The position numbers and the translations under genes were made by a program. The notes below the pieces were generated by a model, which was given only the letters and a program-made list of their open reading frames with translations, did not search any database and was not told the origin of the DNA. A stretch of 64,000 bases of DNA from a candidate division WOR-3 bacterium (GTDB taxonomy: Bacteria > Hydrothermota > Hydrothermia > Hydrothermales > JAJRUZ01), in the NCBI GenBank assembly GCA_039803925.1, contig JBDRZL010000008.1, positions 1 through 64,000 on the forward strand. Direction: 5' to 3'. This document shows, piece by piece, positions 1-64,000 of the stretch; positions within the stretch are counted from its first letter, which is position 1; each line of letters opens with the position of its first letter.

Positions 1-26
1 TCAGAAACCAGGCCACACTTTTTTAA
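1..26 (+). CDS. Possible C-terminal tail of an upstream gene
   Basis: A reading frame entering from the left edge ends in the residues RNQATLF followed by TAA at 24-26. Endings of this TLF kind are common in DNA methyltransferases, and the next gene looks like a restriction enzyme, so a methyltransferase partner is conceivable. Another frame also stops here, at 28-30. Seven residues cannot prove a gene, so this is only a pointer to what lies outside the window. Confidence 0.2.
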
Positions 27-38
27 ATAGTAATAATC

Positions 39-839
39 ATGAACAAATGGGTACAAAAAAGTATAAAGTTAGCAAAGAGTGAGTTTTATTTAGATAAATT
101 ATTGGAAATATATCCTCCAGAAGAAATAAGTAGAGAAAAAATTCTTAACAAAGAGCAATTTCAGCTCTTGAAACAACTCTTTCAAGAAAAAAACTGCAAA
201 GGTTTAGTTAAAGAATTAATCCATTTGAAAAAGCAGGGATTTAAATTTCCAATTGAAAATCCATATGTGAGTTTTTTAACGCATTATGAAGAAGCAATTG
301 ATAAAAATCCAAAAACCATTAAAAAAATTTGTGATAAATTGTTTGAAATGAATTTTAACGAATTAAGAGAAAAATTAGAGGCACCTAAAAAGGCTAGTAG
401 AAGAATAGGTCCAATGTTTAAGGTTTGGGTTAGAAGAAAGTTTAATTTTTTAGACATTAATGAATTTAAAAATACAACCGATATAGCTTTTCTAAATGGA
501 GGTGATAAATTCTTAAAAGAATATGCAATAAAAGAATTGAATTGTAAATTTAGAGAATTAAGCAAAGGATTAGATTTTGTGGCAAAGATTAGTAATAAAT
601 ACATAATAGGAACTGCTAAATTTATTACCGATTTCGGTGGTTCGCAAGGTAATCAATTTAATGAAGCAGTGAGTTTGGTAAAAGAAACCATCTGTCCTTA
701 CAATGTAATAAAGGTTGCTATAATAGATGGTGTAGCATGGTTAGGCGGAGAAATGAAATTAACCCTTGAAAAACTCAAGAGCGATGAATTTTGTTTTAGT
801 GCCTTATTATTGGAAGAATTTATAAAAAAGCAGCTATAG
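39..839 (+). CDS. Putative type II restriction endonuclease (Tsp45I-like)
   Basis: The 266-residue protein has no signal peptide or membrane segment. Its C-terminal half resembles the PD-(D/E)XK nucleases around Tsp45I. It contains SRRIGPMFKVW (about residues 122-132), KGLDF (about 178-182) and the block GTAKFITDFGGSQGNQF (about 195-211). In the family as I remember it, the block reads GEAKF, with the acidic residue and lysine forming the catalytic pair. Here the acidic residue is threonine, so activity is uncertain. The gene stands alone at the window edge; a cognate methyltransferase would lie to the left. The start is the ATG at 39, with no clear ribosome site. The family call rests on remembered motifs, so confidence is moderate. 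Confidence 0.5.
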   Translation: MNKWVQKSIKLAKSEFYLDKLLEIYPPEEISREKILNKEQFQLLKQLFQEKNCKGLVKELIHLKKQGFKFPIENPYVSFLTHYEEAIDKNPKTIKKICDKLFEMNFNELREKLEAPKKASRRIGPMFKVWVRRKFNFLDINEFKNTTDIAFLNGGDKFLKEYAIKELNCKFRELSKGLDFVAKISNKYIIGTAKFITDFGGSQGNQFNEAVSLVKETICPYNVIKVAIIDGVAWLGGEMKLTLEKLKSDEFCFSALLLEEFIKKQL

Positions 840-928
840 AAAATAATTTTTCACAAAAGTAAAATAGCTTCCGAATAAAGAAAAAATTTAAGTATTAAGA
901 ATAATGAGAAAAAAATTAGTGAGAGTGT

Positions 929-957
929 TTTACCAGTTAAAAATGTTGTGCTATTCT
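929..957 (+). promoter_or_regulatory. Candidate promoter of yceD-rpmF-plsX
   Basis: TTTACC at 929-934 is followed, after 17 bases, by TATTCT at 952-957. A TG lies one base before the -10 hexamer, which is the extended -10 form. Transcription from here would give a leader of about 37 nt before the ATG at 1001. A similar block recurs near the right end of the window at 63517-63551. Confidence 0.4.
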
Positions 958-1000
958 ACAAAATATTGCTTTTTTGTCTTTTTTGTATTATATTATAAAG

Positions 1001-1531
1001 ATGAAAATTTTTCTAAAGGAACTTAAAGAAGGAAAAACTGATTTTTCTTATACTCTTGAAGATAAAGAAAGTGAAGAGTTATTTAAAGATTCTGAAATTA
1101 AAAGAGTAAATTTAAATTCTTCTGGATGGATACAAAGAAAAGGTCTTGACTATATTTTTTATTTACATGTTATAGGTTCCGGAACCTTAATTTGTGCAAG
1201 ATGTCTTGATGAATTTCAATTTTTTTTCAATGAAGATTACACCTATAATATTTTTCTGGGAAAAGACCCTTCCATCTCAAAAAAAGAATATAACATTTCT
1301 GATAGGGATGTAGCATCAATTTATGTTGAAAATTATGAGCTAAATGTTTTACCATTAATAAAAGAAATTGTTCTTCTTACAATACCTATGAAGCCTCTAT
1401 GTAAAGACAATTGTAAAGGATTATGCCCTGTTTGTGGAGCAAACAGGAATAATAAAAATTGTGGACATGAAACTAAGGAAACTTATTCCCCCTTTACTTA
1501 TTTACTTAAAAGGATAGAAAAAAAAGAATAA
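1001..1531 (+). CDS. yceD: YceD/DUF177 family protein (23S rRNA accumulation)
   Basis: This 176-residue DUF177 protein carries the two metal-site cysteine clusters of the family: CARC near residue 65 and CKDNCKGLCPVCG near residues 131-143. YceD proteins are linked to 23S rRNA or 50S accumulation and almost always precede rpmF, as here. A longer frame opens at a TTG at 974, but the ATG at 1001 begins the normal family start MKIFLKEL and lies a sensible distance from the candidate promoter. The rpmF gene follows after 33 bases, and the stop codon touches a T-arm-like hairpin placed before rpmF. Confidence 0.85.
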   Translation: MKIFLKELKEGKTDFSYTLEDKESEELFKDSEIKRVNLNSSGWIQRKGLDYIFYLHVIGSGTLICARCLDEFQFFFNEDYTYNIFLGKDPSISKKEYNISDRDVASIYVENYELNVLPLIKEIVLLTIPMKPLCKDNCKGLCPVCGANRNNKNCGHETKETYSPFTYLLKRIEKKE

Positions 1532-1544
1532 GGGTTCAACCCCC
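1532..1544 (+). promoter_or_regulatory. T-arm-like leader hairpin before rpmF
   Basis: The sequence GGG-TTCAACC-CCC forms a 3-bp stem closed by a 7-nt loop that fits the tRNA T-loop consensus TTCRANY. It starts directly after the yceD stop codon and ends 20 nt before the rpmF ATG. The spacer is A/T-rich and has no Shine-Dalgarno sequence. It is one of eight such elements in the window. Confidence 0.55.
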
Positions 1545-1564
1545 ATTTAAAAATTAAAAAAAAA

Positions 1565-1756
1565 ATGCCCGTACCAAAAAGAAGACATTCCCGTGCAAGA
1601 GGAAGAAAAAGGAGAACCCACTATAAAGTAAAACCAATTAGTTTGTCAAAATGCCCCAATTGTGGAGAAGCTAAATTACCCCATAGAGTTTGCCCTCATT
1701 GTGGATATTACAAAGGTAAAGCTATAATCCAGATAGAGGAAAAAATCAGTTCTTAG
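1565..1756 (+). CDS. rpmF: 50S ribosomal protein L32
   Basis: The 63-residue protein begins MPVPKRRHSRARGRKRR, the basic start typical of bacterial L32. It keeps a four-cysteine zinc ribbon, CPNC near residue 30 and CPHC near residue 43. L32 is a late-assembling protein of the large subunit near the peptidyl transferase region. It sits between yceD and plsX in the usual order. No ribosome-binding sequence precedes the ATG; the upstream feature is a T-arm-like hairpin 20 nt away. Confidence 0.95.
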   Translation: MPVPKRRHSRARGRKRRTHYKVKPISLSKCPNCGEAKLPHRVCPHCGYYKGKAIIQIEEKISS

Positions 1757-1761
1757 TTTAA

Positions 1762-2760
1762 ATGAGGATTGTTCTTGACCTTCTTGGCACAGATAAAGCT
1801 CCTTCTTCTGAAATCGCTGGGGCTGAACTCTTCTTAAAAGAAAATCCTAAGTCCTTTTTGTATATAGTTGGAACTCCGGAGTTTAAAAATCAAATAAAAT
1901 TTAATGGAAGGTACGAGTTTATTGAGGCTGAAAATAGAGTCTATTTTGAAGAAAAACCTTCTGAAGTTTTAAGAACAAAAAAAAATTCCACGATAGCTAT
2001 TGGTCTTTCACTTTTAAAAGAAGGTAAAGCTGATGCTTTTGTAAGTGCTGGTAATACTGGAGCAATTCTTGCCTACTCAATAAAGATTTTAGGGAGACTT
2101 AAAGGTGTTAAAAGACCTGCAATATGTGCCCTTTTCCCTACACATAAAGGTTTTTGTGCTGTGCTTGACGTCGGCGCAAATGCTTTTGTAAGGCCTTTAT
2201 TTCTTTATCAATTCGGGGTTATGGGTAAGATATTTGTTGAGGAAATAATGGGGATAAAAAATCCAAAAATAGCTTTACTTTCAATAGGTGAGGAAGAAAC
2301 AAAAGGAAATGAACTTATAATGAAATCCAAGGAGCTTTTTGAAAAGGACCCAAATTTGAATTTTATAGGATTTATTGAAGGTAATGAAATTTTAAAGGGT
2401 AAAGCGGATGTTGTTGTGACAGATGGATTTACAGGAAATACTCTTTTAAAATTTGGTGAAGGTGTTGTTGAGTTCACCTATAATTTTTTCCTTGATTCAA
2501 TAGAAGGTTCAATAAAAAACAAAATAGGGTTTTATTTTATGAAAAATTCCTTTAAATCCTTTTTTAAAAAGGTGAGTTATGAAGAATTGGGAGGGGCCCC
2601 TTTGCTTGGAATTAATGGAGATGTTTTTATATCTCATGGAAGAAGTTCTAAAATTGCAATTAAAAATGCTTTAAAATCTGCTTTAAAATTTGTTGAATTA
2701 AAAATTAACGAAAAAATTGAAAAGTCCCTTCTTGAGTTTGAAAAGGTTGATATAGAATAA
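1762..2760 (+). CDS. plsX: Phosphate acyltransferase PlsX
   Basis: PlsX moves acyl groups from acyl-ACP to phosphate, giving the acyl-phosphate used by PlsY in phospholipid synthesis. The 332 residues match the family length. Visible family blocks are the N-terminal MRIVLDLLGTDKAPSSE, SAGNTGA (about 93-99), LDVGAN (about 135-140) and TDGFTGN (about 220-226). The start lies five bases after rpmF, so the genes are co-transcribed. The fabH gene that often follows is absent; the next gene is convergent and only four bases away. Confidence 0.95.
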   Translation: MRIVLDLLGTDKAPSSEIAGAELFLKENPKSFLYIVGTPEFKNQIKFNGRYEFIEAENRVYFEEKPSEVLRTKKNSTIAIGLSLLKEGKADAFVSAGNTGAILAYSIKILGRLKGVKRPAICALFPTHKGFCAVLDVGANAFVRPLFLYQFGVMGKIFVEEIMGIKNPKIALLSIGEEETKGNELIMKSKELFEKDPNLNFIGFIEGNEILKGKADVVVTDGFTGNTLLKFGEGVVEFTYNFFLDSIEGSIKNKIGFYFMKNSFKSFFKKVSYEELGGAPLLGINGDVFISHGRSSKIAIKNALKSALKFVELKINEKIEKSLLEFEKVDIE

Positions 2761-2764
2761 ATTT

Positions 2765-4078
2765 TTAAAACCCCATTAGTTTTGAAAAAGACCTTGAAAA
2801 GGAACTCATCTGTATTGTTAAAGGAAAAATTAGAGCACCTAAACAATTGAGTCTCCTTGTTCCAAAAAGAGGTGGTAATAAACCTATGGAGCTTGATACG
2901 ATAAGTATAATAATGCCTTTAAAACCTGTTATTAAAACAGTTAGAAATAATATGAAAATTATAACAATAATTGATAAGTTTTTGTAAGGTATTTTGTGAA
3001 TTCTTTTTGCTATTAATTTCGACATTTTTATAGTAAAATAAAAGGAAATAAAAGAGGATAAAAGTATTACTCCAACCATTAGAAAATACTCGCTGTAAGA
3101 TTTTGGACTGTAAAAAATGTTAAGCATCCAGGCAGCACCTCCTCTTCTTATATGAAGGAAAGGAACAAAAAAGAGTAAAAAACCTCCAGCATAATATAAA
3201 AATCTGTTTGCACCCTGACCTATTAAGAAAATATCATCCCCCCTTTGTGCTGTTGCATGACCTGAAAGAAAAGCTCCAATTCCTCCTGTTATGACTGGAA
3301 AAAAAGCAGCAAGTGAACCCCCAAGAGAACCTGCAAATATACCCCTTAAAATTCTTTGATAATTTGTTGTTAATTTATCTTCTATTATCTGTGGTGGTAA
3401 AATTGGATTTGTGATTATGTTAAGTATAAGCCAGGGTATTGCAAAGAGTCCCAAAAATAAAGGCATAAGATTTTGAAAGGAAGTTTCTGGATCCATTATC
3501 CCCCCTCTTAAGACTATATAACCTAAAATTCCGGAAAGGAAAAAAACAAGAATTCCAGCACTTAGAGAACCCCAGGCTTCTTTTAGTCTTTTAAGCCGTG
3601 TCCTTGATCTATCAGTTGTTCTTGGCCACTCAGAGAGCAACATAAAGGCACCTATGGAAGCTAAAATCCATTCCATATGGGGATTGAGTAGTTCTCTTAT
3701 AGGCGGAAGAATGTAGGGTAAAAAGATAGAAAAAATTAATATTAAAAAAGATGCACCTAAAGACCCTGTAAGGGAAAGTAAAACTGCTTCATGAGCTCTT
3801 CCATACATCAGAAACTTCTGTGATGGCAAAAGGTAAAATAAAGTGGAATCATCATTTGTAGAAAAATATATCGCAGGTAAAATTCCTGCAAAAGTATAAC
3901 TAACAATAGATCCTGCAAAAAAATAAGGTATAAGATCTAAAGGTAAAAAATTTGTTTGAACTTCAAGGAATATAAATAAAGCTAAAATGTTGTAAATATG
4001 AAGTGCAGGAATCCATGAAAAAAGTATTCCTGTTATTGTTCCTGCAAGGGAAATTAAAAAAGGATAAATTAAATTCAT
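2765..4078 (-). CDS. TctA-family (COG1784-like) polytopic membrane protein
   Basis: The 437-residue protein is almost wholly hydrophobic, with roughly ten or more membrane spans, and looks like the TctA/DUF112-type permeases common in archaea (COG1784). Family-like stretches include the N-terminal GTITGILFSWIPALHIYN and the central GSLGGSLAAFFPVITGGIGA. Classical tripartite tricarboxylate transporters need a small TctB and a periplasmic TctC, and neither is nearby. Instead the start codon overlaps the stop of an OB-fold membrane protein by ATGA, so the two are translated together. The substrate is unknown; a citrate-type transporter is only a family guess. Confidence 0.7.
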   Translation of the reverse strand: MNLIYPFLISLAGTITGILFSWIPALHIYNILALFIFLEVQTNFLPLDLIPYFFAGSIVSYTFAGILPAIYFSTNDDSTLFYLLPSQKFLMYGRAHEAVLLSLTGSLGASFLILIFSIFLPYILPPIRELLNPHMEWILASIGAFMLLSEWPRTTDRSRTRLKRLKEAWGSLSAGILVFFLSGILGYIVLRGGIMDPETSFQNLMPLFLGLFAIPWLILNIITNPILPPQIIEDKLTTNYQRILRGIFAGSLGGSLAAFFPVITGGIGAFLSGHATAQRGDDIFLIGQGANRFLYYAGGFLLFFVPFLHIRRGGAAWMLNIFYSPKSYSEYFLMVGVILLSSFISFYFTIKMSKLIAKRIHKIPYKNLSIIVIIFILFLTVLITGFKGIIILIVSSSIGLLPPLFGTRRLNCLGALIFPLTIQMSSFSRSFSKLMGF

Positions 4079-5406
4079 TTTAAAGGTATTACATCATCCT
4101 TAATTCTGGGTACAAGCTCAATTTTACCTTTATATTCTTTTAATTCTCCTACAACAATAATATTATCCTTCTCCTTAAATGAACCTTTTAAGTCTTCCCA
4201 TAAATCACTCCATATCCACACAGTTAATTCACCTGTATCATCTTCAAGAATTACTCTTGTTCCTGCTTTAAATTCTTTAATCTCCTTTATATTTCCCTTT
4301 ATTTTTAAAAATTCACTGATGTTCTTTTGAATTGCCTCATTTATTTTATATGGATTTTGTGGATAAGAAATTATTTTTAAACTTTTAACATTTTTTTCAA
4401 TTTTACCTTTGTATTCCTTTTCGTAAACTTCAAACTCAACTATGGAACCTGTAAGAAGTTTAATTGATTCACCTTTATAATTTTTTTCAAGTGTGCTTTT
4501 CCATAAGGTAACTTCCTCAATTCCCTTATCAGTTTTAATTCTGAACCTTATTCCTTTTTTAAAAGTATAGCCTGATAGAATTTCACCTTTTAACTTTAAA
4601 TTTTCATTTTTTTGAGCATATTTAATTTCCTTTTTACCTATAATACTTATGTCACTAACATAGTGGGGTATAATTTCTGGTTTATCTTTATATAGAAAAA
4701 CTGCTCCCTTTACCTTTATGATAGTTCCTTTTTCAAGAGATAGAATTTTCTCTTTTTCTCTGTAATAAAAGGGAATAAAAACTGTAATATTTGCGTCCTC
4801 GTCCTGTATTCTCAAACCTATTGAATTATTCCTATACTGGGTAATTGAATAAATATTTCCTTCTGTTTCTATTCTTTTTCCTGTAAGGGTATCTGTTATA
4901 TCTTTAATTTTTACATTTTTGGGTTCCTGTATTTTTATTTTTAAATCCTTTCCGTTATTGATAGTTAAAATAAAATTTTCTCTTGCATAAAGTGTTCCTG
5001 TAACAAAAACAGAATCAGAAACCGAAGGGTATAAATCCTTTTCTATAAGTTCCTTTGCAACATCTCTGAAAGCCCTCACTTTAATACTACCTGTTCCATC
5101 ATTAAGCCAGAAGGAAAAATATCCTCCCTTTTCTTCCTCATAATAAGGTGAGGATTCAACAATTCCCTTCATGCTGACTTTTGCAAAATTCATTGTAGGT
5201 TTAAGATCTTTAACCTTTACATAGGGTGCAGCTTCTGTTCTTGCTGATATAAAAAGAAAAATAACACCACCAATAGCAAGAAAGAGACTTATCCATCTTA
5301 AGAATTCAATTCCAACAGGTTTTAATTGTTCCTCGCCACAATATGGACATATGTCCTTATTACCTATATATCTTCCACAATTGAAACATATTATTGTTTT
5401 TTCCAT
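4075..5406 (-). CDS. Membrane-anchored zinc-ribbon protein with OB-fold repeats
   Basis: The 443-residue protein starts with a four-cysteine zinc ribbon (C7, C10, C20, C23). One transmembrane helix follows at about residues 34-55. The rest is a long extracytoplasmic part made of roughly four beta-rich OB-fold-like modules, each with a pattern such as GTGSIKVRAF, DANITVFIPF, GIEEVTLWKS or DTGELTVWIW. OB-folds of this tRNA_anti type usually bind nucleic acids or oligosaccharides. By the positive-inside rule the ribbon is cytoplasmic and the OB-folds are outside. The stop overlaps the start of the TctA-like gene, implying a joint function. The exact role is not known. Confidence 0.65.
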   Translation of the reverse strand: MEKTIICFNCGRYIGNKDICPYCGEEQLKPVGIEFLRWISLFLAIGGVIFLFISARTEAAPYVKVKDLKPTMNFAKVSMKGIVESSPYYEEEKGGYFSFWLNDGTGSIKVRAFRDVAKELIEKDLYPSVSDSVFVTGTLYARENFILTINNGKDLKIKIQEPKNVKIKDITDTLTGKRIETEGNIYSITQYRNNSIGLRIQDEDANITVFIPFYYREKEKILSLEKGTIIKVKGAVFLYKDKPEIIPHYVSDISIIGKKEIKYAQKNENLKLKGEILSGYTFKKGIRFRIKTDKGIEEVTLWKSTLEKNYKGESIKLLTGSIVEFEVYEKEYKGKIEKNVKSLKIISYPQNPYKINEAIQKNISEFLKIKGNIKEIKEFKAGTRVILEDDTGELTVWIWSDLWEDLKGSFKEKDNIIVVGELKEYKGKIELVPRIKDDVIPLK

Positions 5407-5470
5407 TTTTTCATTTATTATAAGACATAAATAATTTGAAAAAAAATTGTTCTTAATCTTAAAATGTTCT

Positions 5471-6073
5471 ATGCTAATACTTGGAATTTCGGGCTCACCG
5501 CATAAAAAGGGAAAAGTTACAATATTATTAAATTCTGTTTTAGAAAAAGCAAAAGAACTTGGTTCTGAAACAGAAATTATTTTTCTTACCGATTATCCTA
5601 TTACTTACTGTATGGGATGTTATTCCAAAAATGTGATGGATTGTAATCCTGAAGTTTTTAAGGGAGTTTTGCCAGCAGTTTATGAGAAAATATTGAAAGC
5701 CGACGGAATTGTATTTGGAACCCCGGTTTATTGGTTTGGACCTTCAGGATTGATGAAAAATTTTATTGATCTTTTAACAGCATTGGAAAATATTGAACCT
5801 TTACTCGCAGGTAAAGTTGTTTCTTGTGTTGTTTCCTGTGAGGAGGATGGAGCAATAAGCACAGCTTCCTCTATTATTATTCCTTTAAATTTTATGGGAG
5901 CCATAATCCCCCCTTATTCTATTACATATGCTGTAGGACCAATTGAAGAAAATATGGATACACTTTTAGAATGTGAAAGGATTGCAAAAAATATGGTTGA
6001 AACAATTAAAAGGACAAGGGATTTAAAAAATGACTTCTGGTTCAGACCTTTAAAGAAAAAGAATGAAAATTAA
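5471..6073 (+). CDS. NAD(P)H-dependent FMN reductase / flavodoxin-fold protein
   Basis: The 200-residue protein begins MLILGISGSPHKKGKV, the FMN phosphate-binding loop of the NADPH-dependent FMN reductase family. It has a CMGCYSKNVMDC cysteine group near residues 48-59 and GTPVYWFGPSGLMKNFID (about 84-101), also typical of iron-sulfur flavoprotein relatives. A TTG eight codons upstream is possible, but the ATG at 5471 puts the glycine loop at the usual position. The gene overlaps smc by 11 bases. Its redox partner cannot be deduced. Confidence 0.8.
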   Translation: MLILGISGSPHKKGKVTILLNSVLEKAKELGSETEIIFLTDYPITYCMGCYSKNVMDCNPEVFKGVLPAVYEKILKADGIVFGTPVYWFGPSGLMKNFIDLLTALENIEPLLAGKVVSCVVSCEEDGAISTASSIIIPLNFMGAIIPPYSITYAVGPIEENMDTLLECERIAKNMVETIKRTRDLKNDFWFRPLKKKNEN

Positions 6074-9000
6074 AAGTATACTTCTACATGGTTTTAAATC
6101 CTTTTATGAAAGAGAAGAAATAATTTTCTCAGATAAAATATCTCTTGTTATTGGACCAAATGGTTGTGGAAAAACTAATATTTTTGAGGCTATTAGATTT
6201 GTCCTTGGAGAATCAAGGTTAAATAAATTAAGGGTAAGAGAACTAAAAGAGCTAATTTTTGCAGGGAATAAAGAAAAAAAAGCTTTGCCCTATGCAGAAG
6301 TTACAATTGTACTGAAAAATGATAAAGGTGAAAGTAAATTTACAAGAAGGGTTTACAGAGATAATTCGCAGGAGTTTTTCTTGAATGATGATAGAATATC
6401 TGAAAAACATTACAAAGAAGAAATTGAGAGTATTTTTGGTAAAAAGAGTTATTCCCATTTTCAGTGGGAAGATGTTGAAGAATTAATAAGGAAACCAAAG
6501 GAGAGAATAAAAGAAATGATTTTAGAAGCCTGTGAACTTTTTGATTTTGACCATAAAAAGAAAGTTATGGAAAGAAGGCTTGAAAAAGCAGAAAGAGAAA
6601 TTAAAGCTTTTGAAATTGTTATTAAGGATAAAGAAGAAAGAATAAAGAAACTTGAGGAGGAAAGAAAAAGGGCTTTAAGGTACAGAAGCCTTCAAGAAAT
6701 TTTAAAGGAAAAGAAATTGCTTCTTGTTAAGGCAGAATATTCAAAACTTTTGAAAGATAAAGCAAAGAAGGAAAAAGAATTGAAAGAAGATGAAGAATTT
6801 TTTAAAAAACTTGAGGAGGAAATTTTTATTTTAAAAAAAGAAATTGAAGAAATAAAGTCAGAAAGAGAAAATTTATCTAAAGAGGAAGAACTGTTAAAGA
6901 GTTTGAAAATACCCTTAGAAAGTAAAAGAGAGAAAATTCTTTCAGAACTTAACAGAAAATATGGTGAGTTTTCAGGCTTAAAGGACAGAGAAAATTATCT
7001 TAAATTATTAATAGAGGAACGAAAAAAAGAAATTGAAAAATTAAAGGAAGTTTTGAGGGATAAAATAGCTTATGAAGAGATTGATGAAACCAGTTTAGAG
7101 AAAACTGAAAGAGAATTTTTTGAAATTTCAAAGAAAGTAAGGGAAATTGAAGGTGAATTTTTAAAGTTAAATATTAAAAATGATGAGTTAAATATGAGAT
7201 TAAATAATATTTTAAAAAGAGAAGAGGATTTAAAAAGAGAGATAATAGAAATGGAAAATAAAAAGAAAATTAAAGAAAATGAAATTGAAAATCTAAAGAA
7301 AGAGAGAGAAAAATTAGAGAGTATTTATATTGAAATTGAAAAAAAATATGAGGAACATTTAAAGGAAGAAAAATTTTTAACAAGCACCATAGATAAAATT
7401 GAGAGAGAGATAAACATATTAGAAGGAGAACTTTTGAAATTAAAATCAGCAAGAGAAGTTGATGAAAATCTATTACCAGAGCTTTCCTTTTTATCTTCTT
7501 ATATAGATTTTAGCAAAGAAGATAAATTTATATATGTTATTGATGACTTGCTTGAAGCAAAAATTTTAAATAATGAAAATATAAATGGTATAGAGAAATT
7601 CCTTGAAAAGGGAGGGAAAATAATAATTGAAAGAGAGGAATTTAAGGGTGAAATGCCACTTTTTTTAAAACGAAAGGAAGGAATAGGTGACCTTTTAAAT
7701 ACGAGATTTTTAAATTTCAAAGTTTTTAAAAATTTTAAAGAGGGAATAACTGCATGGAAAAATAAAGAATGTGATTATATGGTTACCGAAGATGGATTTG
7801 TTATTACTAAGGATGGTGTTTTAAGAAAAATTTTTACTCAAAAAATTGAAAAAAATAAAAGAATTACAGAAATAGAAAAAATGTTACCTGAAAAGAAAAG
7901 AAATTTAAAAGAAATTAAAGATAAACTTGAAAGTTTAAAAAAAATTATTGAAAAAATTTTAAAAGAAAGAGAAAATATAAGGGAAAACCTTTTTAAGTTA
8001 AATTTAAAAATAAATGAAATAAATTCAGAAATAAACTTTTTATCTCTTAATCTAAAAAAACAAAAAGATGGTTTAGATAAAATAAAAATGGATTCAGAGG
8101 AAATAAAAGGAGAGAAGGAAAAAGTTTTATTTAAAATTAAAGAATGGGAAAAAGAGTTAAAGGAACTCAAAGATAAAGAAGAAAATTTTTCAAAAAAAAT
8201 CAATGAAATTAATTTAATCAGAGAAAAGTTAAAGGAACTAAAGAATGCAAGGGAAAAAGTTGAAATATATGAAAAGTCTTTAAAGGAAAGAGAAGAGGAA
8301 TTAATTGATGTGAAAGAAAGAATGAAAAATCTGGAAGAAGATTTAAAAAAACTTGAATCTGAAAGAAAAAAAATAGAGGAGGAGCTTTTTGAAATAAATA
8401 AAAGAGAAAGTGAACTTGAAGAAAAAATTAAGTCAATAAATGATAAATATGAGGAAAAAAGAAATATTTATCACATAAAGGAAAATAGTATTGATAAAAT
8501 TTCAGATAAAATTATAAAGTTAAAACAAGAAATTGATGAGATTGAAAAAAATTTAGAATTCTACCCAGATAATATTGAATTTATCCCTGATAATATTTCG
8601 ATTAAAAAAATAAAGGAAGAAATTGAAGAAATCGAAAGGGAGATTTATTCAATGCATGATGTTAATTTACTTGCTGATGAAGAGTATAAAATTCTTGAAA
8701 AGGATTATTTTGAAAAGATAGATGCTTATAAGGACTTAAAGGATAGTATCGATAAATTGAAAGAATCTATAAGAATTATGGAGGAAAGGGGTAAACTTCA
8801 ATATACGGAATTTCTTGGACTTTTCAAAGAGGAATTAAAAAATGTTTCCTCTGTTTTAATGGGGGGTGAGATTAAAATAAAACCTCTTGATGAAAAGAAT
8901 ATTCTTGAATCCGAGCTTCTTATAGATGTTTCTCCCAGCGGAAAGAAAGTAAGGTCAGTGCTTTTGCTTTCTGGAGGTGAAAGGAGTTTGTTTGCTCTGA

Positions 9001-9242
9001 CAGTTTTATTTACCCTTGCCAAACTTTCACCTTCAGTTTTATTTGCTCTTGATGAAGTTGATGCTGCTCTTGATGATGCAAACACTTTGAGATTCAGAAG
9101 TTATGTAGAAAAATTGTCAGAAAGCTCACAAGTTTTAATCATAACTCATAATAAAAGAACAATGGAGATAGCAAATAGAGTTTATGGAATAACAATGGAA
9201 AATGGGGTCTCCAAAATATACGGGATTAAATTTGAAGATTAA
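6063..9242 (+). CDS. smc: Chromosome segregation protein SMC
   Basis: SMC proteins are ring-forming ATPases that organise and segregate the chromosome. Visible parts are the Walker A GPNGCGKTN (about residues 32-40), two very long Lys/Glu-rich coiled-coil arms, a globular hinge (about 475-600, with EKGGKIIIER), the ABC signature LSGGERSLFAL and the Walker B VLFALDEVDAALDD near the C-terminus. At 1059 residues it is shorter than the usual 1150-1190, mainly in the coils. The start overlaps the flavoprotein gene. The partner genes scpA and scpB are not in the window. Confidence 0.93.
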   Translation: MKIKSILLHGFKSFYEREEIIFSDKISLVIGPNGCGKTNIFEAIRFVLGESRLNKLRVRELKELIFAGNKEKKALPYAEVTIVLKNDKGESKFTRRVYRDNSQEFFLNDDRISEKHYKEEIESIFGKKSYSHFQWEDVEELIRKPKERIKEMILEACELFDFDHKKKVMERRLEKAEREIKAFEIVIKDKEERIKKLEEERKRALRYRSLQEILKEKKLLLVKAEYSKLLKDKAKKEKELKEDEEFFKKLEEEIFILKKEIEEIKSERENLSKEEELLKSLKIPLESKREKILSELNRKYGEFSGLKDRENYLKLLIEERKKEIEKLKEVLRDKIAYEEIDETSLEKTEREFFEISKKVREIEGEFLKLNIKNDELNMRLNNILKREEDLKREIIEMENKKKIKENEIENLKKEREKLESIYIEIEKKYEEHLKEEKFLTSTIDKIEREINILEGELLKLKSAREVDENLLPELSFLSSYIDFSKEDKFIYVIDDLLEAKILNNENINGIEKFLEKGGKIIIEREEFKGEMPLFLKRKEGIGDLLNTRFLNFKVFKNFKEGITAWKNKECDYMVTEDGFVITKDGVLRKIFTQKIEKNKRITEIEKMLPEKKRNLKEIKDKLESLKKIIEKILKERENIRENLFKLNLKINEINSEINFLSLNLKKQKDGLDKIKMDSEEIKGEKEKVLFKIKEWEKELKELKDKEENFSKKINEINLIREKLKELKNAREKVEIYEKSLKEREEELIDVKERMKNLEEDLKKLESERKKIEEELFEINKRESELEEKIKSINDKYEEKRNIYHIKENSIDKISDKIIKLKQEIDEIEKNLEFYPDNIEFIPDNISIKKIKEEIEEIEREIYSMHDVNLLADEEYKILEKDYFEKIDAYKDLKDSIDKLKESIRIMEERGKLQYTEFLGLFKEELKNVSSVLMGGEIKIKPLDEKNILESELLIDVSPSGKKVRSVLLLSGGERSLFALTVLFTLAKLSPSVLFALDEVDAALDDANTLRFRSYVEKLSESSQVLIITHNKRTMEIANRVYGITMENGVSKIYGIKFED

Positions 9243-9262
9243 ACAAATTTTTCAGCTTTAGA

Positions 9263-10648
9263 TTATCGTAATAATATTGCAGCTACACTAAGATATGAGA
9301 AAGTCCCGAGAATATCTGCTATTGTTGTTACAAGAGGAGCACTGGCAGATGCCGGATCTTTCTTGAATTTAGTTAGGATAAAAGGTAAGGATAGCCCAAC
9401 TAAACTTCCAATCATAACATTTATAATTATAGCAAGAAAAATACAAAATGTTATTATTAAGGATTTGCTTCTCAATATTCCTATAAAGGAAATTCCTATA
9501 CCAAGAGTTATACCAAGTGAAGCTGATACTAAAATTTCCCTTAAAATTAAATAAACATAGTCTTTTATTTCTACATTTTTTAATGCCATTGCTCTTATTA
9601 CAAGAGTTGCAGACTGGGAACCAGCATTACCTGCAGTATCTATAATAACTGGTAAAAAAGTAACAAGAACAATATACTTTGCAATAGTTTCTGTGAAGTT
9701 ATTAATAATTCCACCTGTTATAAGATTTATAAAGAGTAAAAGTAAGAGCCAGCCAATTCTACTTTTATATAATTTAATTAGTGGAATTTCCTTTATTTTT
9801 GTTATTAATTCAGGTCCAATCAAATCAGGATGAATTGCCGAAATCTTTGCAATATCTTCTGTTTGCTCTTCTTCCATAACATCCATAATATCGTCCACAG
9901 TGACAATTCCCAAAAGGTGATTCTCATTATCAACAACAGGAAGAGAAATTAGGTTATATTTTTTCATAATTTCAACTGCTTTTTCCTGGTCCTCATAAGG
10001 ACTTATTGATATAAAGTTATAATCAAGTAATGATTCAATTTTATCATCAGGGTTTGCAAGTATAATTTTTCTTAAAGGTATATCATCAATTAAACGAAAA
10101 TTTTCATCAACGACATAGATCATATTTATTGTTTCTGCATCTACACCTTTTTTCCTTATGTGCTCTAATGACTTTCTTACTGAAAAATCCTTTCTTATTG
10201 CTACATAATCAGGGGTCATAAGTCTTCCAACACTTCCTTTAGGGTAACCTAAAAGTGTAAGTGTTTCCTTTCTTTCTTCTGGTGGTAAGAGATTAAGAAG
10301 TTTTCTTGTAAGAGAAGGTGAAACTTCTTCAAAAAGGGATGTTCTGTCATCAGGAGAGAGTTCTGATAAAATAATTTTTATCTCCTCATCTTTTAAACCC
10401 CTTATGATTTCCTCCTGAACTTTGCTATCGAATTCTGAAAAAACTTCTGTTTGCAAATCTTTTGGAAGCATTAAAAAGATAGATATTGCCTCTTCTTTTT
10501 TTAAATCTTCAAGTAGTTCTGCTATATCTGCTGGCTCAAAACTGCTTAAAGCTGTTTTTAATTCTCTATAATTTTTATTTTTTATAAGCTCTTCTATCTC
10601 AGGTTTTAGAAGTTCAGCAAGGGATATTGTTTTTCTTCTTTTTTCCAT
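9263..10648 (-). CDS. mgtE: Magnesium transporter MgtE
   Basis: MgtE is a Mg2+-gated Mg2+ channel of the inner membrane. The 461 residues show the family order: a helical N domain of about 125 residues with repeated LL-PEE units, two CBS domains (about 135-260; VVDNENHLLGIVTVDDIMD in the second) and five membrane spans from about 285. The pore motif GNAGSQS is present in the membrane part. The gene converges with smc 20 bases away. A short low-complexity AT-rich gap of 25 bases separates it from the M23 peptidase gene upstream. Confidence 0.95.
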   Translation of the reverse strand: MEKRRKTISLAELLKPEIEELIKNKNYRELKTALSSFEPADIAELLEDLKKEEAISIFLMLPKDLQTEVFSEFDSKVQEEIIRGLKDEEIKIILSELSPDDRTSLFEEVSPSLTRKLLNLLPPEERKETLTLLGYPKGSVGRLMTPDYVAIRKDFSVRKSLEHIRKKGVDAETINMIYVVDENFRLIDDIPLRKIILANPDDKIESLLDYNFISISPYEDQEKAVEIMKKYNLISLPVVDNENHLLGIVTVDDIMDVMEEEQTEDIAKISAIHPDLIGPELITKIKEIPLIKLYKSRIGWLLLLLFINLITGGIINNFTETIAKYIVLVTFLPVIIDTAGNAGSQSATLVIRAMALKNVEIKDYVYLILREILVSASLGITLGIGISFIGILRSKSLIITFCIFLAIIINVMIGSLVGLSLPFILTKFKKDPASASAPLVTTIADILGTFSYLSVAAILLR

Positions 10649-10673
10649 TGGTTTTTAATTATAAATAAAATTT

Positions 10674-12269
10674 TTAAATTTTGTAAATTATTTTTCCTTC
10701 AAATTTTGAAAAATTTCCGCTTCTGTCCTCTGCATATATTTCAAATTTGCTTTCCTTTTTATTTATTCTCCTTTTAATTACAACTTTTGCTTTTCCTGTT
10801 AAAGGGTTAAAACTTGTAGGTTCCCATTCACCATCAAGGTAAAACTCTATATTTTTTACTTTAAAATTGTCCTTTACCCAGAATTTAATTTCAAAATTGG
10901 AAGGATTGATATAGTAAATTTTATTTGCAATTATTTCGGGTTTTAAGGTGTCAATTCTCTTAAAAAATTTTCCCCAGGAATAGATTATAAAAACTGAGTC
11001 AGAGGAGAAAAAATCATATTTATTTTTAAATCCATTATTTACTAATATAACCTCTTTTTCCTTTTTGTTTTTTACCTTTATTTCGAGAGGATTTTTAAAA
11101 AGTATTTCTGCAGAGAATATAAAAAGGGTATCTTCTTTTTCTTTGAAAAATAATGGGTAAGGGAAAAATTGAGTTTCCTTATTTATTTTTATTTCATATT
11201 TTTTTAATTTAATATTGTAAGATTTTTCCGGTAAAGGAAAAACATATGATAAATCATTCAATTTTCCATAACTCCCAGGGGAAAGTATAATTTTTTTCTC
11301 AGTTGAGTCAATAAATACAATTCCGTCAAATACAAAATAGGTATTTTTTCCCCTTTTTAGATGTTTTGAGTTTTTCTTTTTTATCCAGAATATCAGGGAA
11401 TCTTTATTACCTTTAAAGTCATAAACAAGAATTTTAAGATTTGTTAATTCCTTTTTTAAACTTATAAAAGTATTCCCAGTCCATAAATTATTCTGTAAAT
11501 TAATAGGGTGAATATAACTTGATGAAAAGGAGTTATTACTACTTGTATAAAGCGCCCTTGCAATGAAGCTATTATCAAAATTTATGCTATCATATTTTAA
11601 ATCACATATAAGTGTATCTGAGAGATAAACTTTTAGTCCGTAAATAGCCATTCTGTCTGAATTTTCAGATTGTAAATCATAGGCAGATATCCAAAGGAAA
11701 AAGTCAGAGGTTATATAAAGTGTTTCGGGAAAGGGTTTTTTGAATTCATAGGGTGCAAAACTTCCAAAAAGTAAACTTTTACCTATAGGGTATATTTTTA
11801 TTTTATCAATAACTGGTTTTATTGTATCTTTGATATCAAAAAAATATAAAGGGTTTATAGGTTTATTAAAATTTCTTCTTGTTTCAAGGTGTATATGAGG
11901 TATAACTGTTCCACTGTTTCCTGAAAAAGCAAACCTCTCATTTTTTTCAATTTCTAATTCTATATAGAGGTCAATTTCATTTTTTTTGATTTTTTTCTTT
12001 TCAAAATATACTTTTTCTTCTATTTTTTCATCAAATTTATCTAAGTGTGCATAAACATATATTAAATTTTCATTATTCTGTATATAAATTGCTTTTCCGT
12101 AACCTTCCCATTTATCAACAATTCTAACAATTTTACCAGAAAAAGGAGAAAAAATGGGTATTCCATTTTTTTTATATGTGGAAATATCAATACCTGTATG
12201 AAATCTTATACCTCTGTTTTCAAGAAAAGATGATGTAAGTGTTTGGGTAAGAAGGAAAAGAAAAAGCAT
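10674..12269 (-). CDS. M23-family metallopeptidase (LytM-like), envelope protein
   Basis: The first 130 residues after a short hydrophobic N-terminus form a peptidase M23 domain: HTGID near residues 24-28 supplies the first zinc ligands and HIHLE near 122-126 the last, so the enzyme may be an active peptidoglycan hydrolase. The remaining ~400 residues are beta-rich with no family I recognise; they mention repeated Tyr/Lys strands like those of periplasmic domains. The protein is 531 residues, with the peptidase unusually placed at the N-terminus. It lies 14 bases after a small envelope protein gene and probably shares its transcript. Confidence 0.78.
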   Translation of the reverse strand: MLFLFLLTQTLTSSFLENRGIRFHTGIDISTYKKNGIPIFSPFSGKIVRIVDKWEGYGKAIYIQNNENLIYVYAHLDKFDEKIEEKVYFEKKKIKKNEIDLYIELEIEKNERFAFSGNSGTVIPHIHLETRRNFNKPINPLYFFDIKDTIKPVIDKIKIYPIGKSLLFGSFAPYEFKKPFPETLYITSDFFLWISAYDLQSENSDRMAIYGLKVYLSDTLICDLKYDSINFDNSFIARALYTSSNNSFSSSYIHPINLQNNLWTGNTFISLKKELTNLKILVYDFKGNKDSLIFWIKKKNSKHLKRGKNTYFVFDGIVFIDSTEKKIILSPGSYGKLNDLSYVFPLPEKSYNIKLKKYEIKINKETQFFPYPLFFKEKEDTLFIFSAEILFKNPLEIKVKNKKEKEVILVNNGFKNKYDFFSSDSVFIIYSWGKFFKRIDTLKPEIIANKIYYINPSNFEIKFWVKDNFKVKNIEFYLDGEWEPTSFNPLTGKAKVVIKRRINKKESKFEIYAEDRSGNFSKFEGKIIYKI

Positions 12270-12283
12270 TTATAAATTTTATC

Positions 12284-12880
12284 TTATTTCTTAAGACCTA
12301 TTCCAATGTAGAATCCATCGTAAAAATTATTAGGACCACCTATATATTTAGAATAACCGGCTGAAATTGTTTTATTTTTACTTAAATTTAAATTTATTGA
12401 AAAGGTGTTTATTTGAGGATAAAGATAGGTATAAGAAAGTGTCAATAATTCGGGATTATAAATTCCAAGCAAAACTCCTACTTTAAACATATTTGGAAAA
12501 CTTAAACCACCTTTTAAACTTAAAATAAACATATCTGAAGGCATAGATAATTTTAAAAATAAATCTCCGTAACCCCAGAGACCTGCTTGAGATTTTTCTC
12601 CTTCTACTTGCATGCTGTAAATTGCAAATGAATTCTCTACACCTGTTGCAATATTTTTTGTAAATCCATAATAGGCACCACCTGTTAGCTGCAAACCGAG
12701 TGCTTTATAATCTTTACTACTTGTATAACCGCATCCACTCTCTGTGTATCTTCCCTTCATATAATATCCATTGGCTCCGAAGTAGAAATTTCCTCCCTTT
12801 TCAATCGCTGCCTTGTCATAATTGACAGGCATTACACAGTAATAAATTAAAAAGGGTAAAGAAATTATTAATTTTTTCAT
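12284..12880 (-). CDS. Small exported beta-rich envelope protein
   Basis: The 198-residue protein has a basic, hydrophobic N-terminal signal (MKKLIISLPFLIYYC). The cysteine at residue 15 lacks a proper lipobox because the preceding residues are Tyr-Tyr. The rest alternates Gly and aromatic residues in strand-like stretches, such as NFYFGANGYYMKG and FYDGFYIGIGLKK, suggesting a small outer-membrane barrel. I do not recognise a family. It is the first gene of a two-gene unit with the M23 peptidase and is divergent from the broken radical SAM gene. Confidence 0.55.
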   Translation of the reverse strand: MKKLIISLPFLIYYCVMPVNYDKAAIEKGGNFYFGANGYYMKGRYTESGCGYTSSKDYKALGLQLTGGAYYGFTKNIATGVENSFAIYSMQVEGEKSQAGLWGYGDLFLKLSMPSDMFILSLKGGLSFPNMFKVGVLLGIYNPELLTLSYTYLYPQINTFSINLNLSKNKTISAGYSKYIGGPNNFYDGFYIGIGLKK

Positions 12881-12941
12881 AATTTATTATAATAAAAGTT
12901 ACAGATTGTTTTCAAATTTAAAAATAGATTAAATTTATATT

Positions 12942-13630
12942 ATGATTTTAAAAGAAATAAAGGTAAAAAGTATTTTATCAAAATCAAAAGTTTACGAATA
13001 TACTATAAATCCTTATGTCGGCTGTCAATTTGGGATGTATTTACTGTTATGCTCAATTTATGAAAAAGTATACTGGTCATAATGAAAAATGGGGAGATTT
13101 TGTGGATATTAAAATTAATTCAGCAATATTACTTGAAAAAGAAATTAAAAAGAAGAAAAGAGGAGTTGTTTGGATAAGTGGTGTTTGTGATCCTTATCAA
13201 CCAGTGGAAAAGAAATATGGCTTAATAAGAAGGATTCTTGAAATTCTCTCTAAAGAAAATTGGAGTGTTATAGTGCAGACAAAGTCTCCTCTTGTTTTAA
13301 GGGATTAGGTTTTTCAATTGGAACAGCAGATGAAAATATAAGAAAAATCTTTGAACCCAGGACAGTGAGCATAGAAAAAAGAATTGAAGCTTTAAAAAGA
13401 TTGAAAGAGGAAGGTTTAAGGACTTATTGTATGGTAGCGCCTCTTTTACCTTTTGCTTTTGACCTTCATCAAAAACTTAAAGGTTCTGTTGATTATGTAA
13501 TAATAGATAAGATGAATTATCATTATGCGGATCATATTTATAAAAAGTATGGGTTAAAAAAAATGTTAATATAAATTTACTTATTGATTTATTTAAGAAG
13601 GAAAAAATTAACACCTATCTTGTTAAATAG
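12942..13630 (+). pseudogene. Decayed SPL-family radical SAM protein gene
   Basis: Read across frames, this encodes a radical SAM protein of the SplB/Rv2578c type: an ATG at 12942 gives MILKEIKVKSILSKSKV, then NPYVGCQFG, then CIYCYAQFM. Together these restore the CX3CX2C iron-sulfur motif. One extra base near 13032-13035 separates the first two cysteines from the rest. Near 13300-13310 a second frame change occurs and about a dozen expected residues between SPLVLRD and GFSIGTADENI are missing. At 13556-13563 the frame shifts again in a run of eight A; restoring one A extends the protein to a stop at 13628-13630. Three lesions mean the gene is dead unless the assembly is faulty. Confidence 0.8.
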
Positions 13631-13741
13631 TTATTTTTTGAAATTTTTTAATTTTCCATCAAGGTTTAAAAGTAAAGAATTTTCTGCTTTTTTTTGATTC
13701 ATGTAATTTCTCTGGGTATATTTTTTATTTTATAAACTATT

Positions 13742-13799
13742 TTGGATTTAATGGATAAAAATCTTTATAATTAAAATTATTTAAAAACTGAAAGGAGGG
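13742..13799 (+). promoter_or_regulatory. Candidate promoter and ribosome site of the sucD operon
   Basis: TTGGAT at 13742-13747 and TATAAT at 13766-13771 are separated by 18 bases. A strong Shine-Dalgarno sequence, AAGGAGGG, ends at 13799, seven bases before the sucD ATG. The rest of the 175-base gap after the radical SAM pseudogene holds nothing else that I can recognise. Confidence 0.5.
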
Positions 13800-13805
13800 A
13801 AATAA

Positions 13806-14681
13806 ATGGCAATACTTTTATCAAAAGAAACAAGAGTTATTGTTCAGGGAATAACAGGTCGTGATGGCTCATTTCATGCTATAAAAATGAAGGAGTATGG
13901 AACAAATGTTGTTGGGGGAGTTACCCCTGGTAAAGGTGGACAAAAGGTTGATAATATACCTGTTTTTGATAGTGTATTTGAAGCTGTTAAAAAAGAAAGT
14001 GCAAATACATCAATAATTTTTGTTCCTGCGCAGTTTGCAAAGGATGCAATGTATGAAGCAATAGATGCTGGAATAAAACTTATTGTTACCATAACTGAGG
14101 GGATTCCGGCTCAGGATATGGCTGAAATTCTTGATTACATAAGGGGTATGGATGTAAGGATAATAGGTCCTAATTGCCCTGGAATTATTGCTCCTAATAT
14201 AGCAAAGGTTGGTATAATGCCAGGTCATATTTTTAAGAAGGGAAATATAGGTGTTGTTTCAAGAAGTGGGACATTAACTTATGAAGTTGTGTATCATTTA
14301 ACAAATAATGGTTTAGGACAATCCACAGCTGTGGGAATTGGTGGAGATCCAATAATAGGGACAAGATTTATAGATGTTCTTGATTTATTTGAAAAAGACC
14401 CTGAAACAGAGGGAATTGTTCTGATTGGTGAAATTGGAGGAACAGATGAAGAGGATGCTGCAGAATTTATTAAAAATCATGTATCAAAACCTGTTGTTGC
14501 TTTTATAGCAGGAAGAACAGCCCCACCTGAGAAAAGGATGGGTCATGCAGGTGCTATTATTGAAGGAGGAAAAGGAACAGCTGAAAGTAAAATTAAAGCC
14601 TTGGAAGAAGCAAAGGTAAAAGTTGCCAGTTTGCCTTCAGAAGTTGTCCTTTTAATGAAAGAATCCCTTTTAAAAGGATGA
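13806..14681 (+). CDS. sucD: Succinyl-CoA ligase, alpha subunit
   Basis: SucD is the CoA-binding and phosphohistidine subunit that converts succinyl-CoA to succinate with nucleotide triphosphate formation. The 291 residues have the CoA-binding N-terminus ([12 protein letters not shown] near 12-23), IGPNCPG (about 119-125) and the active-site [18 protein letters not shown] block (about 241-258) with the phosphorylated histidine. The beta subunit gene sucC, normally adjacent, is not in the window. The gene heads an operon that also contains isocitrate dehydrogenase, which fits a TCA-cycle role. Its stop overlaps the next start by ATGA. Confidence 0.95.
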
Positions 14682-15244
14682 ATTTTTTTTCTTTTTTAAT
14701 TTTTCTTTTGCCTTGGGAAGAAATAAATAAATTTTATTTAAACAATGTTAATACCTTATATGCCGAGTTTGATGAGATTTTAATTTCTGATGGAGAAAGG
14801 ACAGAATACAAGGGAAAATTATGGGCAGATAGAAAAGGATACTTAAAATTTTTAATAACAGAGCCTGATTCCGAGCTTTTATTTGTCCGTAAGGATAAAG
14901 TTTTTCTATATGATTTTGATGATAAAAAGGAAACAGAAATCTTTTCTTCTCCTTACTTACCAGATTTTTTCCTTTTTAATTTTGAAAATTTATATTTTTT
15001 AAAAGAAGAAAAAAATAGGAGAGATACTGTTATCTATGTTTTTGAAAGAAAAGATACGAATTATGTTTATGATTTAATAAAGTTATTTTTGCCTTCAGAT
15101 GATAAAAAACCCTACAAATTGAATATAATTTCTTCATCACTTTCAGTAGAATATGTGATAGTTTTTAAAAAGTTTATTATAAATCCAATTTTAAGTGAAG
15201 AGATTTTTCAAAAGGTTCAATCCCTGAAAAAAGAGAAAAAATAA
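14678..15244 (+). CDS. LolA-like outer-membrane lipoprotein carrier protein
   Basis: The 188-residue protein has a hydrophobic N-terminal signal ([13 protein letters not shown]) followed by the LolA-type sequence of long antiparallel strands. These include [33 protein letters not shown] and the aspartate-rich turn [13 protein letters not shown]. LolA carries lipoproteins through the periplasm to LolB. It is translationally coupled to sucD by an ATGA overlap, an odd partner, so the pairing may reflect only operon packing. Similarity is at the fold level, so the name is kept generic. Confidence 0.65.
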
Positions 15245-15245
15245 A

Positions 15246-16445
15246 ATGGAAAATGAAATTAAAAAAGCGCAGGAAAAATTTGAAGAAATTTTGAGAAAAC
15301 AAATTGAAAGAGTCCAAAGAATTAAAACCGGGGAAGACTGGATTGATTATTCAAAATTAAAACCAATTATAATTGGGATTGCAGGGGGAGATGGAATAGG
15401 TCCTTTTATAACTGATGAGGCTTTCAGAGTGCTTAAATTTTTATTAAGTGAGGAAGAAAAAGAAGGTAAAATAGAATTTAAAAAAATTGAAGGACTTACA
15501 ATAGAGGAAAGGGCAAAAGTTAATAAGGCAGTACCTCCTTATGTTCTTGATGAAATAAAAAAATGTCATGTTCTTCTTAAAGGACCTACTACTACACCAA
15601 AAGCAGGGGACCCCTGGCCAAACATTGAAAGTGCAAATGTGGCATTAAGAAAAGAACTTGATCTATTTGCGAATATAAGACCAGTTAGGGTTCCTTCTGA
15701 GGGTATTGACTGGATATTTTTCAGGGAAAATACCGAGGATCTTTATGCTGTCGGAAGTGAAGGAATAGATGTAACAGAGGATTTATCTGTTGATTTCAAG
15801 GTTATAACTACACCTGGAAGTGAAAGGATTATAAAACTTGCTTTTGAATATGCAAAGAAAAATGGAAAGAAAAGGGTAACAGCAGTTACAAAGGCTAATG
15901 TTATAAAAAAGACAGATGGAAGGTTTTTGAAGGTTTTTTATGAAATAGCAAAGGAATACCCTGAAATAGAGGCAGATGACTGGTTTATTGATATCATGAC
16001 TGCCAAATTAATTGATAAAAAAAGAAGGACTGAATTCCAGGTTCTTGTTATGCCAAATCTATATGGTGACATATTAACAGATGAGGCTGCTGAATTTCAG
16101 GGTGGTGTTGGAACTGCTGGAAGTGCCAATGTTGGAAAAAGATATGCTATGTTTGAAGCAATACATGGTTCTGCTCCAAGAATGGTAGAGGAGGGTAGAG
16201 CCCGTTATGCTGATCCTTCAAGCATTATGAGAGCTTCAGCAATGCTTTTGAGGCATATTGGTTATAAGGAAAAGGGTGATTTACTTGATATGGCTCTTGA
16301 TATATGCGGACAGTATGAAAAAAAAGTGTTAATAACAGGAAGATCAACAGGTGCCACAGGTTCTGAGTTTACAGACTATGTAATTGATACTCTTAAAAGG
16401 AGAGATTTAAAAGAATACTGGCTTTCTTTTCAGAGCCATATTTGA
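15246..16445 (+). CDS. icd: Isocitrate dehydrogenase (isocitrate/isopropylmalate family)
   Basis: The 399-residue enzyme carries the beta-decarboxylating dehydrogenase fold. Visible blocks are GGDGIGPFITDEA (about 44-56), GPTTTPKAGDPW (about 115-126), ESANVALRKELDLFANIRP (about 130-148), MPNLYGDILTDEAAE (about 276-290) and HGSAPRM (about 317-323). The S-x-N-x-x-L-R pattern resembles isocitrate rather than isopropylmalate enzymes. Where E. coli IDH has KY for NADP, this protein has RM, so cofactor choice is unclear. Oxidative decarboxylation of isocitrate gives 2-oxoglutarate. Its place in one operon with sucD supports the TCA assignment. Confidence 0.85.
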   Translation: MENEIKKAQEKFEEILRKQIERVQRIKTGEDWIDYSKLKPIIIGIAGGDGIGPFITDEAFRVLKFLLSEEEKEGKIEFKKIEGLTIEERAKVNKAVPPYVLDEIKKCHVLLKGPTTTPKAGDPWPNIESANVALRKELDLFANIRPVRVPSEGIDWIFFRENTEDLYAVGSEGIDVTEDLSVDFKVITTPGSERIIKLAFEYAKKNGKKRVTAVTKANVIKKTDGRFLKVFYEIAKEYPEIEADDWFIDIMTAKLIDKKRRTEFQVLVMPNLYGDILTDEAAEFQGGVGTAGSANVGKRYAMFEAIHGSAPRMVEEGRARYADPSSIMRASAMLLRHIGYKEKGDLLDMALDICGQYEKKVLITGRSTGATGSEFTDYVIDTLKRRDLKEYWLSFQSHI

Positions 16446-17206
16446 TTATTGACTTTAAAGCAGTAAAGCCTTTTTCAAAGATAGCCCGGTTTTACGATGA
16501 ACTTATGGAATATGTTTCTTATAAAAGCTGGGTTGATTATTCCCTTTCCTTTCTTGATATTTTTAATGTTAAAAAAAGAAGATTTCTTGATCTTGCATGT
16601 GGCACATTAACTCCAACTATTTATCTTTCTGAGTTTTGTGAAAATATTGTCGGTCTTGATAGGTCAATTCAAATGCTTGAAGTTGGAAAAGCTAAAATTC
16701 AGAAATTAAAAAATAAAAAAATTAAGCTTATTGTTTCAGATTTAAGAAATTTTCATTTCAAGAAAAATTTTGATGCCATTTTCTGTTTTTTTGATAGTAT
16801 GAATTACTTGCTTTCTGAAGAAAATCTTTTCAATTGTTTTAAATGTGCTTACGAAAATCTTGAAAGAGGTGGTGTTTTTATATTTGATATGAATACCATT
16901 TTTGCTTTAAAAGAAATATGGGATTCAAGAATCGAAGTAAAGGTTCATAAAAATTTTACTTCAATATGGAAAAATGAGTGGATTGAGGAGGAAAAAATTT
17001 CTAAACTTGAAATACAAATTGAATGGGAAGAAAACGGTGAAAAAAAATCTGTTAAAGAATTTCACTTTGAAAAAGGTTATAAAGTAGAAGAAATTATAAA
17101 TATTCTAAAAAAAGCTGGATTCAGAATAGCTAATGTATATGAACATTTGAAGTATAGTGAACCAAATTCTTATACTACAAGAGTGCAATATGTATCAATA
17201 AAATGA
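16442..17206 (+). CDS. Class I SAM-dependent methyltransferase
   Basis: The 254-residue protein has a methyltransferase core: motif I FLDLACGTLTPTIYL (about 49-63), an acidic VGLDRSIQMLE (about 71-81) that would bind the SAM ribose, and FDAIFCFFDSMNYLLSEE (about 106-123). The usual glycine after CGT is leucine. The likely start is a TTG at 16442 that overlaps the icd stop. Substrate unknown; relatives are often annotated as type 11/25 methyltransferases. It is followed by the endonuclease Q gene with an ATGA overlap. Confidence 0.78.
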   Translation: MIIDFKAVKPFSKIARFYDELMEYVSYKSWVDYSLSFLDIFNVKKRRFLDLACGTLTPTIYLSEFCENIVGLDRSIQMLEVGKAKIQKLKNKKIKLIVSDLRNFHFKKNFDAIFCFFDSMNYLLSEENLFNCFKCAYENLERGGVFIFDMNTIFALKEIWDSRIEVKVHKNFTSIWKNEWIEEEKISKLEIQIEWEENGEKKSVKEFHFEKGYKVEEIINILKKAGFRIANVYEHLKYSEPNSYTTRVQYVSIK

Positions 17207-18468
17207 AATGCTTTATTACGGATATTCATGTTCATTCCCCTTACTCAAGAGCGACAAGCTCAAATATGAGACCTGATATTCTTTCTAAATATGCAAAACT
17301 TAAGGGGATTAACTTATTAGGAACAGGTGACATCCTGCATCCTGAATACAGAAGAGAACTTAAAAAAATTTTAAAAGAAAGAGGAGATGGATATTTTGAG
17401 GTGAATGAAGTTTTATTCATATTGACTACAGAAATAAGTCTTGTATTTTTGAAAGAAGGGAAAGTGAGGAAAATTCATATTGTTTTAACCTTTCCCGATT
17501 TTATAACAGTGGAAAAACTTGAAAAGAAATTATCCCTTTATGGTTCTCTCACTTCTGATGGAAGACCCACTCTATCCCTTGATACTGTTAGATTTATAGA
17601 AATTATAAGGGAAATTTCAAAGGATATAATGATTATTCCTGCTCATATATGGACACCCTGGTTTTCCCTTTTTGGTTCCAATTCAGGTTTTGATTCACTT
17701 GAAGAGGCTTTTGAAAATTATATATCAGAAATTACTGCTTTAGAAACAGGTCTTTCATCTGATCCTGAAATGAACTGGATGCTTTCATCCCTTGATAAAT
17801 TTTCTCTTGTTTCCAATTCAGATTCCCATTCACCTGATAGAATAGGTAGGGAAGCTAATGTTTTTAAAGGTTATCTTTCCTATAAAGAATTAAAGGAGGT
17901 TTTGGAAAAAAAAGATAAAGAAAAATTTTTATTTACTATTGAATTTTTTCCTGAAGAGGGTAAGTATCATTATGATGGACACAGAAATTGTGGAATCTCA
18001 CTCCATCCAGAGGAATCCAAAAAATTGAATTATATTTGTCCAAAATGTGGAAGATTATTAACTGTAGGTGTGCTTTCAAGAGTTTATAAGCTTGCTGATA
18101 GAGAAATGGGTTATAAGCCCTCAGACTATATACCATATAAAAATCTTGTTCCCTTAAAGGAAATAATATCGCAAGCAATAGGAAAAAGTGAAAATACAAA
18201 AGAAACAGAAAAAATATGGGAAATTCTAATAAAAAAATTTGAAAATGAAATTAATGTTTTAATGGATGTTTCTTATGAAGAAATTTCCAAAACAGTGGAT
18301 TCAAGAATTGCTTTAGGTATTAAAAATATGCGAGAAGGAAAGGTTAAGAAAATTCCGGGTTATGATGGTGTTTATGGAATCATAAAAGTTTATGAGGATA
18401 TTGAAGTAAAAATTGTAGAAAGGGATGAGGATAATGAAGAAAGAGAGCCCCAAATGTCTCTGTTTTAG
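17203..18468 (+). CDS. Endonuclease Q-like PHP nuclease
   Basis: EndoQ cuts DNA 5' of deaminated bases (uracil, hypoxanthine) and abasic sites. The 421 residues match its length. The PHP domain shows TDIHVHSPYSRATS (about 6-19), GTGDILHPEY, TEIS, PAHIWTPWFS and SDSHSPDRIG, which supply the metal ligands. A zinc site follows in the C-terminal part (HRNCGISL and CPKCGRLL, about 262-289), as in archaeal EndoQ. The last residues, EPQMSLF, match a bacterial sliding-clamp binding pentapeptide of the QLSLF type. The gene is coupled by overlap to a methyltransferase and followed after three bases by hutH. Confidence 0.85.
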   Translation: MKCFITDIHVHSPYSRATSSNMRPDILSKYAKLKGINLLGTGDILHPEYRRELKKILKERGDGYFEVNEVLFILTTEISLVFLKEGKVRKIHIVLTFPDFITVEKLEKKLSLYGSLTSDGRPTLSLDTVRFIEIIREISKDIMIIPAHIWTPWFSLFGSNSGFDSLEEAFENYISEITALETGLSSDPEMNWMLSSLDKFSLVSNSDSHSPDRIGREANVFKGYLSYKELKEVLEKKDKEKFLFTIEFFPEEGKYHYDGHRNCGISLHPEESKKLNYICPKCGRLLTVGVLSRVYKLADREMGYKPSDYIPYKNLVPLKEIISQAIGKSENTKETEKIWEILIKKFENEINVLMDVSYEEISKTVDSRIALGIKNMREGKVKKIPGYDGVYGIIKVYEDIEVKIVERDEDNEEREPQMSLF

Positions 18469-18471
18469 AAT

Positions 18472-19938
18472 ATGAGATACTTTCATATTGGGATTGATAA
18501 ACTTACAATTGATGAACTTTTTTTAATTGGAAAAGGTAAGAAAGTTAAAATAGAGCAGGATGTTTTAAAGAAAGTTAAAGAAAATAGGGGAGTTCTTGAG
18601 AATATAGTAAATAAAGGTGAAACTGTATACGGAGTTAATACAGGTGTGGGAAGACTTGCTGATAAAATATTAAAATTTGATGAATTGAATGAATTACAGA
18701 GATATATAGTAATATCACACTCTTCAGGCTATGGAGAACCTCTTAAAAAGGAAATTGTTAGAATTGCTATGTTTTTAAGGCTTTACATGCTATCAAAGGC
18801 TTATTCAGGAGTAAGACCTGAAGTTCTTAATAAACTAGAGGAATTTTTAAATAAGGATATTGTTCCTTATGTTCCTGCCTTTGGTTCACTTGGAGCAAGT
18901 GGAGATCTTATTCCTCTTTCTCATATAGCTCTTGCCCTTACAGGTAGGGGAATGGTTATTCATGAGGGCAGAATTTTACCCACATATCTTGTTTTAAAAT
19001 CAACGAATACATTACCTCTTGAGCTCCAGTATAAAGAGGGTCTTGCTCTTATTAATGGAACTCAGGTTTCCCTTGCTTTTTTAGTTTATCTAATTAAAAT
19101 TCTTGAAAATATACTAAATATATACGATAGAGCATATTTATTTTCTTTTGTGGCAGTGGATGGAAATTCAGATATATTTAATGAGAACCTTATAGTTTTA
19201 AGAAATTCTAAAAATGAGAAAAAAATAGCTAAATATTACAGGGATTTACTTAAGGATTATAAATTTGAAAAGAAGAAAAAGCTTATTCAGGATCCTTACT
19301 CTTTCAGATGTATGCCTCAGGTAAGGGGAACATGTGAGGAAATTTTTGAGTTCTGTAAAAGAGTAATAGAAGAGGAAATTGAGTGTGTAAGTGATAATCC
19401 TTTGGTTATAGGTGATAAAGTTATTTCAGGTGGAAACTTTATTGGAATCCGACTTTCCTTTGTTTCTGAGAATTTAAAAAAAATAATAGCAGTTTTATCA
19501 AATATTTCAGAAAGAAGGATTAATCATTTGATGGGAAGTGAGGTAATTGATATGCCTAAATTTCTTTCAAAGGAACCCGGTAAAAAAACAGGTCTAATGA
19601 TATTACATAATCTTGTTGTATCTCTTTTATCTTATATAAAAACTTTAACCTTTCCGGATCTTTCTGATTCAATACCAACTTCACAAAATCAGGAGGATTA
19701 TGTCCCCATGACAATGAATTCCTGTTTAAAACTTTTTGATATGGTTGATAAGTTTAAAGTAATAACTTTTTCAGAACTTTATGCAGGAGTAAGGGCATGT
19801 TTGCTATTAAATAAAAAATTACCCTTAGAACTTGATAGTTTTTTATCTTCAAATTTTAAGGATTTAAAGATATTTCTGGAAGATTTAGAACCATGGGAGG
19901 TTATTAAAAGGATAAAAAATGTTTTAGATTTTAATTAA
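18472..19938 (+). CDS. hutH: Histidine ammonia-lyase (aromatic amino acid lyase family)
   Basis: The family deaminates histidine to urocanate using the autocatalytic MIO group made from Ala-Ser-Gly. The motif GSLGASGDLIPLSHIAL is present at about residues 137-153, with the catalytic tyrosine in YGVNTGVG (about 53-60). The 488 residues are near the usual ~500. No hutU, hutI or hutG is nearby, so substrate choice is not confirmed; a tyrosine or phenylalanine lyase or an aminomutase is possible. It ends the sucD operon and converges with the ExeA-like gene, overlapping it by four bases. Confidence 0.8.
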   Translation: MRYFHIGIDKLTIDELFLIGKGKKVKIEQDVLKKVKENRGVLENIVNKGETVYGVNTGVGRLADKILKFDELNELQRYIVISHSSGYGEPLKKEIVRIAMFLRLYMLSKAYSGVRPEVLNKLEEFLNKDIVPYVPAFGSLGASGDLIPLSHIALALTGRGMVIHEGRILPTYLVLKSTNTLPLELQYKEGLALINGTQVSLAFLVYLIKILENILNIYDRAYLFSFVAVDGNSDIFNENLIVLRNSKNEKKIAKYYRDLLKDYKFEKKKKLIQDPYSFRCMPQVRGTCEEIFEFCKRVIEEEIECVSDNPLVIGDKVISGGNFIGIRLSFVSENLKKIIAVLSNISERRINHLMGSEVIDMPKFLSKEPGKKTGLMILHNLVVSLLSYIKTLTFPDLSDSIPTSQNQEDYVPMTMNSCLKLFDMVDKFKVITFSELYAGVRACLLLNKKLPLELDSFLSSNFKDLKIFLEDLEPWEVIKRIKNVLDFN

Positions 19939-20741
19939 CCGATGTGAAATTCAAAATCCTTTTTTAAAAGTTCAATAATACTTTTATCTACTTTTTTCTT
20001 ATCCTGTGAATAGGTTACAAAAAGGGCATTGGCACAGAAAGTATTAATTAATCTCGGATACCCTTTTGTAACTTTATAAATCTCTTTAACTGCTTCCTTT
20101 TCAAAAATATTTTCATCACCTCCAGCAACTTTCAATCTATGTTTTATATATTCCTCTGTTTCTGTTTCATTGTAAGGATTTAAAGTATAAGCAATTGCGA
20201 TTCTCTGCATTATAGCTGGATGTTTTTTTAATTTCTTTTTTAATTCAGGTTGTCCAAAGAGTATAATCTGTAAAAGTTTTCCTTCTGATATTTCCATGTT
20301 TAAAAGTAACCTTATTTCCTCAAGGAGATTTTTACTGAGAAGTTGTGCTTCATCAATTATTACTATATATTTAAAAGGTTCACTTTTAAGTTTTTTTTCG
20401 AGTTCATTCCTTAAAAATGTTTTGTTTCTTTTTATGTTTTCTTCTAACTTTAAAAATTTCTTAGCAAGTATATTAAGGAATTCTAAAGGAGTTATTAAGG
20501 GGTCGTAAAAAACTGTGACTTCTTTACCTTTTTCTCTTAAGTCCTTTTCAAGTAAATTAGCAAGAGTTGTTTTCCCGCACCCTATTTCACCAAGGATAAG
20601 TGAAAGTCCCCCCTTTAGTTCAAAGATCTGATATAAAACCCTGGCATAACTTTCCTTTATTTTATCAGCCCAGAAAAAAAAATCAAGGTCTACTGTATTT
20701 TTGAAGGGATTTCTTTTAAATCCAAAATATTCCTCAAGCAT
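19935..20741 (-). CDS. ExeA/GspA-like AAA ATPase
   Basis: The 268-residue protein starts MLEEYFGFKRNPFKNT, the typical N-terminus of ExeA-type ATPases, followed by Walker A GEIGCGKTTL (about 45-54), Walker B IVIIDEAQLL (about 123-132) and a C-terminal helical part with GYPRLIN. Related proteins help build the type II secretion secretin or act in DNA transposition. A longer start at 20774 would overlap the TPR gene by about 30 bases; the ATG at 20741 is preferred because it begins the conserved segment two bases after the TPR stop. No GspB or secretin genes are in the window. Confidence 0.8.
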   Translation of the reverse strand: MLEEYFGFKRNPFKNTVDLDFFFWADKIKESYARVLYQIFELKGGLSLILGEIGCGKTTLANLLEKDLREKGKEVTVFYDPLITPLEFLNILAKKFLKLEENIKRNKTFLRNELEKKLKSEPFKYIVIIDEAQLLSKNLLEEIRLLLNMEISEGKLLQIILFGQPELKKKLKKHPAIMQRIAIAYTLNPYNETETEEYIKHRLKVAGGDENIFEKEAVKEIYKVTKGYPRLINTFCANALFVTYSQDKKKVDKSIIELLKKDFEFHIG

Positions 20742-20743
20742 TT

Positions 20744-21544
20744 TTAAAGCCTTTCTTTTGCCTTTTGTGCCCATTTTGAATCAGGAGCAATTTCTATTAC
20801 TCTTCTAAAGCTCTCTTTTGCTTTTTCATATTCCTTTTTCTTTTCATAAGCTATTCCTAAATGGTAAAGGGCTTCAATAAGATTTGGTCCTCTATCAAGG
20901 GCTTTTTTGAAAAAAGAAATAGCATCATCATACATTTCTCTGTCAAGGTATATTAAACCTAAATAATAAAGAGCATAAAGTGTCGCTGAAGGATTGTTAT
21001 CAATTCTTATAACTTTTGCTAAGTGTTCTATTGCTTCACCGTAAATTCCCTTTTTATAACATATAAACCCAATATCTTTCATTGCCAGAGTGTTTCTTGG
21101 TTCAAGCTGGAGGACTTTTAGATAAAGAGGAAAGGCATCATCATATCTTCCTGCCTGAACATAAGCCCATCCTAAAAGATTCAAAACCTTTGTGTTATCC
21201 GGTGCTTTTTCTTTAACTTCTTCAAGTATCTTAATAGCATTTTCATAGTTTCCTTTTGCTATCTCATTCCATCCTTTTTCTATAAAAGTTGTTATATCAA
21301 CTTCTGTAATCTGAAGTCTCTGAACAAATTTATATGGATCAATAGTTCCTGCAGCAGATTTAAGTTTTAGAGTTTCTCTTTTTATTTCTTCAAGAAGTTC
21401 TAAGAGAAGATCAATTTCATCTTTTACTTCTATATAAAGTTCTTTTAATTCTTCCCTAACTTCATCAAAAGTTGCTCCTTTTTTAATCTTATTTTTTATA
21501 TCTTCAAATTTTTCAAACAGAGAAGAATAATGTTTACTCTTCAC
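20744..21544 (-). CDS. TPR-repeat protein
   Basis: The 266-residue protein has an N-terminal helical part (about 1-75) and then at least five tetratricopeptide repeats, for example KGNYENAIKILEEVKEKAPD, AGRYDDAFPLYLKVLQLEPR and REMYDDAISFFKKALDRGPN. TPRs form a helical scaffold for protein binding. It has no signal peptide. It sits directly before the ExeA-like ATPase gene, with two bases between stop and start, so it may be an adaptor for that ATPase. It overlaps acpS by 11 bases. Confidence 0.82.
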   Translation of the reverse strand: MKSKHYSSLFEKFEDIKNKIKKGATFDEVREELKELYIEVKDEIDLLLELLEEIKRETLKLKSAAGTIDPYKFVQRLQITEVDITTFIEKGWNEIAKGNYENAIKILEEVKEKAPDNTKVLNLLGWAYVQAGRYDDAFPLYLKVLQLEPRNTLAMKDIGFICYKKGIYGEAIEHLAKVIRIDNNPSATLYALYYLGLIYLDREMYDDAISFFKKALDRGPNLIEALYHLGIAYEKKKEYEKAKESFRRVIEIAPDSKWAQKAKERL

Positions 21545-21920
21545 AATCTAACATAATACAAAAAGCAAGGGCATATTTTCCATCATGTGTAATTGATAGG
21601 GAAAATTTTTTATTTTTGAATTTTTCCTTAGTCTTTCCGTGAAGTTTAACTTCAGGTTCAAAGCCAGGTTCTCTTATTATTTCTATGTTTTTAAAATAAA
21701 CACCTTTTCCAAAACCCGTTCCCAATGCTTTCATTACTGCTTCTTTTGCTGCAAAACGACCTGCAAGGTGTGGAAAAGGATTTTTTCTTTTAAGGGCATA
21801 TTCTATTTCTCTTTCTGTGAAAATTTTTTTTAGAAATCTTTCTCCAAACCTTTCATAGGCTTTTATAATTCTTTCAATTTCTATTAAATCTACACCTATT
21901 TTTATATTATTCAATTTCAT
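21534..21920 (-). CDS. acpS: Holo-[acyl-carrier-protein] synthase
   Basis: AcpS attaches the 4'-phosphopantetheine arm of CoA to the acyl carrier protein. The 128 residues match the family. The magnesium/CoA motif GVDLIEIERI lies at about residues 9-18, the second motif FPHLAGRFAAKEAVMKALG at about 49-67, and SITHDGKYALAF near the C-terminus. It overlaps the HAD gene upstream by 14 bases and the TPR gene downstream by 11, so all are probably on one transcript. Confidence 0.93.
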   Translation of the reverse strand: MKLNNIKIGVDLIEIERIIKAYERFGERFLKKIFTEREIEYALKRKNPFPHLAGRFAAKEAVMKALGTGFGKGVYFKNIEIIREPGFEPEVKLHGKTKEKFKNKKFSLSITHDGKYALAFCIMLDCEE

Positions 21921-22593
21921 TTAATTTTTTAACTATATCAAGAAGTTCAAGTGGGTCTTCAATTTCATAGTGGGCACCTGAGTTTTTTGTTCCAAAGGTA
22001 TCACCATATTTTGCAAAAACCGTTATCATTCCCACTTCCTTTGCTCCATATATATCTCTTTCAGCCCAATCTCCTACCATTATGCTTTCATTGGGTTTAA
22101 CATTAAGTTTTTTTAAAACTGCAAGAAAAGGTTCTGGTTTTGGTTTCCTTATTCCTGTATCATCCCAGGTTACAACAGCGTTAAAAATCGTATGAAGTCC
22201 AACTTCTGCAAGTCTTGTCCAGGCTTGGAGTCTCGGAGCATCAGAAATTACACCCAGTTTTAATCCCATTCTTAAAAGTTCAGTTAATACAAATCTTATG
22301 TGGGGATAAAGTATCATATTTGCTGTTTTTGCTTTCCTGTAAGCAACGATTCCTGCTGCAAGTATTTTATAATCAACGTATCCGAGTTCAATTTCTAAGA
22401 ATCTATCAAAAATTTTTTGATCCTCAATATGAGTTTCTGCATAAAGTTTGAAAATTTTTTCAATTGCTGCCTCTTTTTTTACTTTTAAACCAGCATCAAT
22501 CATTGCCTCAACTGCCATTTCAACTGATTCTCTTTTCATTCTCATAAAATCTAAAAGTGTATTATCCAGGTCAAAGATGCAGGCTTTTATCAT
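21907..22593 (-). CDS. HAD-superfamily hydrolase
   Basis: The 228-residue protein shows the four HAD motifs: DLDNTLLD with the nucleophile Asp (about 8-15), ISDAPRL for motif II (about 115-121), the lysine in GIRKPKPEPF (about 147-156) and VGDWAERDIYGAKEVG (about 172-187). A helical cap lies between motifs I and II, as in C1-type phosphatases. The substrate is unknown. It directly follows the tRNA-Arg gene, and the T-stem of that tRNA ends 20 nt before its ATG, with no Shine-Dalgarno sequence. Confidence 0.85.
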   Translation of the reverse strand: MIKACIFDLDNTLLDFMRMKRESVEMAVEAMIDAGLKVKKEAAIEKIFKLYAETHIEDQKIFDRFLEIELGYVDYKILAAGIVAYRKAKTANMILYPHIRFVLTELLRMGLKLGVISDAPRLQAWTRLAEVGLHTIFNAVVTWDDTGIRKPKPEPFLAVLKKLNVKPNESIMVGDWAERDIYGAKEVGMITVFAKYGDTFGTKNSGAHYEIEDPLELLDIVKKLNEIE

Positions 22594-22605
22594 TTTAAAG
22601 CTTTA

Positions 22606-22679
22606 CGCGCCCGGTGGGATTTGAACCCACAGCCTCCGCCTCCGCAGGGCGACGCTCTTTCCAGTTGAGCTACGGGCGC
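22606..22679 (-). tRNA. tRNA-Arg, anticodon GCG
   Basis: A complete cloverleaf can be read: acceptor GCGCCCG/CGGGCGC, D-stem GCTC/GAGC, anticodon stem TCGCC/GGCGG around loop CTGCGGA, and T-arm GTGGG-TTCAAAT-CCCAC. The anticodon GCG reads the arginine codons CGC and CGU. Most bacteria use ACG, edited to ICG by TadA; the loop here matches that type except for G34. CCA is not encoded, so the CCA-adding enzyme at 57337 would be needed. It is 13 bases upstream of the HAD gene on the same strand. Confidence 0.93.
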
Positions 22680-22714
22680 CCCTTCTTTAATTTTATTATT
22701 TATTTTTTAAATTT

Positions 22715-24025
22715 TCAAAGTAAGGGTAAATAATTTTTTAGTTCATAATCCGTAACCTGAATCCTGTAATCTTCCCATTCCTTTTTTTTATTTCTAATAA
22801 ATTTTGTAAATACCTCTTCCCCGAGTGCACTTTTAACAAGTTCACTTTTTTCCATTTCAAGAATTGCAGAATAAAGAGAATCCGGTAAGGAATCAATTCC
22901 ATATTTTCTTTTTACTTCTTCAGGCATTGCATAAATATCTTCCTCAATGGGTTCTCTTAAAGGATATTTTTCAATTACCCCTTTTAAACCGGCTCTTAAT
23001 ATGACACTAAAAGCAAGATAAGGATTACAGGCAGGGTCAGGAGCTCTGTATTCAATTCTGCAAGATTTTGGCTTATAGGGTTTAAAAGCAGGAACTCTCA
23101 CTAAAGCTGACCTATTTTTTCTACCCCATGATAAATAAACAGGTGCTTCATACCCAACTACAAGTCTTTTGTAAGAATTTACCCATTGATTTGTAACTGC
23201 TGTTATTTCCCTTGCATGTTTTAAAAGACCAGCAATAAATCCCTTTGCTATTTCTGATAAATTAAATTCATCATTTTCAGAATAAAAAGCATTTTCTTCT
23301 CCCTTAAATAAAGATATATGGCAGTGAAAACCACTCCCATTTATTCCAAAGACTGGTTTTGGCATAAAGGTAGCATATATTCCGTATTTTCTCGCTATAT
23401 GCTTTATTATAACCTTTGAAACCTGAACTATATCAGCCATTTTGAGTGCTTTTTGATATCTGAAATCAATTTCATGCTGGGAAAAAGCAACTTCATGGTG
23501 AGTTGCTTCAATCATAATCCCCATTTTTCTTAAAGTAAGTAAAGTCTCTTTTCTTGCATTGACAGCTTTTTCAATAGGCAAAATATCAAAATATCCACCT
23601 CTATCAAGAATTTCTACTTCTTTATCACTTTTAAAATAAAAATATTCAAGTTCAGGACCAACATAAAAGTCAAATCCCAACTCTTTTGCAAAATTTAAAT
23701 TTCTCTTCAAAACATGTCTTGGACATGATTCGTAAAAAGAACCATCAGGATATAAAATATCACATATGAAAACAACAGAAGGATTCCCATCAAAGTTTTC
23801 AAGGAAAAAGTAGGAATTTAAATCAGGTTTTGCTATTAAATCGGATTCCTCTATTCTTACAAAACCCTCAATAGAAGAACCATCAAACCCTATTCCCTCT
23901 TCAAGAGCCCTTTCAAGTTCCTCTCTTGTTATATTGAATCCCTTAACATTTCCGAGAATGTCTGTAAACCATAGACGAATTACCTCTATCCCCCTTGAGT
24001 CAATTTCTTTTATAATTTCATTCAT
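22715..24025 (-). CDS. glnA: Glutamine synthetase, type I
   Basis: Glutamine synthetase joins glutamate and ammonia using ATP. The 436 residues show the class I N-terminus (WFTDILGNVKGF, about 19-30), the latch-like GFDGSSIEGF (about 47-56), the metal and glutamate motifs GPELEYFYF (about 122-130) and GINGSGFHCHISLF (about 225-238), and KPYKPKSCRIEYRAPDP near 310. The adenylylation-site motif NLYDLP of the beta subtype is replaced by EDIYAMPEE, so control by adenylylation is unlikely. It is divergent from the DUF4920-like gene; both leaders hold a T-arm-like hairpin. Confidence 0.95.
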   Translation of the reverse strand: MNEIIKEIDSRGIEVIRLWFTDILGNVKGFNITREELERALEEGIGFDGSSIEGFVRIEESDLIAKPDLNSYFFLENFDGNPSVVFICDILYPDGSFYESCPRHVLKRNLNFAKELGFDFYVGPELEYFYFKSDKEVEILDRGGYFDILPIEKAVNARKETLLTLRKMGIMIEATHHEVAFSQHEIDFRYQKALKMADIVQVSKVIIKHIARKYGIYATFMPKPVFGINGSGFHCHISLFKGEENAFYSENDEFNLSEIAKGFIAGLLKHAREITAVTNQWVNSYKRLVVGYEAPVYLSWGRKNRSALVRVPAFKPYKPKSCRIEYRAPDPACNPYLAFSVILRAGLKGVIEKYPLREPIEEDIYAMPEEVKRKYGIDSLPDSLYSAILEMEKSELVKSALGEEVFTKFIRNKKKEWEDYRIQVTDYELKNYLPLL

Positions 24026-24050
24026 ATTTTTTCAATTATTATTTTAATTT

Positions 24051-24062
24051 GGATTTGAACCC
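24051..24062 (-). promoter_or_regulatory. T-arm-like leader hairpin before glnA (weak stem)
   Basis: On the minus strand GGG-TTCAAAT-CC follows an A-run. The 7-nt loop is a perfect T-loop, but the stem has only two certain pairs. It ends 25 nt before the glnA ATG, in an A/T-rich leader without a Shine-Dalgarno sequence. It is the weakest of the eight elements. Confidence 0.4.
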
Positions 24063-24104
24063 TTTTATATTTTAAAATTAAATGATTATAAATTAATTTT
24101 TTAT

Positions 24105-24119
24105 AAGGTTCAAATCCTT
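24105..24119 (+). promoter_or_regulatory. T-arm-like leader hairpin before the DUF4920-like gene
   Basis: AAGG-TTCAAAT-CCTT forms a 4-bp stem with a T-loop heptamer, followed by TTT. It ends 20 nt before the ATG at 24140. It lies on the plus strand, 42 bases from the oppositely oriented glnA element in the same intergenic gap, so orientation follows the downstream gene. Confidence 0.55.
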
Positions 24120-24139
24120 TTTAACCAATATTTATTAGA

Positions 24140-24511
24140 ATGAATTTATTTTTTACTTTAATTTTTTTAATGTTAAGTACAAGAGAAAAAATTGGTATAG
24201 GTAACCTTACACAGAAACCTGAAAAGTATATTAATAAAGAAGTTCTTGTTCAGGGTAAAATTGTGGATGTTTGTCAAGATTCTGGATGCTGGGTTTTAAT
24301 TGAAGAAAATAAAAATAAAATTTTAGCAAAAAGTATTGATCATAAAATTACCTTTCCTAAGGATTCAAAAGGGAAAATTGTTGAAGTAAGGGGAATTTTA
24401 AGAGGTAAAATAAAAAGTTGTTGTGATATCAAGGAACAGGAGAAAGAAGGTCATAAGTGTCCTACACCTGAATATTTTATAGAGATTAAACAAGCAAAAA
24501 TTATAGAATAG
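24140..24511 (+). CDS. DUF4920-like exported OB-fold protein
   Basis: The 123-residue protein has a hydrophobic N-terminus (MNLFFTLIFLMLS) that may be a signal or anchor. Its core is EVLVQGKIVDVCQDSGCWVLIE (about 34-55, given here as family-like blocks), with the VCQDSGCW cysteine motif seen in DUF4920 proteins, then an OB-like stretch and a C-terminal CCDIKEQ segment with more cysteines. The function of the family is not known; the cysteines suggest metal or redox chemistry. It lies between divergent glnA and convergent thiL, whose stop is adjacent. Confidence 0.6.
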   Translation: MNLFFTLIFLMLSTREKIGIGNLTQKPEKYINKEVLVQGKIVDVCQDSGCWVLIEENKNKILAKSIDHKITFPKDSKGKIVEVRGILRGKIKSCCDIKEQEKEGHKCPTPEYFIEIKQAKIIE

Positions 24512-25489
24512 TTAAATTTTTATAGCAAAAAAATCGTAACCTCCTTTTATTTCCTTTAAATTCCCCTTTTTATCTTTTAGAAATAAACCTTCTCCACTTT
24601 CAACTTTTCCAATTATTTTAACCCATTCAGGTAATTTATTCTTTTCTATATCGGGAATTGTGAAAAGGATTTCATATTCTTCGCCTGAATTGAGCAAATA
24701 ATCAATAATATTTTTCTGAAATCTCCTTGTGTATTCAAGTAATTCTTTAGAAAAAGGAAGTTTTTCCTCTTCAATTATTATTTTCACTTTTGAACTATCA
24801 GCAAGTCTTTTTGCATCCTTAGCAATACCATCTGAAATATCTATTCCTGAATTTATTTTAATTTTTTCCTTTAATTCAATAATTTCAGCTATCTTAGGTT
24901 TTGGAAATTTTAATTTTTGTATTAATTTATTTTTTATGTCTTCATTAATACTCAAATTTTTTTCCAGAATTTCAAGGGATGCTAAAACCTTTCCTGTATC
25001 ACCTGTAATACATAATAAGTCATTTTCTTTTGCCCCTTTCCTCAAAATAGGATAATCGTCCACTTCACCTATACATGTTATTGTAAAGGAAAATTTATCT
25101 TTTACTTTTATAAGATCACCACCGGAAGGAGATATTCCAAAAAATTTTGTTATTTCTTTAATTCCTGAGTAAAATTCTTCTATATCATTTTTTGTAAAGT
25201 TTTCGGGTATTAAAAGAGATATAAGAAGAGTTATGGGTTTAGCTCCGCAAGCTGCAAGGTCACTTAATGCACCAGCCGTGCATCTGAAAGCTATTTCTTT
25301 TAAAGTGAGATAAGTCCTCCTAAAATGAACATCTTCAGAGTAAGAGTCAGTTGTAAGTGCAAAGATTTTTTTATCAATTTCTAAAATTAATGTATCATCA
25401 CCAATTCCTTCCCTTATATATGGATGGGGGATTTCAAATTTTTTAACAAATTCAACAAATTCTTCTTCTGATTTAAAAAATTTTTCCAT
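24512..25489 (-). CDS. thiL: Thiamine-monophosphate kinase
   Basis: ThiL phosphorylates thiamine monophosphate to the active diphosphate. The 325 residues show GIGDDTLIL (about 24-32), TTDSYSEDVHF (about 46-56), LSDLAACGAKP (about 75-85), GGDLIK and GIDISDGIAKDA (about 212-223), all typical of the PurM/ThiL fold with its ATP and metal-binding aspartates. No other thiamine genes or TPP riboswitch are visible nearby. It is divergent from the coiled-coil gene at 25555. Confidence 0.92.
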   Translation of the reverse strand: MEKFFKSEEEFVEFVKKFEIPHPYIREGIGDDTLILEIDKKIFALTTDSYSEDVHFRRTYLTLKEIAFRCTAGALSDLAACGAKPITLLISLLIPENFTKNDIEEFYSGIKEITKFFGISPSGGDLIKVKDKFSFTITCIGEVDDYPILRKGAKENDLLCITGDTGKVLASLEILEKNLSINEDIKNKLIQKLKFPKPKIAEIIELKEKIKINSGIDISDGIAKDAKRLADSSKVKIIIEEEKLPFSKELLEYTRRFQKNIIDYLLNSGEEYEILFTIPDIEKNKLPEWVKIIGKVESGEGLFLKDKKGNLKEIKGGYDFFAIKI

Positions 25490-25554
25490 AAATAATTTTA
25501 ATCTATTTTGTAAAAATAATTGAAAAAGTATTTAAAATAAATTATCATTATAAA

Positions 25555-25911
25555 ATGGAATTTTTATTTGGATTTTCCGGTGTTTTAGCATCAATTTTAG
25601 TTCTTGTTCTTGCCATATATGCCGTTTTTGTCAACGGTAAAATGACAAAAGAAATATTAAAAAAGATGGATGAAAAAATTGATTTAATGAGAGAGTATTT
25701 AGTTAAGATGGATGAAAGGCTTGAAAAAATGGACTTAAGACTTGAAAAGATGGATGAAAGGCTTGAAAAAATGGATTTAAGGCTTGAAAAAATGGATGAA
25801 AGGCTTGAAAAAATGGATGAAAGGTCTGAAAGAATTTCTCAAATTGTAAGGTATGTTGCTGATCTTGTTAAGACAGAGAGTGAAAAGATAATACAGAAAA
25901 TTAAAGAATAA
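25555..25911 (+). CDS. Membrane-anchored heptad-repeat coiled-coil protein
   Basis: The 118-residue protein has one transmembrane helix at about residues 4-28 (FGFSGVLASILVLVLAIYAV) followed by a long coiled coil. Residues from about 52 to 93 are six near-identical heptads of the form MD(E/L)RLEK. No enzymatic domain is visible. It could be a spacer or oligomerisation rod, like other short DUF-type coils next to mobile or stress genes. It lies between divergent thiL and convergent gcdH, six bases away, and appears to be a single-gene unit. Confidence 0.6.
   Translation: MEFLFGFSGVLASILVLVLAIYAVFVNGKMTKEILKKMDEKIDLMREYLVKMDERLEKMDLRLEKMDERLEKMDLRLEKMDERLEKMDERSERISQIVRYVADLVKTESEKIIQKIKE
25708..25833 (+). 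repeat. Six tandem 21-bp coding repeats
   Basis: Six consecutive 21-bp units each begin ATGGA and encode a heptad MDERLEK or MDLRLEK; the first four alternate E and L, giving a 42-bp higher-order period. Units are nearly identical at the DNA level, so the copy number can change by slippage without breaking the frame. Confidence 0.85.
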
Positions 25912-25917
25912 AAAATT

Positions 25918-27102
25918 TTATCTATCTATAGCATCTATATCTGTTAAGTATCTTCCTACAATTAAAGTATGAATTTCATAGGTTCCTTCATATGTATGAA
26001 CGCTTTCCATATTGTTTGCATGTCTCAGTGAGTTATACTCTGTTGTTATACCGTAAGCACCGAGAATTGTTCTTGCTTCTCTTGCTACTTCAAGAGCAAC
26101 CCTTGTATTATTTCTCTTAACAAGGGATACATGAATATATCTTGCTTTTCCCTTTTCCTTCATTCTTCCGAGATGCAAACATAAAAGTTGTGCCTTCCAT
26201 ATTTTTTCAAACATATCAACAAGTTTCTTCTGCGTAATCTGAAAGGATGCAATGGGTTTTTTAAATTGTTCTCTTACAAGTGCATGTTTATAGCTTTCCT
26301 CAAAACATGCCCAGGCAGCACCGACACATCCCCAGGTTATCCCGTACCTTGCTTCGTTTAAAGGCATTAAAGCAGATTTTAGTCCCTCTGTGTTTGGAAG
26401 TCTCTGCGATTCTGGAATTCTTACCTCGTCAAGTATCAGTTCAGAAGTATCAGAAGCTCTCAAAGATATTTTGGTTTTAATTTCCCTTGAGGTAAAACCT
26501 TTTGTTCCCTTTTCCACAATAAAACCCTGAACTTTTTCATTTTCATCCTTTGCCCATATAATGGAAAGGTCGCACATTGTTCCGTTTGTTATCCACATTT
26601 TTCTTCCGTTTATTATCCATGTATTTCCCTCTTTTCTACATCTTGTTTCCATTGAGGCAGGATCGCTTCCAGCATTCGGTTCTGTAAGACCAAAACTTCC
26701 TATAAGTTTTCCTTTAGCCATAAGAGGTAAGTATTTTTTCTTTTGCTCTTCAGATCCAAAGGTAAATATGGAATACATTGCAAGGGAAGATTGCACTGAA
26801 CAGAAACTTCTTATTCCTGAATCACCGTATTCGAGTTCCTGCATCATTAACCCGTAAGCAACATAACCCAGGCCAGCACCTCCATATTCCTCCGGTATAG
26901 TTGGTCCAAAAAGACCAAGTTCAGCCATCTGGGGTATAAGATGTTTGGGAAATTCTCCTTTTAACCACCATTCACCTATATGAGGCAATATTTCTTTCTC
27001 AACAAAATCTCTTACAGTATTTCTTATTAATTTTTCTTCTTCTCTCAAATAATCGTCCAAGTCAAAAAAATTTTTTAATTCAAAAATTTTAGAATCTGAC
27101 AT
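25918..27102 (-). CDS. gcdH: Glutaryl-CoA dehydrogenase-like acyl-CoA dehydrogenase
   Basis: The 394-residue flavoenzyme has the acyl-CoA dehydrogenase layout. The segment FGLTEPNAGSDPASMETR (about 134-151) binds FAD and substrate, KMWITNG is near 168, and NNMESVHTYEGTYEIH (about 361-376) holds the catalytic glutamate, as in glutaryl-CoA dehydrogenase. The GCDH arginine that contacts the substrate carboxylate appears conserved in GDSGIRSFCSVQSSLAM. It would oxidise an acyl- or glutaryl-CoA and pass electrons to ETF; no etf genes are near. It is the last gene of the long minus-strand run, 36 bases after pnp, and is preceded by a T-arm-like hairpin. Confidence 0.88.
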   Translation of the reverse strand: MSDSKIFELKNFFDLDDYLREEEKLIRNTVRDFVEKEILPHIGEWWLKGEFPKHLIPQMAELGLFGPTIPEEYGGAGLGYVAYGLMMQELEYGDSGIRSFCSVQSSLAMYSIFTFGSEEQKKKYLPLMAKGKLIGSFGLTEPNAGSDPASMETRCRKEGNTWIINGRKMWITNGTMCDLSIIWAKDENEKVQGFIVEKGTKGFTSREIKTKISLRASDTSELILDEVRIPESQRLPNTEGLKSALMPLNEARYGITWGCVGAAWACFEESYKHALVREQFKKPIASFQITQKKLVDMFEKIWKAQLLCLHLGRMKEKGKARYIHVSLVKRNNTRVALEVAREARTILGAYGITTEYNSLRHANNMESVHTYEGTYEIHTLIVGRYLTDIDAIDR

Positions 27103-27120
27103 TTTAAAAAATTTAAAAAA

Positions 27121-27135
27121 AAGGAGTCGAACCTT
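27121..27135 (-). promoter_or_regulatory. T-arm-like leader hairpin before gcdH
   Basis: On the minus strand AAGG-TTCGACT-CCTT gives a 4-bp stem and a T-loop with G at the purine position, followed by a run of T. It begins three bases after the pnp stop and ends 18 nt before the gcdH ATG; no Shine-Dalgarno sequence is seen. Confidence 0.55.
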
Positions 27136-27138
27136 CTA

Positions 27139-29244
27139 TTATTCGGTAATTTTTAGATTTTCTTTTTTTCTATTTTCTTCTAAAGCTCTTTTTCTTGATA
27201 ATCTGATTCTTCCAAGTTCATCAATTCCTATTACTTTAACAATTACTTCATCTCCAGGTTTAACTTCTTTATTCAAATCTTTAATCCTATATGGAGCCCA
27301 TTCCGATACATGAACAAGACCTATTTTCCCTGGAAGTATTTCAATAAATACACCGAAATTTTCAACCCTTGTTACTTTTCCCTTGTAATTTCTTCCAATT
27401 TCAATATCCTGAACAATCTCTTCAATCAATTTTTGTGCTTCTTCCACATTTTCACTATTTTCTCCATATATAAAAACTTCTCCCTTTGTATCATCAATAT
27501 CAATTTTTACATTTGTTTTTTCAATTATTCTTTTTATTACCCTTCCACTTGGACCTATAACTTCTCCTATTTTTTCTTTTGGTATTAAAAAGGCTCTTAC
27601 TTTTGGAGCATATTTTGAAATTGAACTCCTGGGCTTGTTTATTGTTCTTGACATTGTTTGTAAAATAAATTCCCTTGCCTTTTTTGCTTCAAATAGTGCT
27701 TTTTCAAAAATTGATAAAGGTAAATAAGGTTTTTTAATATCCAGTTGAATTGCAGTAATACCTTTATCTGTTCCTGCCACTTTAAAATCCATATTTCCGA
27801 AGTGATCTTCTGAGCCTATTATATCTGAGAGAAGAACATCCTCACCTTCGTAATCCATCCATCCAATTGAAATACCGGCACAGGCAGATTTTATAGGTAT
27901 ACCAGCATCCATAAGAGAAAGGGAAGCACCACATACAGAAGCCATTGAAGTAGAACCATTTGATTCAAGAATTAAAGACACAACTCTAATTGTATAGGGA
28001 AACTTTTCTTCAGGTGGAATTAAAGGTTCAATTGCCTTTTCAGCAAGATTACCATGACCTATTTCTCTTCTTGAGGGACCTTTTAAAGGAGCAACTTCGC
28101 CTGTAGAAAATCCAGGAAACATATAGTGAAGCATAAACCTTTTTACTTCTTCTCCTTCAAGTTCACCGAGCTTCTGCGCATCTTCCTTTGTTCCAAGAGT
28201 TGTTACACATAAAGCCTGTGTTTCTCCTCTTGTAAAAATAGCTGAACCATGAGTTCTTGGTAAAACTGAAATTTCACACCATATAGGTCTTATTTCATTT
28301 AAAGATCTTCCATCCATTCTTATTTTTTCTTTTACTGTTCTTTCTCTAACTATATCCTTTTCAAGATTATTAAGAGCTATATTGATTTCTACTAATTTAT
28401 CCGGAAAGTCCTTTAATACTTCTTTTTTTATTTTCTCTCTAAGCTCATCTAAAGCTTTTGTTCTTAATACTTTTTCCTGAATAAATAGTTTTTTCCTTAA
28501 TTCATCTCTGTAATTATTTATTCTTTCAATAATTTCTTTATCAATTTCGATTTTTTTGTAATCGTATTTTTCCTTTCCTATTTCCTTTTGAATTTTTTCC
28601 TGTAATTCAATTAACTCTTCTATATATGGCACCGCAAATTTATATGCTTCAATGATATCTTCTTCCTTTATTTCATTTCCCTGAAATTCTATCATACATA
28701 TTCCCTCTTTTTTACCTGCAAGTAGAAGGTTGAAATCACTAATTTCAAGTTCTGACCTCTTAGGGTTTATCTTTAATTTTCCATTTATCCTTCCAACTCT
28801 TACAGCACCTATGGGTCCATTGAAAGGTATATCAGAAATTGAAAGAGCACAGGATGCTCCGATTATACCAAGTAAATCACCTTCCTGTTCCATATCATAG
28901 GACAATAAGAAAGACACAATTTCCACTTCATCTGTAAAATCAGGAGGAAAATGTGGTCTTATACTTCTATCTATAGCTCTTCCGTATATTATTTCTTTAT
29001 CTCTCGGCCTACCTTCTCTTTTTATGAAACCTCCTGGAATTTTTCCTGCAGCAAAAGTTTGTTCTCTGTATTCAACTAAAAGAGGCAAAAAATCAGTTTT
29101 TTCTTTTGAAGGTGAAGAAACTGCTGTTGTTAAAACTACAGTTTCTCCAATTTTTACTAAAACAGATCCCTGACTCTGTCTTGCTATATCTTTTATTTCT
29201 ATTATTAACTCAGAATCTCCTAATTTTAAAGTATAAGTTTTCAA
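27139..29244 (-). CDS. pnp: Polyribonucleotide nucleotidyltransferase (PNPase)
   Basis: PNPase is the phosphorolytic 3'-5' exoribonuclease of mRNA decay. The 701 residues contain two RNase PH domains (first with GGFIKREGRPRDKEIIYGR at about 71-89; second with FPGFSTGEVAPLKGPSRREIGHG at about 373-395, quoted as blocks), then a KH domain (GPSGRVIKRIIEKT, about 565-578) and an S1 domain (about 612-680). The family catalytic aspartates fall in SDIIGSEDHFGNMDFKVAG. It follows rpsO after one base, the classical rpsO-pnp pair that shares processing signals in many bacteria. Confidence 0.95.
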   Translation of the reverse strand: MKTYTLKLGDSELIIEIKDIARQSQGSVLVKIGETVVLTTAVSSPSKEKTDFLPLLVEYREQTFAAGKIPGGFIKREGRPRDKEIIYGRAIDRSIRPHFPPDFTDEVEIVSFLLSYDMEQEGDLLGIIGASCALSISDIPFNGPIGAVRVGRINGKLKINPKRSELEISDFNLLLAGKKEGICMIEFQGNEIKEEDIIEAYKFAVPYIEELIELQEKIQKEIGKEKYDYKKIEIDKEIIERINNYRDELRKKLFIQEKVLRTKALDELREKIKKEVLKDFPDKLVEINIALNNLEKDIVRERTVKEKIRMDGRSLNEIRPIWCEISVLPRTHGSAIFTRGETQALCVTTLGTKEDAQKLGELEGEEVKRFMLHYMFPGFSTGEVAPLKGPSRREIGHGNLAEKAIEPLIPPEEKFPYTIRVVSLILESNGSTSMASVCGASLSLMDAGIPIKSACAGISIGWMDYEGEDVLLSDIIGSEDHFGNMDFKVAGTDKGITAIQLDIKKPYLPLSIFEKALFEAKKAREFILQTMSRTINKPRSSISKYAPKVRAFLIPKEKIGEVIGPSGRVIKRIIEKTNVKIDIDDTKGEVFIYGENSENVEEAQKLIEEIVQDIEIGRNYKGKVTRVENFGVFIEILPGKIGLVHVSEWAPYRIKDLNKEVKPGDEVIVKVIGIDELGRIRLSRKRALEENRKKENLKITE

Positions 29245-29245
29245 T

Positions 29246-29512
29246 TTATCCTCTAATGGAAAGTTCGTTTATAACTTTTTGGTAGAGTTTATAGTCCTCT
29301 CTTTTTAGATAGTTTAGAAGTCTTTTTCTTTTTCCTACAAGTTTAAGAAGACCGTATCTTGTATGAACATCTTTTTTATGTTTCTTTAGGTGCTCTGTAA
29401 GATAGTTTATTCTTTCCGTAATTAGAGCAATTTGAACCGGTGCACTTCCAGTATCTTTTTCATTTATCCTGAATTTTTCTATTATTTTTAATTTCTCCTC
29501 TTTTGTCAACAT
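29246..29512 (-). CDS. rpsO: 30S ribosomal protein S15
   Basis: The 88-residue protein matches S15, which binds the central domain of 16S rRNA. Typical blocks are DTGSAPVQIALITERI (about 20-35), LTEHLKKHKKDVHTR (about 38-52) and GLLKLVGKRKRLLNYLK (about 54-70). It lies between ribF and pnp in the normal order. No ribosome-binding sequence precedes the ATG; a T-arm-like hairpin overlapping the end of ribF is 22 nt upstream. S15 often represses its own mRNA, so the leader could have regulatory meaning. Confidence 0.96.
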   Translation of the reverse strand: MLTKEEKLKIIEKFRINEKDTGSAPVQIALITERINYLTEHLKKHKKDVHTRYGLLKLVGKRKRLLNYLKREDYKLYQKVINELSIRG

Positions 29513-29528
29513 ATTATTGTAGTTTTTT

Positions 29529-30518
29529 TTAATCGGGATTTGAACCCTTTTTTAAAAAATAAGTATATCCTATATTTATATCTTTTTCAATTTGTTTTTT
29601 TAGTTCTTCAACACTATCAAACTTCATGTCATTTCTAATAAATTTGTGGAATTTTACCTTTAAATTTTTTTTCTTAAACTCACCATTAAAGTTAAAAAGA
29701 TATACTTCGAAAACTTTTTCTTTTTCATTAAAAGTTGGTCTTGAACCGTAGTAAAGTAAACCCTGGTAGGTTTTGTTTTTTATCTCAGTTTCAACAATAT
29801 AAACTCCCTCTTTAGGTTTTATCTTTAATTCTGATATTTTTAAATTTATGGTTGGAAACCCAAGTTTTTTACCCCTACCAGAACCTTTAATTTTTGTTCC
29901 ATTTATGAAAAAGTTGTATCCGAGTAAAGTATTTGCTTCCTCTATTTCTCCCTTTTCTATAAGTTCTCTTATTCTCGTGCTTGAAATTTTTCTGTTTTTG
30001 TAAGTTATAAAGGGAAAAATAGTTAAAACTTTACCTTTTTCTCTCGCTATTTCTACCATTGTAAATATATTACCTTTTTTATCTTTCCCAAAAGTATGAT
30101 CTGGTCCAAGAATAAGTCTTGAAATTTCTAAATTAAGAAGTTTATCTGCAAAAATTTCAGGTGAAGTCTCAGCAAGTTTTTCATCAAAATTTAAAATCCA
30201 GACCTCATTTACTTTCAAACTTTTTAAGATTTCAATTTTTTCTTCAAGTGTAGTCAAAAGGAAATTATTTCTGTTTTTATGAAAGAACAAATAAGGGTGG
30301 GGTTCAAAAAACAAAACTACTAAGTTAGTTTTAAGAATTTTTGAAATTCTTCTGCCTTCTTCAATTAGAATTCTATGACCTCTGTGAACACCATCAAAGT
30401 TTCCAGGTATTAAAACTGGGGGTTTTTCTACTGAGGGAAAATAAGGGAATTCAATCTTCTGAATTTTCAATTTCTTCAATTTTAGAAAAAACTTTTCTTG
30501 GATTGAGAAAATCAACAT
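29529..30518 (-). CDS. ribF: Bifunctional riboflavin kinase/FAD synthetase
   Basis: RibF makes FMN from riboflavin and then FAD. The adenylyltransferase domain has PGNFDGVHRGHR (about 37-48), FFEPHPYLFF and the ISSTRIRELIEKGEIEEA block near 178-195; the kinase domain has GRGKKLGFPTINL (about 214-226) and EGVYIVE. The ATG at 30518 would overlap truB by 68 bases and put GNFDGVH later than usual; TTG codons at 30479 or 30470 would give the normal length, so the start is uncertain. The C-terminal codons include the T-arm-like hairpin placed before rpsO. Confidence 0.92.
   Translation of the reverse strand: MLIFSIQEKFFLKLKKLKIQKIEFPYFPSVEKPPVLIPGNFDGVHRGHRILIEEGRRISKILKTNLVVLFFEPHPYLFFHKNRNNFLLTTLEEKIEILKSLKVNEVWILNFDEKLAETSPEIFADKLLNLEISRLILGPDHTFGKDKKGNIFTMVEIAREKGKVLTIFPFITYKNRKISSTRIRELIEKGEIEEANTLLGYNFFINGTKIKGSGRGKKLGFPTINLKISELKIKPKEGVYIVETEIKNKTYQGLLYYGSRPTFNEKEKVFEVYLFNFNGEFKKKNLKVKFHKFIRNDMKFDSVEELKKQIEKDINIGYTYFLKKGSNPD
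29535..29547 (-). promoter_or_regulatory. T-arm-like leader hairpin before rpsO
   Basis: On the minus strand GGG-TTCAAAT-CCC forms a 3-bp stem with a perfect T-loop heptamer. It lies inside the last codons of ribF (Gly-Ser-Asn-Pro) and ends 22 nt before the rpsO ATG. The spacer is A-rich with no Shine-Dalgarno sequence. Confidence 0.55.
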
Positions 30519-31362
30519 CTATCTGTCCTATCCCTATAAAGTTTTTATTTTCATCGTAAACTCTAACAAAAGAAAATCTTTTTAAATTGGCAGAAAATCT
30601 TATAAAACTGCTGAAAGGAACAGGAACACCCTTTTCAAAGTTTGAAACAGCTTCATTTTTTAGAGAAACTTCACCAAAATGAAGAACACCATACTCAAGG
30701 GGTTTCAAATTCTGTATGAGGTCATTGTTTGGATCAATTGATTCCTTTATATAAAAGTGCCCAACTCTTTCTCTTAATAGGTTTTCAATAACACCAAGGG
30801 TTCCAAGTTTTTCAGCTATATCCTTTGCTAAAGCTCTTATGTATGTTCCCTTTGAACAAGTTACCCTCATTGTAAAACCGTTTTTCCTTATATCAAGAAG
30901 ATTTATCTGCTTAATAAATACTTTTTTTGATTTAGGCGTAACAAGTATACCTTGTCTTGCAAGCTCATATAATCTTTTTCCGCCTTTTCTGACTGCGGAG
31001 TAGGGTGGGGGCACTTGCTCTATTTCTCCTTCAAATTCCTTTATTATTTTTTCCAATTTCTCCTTTGAAAATTCAGGAATTTCTTTACGCTGTATAACTT
31101 CTCCTGTAATATCCCAGGTGTCGGTTAAAATTCCCAGTTTTACATCAGCAATGTATACTTTTTCCAGTTCCATTACATAGGGTAAAAGCTTTGTAGCTTT
31201 TCCTATTCCTATAACAACAACACCAGTAGCATGAGGGTCAAGATTTCCGGCATGACCTACTTTTTCCACATTTAAAGTTTTCTTCACATGTCTGACACAA
31301 TCATAAGTTGTCCAGCCCCTCGGTTTTTTTATGTTGAGAAACCCGTTAATTTTTTCACTCAT
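30451..31362 (-). CDS. truB: tRNA pseudouridine-55 synthase TruB
   Basis: TruB converts U55 in the T-loop of tRNAs to pseudouridine. The 303 residues include the catalytic block VGHAGNLDPHATGVVVIGIGK (about 35-55, key Asp in NLDP), YSAVRKGGKRLYELAR (about 122-137) and SKGTYIRALAKDI (about 175-187). A strong AAGGAGGT ribosome site at 31371-31378 overlaps the rbfA stop codon. It lies between rbfA and ribF as in many bacteria. The enzyme is notable here because its minimal substrate, a T-stem-loop, is imitated in eight leaders of the window. Confidence 0.95.
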   Translation of the reverse strand: MSEKINGFLNIKKPRGWTTYDCVRHVKKTLNVEKVGHAGNLDPHATGVVVIGIGKATKLLPYVMELEKVYIADVKLGILTDTWDITGEVIQRKEIPEFSKEKLEKIIKEFEGEIEQVPPPYSAVRKGGKRLYELARQGILVTPKSKKVFIKQINLLDIRKNGFTMRVTCSKGTYIRALAKDIAEKLGTLGVIENLLRERVGHFYIKESIDPNNDLIQNLKPLEYGVLHFGEVSLKNEAVSNFEKGVPVPFSSFIRFSANLKRFSFVRVYDENKNFIGIGQIDVDFLNPRKVFSKIEEIENSED

Positions 31363-31369
31363 ATAATCT

Positions 31370-31648
31370 TTACCTCCTTATAAAGAAAATTTCTGGCATA
31401 AATTTAAGTTCTATTTTTTCCGCAATTTTTTTTCTAATAAAATTTTTTGCTTTTTCAATGATCATATCTATTTTTTCTTCTTCCTTTAACTGGGTATAAA
31501 AGATTTTCGCCCTCTTTAAATCACTCGATATCTCTACATCAAGAATTAATAAATTTAATAGCCTGGGATCATCTATATCATTCCTTATTACTTCATTCAG
31601 GACTCTCATAATTTCCTTTGAAACTCTTTCAGGTCTGTATGTTTTCAA
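31370..31648 (-). CDS. rbfA: Ribosome-binding factor A (short form)
   Basis: RbfA helps mature the 30S subunit and binds near helix 1 of 16S rRNA. The 92-residue protein begins with TTG and the family start KTYRPERVSKEIMRVLNEV, followed by DPRLL and the KH-like LKRAKIFYTQL. It stops after FMPEIFFIRR, about 20-30 residues earlier than typical RbfA, so the usual acidic C-terminal tail is missing. The stop codon lies inside the ribosome site of truB. A GAGG sequence upstream supports the TTG start. Confidence 0.88.
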   Translation of the reverse strand: MKTYRPERVSKEIMRVLNEVIRNDIDDPRLLNLLILDVEISSDLKRAKIFYTQLKEEEKIDMIIEKAKNFIRKKIAEKIELKFMPEIFFIRR

Positions 31649-31649
31649 T

Positions 31650-31934
31650 TTAGTCCTCAGGTAGAAAATTTATCTTTAAAACCTCAATACTGTTTTCTCT
31701 CATCAAAAAATCCTTTATTTTTGAAATTCTTTCATTTAGATTATACATGTCTTTTGCTGCTATTGCAATATCAAGCACACTTTTATTCCACAATTCATTA
31801 TCATCAACTTCTGCTACTGAAACGTTGAAATTATTTAAAATTTTCTGCTTTAAACTGTTTAAAATTTTTCTTTTCTCTTTTAATGAAAAGCTCTCGGGAA
31901 TTAGAATTTCTATCCTTATACCTCCTATGCTCAC
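31650..31934 (-). CDS. YlxP-like DUF503 protein
   Basis: The 94-residue protein is the DUF503 family found between infB and rbfA in many bacteria (YlxP). It shows the family pattern: a first strand ending in PESFSLKEKRKILNSLKQKI, a middle NVSVAEVDDNELWNKSVLDIAI and a final helix and strand. The function is unclear, perhaps in ribosome maturation or RNA binding. It overlaps infB by ATGA and is followed after one base by rbfA. Confidence 0.88.
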   Translation of the reverse strand: MSIGGIRIEILIPESFSLKEKRKILNSLKQKILNNFNVSVAEVDDNELWNKSVLDIAIAAKDMYNLNERISKIKDFLMRENSIEVLKINFLPED

Positions 31935-34141
31935 TTTAATGTTTTTTCTTTTTTGATTTTAATAAATACTTCAATTATGTCACCTTCTTTAATATCTGAA
32001 TAATTTTCTATATGAAGGCCACATTCTTTACCCGATTCAATTTCAGAAACATCTTCCTGGTAGTGTTTAAGAGAATCTATTTTACCTTCATGAATAACTT
32101 CACCGTTTCTTTTTACTCTTGCAAGGTATCCTTTAACAATTTTTCCGCTTTTAACCAAACAACCTGCTACAAAACCAAGTTTTGATACCCTAAAAACTTT
32201 TTTTACTTCAGCTTCACCAACTACTTCTTCTACCTCTTCAGGTTCAAGCATTCCTACTAATAATTTCTGAATTTCATCTAATGCATGGTAAATGATTTTA
32301 TGTTCCATAATAAGTATTTTTTCATTTTTTACAAGATTCCTTGCCTTTGAATCCACTCCTGTATTAAAGGCAAGTATTACCCCCTTAGAGGCTGATGCAA
32401 GTAAAACATCGTTTTCTGTTACCATTCCAATGCCTTTATGAATTACATTTACCTTTATTTCTTCATATTGCATTTTAGAAAGAGTATCAGATAAAGCGTC
32501 TACTGAACCCTGAGTATCAGCCTTTATTATAAGAGGCAATTCTTTTAATTCACCTTTTAAAATCTTTTCCTGTATATTTGTTAGGGCTGTCTGAAGCTCA
32601 GCTCTTTTTATCTGCTCTTTTTTCAATTCCTTTCTTCTTTCAGCTTCTTCTTTAGCTTCTTTTTCAGATGGCATGGTAATAAGTATATCTCCTGGAGTTG
32701 GTAGCTCTTCTAAACCCTGAACTACACATGGTGTTGAGGGATAGGCTTCCTCAATAACCTGGTCCCATTCATTATATAGATTTCTTACCTTACCCCAAGT
32801 AGTTCCAACTAAAACCGGATCTTTTTTTCTTAAAATACCTCTCTGAACTATTACAGTGCAAAGAGGTCCTCTTCCTTTATCAAGTTTAGTTTCTATAACA
32901 ACTGCCCTTGCTCTATCTTTTAATGATGTTCTTATATCTAACTCTTCAGCAACAAGTAGGATTGCTTCAAGTAAATTATCAATTCCCATTCCTGTTTTTG
33001 CTGATATTGGTACTACAATTGTTTTCCCACCCCATTCTTCTGGAACAAGCCCTTCTTCTGCAAGTTCTGCCATAACTTTTTCTAAATTGGCATTTGGAAG
33101 ATCCATTTTATTTACTGCTACAATTATAGGAACACCTGCAGCTTTTGCATGGCTAATAGCTTCTCTTGTTTGCTCCTTTACGCCTTCATTTGCAGCAACA
33201 AGGAGGAGAGCAATATCAGTAACTTGAACTCCTCTTGCTCTTAAAGCTGTAAATGCTTCGTGTCCTGGTGTATCTATAAAAGTTATTTTATGACCCTGAT
33301 ACTCAATCTGATACGCACCAATATGCTGGGTAATTCTTCCAGGTTCTTTTTCTGCCAGTTTAGTTTTTCTTATGTAATCAAGAAGTGTTGTTTTACCATG
33401 GTCAACATGTCCAAGAACTGTAATAACTGGTGGTCTTCTTTCCCCAAGTTCTTCTTTTTCTTCTTCAACCAATTCCTCTGCTTTAATCTCTACTTTAAAC
33501 CCAAATTCTTCTCCTATTATCATCATTGTTTCTACATTAATGACTTGATTTATTGTGGCAAAAACACCATGGGATATACATTTTTCTATTACTCTTGCAG
33601 GATCTACTCCCATCATTTTTGCAAATTCACCCACAGTTAATGCTCCTGGAATGTATAGAATATTTTCCTTTACTTCTTCAAGGGTTTCTGTCTCTTCCTT
33701 TTCTTTTTTAATTTTTTTCTTTATTTTAGGCCCTGTTCTTAGTCTGGAAAGAGTCTCCTTTAATTTATGTTCTATTTCTTCTTCTGTTAATACAGGTCCT
33801 TCTTCAACAGTTTTTAATTCTTTCTCTTCTTCACCCCATATTTCTTTTTTCTTTTTTAACATTTCCATCTCTTCTGTTTTTTTTCTCTCAATAAATTCTT
33901 TTATTTTCTTTTCTGTATCCTCATCAACTAAGCTTGTATGTGATTTTACCTCAATTCCCATTTCTTTCATTAATTCTTGTAAAGCTTTAGAAGACATTTC
34001 CAGCTCTTTTGCTAAATCCCTAACTTTTTTACCTTTTTCCCTCGGTTTTCTAACCCTTTTTACTTCTTTTGTCTCCTTTTTAGTTTTTTCTTTTAATTTT
34101 ACCTTTTTTTCTTTTTTCTTATCTTTTTCTTTTTTTTTCAT
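31931..34141 (-). CDS. infB: Translation initiation factor IF-2
   Basis: IF-2 is the GTPase that brings initiator tRNA to the 30S subunit. The 736 residues begin with a long Lys/Glu-rich linker and a small IF2_N domain (KVRDLAKELEMSSKALQELM, about 39-58), followed by a second IF2_N-like domain near 165-215. The G domain has GHVDHGKTTLLD (about 244-255), DTPGHEAF (about 290-297) and NKMDLP (about 344-349). The two beta-barrel domains and the C1/C2 regions follow. It overlaps nusA and ylxP by four bases each. Confidence 0.96.
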   Translation of the reverse strand: MKKKEKDKKKEKKVKLKEKTKKETKEVKRVRKPREKGKKVRDLAKELEMSSKALQELMKEMGIEVKSHTSLVDEDTEKKIKEFIERKKTEEMEMLKKKKEIWGEEEKELKTVEEGPVLTEEEIEHKLKETLSRLRTGPKIKKKIKKEKEETETLEEVKENILYIPGALTVGEFAKMMGVDPARVIEKCISHGVFATINQVINVETMMIIGEEFGFKVEIKAEELVEEEKEELGERRPPVITVLGHVDHGKTTLLDYIRKTKLAEKEPGRITQHIGAYQIEYQGHKITFIDTPGHEAFTALRARGVQVTDIALLLVAANEGVKEQTREAISHAKAAGVPIIVAVNKMDLPNANLEKVMAELAEEGLVPEEWGGKTIVVPISAKTGMGIDNLLEAILLVAEELDIRTSLKDRARAVVIETKLDKGRGPLCTVIVQRGILRKKDPVLVGTTWGKVRNLYNEWDQVIEEAYPSTPCVVQGLEELPTPGDILITMPSEKEAKEEAERRKELKKEQIKRAELQTALTNIQEKILKGELKELPLIIKADTQGSVDALSDTLSKMQYEEIKVNVIHKGIGMVTENDVLLASASKGVILAFNTGVDSKARNLVKNEKILIMEHKIIYHALDEIQKLLVGMLEPEEVEEVVGEAEVKKVFRVSKLGFVAGCLVKSGKIVKGYLARVKRNGEVIHEGKIDSLKHYQEDVSEIESGKECGLHIENYSDIKEGDIIEVFIKIKKEKTLK

Positions 34142-35352
34142 CTTTCAAATTTCTCCTTATTTTCATTTAAAATTTTTCTAATTTCATTTTCTTCCAGCTT
34201 CATTGCTTCTAATCTACCTCTAAGTTCGTGTATTGAAAAAACTCCATCTGTCTCTTTCTTTAATTCAACTTTTATCTCTTCAGGCAAAATCATTTCCTCA
34301 ATAAGAACTTTTTTTCTTCCTTCCCATTCACTCTGGGATATAACCCATATCTCAATGCCTACAAGTTTTGAGGCAAGTTGAACATTCTGTGAACCTGTTC
34401 CTTTCGCAACCTTTATCTCTTCATCAGGCACAACAGCAATAATTTTATTTTCTTCTTCAATCATTTGGATTGGTCTTGCAGGTGAGAGGGCATTCTTAGC
34501 AAATTCTTTTTTATTTTCTGACCACGGGATAACATCAATTTTTTCTCCTGCAAGTTCTCTTGTGATTATCTGTATCCTTGAACCTCTCACACCGATACAG
34601 GCACCCTGAGGATCAACTCTCGGATCATGGCTTCTTACAGCAATTTTTGCCCTTTCTCCAGGAATACGAACAATTCCCATTATTTCAACTATTCCATCAA
34701 GAATTTCAGGAACTTCAAGCTCCAGTAATTTCTTTAAAAAATTAGGGTGGGTTCTTGATATTTTTACAAGTGGTCTCCTTCCAGAGGTTTCAACACTCAA
34801 AACAAGACCTCTTACTTCAGCTCCGATTCTATATTTTTCTTTTCTAATCTGTTCCTCGGGCGGCATAAAACCATCTGCCCTACCCAGTCCTAAATATACG
34901 CCAGATTTATCTACCTTTTGAATAATTCCTCTTACTATATCACCAATTTTTGTTTCAAAGTCCTTATAAATTCTTTCCTTTTCCGCTTCTTTTATCTTTT
35001 TTGTAAAAATCTCCCTCATTCTATATACTACACCTCTTCCAAGTTGTTCTATATCCATTTCAATTTTGATACTTTCTCCCGGAACAACAAGAGGTTTTAT
35101 TTTTTTTGCATCCTGGTAGGTTATCTCATAGTTTGGATTTTTTAATTCATTAACTACCTTCTTTAAAATCCATATTTTAATTTGTCCCACCTTATCATTG
35201 ATTTCAACTTCAACAGGGAAGGCATTATCCCTATAATACTTTTTAATAGCTATTTCAAAGGCATCTTTAAGTGATTTTATAACATATTCCCTATTAATCC
35301 TTCTCAATCTTGTTATTTGATCAATGTATTCCATAAGTTCATAAGTCTTCAT
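34138..35352 (-). CDS. nusA: Transcription termination/antitermination factor NusA
   Basis: NusA binds RNA polymerase and nascent RNA to modulate pausing, termination and antitermination. The 404 residues have the N-terminal polymerase-binding domain (about 1-125), an S1 domain (GDIVRGIIQKVDKSGVYLGLG, quoted as a block near 135-155) and two KH domains (DPQGACIGVRGSRIQ near 247-261, VPDEEIKVAKGTGSQNVQLA near 308-327). The Leu-rich acidic repeats of E. coli NusA are absent, as in most bacteria. A GGAGG site precedes the ATG. It follows rimP with no gap. Confidence 0.95.
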   Translation of the reverse strand: MKTYELMEYIDQITRLRRINREYVIKSLKDAFEIAIKKYYRDNAFPVEVEINDKVGQIKIWILKKVVNELKNPNYEITYQDAKKIKPLVVPGESIKIEMDIEQLGRGVVYRMREIFTKKIKEAEKERIYKDFETKIGDIVRGIIQKVDKSGVYLGLGRADGFMPPEEQIRKEKYRIGAEVRGLVLSVETSGRRPLVKISRTHPNFLKKLLELEVPEILDGIVEIMGIVRIPGERAKIAVRSHDPRVDPQGACIGVRGSRIQIITRELAGEKIDVIPWSENKKEFAKNALSPARPIQMIEEENKIIAVVPDEEIKVAKGTGSQNVQLASKLVGIEIWVISQSEWEGRKKVLIEEMILPEEIKVELKKETDGVFSIHELRGRLEAMKLEENEIRKILNENKEKFER

Positions 35353-35805
35353 TTAAATTTCCTCCATTTCACATAATTTAATTTTTTTTACTTCTTCCAC
35401 CGGTATTTTAATTAAATTTTTACCAATTACAATATAAAATAAATTTTCCTTAAAATCAAGTAGATGTCCCTTAAACTCACGATCTTTTGTTATTATTTTT
35501 ATTCTTTTACCTTTAGCCCATAAGTATTCTCTTTCAGATTTAAGTTCTCTATTTAGTCCTGGAGATGTGACTTCAATTTCAGGTTCTATATAAATACCTT
35601 CCACTTTAAGAATATTAATTAACCTTTCTGCCCATTTTTCAGTATCTTTAGCGGTGATACCGTTTTTTTTATCTATTGTTAAAACTATTCTAAATTTTCT
35701 ACCTGTACCTTTAACTTCTAAATCAAGGAGATATATATTTTCTTCCTCCAGTTCTTTTTCTAATATATTCATAAGGGCTTTTTTAATACTATCTGCATCA
35801 AACAT
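35353..35805 (-). CDS. rimP: Ribosome maturation factor RimP
   Basis: RimP is needed for maturation of the 30S subunit. The 150 residues show the two-domain plan: an N-terminal alpha/beta part with DLEVKGTGRKFRIVLTID (about 28-45) and EVTSPGLNREL (about 78-88, the family signature SPG), and a C-terminal SH3-like barrel with FKGHLLDFKENLFYIVI. It overlaps proS by eight bases and is immediately followed by nusA, the normal order. Confidence 0.93.
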   Translation of the reverse strand: MFDADSIKKALMNILEKELEEENIYLLDLEVKGTGRKFRIVLTIDKKNGITAKDTEKWAERLINILKVEGIYIEPEIEVTSPGLNRELKSEREYLWAKGKRIKIITKDREFKGHLLDFKENLFYIVIGKNLIKIPVEEVKKIKLCEMEEI

Positions 35806-37501
35806 TATTAAGTTCCTTTTTCTTTTTTTCTATAATTTCTTTTGTTTTTAAAGTAATATCTTTCAAATTTACCTCTATTTTTTCTTTACTTTCTCTTACG
35901 AAAATATCTATTAACCCTTTTTCAATATTTTTACCAAGTGTTATTCTGATCGGTACACCTATAAGATCAGCATCCTTGAATTTAATACCCGGAGTTTCTT
36001 CCCTATTATCTATTATATAATCTATTTTATTTTCTTTAAACTCTTTTTCAATCTTTTCAGTCAAATTTTTGTCTAAATTAAAATCAACAATATGAACCTC
36101 AAAAGGTGAAATAGTAATGGGAAGTGAAAGACCATTTTCATCCTTATAAAGATCAGCAGCAGATAATAGAATTCTTCCAATTCCTATACCATAACTTCCC
36201 ATAATTATTGGTTTTTTTGAACCATCTTTATCTGTAAAATATGCTCCCATTGTTTCAGAATACCTTGTACCAAGTTTAAAGATGTGGCCAACCTCTATTG
36301 CATTTTTAAAAATTAGTTCCTCAGAACAAAAATAACATAAGTCTCCTTCCTTAGCCTCTCTTATATCCCCGATTTCCATTATTTTGAAATCTTCTTTTGG
36401 CACTATTCCCTTTATATGATAATCTTCTTCACCAGCTCCAATTACTCCACCTTCAATCTCATAAGCATATTCATCAATAATAAGGGGTAAATTACAATTT
36501 AATGGTCCAACAAAACCAGCAGAAACACCGAGTATTTCTTTTACTTCCTCAGGTTCAACAATTCTGATCGGAGAGTTTAAAATTGAAGATAACTTTCCAA
36601 TGTGTAATTCATAGTCACCTCTAACAGCAGCAAGTATTGGTTTTTCTTCTTTCATTACAAGAATACTTTTTATTATACCTTCAAGGGGAATTGAAAGGAA
36701 TTCTGAAACTTCTTGAGCACTTTTTATCTTTGGTGTATAAACTTTTTCCTTTTTTTTATTACCTTTAAAACTTTTTATTTTAGGCTTTGATTTTGCCACT
36801 TCCTTATTTGCTTTATATCCGCATTTTGGACATATAACCAGTTTATCTTCTCCATAAAGACTTTCCACCATAAATTCACCTGATTCCTTACCACCCATAA
36901 TTCCGGAAGAAGCCTGAACAAAATGAAATTTTAAACCGCATTTTAAAAAAATTTTTTCATAGGCTTTTTTATGCTTTTCATAAGATTCGTCCAAACCCTC
37001 CCAAGTAGCATCAAAAGAGTAAGAATCTTTCATTGAAAATTCTCTGCATCTTAAAAGTCCTCCTCTTGGTCTTGGCTCATCTCTAAATTTTGTTTGAATC
37101 TGATACCATATCTGTGGCAAATCCCTGAAGGATTTTATTTCATTTTTTGCAAGATATGTAACTATTTCTTCATGAGTTGGAGATAGGGCAAATTCTGAAC
37201 CTTTTCTATCTTTTAATCTGAAAATATCATCACCAAAAGATTCCCATCTTCCTGATTCTTCCCATATAGATTTAGGTGATAAAGCAGGCATTAGCATTTC
37301 CTGGGCTCCGATACTATTCATTTCTTCTCTTACAATATTTTCAATTTTTTTTATACTTTTAAAACCTAAAGGCAAGAAAACAAAAACTCCTGCAGCAAGT
37401 TTTCTTACATATCCTGCCCTCAATAAAAGGGCATAAGCAGGATTATCTGCTTCTCTTGGTACTTCCCTTAGAGTAGGAATAAAAGATCTTTCAAATTTCA
37501 T
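35798..37501 (-). CDS. proS: Prolyl-tRNA synthetase (bacterial type with editing domain)
   Basis: ProRS charges tRNA-Pro. The 567 residues carry the class II motifs (motif 2 FRDEPRPRGGLLRCREFSMKDSY near 139-161 as blocks; motif 3 GSYGIGIGRILLSA near 437-450). An inserted YbaK-like editing domain (about 225-390, with IIKSILVM) removes mis-acylated alanine. This is the bacterial, not the archaeal/eukaryotic, architecture. A cysteine pair CPKCG at about 224-228 opens the insert. Sitting inside the joined dcw and nusA cluster is unusual for proS, although rseP-proS-nusA neighbours are known in other phyla. Confidence 0.95.
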   Translation of the reverse strand: MKFERSFIPTLREVPREADNPAYALLLRAGYVRKLAAGVFVFLPLGFKSIKKIENIVREEMNSIGAQEMLMPALSPKSIWEESGRWESFGDDIFRLKDRKGSEFALSPTHEEIVTYLAKNEIKSFRDLPQIWYQIQTKFRDEPRPRGGLLRCREFSMKDSYSFDATWEGLDESYEKHKKAYEKIFLKCGLKFHFVQASSGIMGGKESGEFMVESLYGEDKLVICPKCGYKANKEVAKSKPKIKSFKGNKKKEKVYTPKIKSAQEVSEFLSIPLEGIIKSILVMKEEKPILAAVRGDYELHIGKLSSILNSPIRIVEPEEVKEILGVSAGFVGPLNCNLPLIIDEYAYEIEGGVIGAGEEDYHIKGIVPKEDFKIMEIGDIREAKEGDLCYFCSEELIFKNAIEVGHIFKLGTRYSETMGAYFTDKDGSKKPIIMGSYGIGIGRILLSAADLYKDENGLSLPITISPFEVHIVDFNLDKNLTEKIEKEFKENKIDYIIDNREETPGIKFKDADLIGVPIRITLGKNIEKGLIDIFVRESKEKIEVNLKDITLKTKEIIEKKKKELNNV

Positions 37502-37518
37502 ACTGTAATTATAAGAAA

Positions 37519-38712
37519 TTATTTTTTAAAAAGTGAAACATAAAAATTTCCTATTTTTTCCCAGTCGTAATTCTGTGCTAAGTTTATTCCCTCCCTTATA
37601 AATTTTTCTCTTAAATTTTCATCTTCAATTATTGTTATAATAGCTTTTTTAAGAGACTCAACATCTCCTGGTGGAACAATTAACCCATTTACACCATTTT
37701 CTATTACATCTCTTATTCCACCTACATCACTTGCTATAACAGGAACACCTGCACCCATTGCTTCTAATATAACTGTTGGAAGTCCTTCTGTATCACCTTC
37801 CTCTGTAATAATTGAGGGAACTACAAGAAGATCAGATTCATTTAAAATTTTCGGAATTCTCTCCCTTTCAACCCAGCCTAAGAAATTTACATAATTTTCT
37901 AAATTTAGTTCTTTTACCAATTTTTTTAACTCTATTTCTAAGGGACCTGTTCCTCCAAGATTTAGTATTACATCTTTATAAATATTTATTACTTTTTGTA
38001 ATGCATAAAGGAGATATTTAATTCCCTTTTTTTCAACAAATCTTCCTAAAAAAAGAATTTTGAATTTTTCTTTTTTAATTTTTTTATCTTTAACAAAAGA
38101 AATTTTCATACCCATGGGTTTTACAAAAATTTTTTCTTTTTCTGAAGGACTCTTTTTATTTAAAATTTTTAAAATTTTTTCTTTTAATATGTTACTTACA
38201 CAAATTATATAATCAGAGTTATTGTAAATAAATTCTGTTAAAATTTTTCTAAAAGGGAGTTTTTCTATTGTATAAACATCAATGGCATGTGCAGTTGTTA
38301 TATGCTTAATTTTAAGAAACTTTTTGAAAAAAGAACCTATTAAACCACTCGGAATTATCCAATGAGAATGAATGATATTTATTTTTAATTTTTTTATTAA
38401 TCTGTAGGTAAAATAAAAGTAGGAGATAAAAAAAAAGGGAACCTGCAATTTTGCAAGAAAGCTTTTTTTGATATTTCTCATAATTCCACCCTCATAACAT
38501 AATTTCTGTAAATTTAAAGGGAAAAAATAAGGAAATCTATAAACTTTCACACCATCTAACTCTTCAAAAAACTTTGAATTTTTATGATGAGGTGCTAAAA
38601 CTATAACTTCAAATCCTTTATTTTTTATTTCTTTTGATAATTCAAGTACAAATGAAGGTGTAGTATCATTTTTGTACCTTGGAAAAGTTGTTGTTAAAAC
38701 AAGAACTTTCAT
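37519..38712 (-). CDS. Glycosyltransferase family 4 protein
   Basis: The 397-residue protein has the GT-B fold of GT4 enzymes: an N-terminal acceptor domain starting MKVLVLTTTFPRYKNDTTPS, a HSHWIIPSGLIG block near 115-126, and a donor domain with FLGRFVEKKGIKYLLYAL (about 222-239) and EEGDTEGLPTVILEAMGAGVPVIA blocks, where the E-x7-E signature lies. GT4 enzymes build lipopolysaccharide, capsule or glycolipids with retained anomeric configuration. Its position between ftsZ and proS suggests an envelope role, but the acceptor is not known. Confidence 0.9.
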   Translation of the reverse strand: MKVLVLTTTFPRYKNDTTPSFVLELSKEIKNKGFEVIVLAPHHKNSKFFEELDGVKVYRFPYFFPLNLQKLCYEGGIMRNIKKSFLAKLQVPFFFISYFYFTYRLIKKLKINIIHSHWIIPSGLIGSFFKKFLKIKHITTAHAIDVYTIEKLPFRKILTEFIYNNSDYIICVSNILKEKILKILNKKSPSEKEKIFVKPMGMKISFVKDKKIKKEKFKILFLGRFVEKKGIKYLLYALQKVINIYKDVILNLGGTGPLEIELKKLVKELNLENYVNFLGWVERERIPKILNESDLLVVPSIITEEGDTEGLPTVILEAMGAGVPVIASDVGGIRDVIENGVNGLIVPPGDVESLKKAIITIIEDENLREKFIREGINLAQNYDWEKIGNFYVSLFKK

Positions 38713-38723
38713 TAATTTAATTA

Positions 38724-39860
38724 TTAAATTTCTTCAGTTTCCTCCTTTTTTTCTCTATCAAAATAATAAATTTTTTCTTTATTTAAAGAAGGTCCCCTCC
38801 TTCTAAGGATTGCAGGTTCTTCATCATTTCCATTTTCATCAAATTTTGTGAAATTCAAGTCCTTAAAAGGATGAAAATTAGGTTCTCTTTTTTCTGAAGT
38901 ATCTGAAATTCCCGAAGCAATTAATGTAATTTCTATCTTACCCTCCATTTCCTCACTGTAGTCAAGACCTGTTATGATTTCTGTGTTCTCTGAATCTACT
39001 TCATTCATTACAAAGTCCATAACTTCATTAATTTCTCTTATGGTTAAATCGTTTCCTCCAACTATATTTAAAAGAACTCCCTTTGCGTGTTTAACTCCTT
39101 CTGTATCAATGAGAGGAGAAAAGATTGCCTCTCTTGCAGCATTTTTAGCTCTGTTTTCTCCTTCAGCAATCCCAATTCCCATGACAGCTTTACCTCCATA
39201 TTTTAAAACAGTTTTTATATCAGCAAAGTCAACATTTACATACTGGGGTTTCTGAATAACATTAACTATTCCTTTAACAGCTTGAAAAAGGACTTCGTCA
39301 ACCTTTTTAAAGGCTTCTTTCAAAGGCAGGTTTTCGTTTCCATTTTTTAATAATCTCTCATTTGGGATTACAATATAGGAATTAACATAATTTTTAAGTT
39401 CATTTAAAGCTTGTAGAGCTTTTCTTTGTCTTAATGGTCCTTCCATCAAAAAGGGTAGAGTAACAACCGCCGTAGTGAGAACATTGAGTTCTTCTTTACA
39501 GAGTTTAGCTATTACAGGGATTCCTCCGCTACCTGTTCCTCCTCCAAGACCTGCTGCAAGGAATATCATATCTGCATCCTTAAGTATGTTTCTGATTTCT
39601 TCAATGGATTCTTCTGCTGCTTTTTTTCCTATCTCAGGATCACCACCAGCTCCTTGTCCTTTGGTTATATTTTTTCCCAGTTGAATTTTTATATTTACAG
39701 GTATTCTATTTAAAGCCTGGACATCTGTATTTGCAACTATAAGTTCCACATTTTCAACTCCTTTTTCTGTCATATATCTCACAGCATTGGATCCACCGCC
39801 ACCTATACCTAAAACTTTTATTCTTATTGGCTTTATTGAGCTTTCATTTAATTTTATCAT
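38724..39860 (-). CDS. ftsZ: Cell division protein FtsZ
   Basis: FtsZ polymerises with GTP into the division ring. The 378 residues show VLGIGGGGSNAV (about 16-27), the tubulin signature GGGTGSG (about 104-110) and the T7-loop region NVDFADIKTVL (about 204-214). The C-terminal linker is short, and the end, with ILRRRGPS, may be the peptide that binds FtsA. A longer frame starts at 39902, but AAGGAG nine bases before the ATG at 39860 and the family start IKLNES favour the shorter form. A T-arm-like hairpin lies 20 nt before that ATG. Confidence 0.96.
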   Translation of the reverse strand: MIKLNESSIKPIRIKVLGIGGGGSNAVRYMTEKGVENVELIVANTDVQALNRIPVNIKIQLGKNITKGQGAGGDPEIGKKAAEESIEEIRNILKDADMIFLAAGLGGGTGSGGIPVIAKLCKEELNVLTTAVVTLPFLMEGPLRQRKALQALNELKNYVNSYIVIPNERLLKNGNENLPLKEAFKKVDEVLFQAVKGIVNVIQKPQYVNVDFADIKTVLKYGGKAVMGIGIAEGENRAKNAAREAIFSPLIDTEGVKHAKGVLLNIVGGNDLTIREINEVMDFVMNEVDSENTEIITGLDYSEEMEGKIEITLIASGISDTSEKREPNFHPFKDLNFTKFDENGNDEEPAILRRRGPSLNKEKIYYFDREKKEETEEI

Positions 39861-39880
39861 TCCGTGCTCCTTTTTTTTAA

Positions 39881-39897
39881 AAGGGATTAGAACCCTT
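39881..39897 (-). promoter_or_regulatory. T-arm-like leader hairpin before ftsZ
   Basis: On the minus strand AAGGG-TTCTAAT-CCCTT forms the longest stem of the set, five pairs. The loop is TTCTAAT, with T instead of purine at position 4. It starts right at the ftsA stop and ends 20 nt before the ftsZ ATG. Unlike the other members, a Shine-Dalgarno sequence follows it. Confidence 0.55.
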
Positions 39898-39898
39898 A

Positions 39899-41146
39899 TC
39901 AAAAGTTTTCAAAAAAGTACTTTATATTCCTGAAAATTTGTGAAATTGAAAATCCCTTTTTTATTTTTCTTGAAAGCGAACTATAACCAGATGTTCTTAA
40001 AATGTAGCCAATTTTCAAGGCACCGAGAGCTGCTGTATATGAAGGGTCCGTTATTATATCAGTTGAAAGTCCTCTAAAATTTTTTGGTTTACCAACAATG
40101 CAGGGAACATTGAAAAAATTCTCTGCAACTTCAGTTATCCCTTTTAATTTTGCAATTCCACCTACAAGCACAATTCCTGCTGGTAATTTTTCTATTTCAA
40201 TTACTTTTTCAACATACCATTTTACCCTTTCAAATATTTCTTCAATTCTTGCAAATATTGTTTCTTTAACAAATGAAATCTTAATTTTCTTGGAAGGTCT
40301 TTCTCCAATTCCTTCAACTTCTATTTCCATGTTATTATCTTTTTCCTCATATACGTTACTGAAAAGTTCAAGTAATTCTTTTGCCTTTTTACTTGTTATT
40401 CGTAAAATTTTTATAAGGTCATTGATAATGTATTTACCACCTATTGGAAAAGAGTCAGCATAAATTAAAGAACCCTTATTCCATACTGCAATATCCACAG
40501 TTCCCATTCCAATATCCATCAAAAAGACACCTTGATTTATTTCCTCTTCTTCAAGAACAGCATAGGAAGAAGCAATTGGTGAAAAAACAAAATTTTCTAT
40601 TTCAAAATTTGATTTCCATGCCACCTTTCTTAATGTATCAAGTATATTTTTCTTTGCTTTTAAAATAAATGTTTCTACCTCAAGTTTTGTTCCCATCATT
40701 CCTACTGGTTCTTTTATACCCTTCTGGTCATCAATAGTATATTCATTAGGATGAACATAAATAATTGATTTTTCCGAAGTATTTGATCTTTGAACTGCTG
40801 TATTTATTACCCTTATTCTATCACTTTCGTCAATTTCCCCATCAGGATCTTTGACAGGGACAAATCCCTTTACAATTTCACTTTCAATATAGCTTCCGTT
40901 TATAGTTAAAATTATTTTTGTTCTCTTTTTTGGAACATCACCTTTTAATCTAAAAGCCTGTTCAACTGCTTCTCTTAATGAGTTTGAAACTTTTTCAATA
41001 TTCTGAATCACACCTGATTCAATTCCCCGAGAATCTATTTTGGGTGAATAACCCTCTATTTTTATACTTCCATTTTCAGGGATTCCAAATACAGAGATAA
41101 CCTTTGAAGTCCCTAAATCAACACTAACAATTCTCTTTCCCTCCAT
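39899..41146 (-). CDS. ftsA: Cell division protein FtsA
   Basis: FtsA is the actin-like protein that anchors FtsZ to the membrane and recruits later division proteins. The 415 residues have the phosphate-1 block SVDLGTSKVISVFG (about 8-21), the 1C (SHS2) insertion, the phosphate-2 block LMDIGMGTVDIAVW (about 212-225) and GIVLVGGIAKLKGI (about 322-335). The C-terminal KGFSISQIFRNIKYFFENF is an amphipathic membrane-targeting helix. The ATG follows the ftsQ stop directly, with a GGAGG site inside the end of ftsQ. Confidence 0.95.
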   Translation of the reverse strand: MEGKRIVSVDLGTSKVISVFGIPENGSIKIEGYSPKIDSRGIESGVIQNIEKVSNSLREAVEQAFRLKGDVPKKRTKIILTINGSYIESEIVKGFVPVKDPDGEIDESDRIRVINTAVQRSNTSEKSIIYVHPNEYTIDDQKGIKEPVGMMGTKLEVETFILKAKKNILDTLRKVAWKSNFEIENFVFSPIASSYAVLEEEEINQGVFLMDIGMGTVDIAVWNKGSLIYADSFPIGGKYIINDLIKILRITSKKAKELLELFSNVYEEKDNNMEIEVEGIGERPSKKIKISFVKETIFARIEEIFERVKWYVEKVIEIEKLPAGIVLVGGIAKLKGITEVAENFFNVPCIVGKPKNFRGLSTDIITDPSYTAALGALKIGYILRTSGYSSLSRKIKKGFSISQIFRNIKYFFENF

Positions 41147-41614
41147 TTATTTGCCTCCTTCTAAAAAAGATAAAATTTCAAGGTTTAAGGAATCTTTAAA
41201 TTCCTTTAAATTTTTTAAATAATTGATTTTTTTATCAAATCTTCCAAGACCGAATCGAATGATTTTTTTATCTTTGGTATAAATTGTAAGGCTTGAAGGA
41301 TCCACATACTCTATCTTTCTATAAAATGGAGGATCCATCTCTTTTATTTTTTTTAAAAGTTCTGAAGAAGGATAAAGGAAAGAGTTAAATTTAAGACTAT
41401 CTGGTTCCATTTTTACATTTAAATTTAAAATTTGTGGTAATGAATCTATAATTTCTTTATCCTTCATCTTTAAAAGAAATCCAGTAGATGTTAAAAAGCT
41501 TTCTCTTCCATAACTTGCGATTATTTCTCCATAATAGTTTGGATTAACTTTATTTGCTTTTTTAAATCCAAATAAAAATAAAAGGAGAATGAAAAATTTC
41601 CTTTTACCTCTCAT
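41147..41614 (-). CDS. ftsQ: Short FtsQ/DivIB-like division protein without POTRA
   Basis: The 155-residue protein lies exactly where ftsQ belongs, between murB and ftsA. It has a basic N-terminus and one hydrophobic segment (about 6-18). The rest resembles only the beta domain of FtsQ: GFLLKMKDKEIIDSLPQI (about 45-62) and KIIRFGLGRFDKKINYLKNL (about 117-136). The POTRA domain of roughly 70 residues that normally follows the membrane helix is not there. The family assignment rests mainly on position and these two blocks. Confidence 0.65.
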   Translation of the reverse strand: MRGKRKFFILLLFLFGFKKANKVNPNYYGEIIASYGRESFLTSTGFLLKMKDKEIIDSLPQILNLNVKMEPDSLKFNSFLYPSSELLKKIKEMDPPFYRKIEYVDPSSLTIYTKDKKIIRFGLGRFDKKINYLKNLKEFKDSLNLEILSFLEGGK

Positions 41615-42491
41615 TTAAAATTTCCTCTGCATATATAAGTTCTCTTTTTAGTTTTATTCCAAATTTTTCGTAAACTTTTTCCTGCACAATTTTTATAATT
41701 TCCTTTATATCGGAAGATTTAGCATTGTTTACATTTATGATAAAGTTGGCATGTTTTCTTGAAACTTCAGCACCTCCAATTCTTAAACCCTTTAAACCTG
41801 CAAGCTCAATCAATTTTCCAGCAGGTTGCTCTTTTGATGGATTCTTGAAAACACATCCTGCTGAAGGATATTCAAGAGGTTGAGTTTCCCTCTTTTTATT
41901 TAAAATTGATATAATTTCTTCTTTTATTACTTTTTTATCTTTTTTTTCCAGTTTGAAATAGGCACTTATTATAATTCCCTTTGTATAACCTTTCCTGTAA
42001 GAAAATTCAATTTCTTCCCTTTTTAATTTTTTTAAGAATCCATTTTCATAAACAAATACTTCTTTTAAATATTGTGATATTTCTTTTCCCATGCTTCCCA
42101 AGTTCATATAAATTGCTCCTCCGACAGTAGCAGGTATTCCTGCGATAAATTCAAGTCCACCTAATCCCTTTTCCGATAGACTTTTGATCAGTTCTGAAAA
42201 CTTAACCCCTGCATCAGCAATTACTCCGTCATCAGTGTATATAAATTCTTTTAAACTGGAAGTTGAAATAACAAGGACATCGAAAACACCGTCAGGTAGT
42301 AGAATATTTGAGCCTCCTCCAATAAAGAGAGTTTTTAATCCTCTTTTTTCAGCAAATTCAAGGGCATCAAAAATTTCATCTATATTGCGCGGTTCAGCAT
42401 AAAAAGAAGCTGTTGAGCTAATCCTTAAAGTATTTTTGTTTTTTAAATTTATATTTCTTTTTATAAATTTTTTATTAGTTAATACTATCAT
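41604..42491 (-). CDS. murB: UDP-N-acetylenolpyruvoylglucosamine reductase
   Basis: MurB reduces the enolpyruvyl group to make UDP-MurNAc, using FAD and NADPH. The 295 residues include the FAD-binding FIGGGSNILLPDG (about 57-69), the GIPATVGGAIYMNLGSMG block (about 117-134), and the catalytic region SYRKGYT and YPSAGCVFKNP (about 225-235) with a serine/cysteine region of the type II family. A start at 42530 is possible, but the ATG at 42491 has a strong GGAGGAGAT site seven bases upstream. It overlaps murC by 17 bases. Confidence 0.94.
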   Translation of the reverse strand: MIVLTNKKFIKRNINLKNKNTLRISSTASFYAEPRNIDEIFDALEFAEKRGLKTLFIGGGSNILLPDGVFDVLVISTSSLKEFIYTDDGVIADAGVKFSELIKSLSEKGLGGLEFIAGIPATVGGAIYMNLGSMGKEISQYLKEVFVYENGFLKKLKREEIEFSYRKGYTKGIIISAYFKLEKKDKKVIKEEIISILNKKRETQPLEYPSAGCVFKNPSKEQPAGKLIELAGLKGLRIGGAEVSRKHANFIINVNNAKSSDIKEIIKIVQEKVYEKFGIKLKRELIYAEEILNER

Positions 42492-43845
42492 ATATCTCCT
42501 CCACGATTTTGTAAACATTGCCTGCACCAACAGAACATATAAGATCCCCTTCTTTCACTATATTTAAAATTTTTTCTTTCAGATTCTTTTCTCCATCATA
42601 AACAGAATTTGAATATTTTTTGAGTTCCCTAAGTATGAGTTTATGAGTTACTCCTTTTATTTTCTTTTCACCTGCAGTATAAATTGGTAAAACTATTACA
42701 ATATCTGCAAGACTTAAACTTTCCGCAATTTCCTTCCATAATATTTTTGTTCTTGTGTATCTATGTGGTTGAAAGACTACAAGGATTCTTCCATTTTTCC
42801 AAAAGTTTTTTGCTGTCCTTAAAAATTCTTTTATTTCTGTTGGATGATGTGCATAATCGTCTATAAGACCAATTCCCTTTTTTATACCTTTAAATTCAAA
42901 TCTCCTTTTTACACCTTTAAATTCCATTAAAGTTTTTTTTGTTATGTAAAAAGGAATTTTAAGTAAGTAGGAAACACCAATTGCTGCAAGAGAGTTCAAA
43001 ATGTTGTGCATTCCAGGTATATTAAGCTCAAATTTTCCAATATTTTCTCCTTTTACTTTTACTTCAAATTCACTTCTCGTTTCCTTTAAATTTATGTTGT
43101 AAGCATAGATATCATTAAATTTTTTAAAACCATAACTTATTTTTTTTCTTTCTACTCCCTCTGCAATTTTTCTTAAGTTTTTGTCATCACCACAATAAAC
43201 TATACCACCATAAAAGGGGACTTTTAACATAAATTCTTTAAAGGCTTCCTTTAAGGCTTTCATTGTTTTATAGGTATCAAGATGTTCCTTATCAATATTT
43301 GTTATCACTCCTATACTTGGAAAGAGATGAAGAAATGATCTGTCCGATTCATCTGCTTCTGTTACAAGAAATTGTCCCCATCCAAATATTCCACCTGTAT
43401 CCATACCTCTTATTATTCCACCAACAATTGTTGTTGGTTCAAGACCTGCATTTTTAAGTAGATTAGAGATCATTGTTGTTGTAGTTGATTTTCCATGTGC
43501 TCCTGTTATACATATTGAGAATTTGATTTTTGTGAGTTCAGCAAGCATCTCTGCTCTTCTTATTACTGGAATTCCTCTTTTTTTAGCTTCTTTAATTTCA
43601 ATATTATCCATAGAAATTGCACTGGAATAAACAACGAGATCCTGATCCTTTATATTTTCCTTACTGTGTTTGTAAAATACTTTTATTCCGAGAACTTCAA
43701 GTCTCTTTGTAGTTTCACTTTTTCTTATATCACTTCCTGTTATTTCAAAACCCATATGTTTTAAAATTTCAGCCATCCCTGACATCCCTGAGCCACCTAT
43801 TCCAACGAAATGGATCTTTTTTATTCCTGTATAGACGAATAACAT
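42475..43845 (-). CDS. murC: UDP-N-acetylmuramate--L-alanine ligase
   Basis: MurC adds the first amino acid, L-alanine, to UDP-MurNAc. The 456 residues begin with the Rossmann block IHFVGIGGSGMSGMAEIL (about 11-28), then the ATP-binding GAHGKSTTTTMI (about 114-125) and the C-terminal ligase domain with DDYAHHPTEI (about 328-337). The ATG at 43845 overlaps murG by 25 bases and has a GGGAG site upstream. The ddl gene often found between murC/B and ftsQ is absent. Confidence 0.95.
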   Translation of the reverse strand: MLFVYTGIKKIHFVGIGGSGMSGMAEILKHMGFEITGSDIRKSETTKRLEVLGIKVFYKHSKENIKDQDLVVYSSAISMDNIEIKEAKKRGIPVIRRAEMLAELTKIKFSICITGAHGKSTTTTMISNLLKNAGLEPTTIVGGIIRGMDTGGIFGWGQFLVTEADESDRSFLHLFPSIGVITNIDKEHLDTYKTMKALKEAFKEFMLKVPFYGGIVYCGDDKNLRKIAEGVERKKISYGFKKFNDIYAYNINLKETRSEFEVKVKGENIGKFELNIPGMHNILNSLAAIGVSYLLKIPFYITKKTLMEFKGVKRRFEFKGIKKGIGLIDDYAHHPTEIKEFLRTAKNFWKNGRILVVFQPHRYTRTKILWKEIAESLSLADIVIVLPIYTAGEKKIKGVTHKLILRELKKYSNSVYDGEKNLKEKILNIVKEGDLICSVGAGNVYKIVEEIYDSIN

Positions 43846-44852
43846 GACTTTATCTCCCTTTTTAAAATTTTTCTCCAGTCAGGTAATTCTTTAAAGTTTT
43901 CTTTTTCTTTAAAAATTTCATCTATTTCCTTTTTTAAAATAAAAGGATCCATTTTTTCTTCAATAAGGATTTTAAATGTTCCATATCTTTTAGCAAAAAG
44001 GGCATTGTAATACTGGTGATTATCTACAGCATAGGGGAATGGAATAAAAATTGCTTTCTTCTTTATTTTTAAAATTTCAAAAACTGCTCCAGCCCCTGAT
44101 CTTGATACTACAACATCACAGGCAGAATAAAAGTTTTCCATGTCATTTCTAAAAGGAAAAAGATAAAAATTTTCTCTTTTTAATTTTTCTTTATATTCTT
44201 CGTAAAATTTACCAGCAAGAGTGAGTATAGTGTCCGCTGTGATTTCAGAATATTTGTAAGATAATTCAATAAGTTTTTTAGCACCTTGACTCCCTCCTAA
44301 AAAGAGTATGGTTCTTTTATCAAGGGGAATATTAAGTATCCTTCTTGCTTTTTCCCTTGGTATTAATTTTAAATTTCTAACGGGATTAGAAAGTAAAATA
44401 CATTTTTTTCTTAAGAATTTTTCTGTTTCTTTAAAACTCACAAAAATTTTTTTAGAAAATTTACTGAAAATTTTTGTAACAACCCCGGGTATTGAATTCT
44501 GTTCAAAAACAAATATTTTTTTTCTCATAATAAGTGAAGGGATAAAAAAAGGAAAGGAAGCATAACTTCCGAAAATAAATATCATATGAGGGTTAATTTT
44601 CAAAGTGAACAAAAAACTCTGAAAAGTTCCCTTTAAAATCTTAAAAATGTTTAAAAAAATTTTTTTAAAGTTTTGACCTTTAAAAGGTGCTGAATCAAAT
44701 TTAAAATCATAATTTATATTAAAATCTATATTATCCTTCAAGGAAACTAATAAATAAGTTTTGAAATTTAAACTTTCAAGGAATTTTTTTACTTCCAGTG
44801 CAGGAAAAATGTGACCACCGGTTCCACCTGTTATTATGAATACCTTGACCAT
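43821..44852 (-). CDS. murG: UDP-GlcNAc--lipid I GlcNAc transferase MurG
   Basis: MurG forms lipid II from lipid I at the inner face of the membrane. The 343 residues show the N-terminal TGGTGGHIFPALEV (about 8-21), FEQNSIPGVVTKIFS (about 118-132), FLGGSQGAKK (about 184-193), SRSGAGAVFEI (about 247-257) and FPYAVDNHQYYNA (about 271-283), which are the GT28 donor and acceptor motifs. It overlaps ftsW and murC. Confidence 0.95.
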   Translation of the reverse strand: MVKVFIITGGTGGHIFPALEVKKFLESLNFKTYLLVSLKDNIDFNINYDFKFDSAPFKGQNFKKIFLNIFKILKGTFQSFLFTLKINPHMIFIFGSYASFPFFIPSLIMRKKIFVFEQNSIPGVVTKIFSKFSKKIFVSFKETEKFLRKKCILLSNPVRNLKLIPREKARRILNIPLDKRTILFLGGSQGAKKLIELSYKYSEITADTILTLAGKFYEEYKEKLKRENFYLFPFRNDMENFYSACDVVVSRSGAGAVFEILKIKKKAIFIPFPYAVDNHQYYNALFAKRYGTFKILIEEKMDPFILKKEIDEIFKEKENFKELPDWRKILKREIKSCYSSIQE

Positions 44853-45928
44853 AATAACTCTATTTTCTCCTCCTTTAAAATTTCTCTATTTGCAATGATA
44901 TTGTAGCAGGAGCCAAATAAAAAAGAATAAGTTATTCCCGAAGAACCACCATAGGAAATAAGAGGAAGTGGTACACCTGTAACAGGAAGAATTCCAAGAT
45001 TTACAGAAATATGAACAAAAACATTGAAAAATGTAAAAATAACAGTTCCGAGCACATAGGTTTTAAAAAATTCATCTTCTATTAAAAGAGCATTATCAAT
45101 TAGACTTTTAATTAAAACCAAATAAATAAAAATTAAAATAGAGATACCCAAAAATCCTGTTTCCTCTGCAATTAGAGAAAATATAAAGTCCTTTGATAGA
45201 TCTGGTAAAAATTTATATTTAATTTTTCCTTTGCCGATACCAACCCCAAAAATTCCCCCTCTTGATATTGCTATTTTTGCCTGTTTTACCTGGTATACTA
45301 CTTCCCCGCTCCTATAACTTTTTATTCTACTCATCACATAACTTTTTTTTATAAATATAAGGGAAAAAAGTAATAAAGGTAATATAATAAATGCTATTAG
45401 AAAGTATTTGAATTTTATACCTTTGAGGAAAATAAGTGTTCCTGTTACAAATATTATAGAAACTATCATTGAAAAGTGAGGTATAAGGTAAAGAAAGATA
45501 AGGGCAAGTAAAAAATAAGTTAAAAAACCTGATACTCTTAGAGGATTTTTAGGCTCACTTAAAAAATTGGAAATCTGAAGTAAAAATCCAATTTTAAATA
45601 TTTCTGAAGGTTGTATTGTGAAATCATAAAATGTAATCCATCTGTATGTATTTTTTATTGAGATATCCAAAATAATTGGAACTAATAGGAAAAATAAAAG
45701 TGACCAGCTTATTAAAAATCTTGTACTTTTGAGAAAAGATAAAGGAATAATAATTCCCATAAGAAAGGAAATCACATTTAAAATATTTCTTGAAAGAATT
45801 TTTAAAATTGTTTCAAGAAAAACTTTTTCACCCTTAAATATCCAGGAATAAAAATTAGAGGAGAAAAGAAAGATAAAGGATAAAAGAGATAGTATAAAAA
45901 CCGATAAAATTAAATTTCTTTCACCCAT
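44834..45928 (-). CDS. ftsW: Peptidoglycan polymerase FtsW (SEDS family)
   Basis: FtsW polymerises lipid II for septal peptidoglycan together with FtsI. The 364 residues have about ten membrane spans, a central YKNTYRWI-like region near 92-99 (RWI of SEDS proteins), GVGIGKGKIKYKFLPDLSKDFIFSLIAEE blocks near 223-251 and the C-terminal GVPLPLISYGGSSG (about 318-331), which is the family signature. RodA is the alternative name, but its place between murD and murG supports FtsW. Confidence 0.93.
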   Translation of the reverse strand: MGERNLILSVFILSLLSFIFLFSSNFYSWIFKGEKVFLETILKILSRNILNVISFLMGIIIPLSFLKSTRFLISWSLLFFLLVPIILDISIKNTYRWITFYDFTIQPSEIFKIGFLLQISNFLSEPKNPLRVSGFLTYFLLALIFLYLIPHFSMIVSIIFVTGTLIFLKGIKFKYFLIAFIILPLLLFSLIFIKKSYVMSRIKSYRSGEVVYQVKQAKIAISRGGIFGVGIGKGKIKYKFLPDLSKDFIFSLIAEETGFLGISILIFIYLVLIKSLIDNALLIEDEFFKTYVLGTVIFTFFNVFVHISVNLGILPVTGVPLPLISYGGSSGITYSFLFGSCYNIIANREILKEEKIELLWSRYS

Positions 45929-47166
45929 CTTTTAAAATCCTCACCACGTTCTGCATAGTTTTTATACTGATCAAAACTTGATAGTCCCGGAGAGAAAAGA
46001 ACAATGTCTCCTTTAACAGAACTTCTTTTTGCCTCATAAACCGCATCCTTTACAGTTTTGACTCTTTTTATCTCTTTTAAGCCACTTAAATTATTTTCAA
46101 GAAATTCACCAGCTTCTCCATAAAGAATTATTTTTTTAACCTTCTTTTTAACTTCCTCTTTTATTGTATCAAAGGAAATATTTTTATTTTTCCCGCCAAG
46201 TATAAGAATTATATTTTTGCTGTTAAAAGATTTTAAAGCATAAAGAACAGAATGGGGGTTTGTAGATTTTGAATCATTAATCCATAAAATATCATTTTCC
46301 TTTTTAACAATTTCAAGGCGATGAGGTAGTGGTTTTAATTTTTTTAAAATTAGAGCAATTTTTTCCTTATTTATACCCATAAGATAACTTACTAAAATGG
46401 AAAAAGCTAAATTATACTTATTTCCAGGACCTATGAAATTTTCAAACTCATCTTCTATTATTTCTCTTTTGTCAAAAAGATTAATCATAAATTTTCCTTG
46501 TGAGTAATAAATTCCATTTACTTTTTCTCTTAAAGATACATAAAGGATATTGATATTATTCTTTTTTATATCTTTTAAATTTTCATCCTCATAATTCAAA
46601 ATTAGATAATCACCTTCTCCCATATTTTTGAAAATCTTTAATTTGGATTTTTTATATTCTTCAAAGGAATTATGGGAATCAAGATGATCTTCTGAAATAT
46701 TTAAAATACAGGCGATATCAGGTTTAAATCTTTTTATAAATTGAAGCTGAAAACTTGAAACTTCAAGAACAAAAATACCATCTCTATAATAGAGATCAGT
46801 TAAGGGTTTTCCTATATTTCCTCCAAGAAATACTTTCTTATCTTTTAAATTTTCTTTTAGTATATTGTATATAAGTTGTGTAGTTGTTGTTTTACCGTTT
46901 GTTCCTGTTATTGCAATTATTTTTCCATTTATTAAATTAAAGCCAAATTCAAGTTCTGGTATTATAGTTTTATTGTTCTTTATCAAGTTTCTGAATTGAT
47001 GATGATTTAAAGGTATTCCCGGTGATAATATAATTCTATCAAATAAAGTTAAAAGATGCTCATTCTGGAATTTTTTATCTATTACAAAGGGTTTTAATCC
47101 TTCTTTTAACATAAAGGAGAAAACAGATTTTCCAGAAGAACCGAATCCCCAGATTGCGTTTTTCAT
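45910..47166 (-). CDS. murD: UDP-MurNAc-L-alanine--D-glutamate ligase
   Basis: MurD adds D-glutamate to the murein precursor. The 418 residues show a short N-terminal nucleotide-binding domain (IWGFGSSGKSVFSF), the ATP site AITGTNGKTTTTQLIY (about 88-103), EVSSFQLQFI (about 135-144), NISEDHLDSH (about 155-164) and WINDSKSTNPHSVLYAL (about 285-301). The N-terminal domain is somewhat shorter than in E. coli MurD. The start overlaps mraY by four bases, and the end overlaps ftsW by 19. Confidence 0.95.
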   Translation of the reverse strand: MKNAIWGFGSSGKSVFSFMLKEGLKPFVIDKKFQNEHLLTLFDRIILSPGIPLNHHQFRNLIKNNKTIIPELEFGFNLINGKIIAITGTNGKTTTTQLIYNILKENLKDKKVFLGGNIGKPLTDLYYRDGIFVLEVSSFQLQFIKRFKPDIACILNISEDHLDSHNSFEEYKKSKLKIFKNMGEGDYLILNYEDENLKDIKKNNINILYVSLREKVNGIYYSQGKFMINLFDKREIIEDEFENFIGPGNKYNLAFSILVSYLMGINKEKIALILKKLKPLPHRLEIVKKENDILWINDSKSTNPHSVLYALKSFNSKNIILILGGKNKNISFDTIKEEVKKKVKKIILYGEAGEFLENNLSGLKEIKRVKTVKDAVYEAKRSSVKGDIVLFSPGLSSFDQYKNYAERGEDFKRWVKEI

Positions 47167-48239
47167 CTGATTTTCAAAGTGCTTACTGCTATAAGAGAAA
47201 AAATTAATGATATTATCCAGAATCTTACCACAATTTTTGGTTCAGAAAGTCCCTTTCTTTCAAAATGATGATGGATAGGTGCAATTAGAAATACTCTTTT
47301 TCCGAATCTTCTATAAGAAAATACCTGTATCATAACACTTAAAGTTTCTATAACAAGAACAAAACCTGCAATTGGTAAAAGAAGTTCATGTTTAATAAGA
47401 GCAGCCATTGATGCAATTCCTCCTCCAATTGCGTGAGAGCCTGTATCCCCCATAAAAATTTCAGCAGGATATGAATTGAACCATAAAAAACCAATTGTTG
47501 AACCGAGAAGAGCTGAGCCGAATACAGATATTTCCCAGGATTTTGGTATAAAGAGAACATTTAAATAGTTTGCTAATTTGAAATGTCCTCCTATATAAGC
47601 AAGAACTATGAAAGCAAAAATAATAGGAGCTGCAACACCTGCTGCAAGACCGTCAAGTCCGTCTGTTAAGTTAACTGAATTTATTGTACCAAGATACACG
47701 AAAAATATTAAAAAGGGGTAAAAAAAATCAAGGGAGAGAAGTATATTTTTGAAGAAGAGCATCTGTGTTTTAAACCTGATTTCAGGGCTGTAAATAAAGA
47801 AATAAAAGGAAATAAAAATTAAGGTAACAATAACTTGTAATAAAAATTTAGGAACTTGGTTAAGTCCTTTTCTGTTTTTAGTTTTTCTTATATCATCAAG
47901 AAATCCTACAAAAGAAAAACCCAAGAAGGAAAGAAGTGCAGCATAAATAAAGGGATTTTTAAGATCAGCCCAAAGTAAAAGGGAAATTATTACACTTATA
48001 ACAATTATTAATCCTCCTGATGTAGGTGTCCCCTCCTTTTTTCTATGATGTTCAGGAACATCTACCTTTATTTTTTCTCTTAAGTTAAATTTTTTTGAAA
48101 GCTTTAGATAGTAAGGCATTATAATAATAGTGAGTAAGAAAGAAGTAACAGCAGCATAGGCAGCTCTGAATGTGACATATCCAAATAAATTAAAGGGAGT
48201 CCATAAATTTTTAAGAGGATATAAAAATTCAAGGAACAT
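47163..48239 (-). CDS. mraY: Phospho-MurNAc-pentapeptide transferase MraY
   Basis: MraY makes lipid I by moving phospho-MurNAc-pentapeptide onto undecaprenyl phosphate. The 358-residue membrane protein has about ten spans and the family blocks KKEGTPTSGGLIIV (about 67-80), FLGFSFVGFLDDIRKTKNRKGL parts near 104-125 (catalytic Asp pair in FLDD), NLTDGLDGLAAG (about 190-201) and the C-terminal APIHHHFERKG (about 320-330) that binds the UDP moiety. Confidence 0.96.
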   Translation of the reverse strand: MFLEFLYPLKNLWTPFNLFGYVTFRAAYAAVTSFLLTIIIMPYYLKLSKKFNLREKIKVDVPEHHRKKEGTPTSGGLIIVISVIISLLLWADLKNPFIYAALLSFLGFSFVGFLDDIRKTKNRKGLNQVPKFLLQVIVTLIFISFYFFIYSPEIRFKTQMLFFKNILLSLDFFYPFLIFFVYLGTINSVNLTDGLDGLAAGVAAPIIFAFIVLAYIGGHFKLANYLNVLFIPKSWEISVFGSALLGSTIGFLWFNSYPAEIFMGDTGSHAIGGGIASMAALIKHELLLPIAGFVLVIETLSVMIQVFSYRRFGKRVFLIAPIHHHFERKGLSEPKIVVRFWIISLIFSLIAVSTLKIR

Positions 48240-49512
48240 TTATTACACCCTCCAAAATTTTTTCCATTTCCATTTTCCTTGAACCTTTTATTACAATCAG
48301 AACGTTTCTCTCTAAGATCTCTTTTAATTTTTCTTTCATTTTATTTTTGTCAGTATAATGGGAGGAAAAAAGACCCAATTTTTCACTTTCTTCTGAAGTA
48401 AATCTTGAGTATTCTCCAAAGGTAAAAACAGCATTATAATTTTTTGCTTTTAAAATTCTCGCTATTTCCCTGTGATAAAACTCTGAATATTCACCAAGTT
48501 CTAACATATCTCCCATAAAAAGATATTTTTCCTTTTTATTGAAAAAGGTTCCAGTTTTTATTGCATCTTCCATGGAAAGGGGATTTGCATTATAGGCATC
48601 AAGAATTATTGTGGCATCCTTATAATTTATTAACTGCATTCTGAGTTCAGGGAATTTAAAATCATCAAATATATCTTCACTTATGTTAAGTTTAAGTAGA
48701 AAAGAGGTTTTTAAAGCTGAGAGTGCATTTTCTACCATACCAAAACTTGGTACATTTATTCTGAAGGTGAAATCATTTTTATAGATAAAGTATTTACCAT
48801 CCCATTTTAAACTTTTTTCTTTAACCTCATAATATACTATTTTTGCTTTTGTTTTTATTAGATGAATGTAAGGTGAATTTTTATTAACAACCAAAAAACT
48901 CTCAGATGACAATTTTTCAAAAAGTTTTGATTTTTCTTCTGCAACTTTTTCAATATTTTTAAGTCCTTCAAGATGTCCTGGACCTATTTTTGTTAAAATT
49001 CCTAAATCAGGTTTTATAATTTCACGAAGTTCCTCCATTTCACCTTCTTTATTTATCCCTGCTTCCATTATTATATAATCAGTTTCAAGAGGTGCATTTA
49101 AAAGTGTTAAGGAAGCACCGATGAAATTGTTATAGCTTTTTGGAGATGGAAAATTTCTCCTGTTATTTTTATTCATTATATGTGATAACATGAACTTTAA
49201 AGTGGTTTTTCCAACAGTTCCTGTAATTGCAATAATTTTCCCCTTTAAATTTTTTCTCCTTTCTTTTGCAAGTTCAATTAAAAATTTGAGAGTATCTTCA
49301 ACAAAAATTATTTTTTCATTTTTGAATCTGTTTTCAAATTCTTTTGGTAAAATAGCAAGTTTAGCTCCCCTTTTTAGTGCATCCTCTACAAAATAAGCTC
49401 CATGAGTTTTTTCTCCTTTCAAAGCAAAAAATATATCACCCTCTTTAATTTCCCGAGAGTCAATTTTTACAGATTTTAAATCTTTTAAAATTTTTTCAAT
49501 TAATCCTTTCAT
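48229..49512 (-). CDS. murF: UDP-MurNAc-tripeptide--D-Ala-D-Ala ligase
   Basis: MurF adds the D-Ala-D-Ala dipeptide. The 427 residues include SREIKEGDIFFALKG (about 19-33), the ATP-binding AITGTVGKTTLKFML (about 94-108), MEAGINKEGEMEEL (about 147-160), GPGHLEGLKNIE (about 173-184) and the C-terminal ILDAYNANPLSMEDA (about 291-305). The GNxxG-type P-loop reads TVGKTT rather than the TNGKTT of its sister ligases, which is common in MurF. It overlaps murE and mraY. Confidence 0.95.
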   Translation of the reverse strand: MKGLIEKILKDLKSVKIDSREIKEGDIFFALKGEKTHGAYFVEDALKRGAKLAILPKEFENRFKNEKIIFVEDTLKFLIELAKERRKNLKGKIIAITGTVGKTTLKFMLSHIMNKNNRRNFPSPKSYNNFIGASLTLLNAPLETDYIIMEAGINKEGEMEELREIIKPDLGILTKIGPGHLEGLKNIEKVAEEKSKLFEKLSSESFLVVNKNSPYIHLIKTKAKIVYYEVKEKSLKWDGKYFIYKNDFTFRINVPSFGMVENALSALKTSFLLKLNISEDIFDDFKFPELRMQLINYKDATIILDAYNANPLSMEDAIKTGTFFNKKEKYLFMGDMLELGEYSEFYHREIARILKAKNYNAVFTFGEYSRFTSEESEKLGLFSSHYTDKNKMKEKLKEILERNVLIVIKGSRKMEMEKILEGVINVP

Positions 49513-50963
49513 GATTTTTCCTCAAGTATTTCAATAACAACATCCTTATCTTTAAAGGGAATTTTTTCTCCCTTTATTTCCATGTAGTCCTCATGACCTT
49601 TACCTGCAATTAAAATAATATCACCTTTTTCAGCCATTTCTATCCCTTTTTTTATTGCTTTTCTTCTGTCCGGTTCAATTATTACTTTATCAATTTCGCC
49701 CTCAGGAATTCCTTTTTTAATATCCTCTATGATTTTGATGGGGTCTTCAAATCTTGGGTTATCATTTGTAAGAATCAGTATATCAGTATATTCTGAGGCA
49801 ATTCTTCCCATCATGGGTCTTTTTTCCTTGTCCCTGTTGCCTCCTGCTCCAAAAATAGTAATAAGCTTTTTAGGATGTAAACTTTTTAATGTTTCAAGAG
49901 AAGCATTTAAAGCATCAGGTGTATGTGCGTAATCTATGTATATATAGAATCCCTTTTTAGAATGAATTTTTTCAAGCCTTCCTTCAATTCCTTCAAATTC
50001 AGTTAAAGGTTTTAAAAAATCCTCTTCTTTAAATCCGAGTTCTTTAAGCATTGCAAAAACAGCACATATGTTATAGGCATTAAATTTACCTATAAGTTTT
50101 GTTTCAAAATCTATTTCTCTTTTATTATACTCAATTTTCAATCCCATACCTTGAGAAGATATGTATTTGATAAAAATTCTGTAATCTAATTCTTCAAGAT
50201 AAAATCCATAACTTTTTTTATTTATATTATCAATTTCTTCAAAGATTCTTTTTCCGTATGGATTTTCAACATTGATAATAGCCGGTGCATTTTTATCTAA
50301 AAGATAAAAAGCCTTTTTCTTTGCCTGGTAATAATTTTCCATTGTTTTATGGAAATCAAGATGGTCCCTTGTTATTCCAGTATATATAAGTCCCTCTAAG
50401 GTAATATCATAAATTCTCTTTTGTTCAAGACCATGGGATGTAACTTCCATAAAAAGGTAATCTATTTTTTCTTTCTCCATCTCCTTAAAAATTCTGTAAA
50501 GATAAGTTGCAGGAGGTGTTGTGTAACCTTTGAAAATTATTTTATCTTTTACTCTTGAACTTAATGTTCCTATTACCCCATTTTTAATTCCGAGTTTATC
50601 AAAAACAAAAGAAAGGTAATTGGTTATTGTTGATTTTCCATTTGTTCCTGTAACACCTATGATTTTAAATTTAGGTTTTGAATAAAACCTTTGCAGAATC
50701 TTATGCATTGTTTCATAAACATCTTCTGTAATAAACTGAGGCACATGAATTTCATTTATTTTTTCATCTGTTACAATACAAATTGCCCCCTTTTCTATTG
50801 CTTCTTTTATAAAATTTTTTCCGCTTGTTTTTGTTCCCTTTAAAGTAATAAACACGTAATTTTTTTCTACCTCTTTTGAATTTTCTGATATACCTTTTAC
50901 TTCTTCATTTTTAAAGTTTATAAACTCTCCTTTTAAATTTTTGAATAAATCTTTAAGGTTCAT
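49509..50963 (-). CDS. murE: UDP-MurNAc-dipeptide--diaminopimelate/lysine ligase
   Basis: MurE adds the third stem residue. The 484 residues show the N-terminal KNYVFITLKGTKTSG (about 34-48), GVTGTNGKSTITNYLSF (about 106-122), TTPPATYLY (about 152-160), EVTSHGLEQKR (about 178-188) and the C-terminal TNDNPRFEDPIKII (about 404-417). The DNPR motif favours meso-diaminopimelate as the amino acid added, so the wall is probably of the DAP type. It overlaps ftsI by 11 bases and murF by four. Confidence 0.95.
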   Translation of the reverse strand: MNLKDLFKNLKGEFINFKNEEVKGISENSKEVEKNYVFITLKGTKTSGKNFIKEAIEKGAICIVTDEKINEIHVPQFITEDVYETMHKILQRFYSKPKFKIIGVTGTNGKSTITNYLSFVFDKLGIKNGVIGTLSSRVKDKIIFKGYTTPPATYLYRIFKEMEKEKIDYLFMEVTSHGLEQKRIYDITLEGLIYTGITRDHLDFHKTMENYYQAKKKAFYLLDKNAPAIINVENPYGKRIFEEIDNINKKSYGFYLEELDYRIFIKYISSQGMGLKIEYNKREIDFETKLIGKFNAYNICAVFAMLKELGFKEEDFLKPLTEFEGIEGRLEKIHSKKGFYIYIDYAHTPDALNASLETLKSLHPKKLITIFGAGGNRDKEKRPMMGRIASEYTDILILTNDNPRFEDPIKIIEDIKKGIPEGEIDKVIIEPDRRKAIKKGIEMAEKGDIILIAGKGHEDYMEIKGEKIPFKDKDVVIEILEEKS

Positions 50964-52446
50964 ATAAAGCTACCTCTTTTATAAGTAAAATTTCTTCAAC
51001 AATTTTTTTGAACATTTCTGGTATAATTTCAGAGGAAAACCTTACATTCTGTGGTTCATCAAGACCGAGATATATTAAATATTCTGGATTTTCTTCCGGA
51101 AAAAAACCAACAAAACTCATTACAGAAAGTTCGTTTGAATATTTTCCATTGATTACCTTCTGTGAAGTTCCGGTTTTGCCGCAAATACTTAACCCTTCAA
51201 TTTTTGCTTTTTTACCGCTTCCTTCTTCAACAACTTTTCTTAAAAAACTTTTTATTATCAAACATTCCTCTTTATTAAAGATTTTTCTTGTTATGATTTT
51301 GCTATTAAATTCTTTAAAGTTTTTTTCATCCTTGATTCCCTTAACAAGCACAGGGTGAAGCAAATACCCGTTATTTGCTATTGCAGAATAAAAGAGAGCA
51401 ATCTGGATTGGACTTACAAGTAATCCCTGGCCAAAGGAAAAAGTTAATAAATCAACTTTTGTTAATTTTTTCTTTTTTTCAATCAATCCACTACTTTCAC
51501 CTGGGAATAAAATACCTGTTGGGTTCCCAAATCCGCATCTATATGCAAAATTTATAAGTTCCTCCATTTTTAATCTTTCTGCTACTTTTGAAATTCCTAT
51601 ATTTGAAGAATTAACAATTATTTCCTCAAGGGTGTAGTAATTTTTTTTCTTCTTTTCAATTTCTGGGTCATTGATAATAACATCTTTTATTATTATTGGT
51701 TTGGAAACGTCAAATAACTCATTTAGTTTTACTAAAGAATTTTTTATTGCATATATAGCTGTAAGTGGTTTAAAGACTGACCCCGGTTCAAAGAGGTACT
51801 GGATATTATTATTTCGGAAGCTTTCCTCGTTAAATTTATAATAATTTTCTGGGTCGAAAAAAGGATAAGAGGATAAGGCAAGAATTTCACCGTTTGATGG
51901 ATTTATAACGCAAGCCCAACCTTTTTTAGCACCATACTTTTCGGCGTAATCTTTAAGAATTTTTGAGCAGATTTTTTGTATTCTTATGTCAATTGTTAAA
52001 ATAATATCCTTTCCATTTTCAGGTAAGATTATTTTGCTTTCAGGAAGTTTGCTATATTTACCGTCTGCTGTTCTAAAAAGTTCAATCATTCCGTCTTTTC
52101 CTTTAAGGATGTTATCAAATTCAAATTCAATACCTTCTAACCCTCTATCTTCTGAATTAACAAATCCAATTAAGTTAGATGTAATAAAGCCAAAGGGATA
52201 TTTTCTTGTCCATTCATCATCCTTTATTATTGAAATGGCAAGTGGTATAAGATTTCTATCATAAATATCACCTCTTTTTGCTTTGATTTTTTTAATTCTT
52301 ATAAATTCCTTTTCTCCTTCTTCTTCATAAATTCTTCCCTGGGGTAAGATCTGAAAGTTTATAGCCTTATAAAAAATTAAAAAGAATGAGACTAAAATTA
52401 TATTTTTAAAAATTTTAATTCTGAAAGTTTCTTTATTTTTCAACAT
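50953..52446 (-). CDS. ftsI: Septal penicillin-binding protein FtsI (PBP3 type)
   Basis: FtsI is the class B transpeptidase that cross-links septal murein. The 497 residues have an N-terminal membrane helix (about 12-30), the non-catalytic domain with KRGDIYDRN (about 57-65), and a transpeptidase domain with SVFK (catalytic serine, about 225-228), SSN (about 280-282) and CGKTGTSQKV (about 423-432). No PASTA domains follow. A start at 52470 is possible; the ATG at 52446 is preferred because of an AAAGGA site upstream and a smaller overlap with ftsL. Confidence 0.93.
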   Translation of the reverse strand: MLKNKETFRIKIFKNIILVSFFLIFYKAINFQILPQGRIYEEEGEKEFIRIKKIKAKRGDIYDRNLIPLAISIIKDDEWTRKYPFGFITSNLIGFVNSEDRGLEGIEFEFDNILKGKDGMIELFRTADGKYSKLPESKIILPENGKDIILTIDIRIQKICSKILKDYAEKYGAKKGWACVINPSNGEILALSSYPFFDPENYYKFNEESFRNNNIQYLFEPGSVFKPLTAIYAIKNSLVKLNELFDVSKPIIIKDVIINDPEIEKKKKNYYTLEEIIVNSSNIGISKVAERLKMEELINFAYRCGFGNPTGILFPGESSGLIEKKKKLTKVDLLTFSFGQGLLVSPIQIALFYSAIANNGYLLHPVLVKGIKDEKNFKEFNSKIITRKIFNKEECLIIKSFLRKVVEEGSGKKAKIEGLSICGKTGTSQKVINGKYSNELSVMSFVGFFPEENPEYLIYLGLDEPQNVRFSSEIIPEMFKKIVEEILLIKEVALYEP

Positions 52447-52654
52447 AGTATTTTTCCTTTTCTGAATCAAAGAATAAAGCTTTTAAAAATTCCATTTTTT
52501 TATTAATTGCTCTATATTCCAGCTCAAGAAGTTCTTTTTCCCTTTTATATACTTCCTTTGATTTTTCTATTACTTTACCTCTTATGAAAAGTAAAAGGAA
52601 AAGGTAAAGGAATAATATTAAAATTAATGTTCCTCTTTTAATCTTTTTTTTCAT
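52433..52654 (-). CDS. ftsL: FtsL-like bitopic division protein
   Basis: The 73-residue protein has a short basic N-terminus, one membrane helix (about 9-26, LILILFLYLFLLLFIRG) and a charged coiled coil (about 30-65) that begins VIEKSKEVYKREKELLELEY. This plan and its position between rsmH and ftsI are those of FtsL, which joins DivIC/FtsB and FtsQ in the division complex. FtsL sequences are poorly conserved, so the name depends on context. It overlaps rsmH by four bases. Confidence 0.75.
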   Translation of the reverse strand: MKKKIKRGTLILILFLYLFLLLFIRGKVIEKSKEVYKREKELLELEYRAINKKMEFLKALFFDSEKEKYYVEK

Positions 52655-53538
52655 ATTCTTTCCCCTGCCCTCAGTTTACATGAATTGCAATTTGGTTTTT
52701 CTTTTATTTCTTTTTCTGAGGGTGTAAGTGGTTTTTTAGTAATAACTTTAAAAGAAGTAGTTTTTAAAAAGTTTTTTATTATTCTATCTTCAAGAGAGTG
52801 ATATGTAAGAAATACAGCTATTCCACCTGATTCCATTATTTGAGGTAAAAAGGAAAGAGTTTTTTTGATGTTTTCAATTTCTTTATTTATCCATATTCTG
52901 AAAGCCTGGTATACTTTTTGCAATATTTTTTCTTTATTGTATTTTATATTTTTTAAAATTATTTTGTTAAATTCATCAGTGTATTTTACTTCTTTTTCCT
53001 TTATTCCTTTATAAATGTTAAGAGAAACTTTTTTATAATTTTTTAATTCACCATATTCTTTAAGGATAGATTCAATTTCTTTAAGAGTGAGTTTTTTCAA
53101 TTTTTTATAAAGTTCTTCATTTTCGTATGGATTATATCTCATATCAAGGATTTCCTTTCTTTTGAAGGTAAATCCCCTGTTTGAGGAAGATACATGGTAG
53201 AAGGATAGACCAAAATCAAATATTATTCCATCAATTTTATTAGTTCTCTCTTTTTCTAAAACTTCCGGTATTTCTGTGAAGCTGTTATTGAAGATTTTGA
53301 AATTTTTGAAATTTTCAAAAGTTTTTTTCCCTCTTTCATAGAGGAAAGGGTCTTTTTCAAAGGCAAAAAGTTTACCTTTAGTTTTTTTAAGTATTTCAAT
53401 AGAATGTCCTCCTGTTCCAAAGGTGGCATCAACAATAATTTTTTTATTTTCAGGTTTTAAAATTTCAATAACTTCCTTTATCATACAGGAAGGATGTATT
53501 TTTATTTCAGAATTTGAAATTACCGAAGTATTCGTCAT
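52651..53538 (-). CDS. rsmH: 16S rRNA (cytosine-1402-N4) methyltransferase RsmH
   Basis: RsmH (MraW) methylates N4 of C1402 in the decoding region of 16S rRNA. The 295 residues start with the KIHPSCMIKEVIEIL segment corresponding to the family HxPVLLxEV, then motif I IVDATFGTGGHSIEIL (about 35-50), FDFGLSFYHVSSSNRGFTF blocks (about 107-125, DxGxSxxQ region), YHSLEDRIIKNFL (about 251-263) and a C-terminal CNSCKLRAGERI. The ATG at 53538 has a GAGGAAAT site and overlaps mraZ by 32 bases. Confidence 0.95.
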   Translation of the reverse strand: MTNTSVISNSEIKIHPSCMIKEVIEILKPENKKIIVDATFGTGGHSIEILKKTKGKLFAFEKDPFLYERGKKTFENFKNFKIFNNSFTEIPEVLEKERTNKIDGIIFDFGLSFYHVSSSNRGFTFKRKEILDMRYNPYENEELYKKLKKLTLKEIESILKEYGELKNYKKVSLNIYKGIKEKEVKYTDEFNKIILKNIKYNKEKILQKVYQAFRIWINKEIENIKKTLSFLPQIMESGGIAVFLTYHSLEDRIIKNFLKTTSFKVITKKPLTPSEKEIKEKPNCNSCKLRAGERI

Positions 53539-53947
53539 AGTTTATTTCCTCTTTTACTTTTTCAATGGTTTCTTCATATCTTGCAGGGTCCCATATTTCA
53601 ATCCATGCAAACATTCTTACAAATCTACATTCCCTTTTTATTCCAGCGTATTCAGCAAGATGCCCTGGTATAAGGATTCTTCCATGGTTATCAAATTCTG
53701 TTTCAACAGCATCACCAAGTAAAAGCCTCATAAGGGTTCTGTTTTTGAAATCTCCTACACCTTTTTCCCTGAAGGCATTTTCAAAATTTTTCCATTCCCT
53801 TTCAGAAAAGACCCATATACATTTTTCAGGTCCTCTTGTTAAAATTATTTTACCATTTCCATCAGGGGAGAGCGCCTTACGCAAATCATGGGGGAAGGAA
53901 ACTCTCCCTTTTTCATCAACCGGATTAATTCGGTTATTCCTTCCCAC
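53507..53947 (-). CDS. mraZ: Transcriptional regulator MraZ
   Basis: MraZ is the AbrB-fold regulator of the dcw cluster, which it represses by binding TGGGA repeats. Two MraZ domains are seen, with VDEKGRVSFPHDLR (about 10-23) and ILIPGHLAEYAGI (about 91-103). A longer frame begins at 54001, but it would overlap the promoter and operator. The GTG at 53947 puts the DEKGR motif at residue 11, as in other MraZ proteins, so I chose it, with only a weak ribosome site. It is the first gene of the 28-kb minus-strand run. Confidence 0.9.
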   Translation of the reverse strand: MGRNNRINPVDEKGRVSFPHDLRKALSPDGNGKIILTRGPEKCIWVFSEREWKNFENAFREKGVGDFKNRTLMRLLLGDAVETEFDNHGRILIPGHLAEYAGIKRECRFVRMFAWIEIWDPARYEETIEKVKEEINYDEYFGNFKF

Positions 53948-53956
53948 TTTTTCCCA
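53942..53956 (-). promoter_or_regulatory. MraZ-box direct repeats
   Basis: On the minus strand TGGGA occurs twice with a 10-bp period (53952-53956 and 53942-53946) and an identical AAAAG spacer, as in known MraZ operators. The second box overlaps the chosen GTG start of mraZ. A third copy is not visible. The site lies just after the predicted transcription start, where bound MraZ could block transcription and perhaps translation. Confidence 0.75.
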
Positions 53957-53972
53957 CTTTTTGACACCAAAG

Positions 53973-54001
53973 ATTATAAGATAATGGTATAAAATTGTCA
54001 A
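53973..54001 (-). promoter_or_regulatory. Consensus sigma-70 promoter of the dcw run
   Basis: On the minus strand TTGACA (53996-54001) and TATAAT (53973-53978) are separated by exactly 17 bases, a full match to the sigma-70 consensus. Transcription should begin near 53966, giving a leader of only about 19 nt before the GTG of mraZ. It is the strongest promoter I see in the window. Confidence 0.8.
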
Positions 54002-54120
54002 GGATTTGTGGAAAATTATGTGGAAAACTTAAAAGTTTGAATGCTTTTTTGTAAAAAATTGCTCTCTTAGAGTTTGTTTTTAAAATAAGAACTTTTTTAA
54101 TTTTTTTTCGTCTAATTAAT

Positions 54121-56541
54121 ATGAGAAAAAACAAAATTTTTCTTTTGATTTTTTTTATTTCAGAATTTATTTTTGCAGAGGAAAAAGTTCAAAAATTCTT
54201 TCCAGTTTTCAAAGGAAATTCTAAAATAAAAGGTTTTGTTATTGATGGAAGGACTAAAGAAGCTCTTCCCTATGCTACCTGTACCCTTCATAGAGAGGAA
54301 GAAGATAAAGTTTTAAAGGGAACACTTGCTGATGATAAAGGATTTTTCCTTTTAAAGGAAATTCCCCCTGGAAAATATTCTTTAAAAGTAGATTTTGTTG
54401 GATATAAACTAAAAGTTTTATCAAATATAAATATAAAACCAAAAGATACTCTTATAGACCTTGATAAAATTGAACTTGAACCTGCTTTTTATGAAACTGA
54501 AGCTGTTGAAGTGACAAAAAGTCCCCTTCCAGTTAAATTTGAAATTGATAAAAAAGTTATTAATTTAAGTGAAGAACCTGCTTATAAATCAGGAACTGCC
54601 CTTGAAGTCTTAAAAAACATACCATCAATAAATGTCGATATAAGCGGTAATGTGAGTTTAAGAGGAAGTGAAAATTTCCAGGTTTTTATAGATGGAAAAA
54701 AAACAGGAATTGACCCAAATATAATTTTAAGTCAAATCCCTGCTTCCTCCATAGATAGGATTGAAATTATAACAAACCCTTCTGCTAAATATGACCCTGA
54801 AGGAACAAGTGGAATATTGAACATAATATTAAAAAAGGGTGAGGAAAAAGGATTAAGTCTAATTTCAAACTTAAATATTGGAATGTACGATAATTACGGT
54901 GGGGACGGGATTTTAGCTTTCAAAAAAAATAACTTAAAAGGATTAATAGGTTTTAATTATAACAAAAGAAGATTTCCAAATTTAATTGAACTTTCAAGGA
55001 ATATAGAAGGAAATTCTTTATTCTCAAAAGGTGAATATACAAGGGGTTCAACACCTTACAGTTTAAGATCAGAAATTGAATATAATTTCAAGGAAAAAAA
55101 CACACTTTTCTTTTCGGCAAATTTAGGAGAATGGAGCATGCTTTTTGATTCAAGGACAGAGTATTTAGACCAAAATAAAACTTCTCTTCTTTTTTTGACA
55201 GAGAGTCACTTTAATAGAAAAAGTCCTTACATTGATCTAAATTTCAGTGAAAAAACAGAATTCAGTAAAGATCATGAGTTCTCCTTTGATTTTATTTACA
55301 GTCTTAGAAAAGGAGATGAGTATAACCTTAATTATACAAAAGATCCAAGAGATAGTATTCTTTCAGGTTCTAAAAGTGAAGAAAAGGGACCATCAAAAAG
55401 GATAAATTCAAGAATAAATTATATCTATCCACTTTTCAAAAACTTTAGGTTTGAGGTAGGAGGTGAGGGAGAGTTTTCAAGAAGTGAAGATGAAGTTTTT
55501 TATTATGAATATGATTCAATTAAGAAGGATTTTGTATTAAATGAAAATTTTAACAAAGAAATTCTTTATAAGGATGATCGCTATGCACCCTACTTACTTT
55601 TTAAAGGAAATATATCTAAATTCAGTATTCAATCAGGTTTAAGGATGGAATTAACAGATAGAAAAATAAGCTTCAGGGACACAAATTTTGATTACATATT
55701 AAGGAGATGGGATTATTTTCCTTCTCTTCATTTCTCTTTAACTTTAAAAGAAGGTACTCAGATTAAATCAAGTTATACAAGAAGGATAAAAAGACCGAGA
55801 CCCTTTATGCTTGAGCCTTTTATTACTTATATGGATGCATACAATGTTAGAAAAGGTAATCCTGATTTAAAACCTGAATATACGGATAGCTATGAGTTTT
55901 CTTTGATTTTCCCTTTTTTAAAGGGAACTCTTATATTAGAGACTTATTTAAGGGAAATTTACAATACTATTGAAATGGTGAGAGTGCCTTATAATGATTC
56001 TGTTTTTATGATGACAAATGAAAATGTAGGAACATCTTATACTGGAGGTTTAGAAATAACTTATAATTTTTCACCTTTTAAATTTATGTCACTGAATTTT
56101 TTGGGTGATTTCTACTATTACAGGTTAAAGGGTAATTTATTGAACGAAAGTTTTGAAAAGGAAAATTCAAGTTACAATTTAAGGTTGAACATTAATTCTT
56201 TTCTACCCAAATCACTTAGAATACAGACAATCTTAAATTATGAAGGGGAAAGAGAAACTTCCCAGGGTAAGAGGGGAAAAGTTTATTATGTGGATCTTTC
56301 TCTTCAGAAATTTTTTCTTGGTAGAAATTTAGCTTTAAATCTTCAGGTAAGGGATATTTTTGGAACTTCAGGACACTTATATGAAATTAAAGGTGTTAAC
56401 TACTATTTTTTCCAGAGTTTTAATCCTAAAACCCCTCTTTTTGTTCTTACAGTGACTTACAACTTTAATAATTTTAAATATGAAAAGGGAAAAAGAAAAG
56501 AAGTTGAGGAAAGAGAACCTGTAGAAGAAATGGAGTTTTAA
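54121..56541 (+). CDS. TonB-dependent outer-membrane receptor
   Basis: The 806-residue protein has a signal peptide (MRKNKIFLLIFFISEFIFAE), a CarboxypepD_reg-like domain (about 38-115, IKGFVIDGRTKEALPYAT), a plug domain (about 150-240, with LRGSENFQVFIDGKKTG and DRIEIITNPSAKYDPEGTSG) and a large outer-membrane beta-barrel of the OMP_b-brl_3 type. It ends in phenylalanine, as barrels do. Substrates of these receptors range from siderophores to oligosaccharides, and nothing here shows which. It is divergent from mraZ with a 119-base AT-rich gap in which I see no clear promoter. ExbB/ExbD/TonB genes are not present. Confidence 0.88.
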   Translation: MRKNKIFLLIFFISEFIFAEEKVQKFFPVFKGNSKIKGFVIDGRTKEALPYATCTLHREEEDKVLKGTLADDKGFFLLKEIPPGKYSLKVDFVGYKLKVLSNINIKPKDTLIDLDKIELEPAFYETEAVEVTKSPLPVKFEIDKKVINLSEEPAYKSGTALEVLKNIPSINVDISGNVSLRGSENFQVFIDGKKTGIDPNIILSQIPASSIDRIEIITNPSAKYDPEGTSGILNIILKKGEEKGLSLISNLNIGMYDNYGGDGILAFKKNNLKGLIGFNYNKRRFPNLIELSRNIEGNSLFSKGEYTRGSTPYSLRSEIEYNFKEKNTLFFSANLGEWSMLFDSRTEYLDQNKTSLLFLTESHFNRKSPYIDLNFSEKTEFSKDHEFSFDFIYSLRKGDEYNLNYTKDPRDSILSGSKSEEKGPSKRINSRINYIYPLFKNFRFEVGGEGEFSRSEDEVFYYEYDSIKKDFVLNENFNKEILYKDDRYAPYLLFKGNISKFSIQSGLRMELTDRKISFRDTNFDYILRRWDYFPSLHFSLTLKEGTQIKSSYTRRIKRPRPFMLEPFITYMDAYNVRKGNPDLKPEYTDSYEFSLIFPFLKGTLILETYLREIYNTIEMVRVPYNDSVFMMTNENVGTSYTGGLEITYNFSPFKFMSLNFLGDFYYYRLKGNLLNESFEKENSSYNLRLNINSFLPKSLRIQTILNYEGERETSQGKRGKVYYVDLSLQKFFLGRNLALNLQVRDIFGTSGHLYEIKGVNYYFFQSFNPKTPLFVLTVTYNFNNFKYEKGKRKEVEEREPVEEMEF

Positions 56542-56578
56542 AAAGAAATTTATCCTTTAATTTTTTTATAATTAATCT

Positions 56579-57334
56579 ATGGTAATTATTCTTTTTACTT
56601 TACTTTTTCCTGAAAGAATAATATCACCTGAGGCTATTATGGGTTCTCATATTTCAACTCTTAACTCACCTTTATCTTGTTTTTATCAACCTGCACTTAT
56701 CCCTGATAGATTTTCCCTTGCTTTTTCCTACACAAAACCTTATGAAGGTTTACCTATTAATTCCTTTGAATCCGCCTTTTCATTCCCCCTTTTTAAATTT
56801 CAAGGAGCTCTTGGATTTTCCTATTTTGGTGAGGATATATATAAGGAAAACTTTTTGCTTTTAGCTTTAAATTACAAAAATTCTCTTTTCTCTATTGGAA
56901 CGAGTTTTAAATTACTTTCCCTTAATATTCCTGAAGTTATAACTTTCAATGAACCTACTTTTGATTTAGGAACTGTTTTTTATTTTCCCCTTGATATAAA
57001 AATTGGTGCCTTTACAAGAAATGTTTATAGGAGTAAAAAATATAAAGAGGATATACCATCTCTATTTGTCCTTTCCTTAGGTTTAACCAATGAAGCACTC
57101 TCCTTTTTCTTTGATCTTATTTCAGAGGAAAATCATCCCTTTACTTACAGTATAGGTTTTAAAATACCCTTAGTGTCTTCTTTTTACTTAAGGGGTGGAT
57201 TAAGAAGTGGAGAGAAGACTTTTGGTGCAGGATTTGGAGTAAATTTAAAGTTTTTAAACTTAGAGGGAATTTATAGGGTTCACCCATTTTTAGGTTATTC
57301 CTTTGCCCTATCCCTTTCCCTTTATAAAGGATAA
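56579..57334 (+). CDS. Outer-membrane barrel protein (PorV/UPF0164-like)
   Basis: The 251-residue protein has a very short hydrophobic start (MVIILFTLLFPERI) followed by alternating hydrophobic/aromatic strands and turns such as GALGFSYFGEDIYKENF, SIGTSFKLLSLNIP, SYTIGFKIPL-like segments and a final YSFALSLSLYKG. This is the pattern of FadL/PorV-type barrels of 10-14 strands. Family membership is inferred from the pattern only. It follows the TonB receptor after 37 bases and precedes the CCA enzyme after two, so it is probably in one operon. Confidence 0.6.
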   Translation: MVIILFTLLFPERIISPEAIMGSHISTLNSPLSCFYQPALIPDRFSLAFSYTKPYEGLPINSFESAFSFPLFKFQGALGFSYFGEDIYKENFLLLALNYKNSLFSIGTSFKLLSLNIPEVITFNEPTFDLGTVFYFPLDIKIGAFTRNVYRSKKYKEDIPSLFVLSLGLTNEALSFFFDLISEENHPFTYSIGFKIPLVSSFYLRGGLRSGEKTFGAGFGVNLKFLNLEGIYRVHPFLGYSFALSLSLYKG

Positions 57335-57336
57335 AT

Positions 57337-58752
57337 TTGAAAAAAGTTTTAGATTTTACTAATTTTTTAGAAAATTCAATTTTTAAAAACGCCTTTGAAT
57401 TTTTTTTAAAAAAAGAAATAGACTTTTATATTGTTGGTGGAGCTATAAGAGATTTTCTTTTAGGTAAAAAGGAAATTAAAGACCTTGATATACTACTTTC
57501 CTTTAACCCTGCTGAGATTATAAACGAGCTTTCAAGAAAAGTTGAAGGTTTTCCTTTTTTACTTGATAAAGAAAGAAAGGAATGGAGAATTGTAATTAAA
57601 AATAACTTTACCCTTGATATAGGTGAAATTGAAAAAGATATTGAAACTGACCTATCAAACAGGGATTTTACAATAAATTCTATAACAATAAAATACCCAG
57701 AAAAAGTTTTAATAGATAAATTTGGAGGTATTGGTGATATAAGAAAGAAAATAGTAAGAGCTTTTAAAAAAGAAAATTTAATAAAAGACCCATTAAGAAT
57801 GCTAAGAGCCTTTAGGTTTATGGCAACGTTTAAATTTGAAATAGAGGGAGATACTTTAAACTTTATAAGTGAAAACAAAGAAAAAATTCTTGAATCAGCA
57901 AGGGAAAGAATTATGAGAGAACTTTATATAATTTTTTCTGAGGGTGAGAAAATTTATGAAACTATTTTAAAAATGAAGGAATCCGGTTTACTTTTTGTTT
58001 TAGTGCCAGAACTAAAAAATATGGAAGGTTCTCTACAGGTTTACAAGGATAAATCCCTTGATGTGCTTTTTCATACATTAAACTGTGTTTATTATCTTGA
58101 AAGATTTTATAAAAATTATAAGAGAACTTTCTTTAAAAAATATGAAAAAGATTTAAAGGAAATTTTTGAACCTGAAAACAGGTTTTTACTTTTTCTTTCT
58201 ATAATTTTTCATGATATAGGAAAACCTTTAACAAGAACCTTTGAAGATAATAGAACAAGATTCATAGGTCACGATAAAGTGGGAGCAAATATTGCCTATA
58301 GATGGGCTAAAGATTTTAGGTTTTCAGAAAAATTTGCTAAAAAATTAAAAAGTATGGTTTATTTTCATATGTATCCCCATTTACTGGGAAAGGAAGAGGA
58401 AATAACGAAAAGGGCAATTTTCAGATATTTAAAAAAGACAGGGGATTTATGGTTATTTCTTTTTGTTCACGCTTATGCTGATTTTAGAGCAACCCCACCA
58501 GGAAAAAATCCAGGATATTTAAAAAATTTATTAAAGAAAGTTTACGATTTTAAATTAGAGAGTGAAAAAGAAAGACCATTACCCCTCATTAATGGTTATG
58601 ATTTAATAAATCTTGGACTTACGCCTGGTCCAATTTTTAGAAAAATATTAAATGAAGTTGAAGAATTAAGAGCAGAAGGAGTTTTAAAAACAAAAGAAGA
58701 AGCACTAATTTATGTGAGAAAAAACTATCTTGAAGAAAAAGAAATTACCTAA
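57337..58752 (+). CDS. cca: CCA-adding tRNA nucleotidyltransferase with HD domain
   Basis: The 471 residues have the class II nucleotidyltransferase head (YIVGGAIRDFLLGKKEIKDLDILL, about 31-54 as blocks, with the DxD pair in DLDIL), SNRDFTINSI (about 107-116), DPLRMLRAFRF (about 151-161) and an HD phosphohydrolase domain with FHDIGKP (about 289-295) and GHDKVGA (about 308-314). Such proteins add or repair CCA at tRNA 3' ends, or act as poly(A) polymerase. CCA addition is the better guess because the tRNA-Arg gene in this window lacks an encoded CCA. The start is a TTG two bases after the previous stop. Confidence 0.88.
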   Translation: MKKVLDFTNFLENSIFKNAFEFFLKKEIDFYIVGGAIRDFLLGKKEIKDLDILLSFNPAEIINELSRKVEGFPFLLDKERKEWRIVIKNNFTLDIGEIEKDIETDLSNRDFTINSITIKYPEKVLIDKFGGIGDIRKKIVRAFKKENLIKDPLRMLRAFRFMATFKFEIEGDTLNFISENKEKILESARERIMRELYIIFSEGEKIYETILKMKESGLLFVLVPELKNMEGSLQVYKDKSLDVLFHTLNCVYYLERFYKNYKRTFFKKYEKDLKEIFEPENRFLLFLSIIFHDIGKPLTRTFEDNRTRFIGHDKVGANIAYRWAKDFRFSEKFAKKLKSMVYFHMYPHLLGKEEEITKRAIFRYLKKTGDLWLFLFVHAYADFRATPPGKNPGYLKNLLKKVYDFKLESEKERPLPLINGYDLINLGLTPGPIFRKILNEVEELRAEGVLKTKEEALIYVRKNYLEEKEIT

Positions 58753-58775
58753 AAAAAGAATTTATAATTAAATTT

Positions 58776-58790
58776 AAGGTTCAATCCCTT
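58776..58790 (+). promoter_or_regulatory. T-arm-like leader hairpin before enoyl-CoA hydratase gene
   Basis: AAGG-TTCAATC-CCTT has a 4-bp stem and a loop that is one of the commonest natural T-loop sequences. It lies 23 nt after the cca stop and ends 18 nt before the ATG at 58809, with an A/T-rich spacer and no Shine-Dalgarno sequence. Confidence 0.55.
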
Positions 58791-58808
58791 TTAAAATTCT
58801 TTCAAAAA

Positions 58809-59588
58809 ATGGAATACAAATTTTTGAAAATTGAGGATAAAGTTAAATATGCAATAATATTTCTTTCAAGACCGCCTGTTAATGCCTTATCTCCTGAACT
58901 TCTCTCTGACCTTGAAGATGCTGTTTTAAAAATTTCAAAGGATAAAAATAAAAGGGCAATAATTATAGCAGGTGAGGGAAAATCCTTCTGTGCAGGTGCT
59001 GATATAAAAGTTATGAAGGATTTTAATTCAATTGAAGCAAGAGAATTTGCAAAAAAAGGTCAAAAAGTTTTGCAGAATATTGAAAATTCAGAATTACCAG
59101 TTATTGCAGCAATACATGGTTATGCTCTTGGAGGAGGTTGTGAGCTTGCTCTTGCTTGTGATTTGAGAGTTGTTACAAAATCTGCTCAGATAGGTCAACC
59201 AGAAGTAAAACTTGGTCTTATTCCAGGTTTTGCAGGTACCCAGAGGTTATCGCGTTTAATAGGAATTGGAAGAGCAAAATGGATGATTTATTCAGGAGAA
59301 CCGATTTCAGGTGAAAAGGCTTATGAATGGGGTTTTGCTGAAGTTCTAGCAGAGGAAGGGAAACATCTTGAGGAAGCTGAAAACCTTGTTAAAAAAATTC
59401 TTGAAATGGGTCCTTCTGCAATAAGATTTGTAAAAACAGTTATAAACAGGGGAATTGATTCAACATTTACCACTGCTACAAGTTATGAAGCTGAAAGTTT
59501 TGGTCTTGTTTTTTCAACAGGTGAACCAAAGGAGGGAATAGAAGCATTTCTTGAAAAGAGGAAGGCAAAATGGCAAGAAGAAGGTTAA
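58809..59588 (+). CDS. Enoyl-CoA hydratase (crotonase family)
   Basis: The enzyme hydrates 2-enoyl-CoA in fatty-acid or amino-acid breakdown. The 259 residues show AGEGKSFCAGADIKVMKDF (about 55-73) forming the oxyanion hole, GYALGGGCELALACD (about 103-117) and IGQPEVKLGLIPGFAGTQRL (about 126-145). Both catalytic glutamates (in GGCEL and QPEVKLG) are present, so hydratase activity is likely. With the glutaryl-CoA dehydrogenase-like gene at 25918 it hints at acyl-CoA oxidation. It overlaps the transglutaminase-like gene by 19 bases. Confidence 0.92.
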   Translation: MEYKFLKIEDKVKYAIIFLSRPPVNALSPELLSDLEDAVLKISKDKNKRAIIIAGEGKSFCAGADIKVMKDFNSIEAREFAKKGQKVLQNIENSELPVIAAIHGYALGGGCELALACDLRVVTKSAQIGQPEVKLGLIPGFAGTQRLSRLIGIGRAKWMIYSGEPISGEKAYEWGFAEVLAEEGKHLEEAENLVKKILEMGPSAIRFVKTVINRGIDSTFTTATSYEAESFGLVFSTGEPKEGIEAFLEKRKAKWQEEG

Positions 59589-61048
59589 TTTTAATTACAG
59601 TTTTAGGAATTATTTTTCTAATTTTACTTTTTTATTATATAAAGCCTGGAACCGCACCACATATTATAAAAGAAGAAGAAATTGAAAAGATACCGACAGA
59701 GGAGGTTTTATTTGGAGAAAAAATAGAAGAGTTATGGATGGGTGTTTATGTTGGGGATAAAAAGGTTGGTTATGCTTATACAAAACTAAATAGAAAAGAT
59801 AAAAGAAGAGAAATATATCAGAAAATGTATTTAAAAGTCATTCAGCTTGGACAGATTCAGGAACTCTTTGCAACAACAATTGTTAATGCTGATTCCAATT
59901 ATGTTCCAAAAGATTTTGATTTTATTCTTGAATCAATGCAACAAAAGATGAAGGTAAAGGGGGTCTTTAAAGGTGATAAACTATTTCTGAAAGTTGAGAC
60001 TCCTGAATTTAAAAGAGATTTATCCTTAGAAATTCAGGGTCTTTCCCAACTACCTCTTACCCTTGAAAAAATTATTGAAGAAAATAAAGTAGAAAAGAAA
60101 ATGGAGTTCAGTTATTTTGACCCCACGACTTTTAAAATGGAAAAGGGTTATGTGGAAAATCTTGGTGAAGTTCAGGTTGATTATAAGGGTAAAAAAGTAA
60201 AAGCAAAGCAGTATAGGATAGTGGCAGGAGGTTTAATTACTTTTGTATGGGTTGATGATAAGGGAATTTTAAAGGAAGAAACCCAGCCTGAAATGGTATT
60301 TTTAAGAGAGACTCCTGAAGAGGCAATGAAGATAGAGGGTAAACCTTTAAATATTTTATTAAAGTTTGCGGTTAAACCTGAAGGTAAAAAAATTGATGAA
60401 TTAAATAGGGAAAACTACAAAAGGATAGTTTATCGTCTTTCTAACATTGATTTATCACTTCTTGATCTTGAATCTGGAACTCAAAAAATTTTAGAGAAAG
60501 GAGAAAATTATGCTGTTATAGAGGTTTTAAAATCAAGTGTTAATGAGGTAAAAAAAATTGATACAACAAATCTATCAAGATATTTAAAACCTTCTGCTTT
60601 TATCCAGTCAGATGATCCCCTTATTATAGATTTTGCAAAAAAAGGTGCAGGAAATTTTGATGATTATACAAAAATTGCAAAAAGTTTAACACTTTATGTT
60701 TACAATTACCTTGAAAAATCTGCTGTTGTTTCCTTCCCTTCAGCTCTTGATGTTTTAAAAATGAAAAAAGGTGATTGTAATGAGCATTCAGTCCTTTTTG
60801 CTGCAGCAGCAAGAGCTTTAAAAATTCCTTCTGAAATTGCTGTAGGTCTTGTTTTTACTGATGGTTATTTTTATTATCATGCTTGGAATGTTATTTATCT
60901 TAATAAATGGGTTTTTGTTGATCCTACCTTCGGTCAGTTCCCTGCTGATCCACTTCATATTATGCTTAAACTTGGGGGAGTTGAAAAACAGGCTGATGTT
61001 ATGGCAGTAGTTGGTAAGATAAAAATAGAGATTCTTGATATTGAATAG
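59570..61048 (+). CDS. Membrane-anchored transglutaminase-like protein
   Basis: The 492-residue protein has an N-terminal membrane anchor (about 4-24) and a long extracytoplasmic part. The C-terminal third is a transglutaminase-like cysteine protease fold with the triad in KGDCNEHSVLFAAAARALKIP (Cys near 401), YYHAWNVIY (His near 437) and FVDPTFGQFPAD (Asp near 452). Such domains often act as proteases or peptide-bond enzymes outside the membrane. It starts 19 bases inside the enoyl-CoA hydratase gene and its end overlaps the start of the ABC ATPase gene, suggesting a joint transcript. Substrate unknown. Confidence 0.8.
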   Translation: MARRRLILITVLGIIFLILLFYYIKPGTAPHIIKEEEIEKIPTEEVLFGEKIEELWMGVYVGDKKVGYAYTKLNRKDKRREIYQKMYLKVIQLGQIQELFATTIVNADSNYVPKDFDFILESMQQKMKVKGVFKGDKLFLKVETPEFKRDLSLEIQGLSQLPLTLEKIIEENKVEKKMEFSYFDPTTFKMEKGYVENLGEVQVDYKGKKVKAKQYRIVAGGLITFVWVDDKGILKEETQPEMVFLRETPEEAMKIEGKPLNILLKFAVKPEGKKIDELNRENYKRIVYRLSNIDLSLLDLESGTQKILEKGENYAVIEVLKSSVNEVKKIDTTNLSRYLKPSAFIQSDDPLIIDFAKKGAGNFDDYTKIAKSLTLYVYNYLEKSAVVSFPSALDVLKMKKGDCNEHSVLFAAAARALKIPSEIAVGLVFTDGYFYYHAWNVIYLNKWVFVDPTFGQFPADPLHIMLKLGGVEKQADVMAVVGKIKIEILDIE

Positions 61049-61766
61049 AAAGCTTCTTTTAAAACTTAAAAAAATTGTTAAAAAGTTTGAAAATTTTACT
61101 CTTGGTCCCTTTGATTTAGAACTCAGAGAAGGAGAAATATATGGTCTTATAGGTCCGAATGGTTCTGGAAAAACTACAACATTAAAAATCATAACAGGAC
61201 TTTTAATCCCTGATGAGGGTGAAATTTATTTTAAAGATAAAAAGATAACTGATAGGTTTGATAGTTTTAAAAGGTATATAGGTTATATTCCTGATAATCC
61301 CTTTGTTTATCCCTATCTTTCAGGTTATGAGCATCTTCTTTATACAGGTAAACTTTATAAATTAGATGATAAATTTATAAAGGAAAGAATAGACTTTTAT
61401 TCAAAACTTTTTGAAATGCGAGATTATATAGATACACAATCAAGATTTTACTCTCACGGTATGAGACAGAAAATTTCAATAACTTCTGCACTTATTCATA
61501 ATCCTGATCTAATTATAATAGATGAACCTCTTGTTGCCCTTGATCCTGTTTCAGCTTTCAGATTTAAAAAGCATTTGAAGGAATTGAAAGAAAAAGGGAA
61601 ATCAATTTTACTTGCCACTCATTCTTTATTTTTTGCTGAGGAAATGTGTGATAGGGTGGGAATTATTTTTAAGGGTAAAATTTTTAAAGAGGATACACCT
61701 TCAAATATTAAAAAGGAAACAGAATCAGAAAATCTTGAAGAAGCTTTTATAAAAATAGTAGGTTAA
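61035..61766 (+). CDS. ABC transporter ATP-binding protein (permease missing)
   Basis: The 243 residues carry the ABC ATPase motifs: Walker A GPNGSGKTTTL (about 39-49), signature SHGMRQKISIT (about 139-149, the LSGGQ place reads SHGMR), Walker B LIIIDEP (about 158-164) and a switch histidine ATHSLF. The TTG at 61035 overlaps the previous stop; a TTG at 61041 is another option. DrrA/ABC-2 type ATPases are normally followed by a permease gene, but here the next sequence is a tRNA fragment and a decayed zone, so the permease may have been lost. Confidence 0.88.
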   Translation: MILNRKLLLKLKKIVKKFENFTLGPFDLELREGEIYGLIGPNGSGKTTTLKIITGLLIPDEGEIYFKDKKITDRFDSFKRYIGYIPDNPFVYPYLSGYEHLLYTGKLYKLDDKFIKERIDFYSKLFEMRDYIDTQSRFYSHGMRQKISITSALIHNPDLIIIDEPLVALDPVSAFRFKKHLKELKEKGKSILLATHSLFFAEEMCDRVGIIFKGKIFKEDTPSNIKKETESENLEEAFIKIVG

Positions 61767-61840
61767 AAATGTTTTAATCTGTCCCGCAGGCAGAAGTAAC
61801 AAATCAAGCTTCCTTAAAAGGGTGAGAGTATCATGGACTG

Positions 61841-61876
61841 AGTTGGCTGGGATTTGAACCCGGGACCTTCGTGAGT
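61841..61876 (-). tRNA. 3' fragment of a tRNA gene (remnant)
   Basis: On the minus strand AAGGTCCCGGG-TTCAAAT-CCCAGCCAACTC reads as the variable loop, T-arm and 3' acceptor strand of a tRNA. The outer T-stem has a C-A mismatch, and no matching 5' acceptor, D-arm or anticodon arm is found upstream; a lipoprotein gene begins 11 bases away instead. Such 3' ends are typical leftovers at integration sites of mobile elements. The identity of the tRNA cannot be read. Confidence 0.55.
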
Positions 61877-61886
61877 TTAATTTTTT

Positions 61887-62702
61887 TCAGTATGATACGG
61901 GTGTTCCGTTATATGAGACAGTATAACTATCGCAATTGAATGTTACTTCTAAATAATTTGTTCCATCAGTTATTTTTACTGTTCCACTGTCAGGATATTC
62001 ACAACCAGAATTTTCATTATAATGGACATTTTGAGCTAAAATCTGGAATGAGTAATTTACACCACCATACTTTACAGAATAATTCCCATTGAAGTTAATT
62101 GTGCCACCCTCCCAGGGTTTATTTGGGTCATCAGGAATGTATGAAAAATCAAAAGATGTTGACCATACAATGTTGTCCATATAATTAAAGGAAAAATCAA
62201 TATGACCACCCCACTGATCCCCGGTATGATTTATATCGTAAGTAGCATTTAATTTCCAGGATATTGTTTGTCCCTGAGTAGTGACTGTGTAAGAGATATC
62301 AGTAAACTTTAAATAAAAACCTGATGTGGGGTCATTATCATCTTTATCCCTTATTATTGCTGTTCCTGTAAGTGAAAAATTAGGGTACTGATAATGACAA
62401 TCAAAGGTAGCGGTTGCATTTTTACGGTATCCATCCTGGTCAAAATCACTTGTATCACCAGTAACAGTAACACATGGACTTTGTTTTATTCCAAGTTTTC
62501 CGAAAGCCATTGGTGAGGTTCCTTCAGGATCAAACATCCCAAGAACCATAACCTGGATTCCTGTGGCTACTGAAGGTGCAATACCCTGTGCAGTTTGTCT
62601 ATCAAGATTTTGCTGTGGCTTAGGTTCAGTTGTCTTTTTCTTACAGGAGGTTATGATTAGAAATGAAAATATAATTATTCCAATTTTTAGAAAGTTTTTC
62701 AT
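61887..62702 (-). CDS. Predicted lipoprotein
   Basis: The 271-residue protein has a signal peptide ending in the lipobox IITSC (cysteine near residue 20), followed by a KKKTTEPKPQQ linker. The rest is rich in Thr, Asn, Asp and aromatic residues and looks all-beta, for example FNFNYMDNIVWSTSFDFSYI-type strands and a C-terminal NYLEVTFNCDSYTVSYNG; a CVTV...CHYQY and a CEYPD...CDSY cysteine pair may be disulfides. No family recognised. It is surrounded by decayed DNA, has codon and composition features unlike the housekeeping genes (far fewer Lys/Glu), and may have been acquired. Confidence 0.7.
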   Translation of the reverse strand: MKNFLKIGIIIFSFLIITSCKKKTTEPKPQQNLDRQTAQGIAPSVATGIQVMVLGMFDPEGTSPMAFGKLGIKQSPCVTVTGDTSDFDQDGYRKNATATFDCHYQYPNFSLTGTAIIRDKDDNDPTSGFYLKFTDISYTVTTQGQTISWKLNATYDINHTGDQWGGHIDFSFNYMDNIVWSTSFDFSYIPDDPNKPWEGGTINFNGNYSVKYGGVNYSFQILAQNVHYNENSGCEYPDSGTVKITDGTNYLEVTFNCDSYTVSYNGTPVSY

Positions 62703-62722
62703 AATTTTTTGTTTTTTTTTAA

Positions 62723-62737
62723 TCCGAGTTGAACGGA
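62723..62737 (-). promoter_or_regulatory. T-arm-like leader hairpin before the lipoprotein gene
   Basis: On the minus strand TCCG-TTCAACT-CGGA forms four pairs with a T-loop heptamer. The stem sequence is unrelated to the AAGG/CCTT type used elsewhere, yet both sides changed together, which argues for an RNA hairpin. It ends 20 nt before the ATG at 62702, with an A-rich spacer and no Shine-Dalgarno sequence. Confidence 0.55.
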
Positions 62738-62843
62738 ATTTTTATTTTATTTAATTTTTAAAAAAAAGTCAAGAATTTGTAGAGTTCAAAAAAAATGAAA
62801 AATTTTAAAAAGATAATAGATAATTTGAAAAAAAGATTAAAAT

Positions 62844-63463
62844 ATGAAAAAGAAAAAAAGTTTAAAAAATAATTATAGAGAGGAAAAATTGAGGGAAATT
62901 ATCAAATTTTTTGAAAAATATGGCGACAAGGCAACAAAGGATGCTTTTGGAGTTAAGAAGGATTGCTGTATATTTATGGAAAAAGAAATTTAGGGAATCG
63001 CAAAGGTAAAATAGAATCCCTTATTCCTAAATCAAGAGCACCTATAAGGAGAAGACAAAGACTCTTTATCCTGAAATAGTTGAATTTATAAAAAGGAAAA
63101 GGTGGAAAGTGTCCCAGAATGGGGCAGGATACTTTGAAAGTGCTTCTTGATGAATTTTGTGAGGAAAGAAAAATAAAATCTCTTTCTGCATCTACTATTA
63201 AAATACCAAATCCAAGAGCAAAAATATCTTTTTATGCAAAAACGGGTAAAGTAAAGGTATATTTTCTGTGCAGCTCTTTTAAAGACAAAGTTTGGTTTTA
63301 CTTATGCTTACAAATCTTTGAGAGGTGAAAATGCAAAAGATTTTATGAGAAAATGCTTATGTTGAAAGATTTAAAGAGGACTATACAAGAACATTTTGTA
63401 GGAGGCACTTATGAAGATCTTATTGAGCCAGAAAAATTCAATGTAAACCCCATAAATCTTTAA
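62844..63463 (+). pseudogene. Decayed IS481-type transposase gene
   Basis: Fragments in all three frames join into a helix-turn-helix/integrase-like transposase: EKYGDKATKDAFGVKK, VYLWKKKFRESQ, GKIESLIPKSRAPIRRRQR, YPEIVEFIKRKRWKVS, RMGQDTLKVLLDEFCEERKI, GFTYAYKSLRGENAKDF, VERFKEDYTRTF and YEDLIEPEKFN appear in the right order. At least five frame changes and deletions, including most of the DDE catalytic core, make it inactive. No clear terminal inverted repeats were seen. The family resembles IS481/IS3-like integrases common in uncultured bacteria. Confidence 0.75.
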
Positions 63464-64000
63464 ATAATTTTTCTCCCCTTCTTTTATTTTTTAAAAAAAT
63501 ATATTAATAATCCTTATCAGTCTAAAATGTTATGGTATTCTACATCATATTTAATTTCTTTTAAATAGTAGTTTATAATTTTAAGCCAAATTGATTTATT
63601 TGTCAAATTAAATGAGAATGTGAATTACTCTGCAACTGTAAGTAAAAAATCAATATAGAATTGGATTTAAAAATGTGAGAAAAGTTGTTGTTGAAAAAAA
63701 TTTTGGATAACAAGTCAAAGATAAAAAATAAAGATATATTCTCCTGTAATTAAACTTTTATCCTGAAATAATCCTGCAGTGTTTTTTTTTAGTAATAGTC
63801 CTTTTACCTTAATTTATTTGATAAAGGCATTTTGAAAGAAATAATAGAAAAAGCAAATAAAAATTTGAAAATTATTATTCGGGAAATTAAAAAAATTTTT
63901 AAAATGAGTATTAGAGTGGTAAAATGCTCGCAGTATTAAACGCGTTTAAATCAATGCAAAGTATAACCTTCTGAAGTTCAAAAATATATTCTATTACCTC
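63464..64000 (+). other. Non-coding AT-rich stretch at the right edge
   Basis: No open frame with a recognisable product, RNA gene or ordered repeat is seen in these 537 bases. The only notable item is a promoter-like block at 63517-63551 that resembles the yceD promoter. The sequence may be the continuation of the decayed accessory zone. Confidence 0.5.

What the first reader, a model, noticed from the sequence alone, without database searches (positions are those of the whole stretch)
22606..22679. tRNA-Arg with G34 (anticodon GCG) instead of ACG/inosine
The anticodon loop reads CTGCGGA. In most bacteria the CGN decoder is tRNA-Arg(ACG) with A34 edited to inosine by TadA. A GCG anticodon reads only CGC and CGU without editing, the arrangement used by archaea and by bacteria that lost TadA. 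This suggests altered arginine decoding, perhaps without inosine.
Basis: partly seen in the sequence, partly recalled or inferred. Interest (0 to 1): 0.5.

Follow-up and report, generated by a model that had tools for sequence, protein, structure and literature searches.

The report
Bacterial arginine decoding without inosine
This bacterium from candidate division WOR-3, and its whole order as far as sampled, reads the CGN arginine codons with three unedited tRNAs instead of one inosine-edited tRNA, and has lost the editing enzyme TadA, which is a clean but not unprecedented change in how the genetic code is read.

Summary
ARAGORN and Rfam find a good tRNA-Arg(GCG) at exactly 22606-22679, on the minus strand. 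The window's genome (1.84 Mb, 96.45% complete) has 43 tRNAs: Arg GCG, UCG, CCG, UCU and CCU, no ACG, and no A34 anticodon at all. Its only cytidine/adenosine-deaminase-family genes are RibD and cytidine deaminase; no TadA was found. The organism is a candidate division WOR-3 bacterium. The trait belongs to a lineage: GCG is present in 5 of 5 genomes of the order and 0 of 35 others of the class, while TadA is in 0 of 5 against 30 of 35 and ACG in 0 of 5 against 31 of 35. In many relatives tRNA-Arg(ACG) sits just upstream of tadA (22 of 54), so enzyme and substrate could be lost together. The CGN codons are nearly unused (30 of 766 Arg codons in the window). TadA loss with G34 plus U34 decoding is published for some Mollicutes, and I saw GCG without TadA in three other phyla. 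Real and correctly read, but a new member of a known kind.

The parts
22606..22679 (-). tRNA-Arg(GCG) gene, G34, predicted reader of CGC and CGU
   Evidence: ARAGORN; Rfam RF00005 68.9 bits; geometry
21907..22593 (-). HAD-family hydrolase gene whose ATG lies 12 bases after the tRNA 3' end; conserved neighbour in the four family members (context, no decoding role implied)
   Evidence: Pfam PF13419/PF00702; junction in G000, G028, G029, G030
22715..24025 (-). glnA, glutamine synthetase, upstream neighbour on the same strand (context)
   Evidence: TIGR00653 504.5 bits; same neighbour in G030, not in G028 or G027

Best explanation
The gene is a functional tRNA-Arg with G34 that replaced the usual inosine tRNA-Arg(ICG). 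In this order of WOR-3 the four CGN codons are read without editing: GCG reads CGC and CGU (G-U wobble), UCG reads CGA (and probably CGG), CCG reads CGG. Shown here: the tRNA genes, the absence of tRNA-Arg(ACG) and of a detectable tadA in all five genomes of the order, and their presence in most of the sister families. Inferred: (1) the ancestor had the tRNA-Arg(ACG)-tadA pair still seen in relatives; (2) CGN codons became rare as AGA/AGG took over; (3) a UCG tRNA was gained, making I34 dispensable for CGA; (4) ACG was replaced by GCG, by an A34-to-G34 change or recruitment of a paralogue, and tadA was lost, in unknown order and perhaps in one deletion. Consequence inferred: no TadA-made inosine at wobble position 34, and no TadA-dependent mRNA editing.
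For: Full tRNA set without any A34. PF14437 and PF00383 find only RibD and tetrameric cytidine deaminase, identified by NCBIfam. Class survey of 40 genomes: order 5/5 GCG, 0/5 ACG, 0/5 TadA, 5/5 UCG; rest of class 0/35 GCG, 31/35 ACG, 30/35 TadA, 3/35 UCG (tabulated in 57). ACG and TadA co-occur in the rest of the class: both 30, ACG alone 1 (G021, 84% complete), TadA alone 0, neither 4. tRNA-Arg(ACG) within 150 bases upstream of tadA on the same strand in 22 of 54 phylum genomes with both listed. CGN are 30 of 766 Arg codons in the window. Outside the phylum, 3 of 3 genomes with GCG gave no TadA, and 5 of 6 with ACG gave one. A published parallel in Mollicutes runs tadA loss, UCG gain, GCG.
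Against: No RNA data: unedited decoding is inferred from genes. The genome is 96.45% complete and lacks tRNA-Tyr, Gly(UCC) and Thr(UGU), so it has gaps; the argument rests on five genomes agreeing. For G027, G029 and G030 the best TadA-model matches (E 5.8e-10, 3.8e-12, 2.3e-10) are taken as RibD by strength only; their reading frames were not inspected. CGN rarity is not sufficient: G031 has as few (15 of 525) yet keeps ACG and TadA. The A34-to-G34 step is not resolved: the tRNA tree is poorly supported and splits the GCG genes in two groups. CCG was not found in G028 by the pattern used. The counts do not correct for shared ancestry.
Confidence: 0.93

Rival explanations
1. Assembly artefact: tRNA-Arg(ACG) and tadA exist but lie together in an assembly gap, and GCG is an extra tRNA.
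For: In relatives the two genes are neighbours, so one gap can hide both; G004 lacks tadA only because its contig ends inside the ACG gene. Three tRNAs are missing from G000.
Against: 5 of 5 genomes of the order lack both while 30 of 35 class genomes have TadA (Fisher p = 3.8e-4, not corrected for relatedness). GCG appears only there, and UCG in 5 of 5 there against 3 of 35 elsewhere; a hidden ICG would make both redundant.
Confidence: 0.03
2. The GCG gene is a non-functional or regulatory tRNA-like remnant.
For: CGN codons are very rare (30 of 766 Arg codons), so selection on it is weak.
Against: Intact cloverleaf, about 66 to 73 bits in the five genomes, body conserved while the anticodon stem varied with pairing kept. 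No other gene found reads CGC/CGU by standard wobble.
Confidence: 0.02
3. A different, unrelated deaminase makes inosine in this lineage.
For: Only the TadA/cytidine-deaminase fold was searched.
Against: There is no A34 tRNA left to edit: 0 of 43 in G000, 0 of 39 read in G029.
Confidence: 0.01
4. The GCG tRNA came by horizontal transfer, for example from archaea, rather than from the bacterial ACG/CCG tRNAs.
For: The GCG+UCG+CCG set equals the archaeal set; the gene sits in different neighbourhoods in the two families (f1 and f2).
Against: The acceptor stem GCGCCCG/CGGGCGC is the one of most sister ACG and many CCG tRNAs; best identities outside the anticodon are to sister ACG/CCG tRNAs, 0.80-0.86. 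Archaeal tRNAs were not included in that comparison.
Confidence: 0.07

Closest known systems
CGN decoding in tadA-less Mollicutes of the Pneumoniae group, items 31-36 of Yokobori et al. 2013, PMC3711424 (section 16 read)
   Same: tadA lost, UCG tRNA gained, G34 tRNA-Arg in place of A34; low-GC genomes
   Different: Mollicutes lost the CCG tRNA first and have reduced genomes; here CCG is kept in at least 4 of 5 genomes, genomes are 1.8-2.3 Mb, and the tRNA set has nearly one tRNA per readable anticodon
Archaeal arginine decoding (G34/U34/C34 set, no TadA; PMC8007984 passages, say that archaea lack all ANN anticodons)
   Same: Same three CGN tRNAs and no A34
   Different: Bacterial tRNA bodies; evidently a secondary loss, since most sisters in the class keep ACG and TadA
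Standard bacterial ICG decoding by TadA
   Same: CCG tRNA retained; present in most sister families
   Different: No ACG, no TadA; two extra tRNAs (GCG, UCG)
B. subtilis yaaJ (tadA) deletion, PMC10454642 (passages)
   Same: Shows that a bacterium can live without I34
   Different: There the ACG tRNA remains unedited; here it is gone and replaced

Membership tests
TadA-less G34/U34 arginine decoding (Mollicutes type) | No tadA gene | tested here: met
   in own genome; no TadA-strength match in 5 of 5 genomes of the order
TadA-less G34/U34 arginine decoding (Mollicutes type) | No tRNA-Arg(ACG) | tested here: met
   0 of 43; 0 of 5 in the order
TadA-less G34/U34 arginine decoding (Mollicutes type) | tRNA-Arg(GCG) and tRNA-Arg(UCG) present | tested here: met
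   5 of 5 for both
TadA-less G34/U34 arginine decoding (Mollicutes type) | tRNA-Arg(CCG) lost | tested here: not met
   CCG present in G000, G027 and G030, G029; hence not filed as the Mollicutes subtype, only as the same kind of decoding
Archaeal-type CGN set | GCG, UCG and CCG tRNAs with no A34 anticodon | tested here: met
Archaeal-type CGN set | Archaeal ancestry of the tRNA gene | not tested
   Only sister bacterial tRNAs compared
Standard bacterial ICG decoding | tRNA-Arg(ACG) plus TadA | tested here: not met
Inosine-free decoding | No inosine in tRNA anticodons, measured | not testable with these tools
   Needs RNA from the organism

The most novel reading that the evidence does not exclude
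In WOR-3 and other phyla tRNA-Arg(ACG) and tadA travel as a linked editing-enzyme/substrate cassette, so that inosine decoding is gained or lost as one unit. Once a UCG tRNA exists and CGN codons are nearly abandoned, the cassette is excised in one event, and this has happened many times in free-living bacteria with ordinary genome sizes, leaving them with an archaeal-like code-reading set and no inosine RNA editing.
Probability: 0.2. Interest if true: 0.5.

Novelty: new member of a known kind. Interest (0 to 1): 0.33.

Why it matters
TadA is generally regarded as nearly universal and often essential in bacteria. An order of ordinary-sized bacteria without it shows a second, apparently non-parasitic route to inosine-free decoding, with sister families that keep the earlier states (ACG+TadA, and ACG+UCG together in G032, G043 and G054). 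It gives a natural set for testing how a tRNA-editing enzyme becomes dispensable, and a lineage in which TadA-dependent mRNA editing should be absent.

Tried and rejected
Considered and rejected: (a) cytidine deaminase at C1:147360 as a TadA: NCBIfam assigns it to tetrameric cytidine deaminase, 140.7 bits. (b) RibD as a TadA: RibD model 280.4 bits against TadA 38.3, cut-off 150. (c) Absence of GCG in G029: the pattern missed it because the D arm reads AGCTTA; ARAGORN found it in L216. (d) ACG without TadA in G004: its contig ends inside the ACG gene. (e) Divergent TadA of families f6/f7 as another enzyme: in the five checked (G031, G033, G036, G037, G042) HAE and PCxxC are kept, so they were counted as TadA. 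(f) TadA-model matches in the GCG-bearing Armatimonadetes and Chloroflexota genomes: by eye they read as a frame-broken RibD and a dCMP-deaminase-like protein (no family search was run on them).

Led nowhere: a tRNA tree for the origin of GCG (weak support); G086 and G088, single-contig genomes that show neither ACG nor TadA, remain unexplained. CGA usage compared between the order and six other genomes gave no clean contrast, because GC content differs.

Literature: searches gave no paper on inosine or TadA loss in WOR-3 (none with all terms). Seen: PMC3711424 passages and section 16; passages of PMC10454642, PMC4041420 and PMC8007984; other listed papers by search listing only. Two papers on bacterial tRNA modification and inosine evolution (recalled, Mol Biol Evol 2018 and 2019) and PMC6103674 are not held, so prior mention there cannot be excluded.

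Full report
Observation. ARAGORN finds a single tRNA in the window: tRNA-Arg(GCG) at 22606-22679, minus strand. Rfam scores it 68.9 bits, gathering score 29. All four stems pair and the anticodon loop is CTGCGGA. It lies between glnA (22715-24025, TIGR00653) and a HAD-family hydrolase (21907-22593), all on the minus strand.

The genome. The window is part of a 1,836,213-base assembly in 29 contigs, 96.45% complete. The nearest named relative by GlnA is 'candidate division WOR-3 bacterium isolate Dive96_bin10.253' (86% identity), which by identical match coordinates and sequences is the same genome as G028, a member of the window's family. The genome has 43 tRNAs. Arginine: GCG, UCG, CCG, UCU, CCU. 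No anticodon starts with A. The only anticodons missing from a full set are Tyr(GUA), Gly(UCC) and Thr(UGU), all three of which are present in the same-genus genome G029, so they are probably in an assembly gap.

TadA. PF14437 gives one match and PF00383 two. One gene is RibD (TIGR00326, 280.4 bits), the other a tetrameric cytidine deaminase (TIGR01354, 140.7 bits); the TadA model scores RibD at only 38.3 bits against a cut-off of 150.

Distribution. I searched 147 genomes of the phylum with the TadA model, with an ACG tRNA-Arg pattern and with a GCG pattern, and the 40 genomes of the class with an NCG pattern. GCG was matched in 4 of 147, all in the order of the window (5 genomes, two families); the fifth, G029, has it too but with AGCTTA in the D arm. 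Within the class: order GCG 5/5, ACG 0/5, TadA 0/5, UCG 5/5; rest GCG 0/35, ACG 31/35, TadA 30/35, UCG 3/35 (tabulated). TadA was counted at E of about 1e-23 or better. In the rest of the class ACG and TadA occur together in 30, ACG alone in 1 (G021), neither in 4. The patterns are strict and miss variants, as G029 shows; a looser pattern on selected genomes of other families shows that ACG is common there as well, so the 56 of 147 is a lower bound.

Linkage. In 22 of 54 phylum genomes with both features listed, tRNA-Arg(ACG) lies less than 150 bases upstream of tadA on the same strand; two more lie within 1000 bases. Distances are from the end of the pattern match to the start of the TadA model match. 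Similar closeness is seen in loci of an Omnitrophota and a Latescibacteria genome. G004 seems to lack tadA only because its contig ends inside the ACG gene. Thus loss of one locus could remove enzyme and substrate together. I infer this; the ancestral site in the window's order was not located.

Origin of the GCG gene. Outside the anticodon the five GCG tRNAs are most like each other (mean identity 0.85-0.89), and next like ACG and CCG tRNAs of sister families (best 0.80-0.86), with the acceptor stem that most of those share. The tree is too weak to choose between an A34-to-G34 change and recruitment from CCG. In G000 and G030 the anticodon stem is TCGCC/GGCGG, in G027, G028 and G029 it is CAGGG/CCCTG; the former resembles the CCG tRNA of G027 (TCGCC/GGCGA), which hints at exchange between paralogues.

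Codon use. In mechanical ORFs of at least 150 aa, CGN are 30 of 766 Arg codons in the window (13 CGU, 3 CGC, 10 CGA, 4 CGG); the CGN share is 2.9-8.4% in the five genomes of the order and 2.9-30.1% in six genomes of other families. Rare CGN use fits a relaxed need for I34 but is not sufficient, since G031 (2.9%) keeps ACG and TadA.

Beyond the phylum. Of 18 genomes reached through named loci (18 of the 80 loci were given; one is G028 again), GCG was matched in G028 and in three others: Armatimonadetes (L083; GCG, CCG and UCG, no ACG matched), Chloroflexota (L070) and Spirochaetes (L079), confirmed by ARAGORN in L295-L297. None gave a TadA (the matches in L279 and L280 read by eye as RibD and a dCMP-deaminase-like protein). 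Of 6 genomes with an ACG match, 5 gave TadA. So the association repeats in other phyla, on small numbers and incomplete genomes.

Known work. Yokobori et al. 2013 (PMC3711424, section 16 read) describe tadA loss, gain of UCG and replacement of A34 by G34 in Mycoplasma pulmonis and relatives. A 2021 review (PMC8007984, passages) states that bacteria generally have ArgACG, that ArgGCG is missing, and that ACG goes with tadA. The present case is the same kind of change in ordinary-sized WOR-3 genomes that keep CCG. The library searches listed in Tried and rejected found no report for WOR-3, but key papers are not held.

Verdict. The likely mechanism is unedited three-tRNA decoding of CGN after an order-level loss of tRNA-Arg(ACG) and TadA. 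It is a clear new member of a known kind, of moderate interest.

Noticed in passing
L236, L237, L238, L245, L246, L268, L270 (and table): tRNA-Arg(ACG), the substrate of TadA, lies directly upstream of tadA in many WOR-3 genomes (22 of 54 within 150 bases) and close by in one Omnitrophota and one Latescibacteria locus.
   Followed up: partly
window 22594-22606; G028, G029, G030: The HAD hydrolase ATG lies about 12-26 bases after the 3' end of tRNA-Arg(GCG) in four genomes; after tRNA processing its mRNA would be almost leaderless.
   Followed up: partly
window 22606-22679 against L187, L188, L216: Anticodon arm of the GCG tRNA differs completely between G000/G030 and G027/G028/G029 while the T stem is the same; the G000 form resembles a CCG tRNA arm, as if exchanged between paralogues.
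   Followed up: partly
L295, L296, L297 (genomes of L083, L079, L070): tRNA-Arg(GCG) without detectable TadA in genomes named Armatimonadetes, Spirochaetes and Chloroflexota: probable independent losses.
   Followed up: partly
G086 and G088: Two single-contig genomes of family f22 show neither tRNA-Arg(ACG) nor TadA, nor GCG, in these searches, while G087 of the same genus has ACG and TadA close together.
   Followed up: no
L231-L235 (families f6, f7): TadA of these families is divergent (about 85-125 bits against 130 or more in most others) and not next to the ACG tRNA, though catalytic motifs are kept in the five checked.
   Followed up: partly
window 18472-19938, +: Aromatic amino acid lyase family gene (PF00221, 441 bits), histidine ammonia-lyase-like, convergent with the operon downstream of the tRNA.
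   Followed up: no
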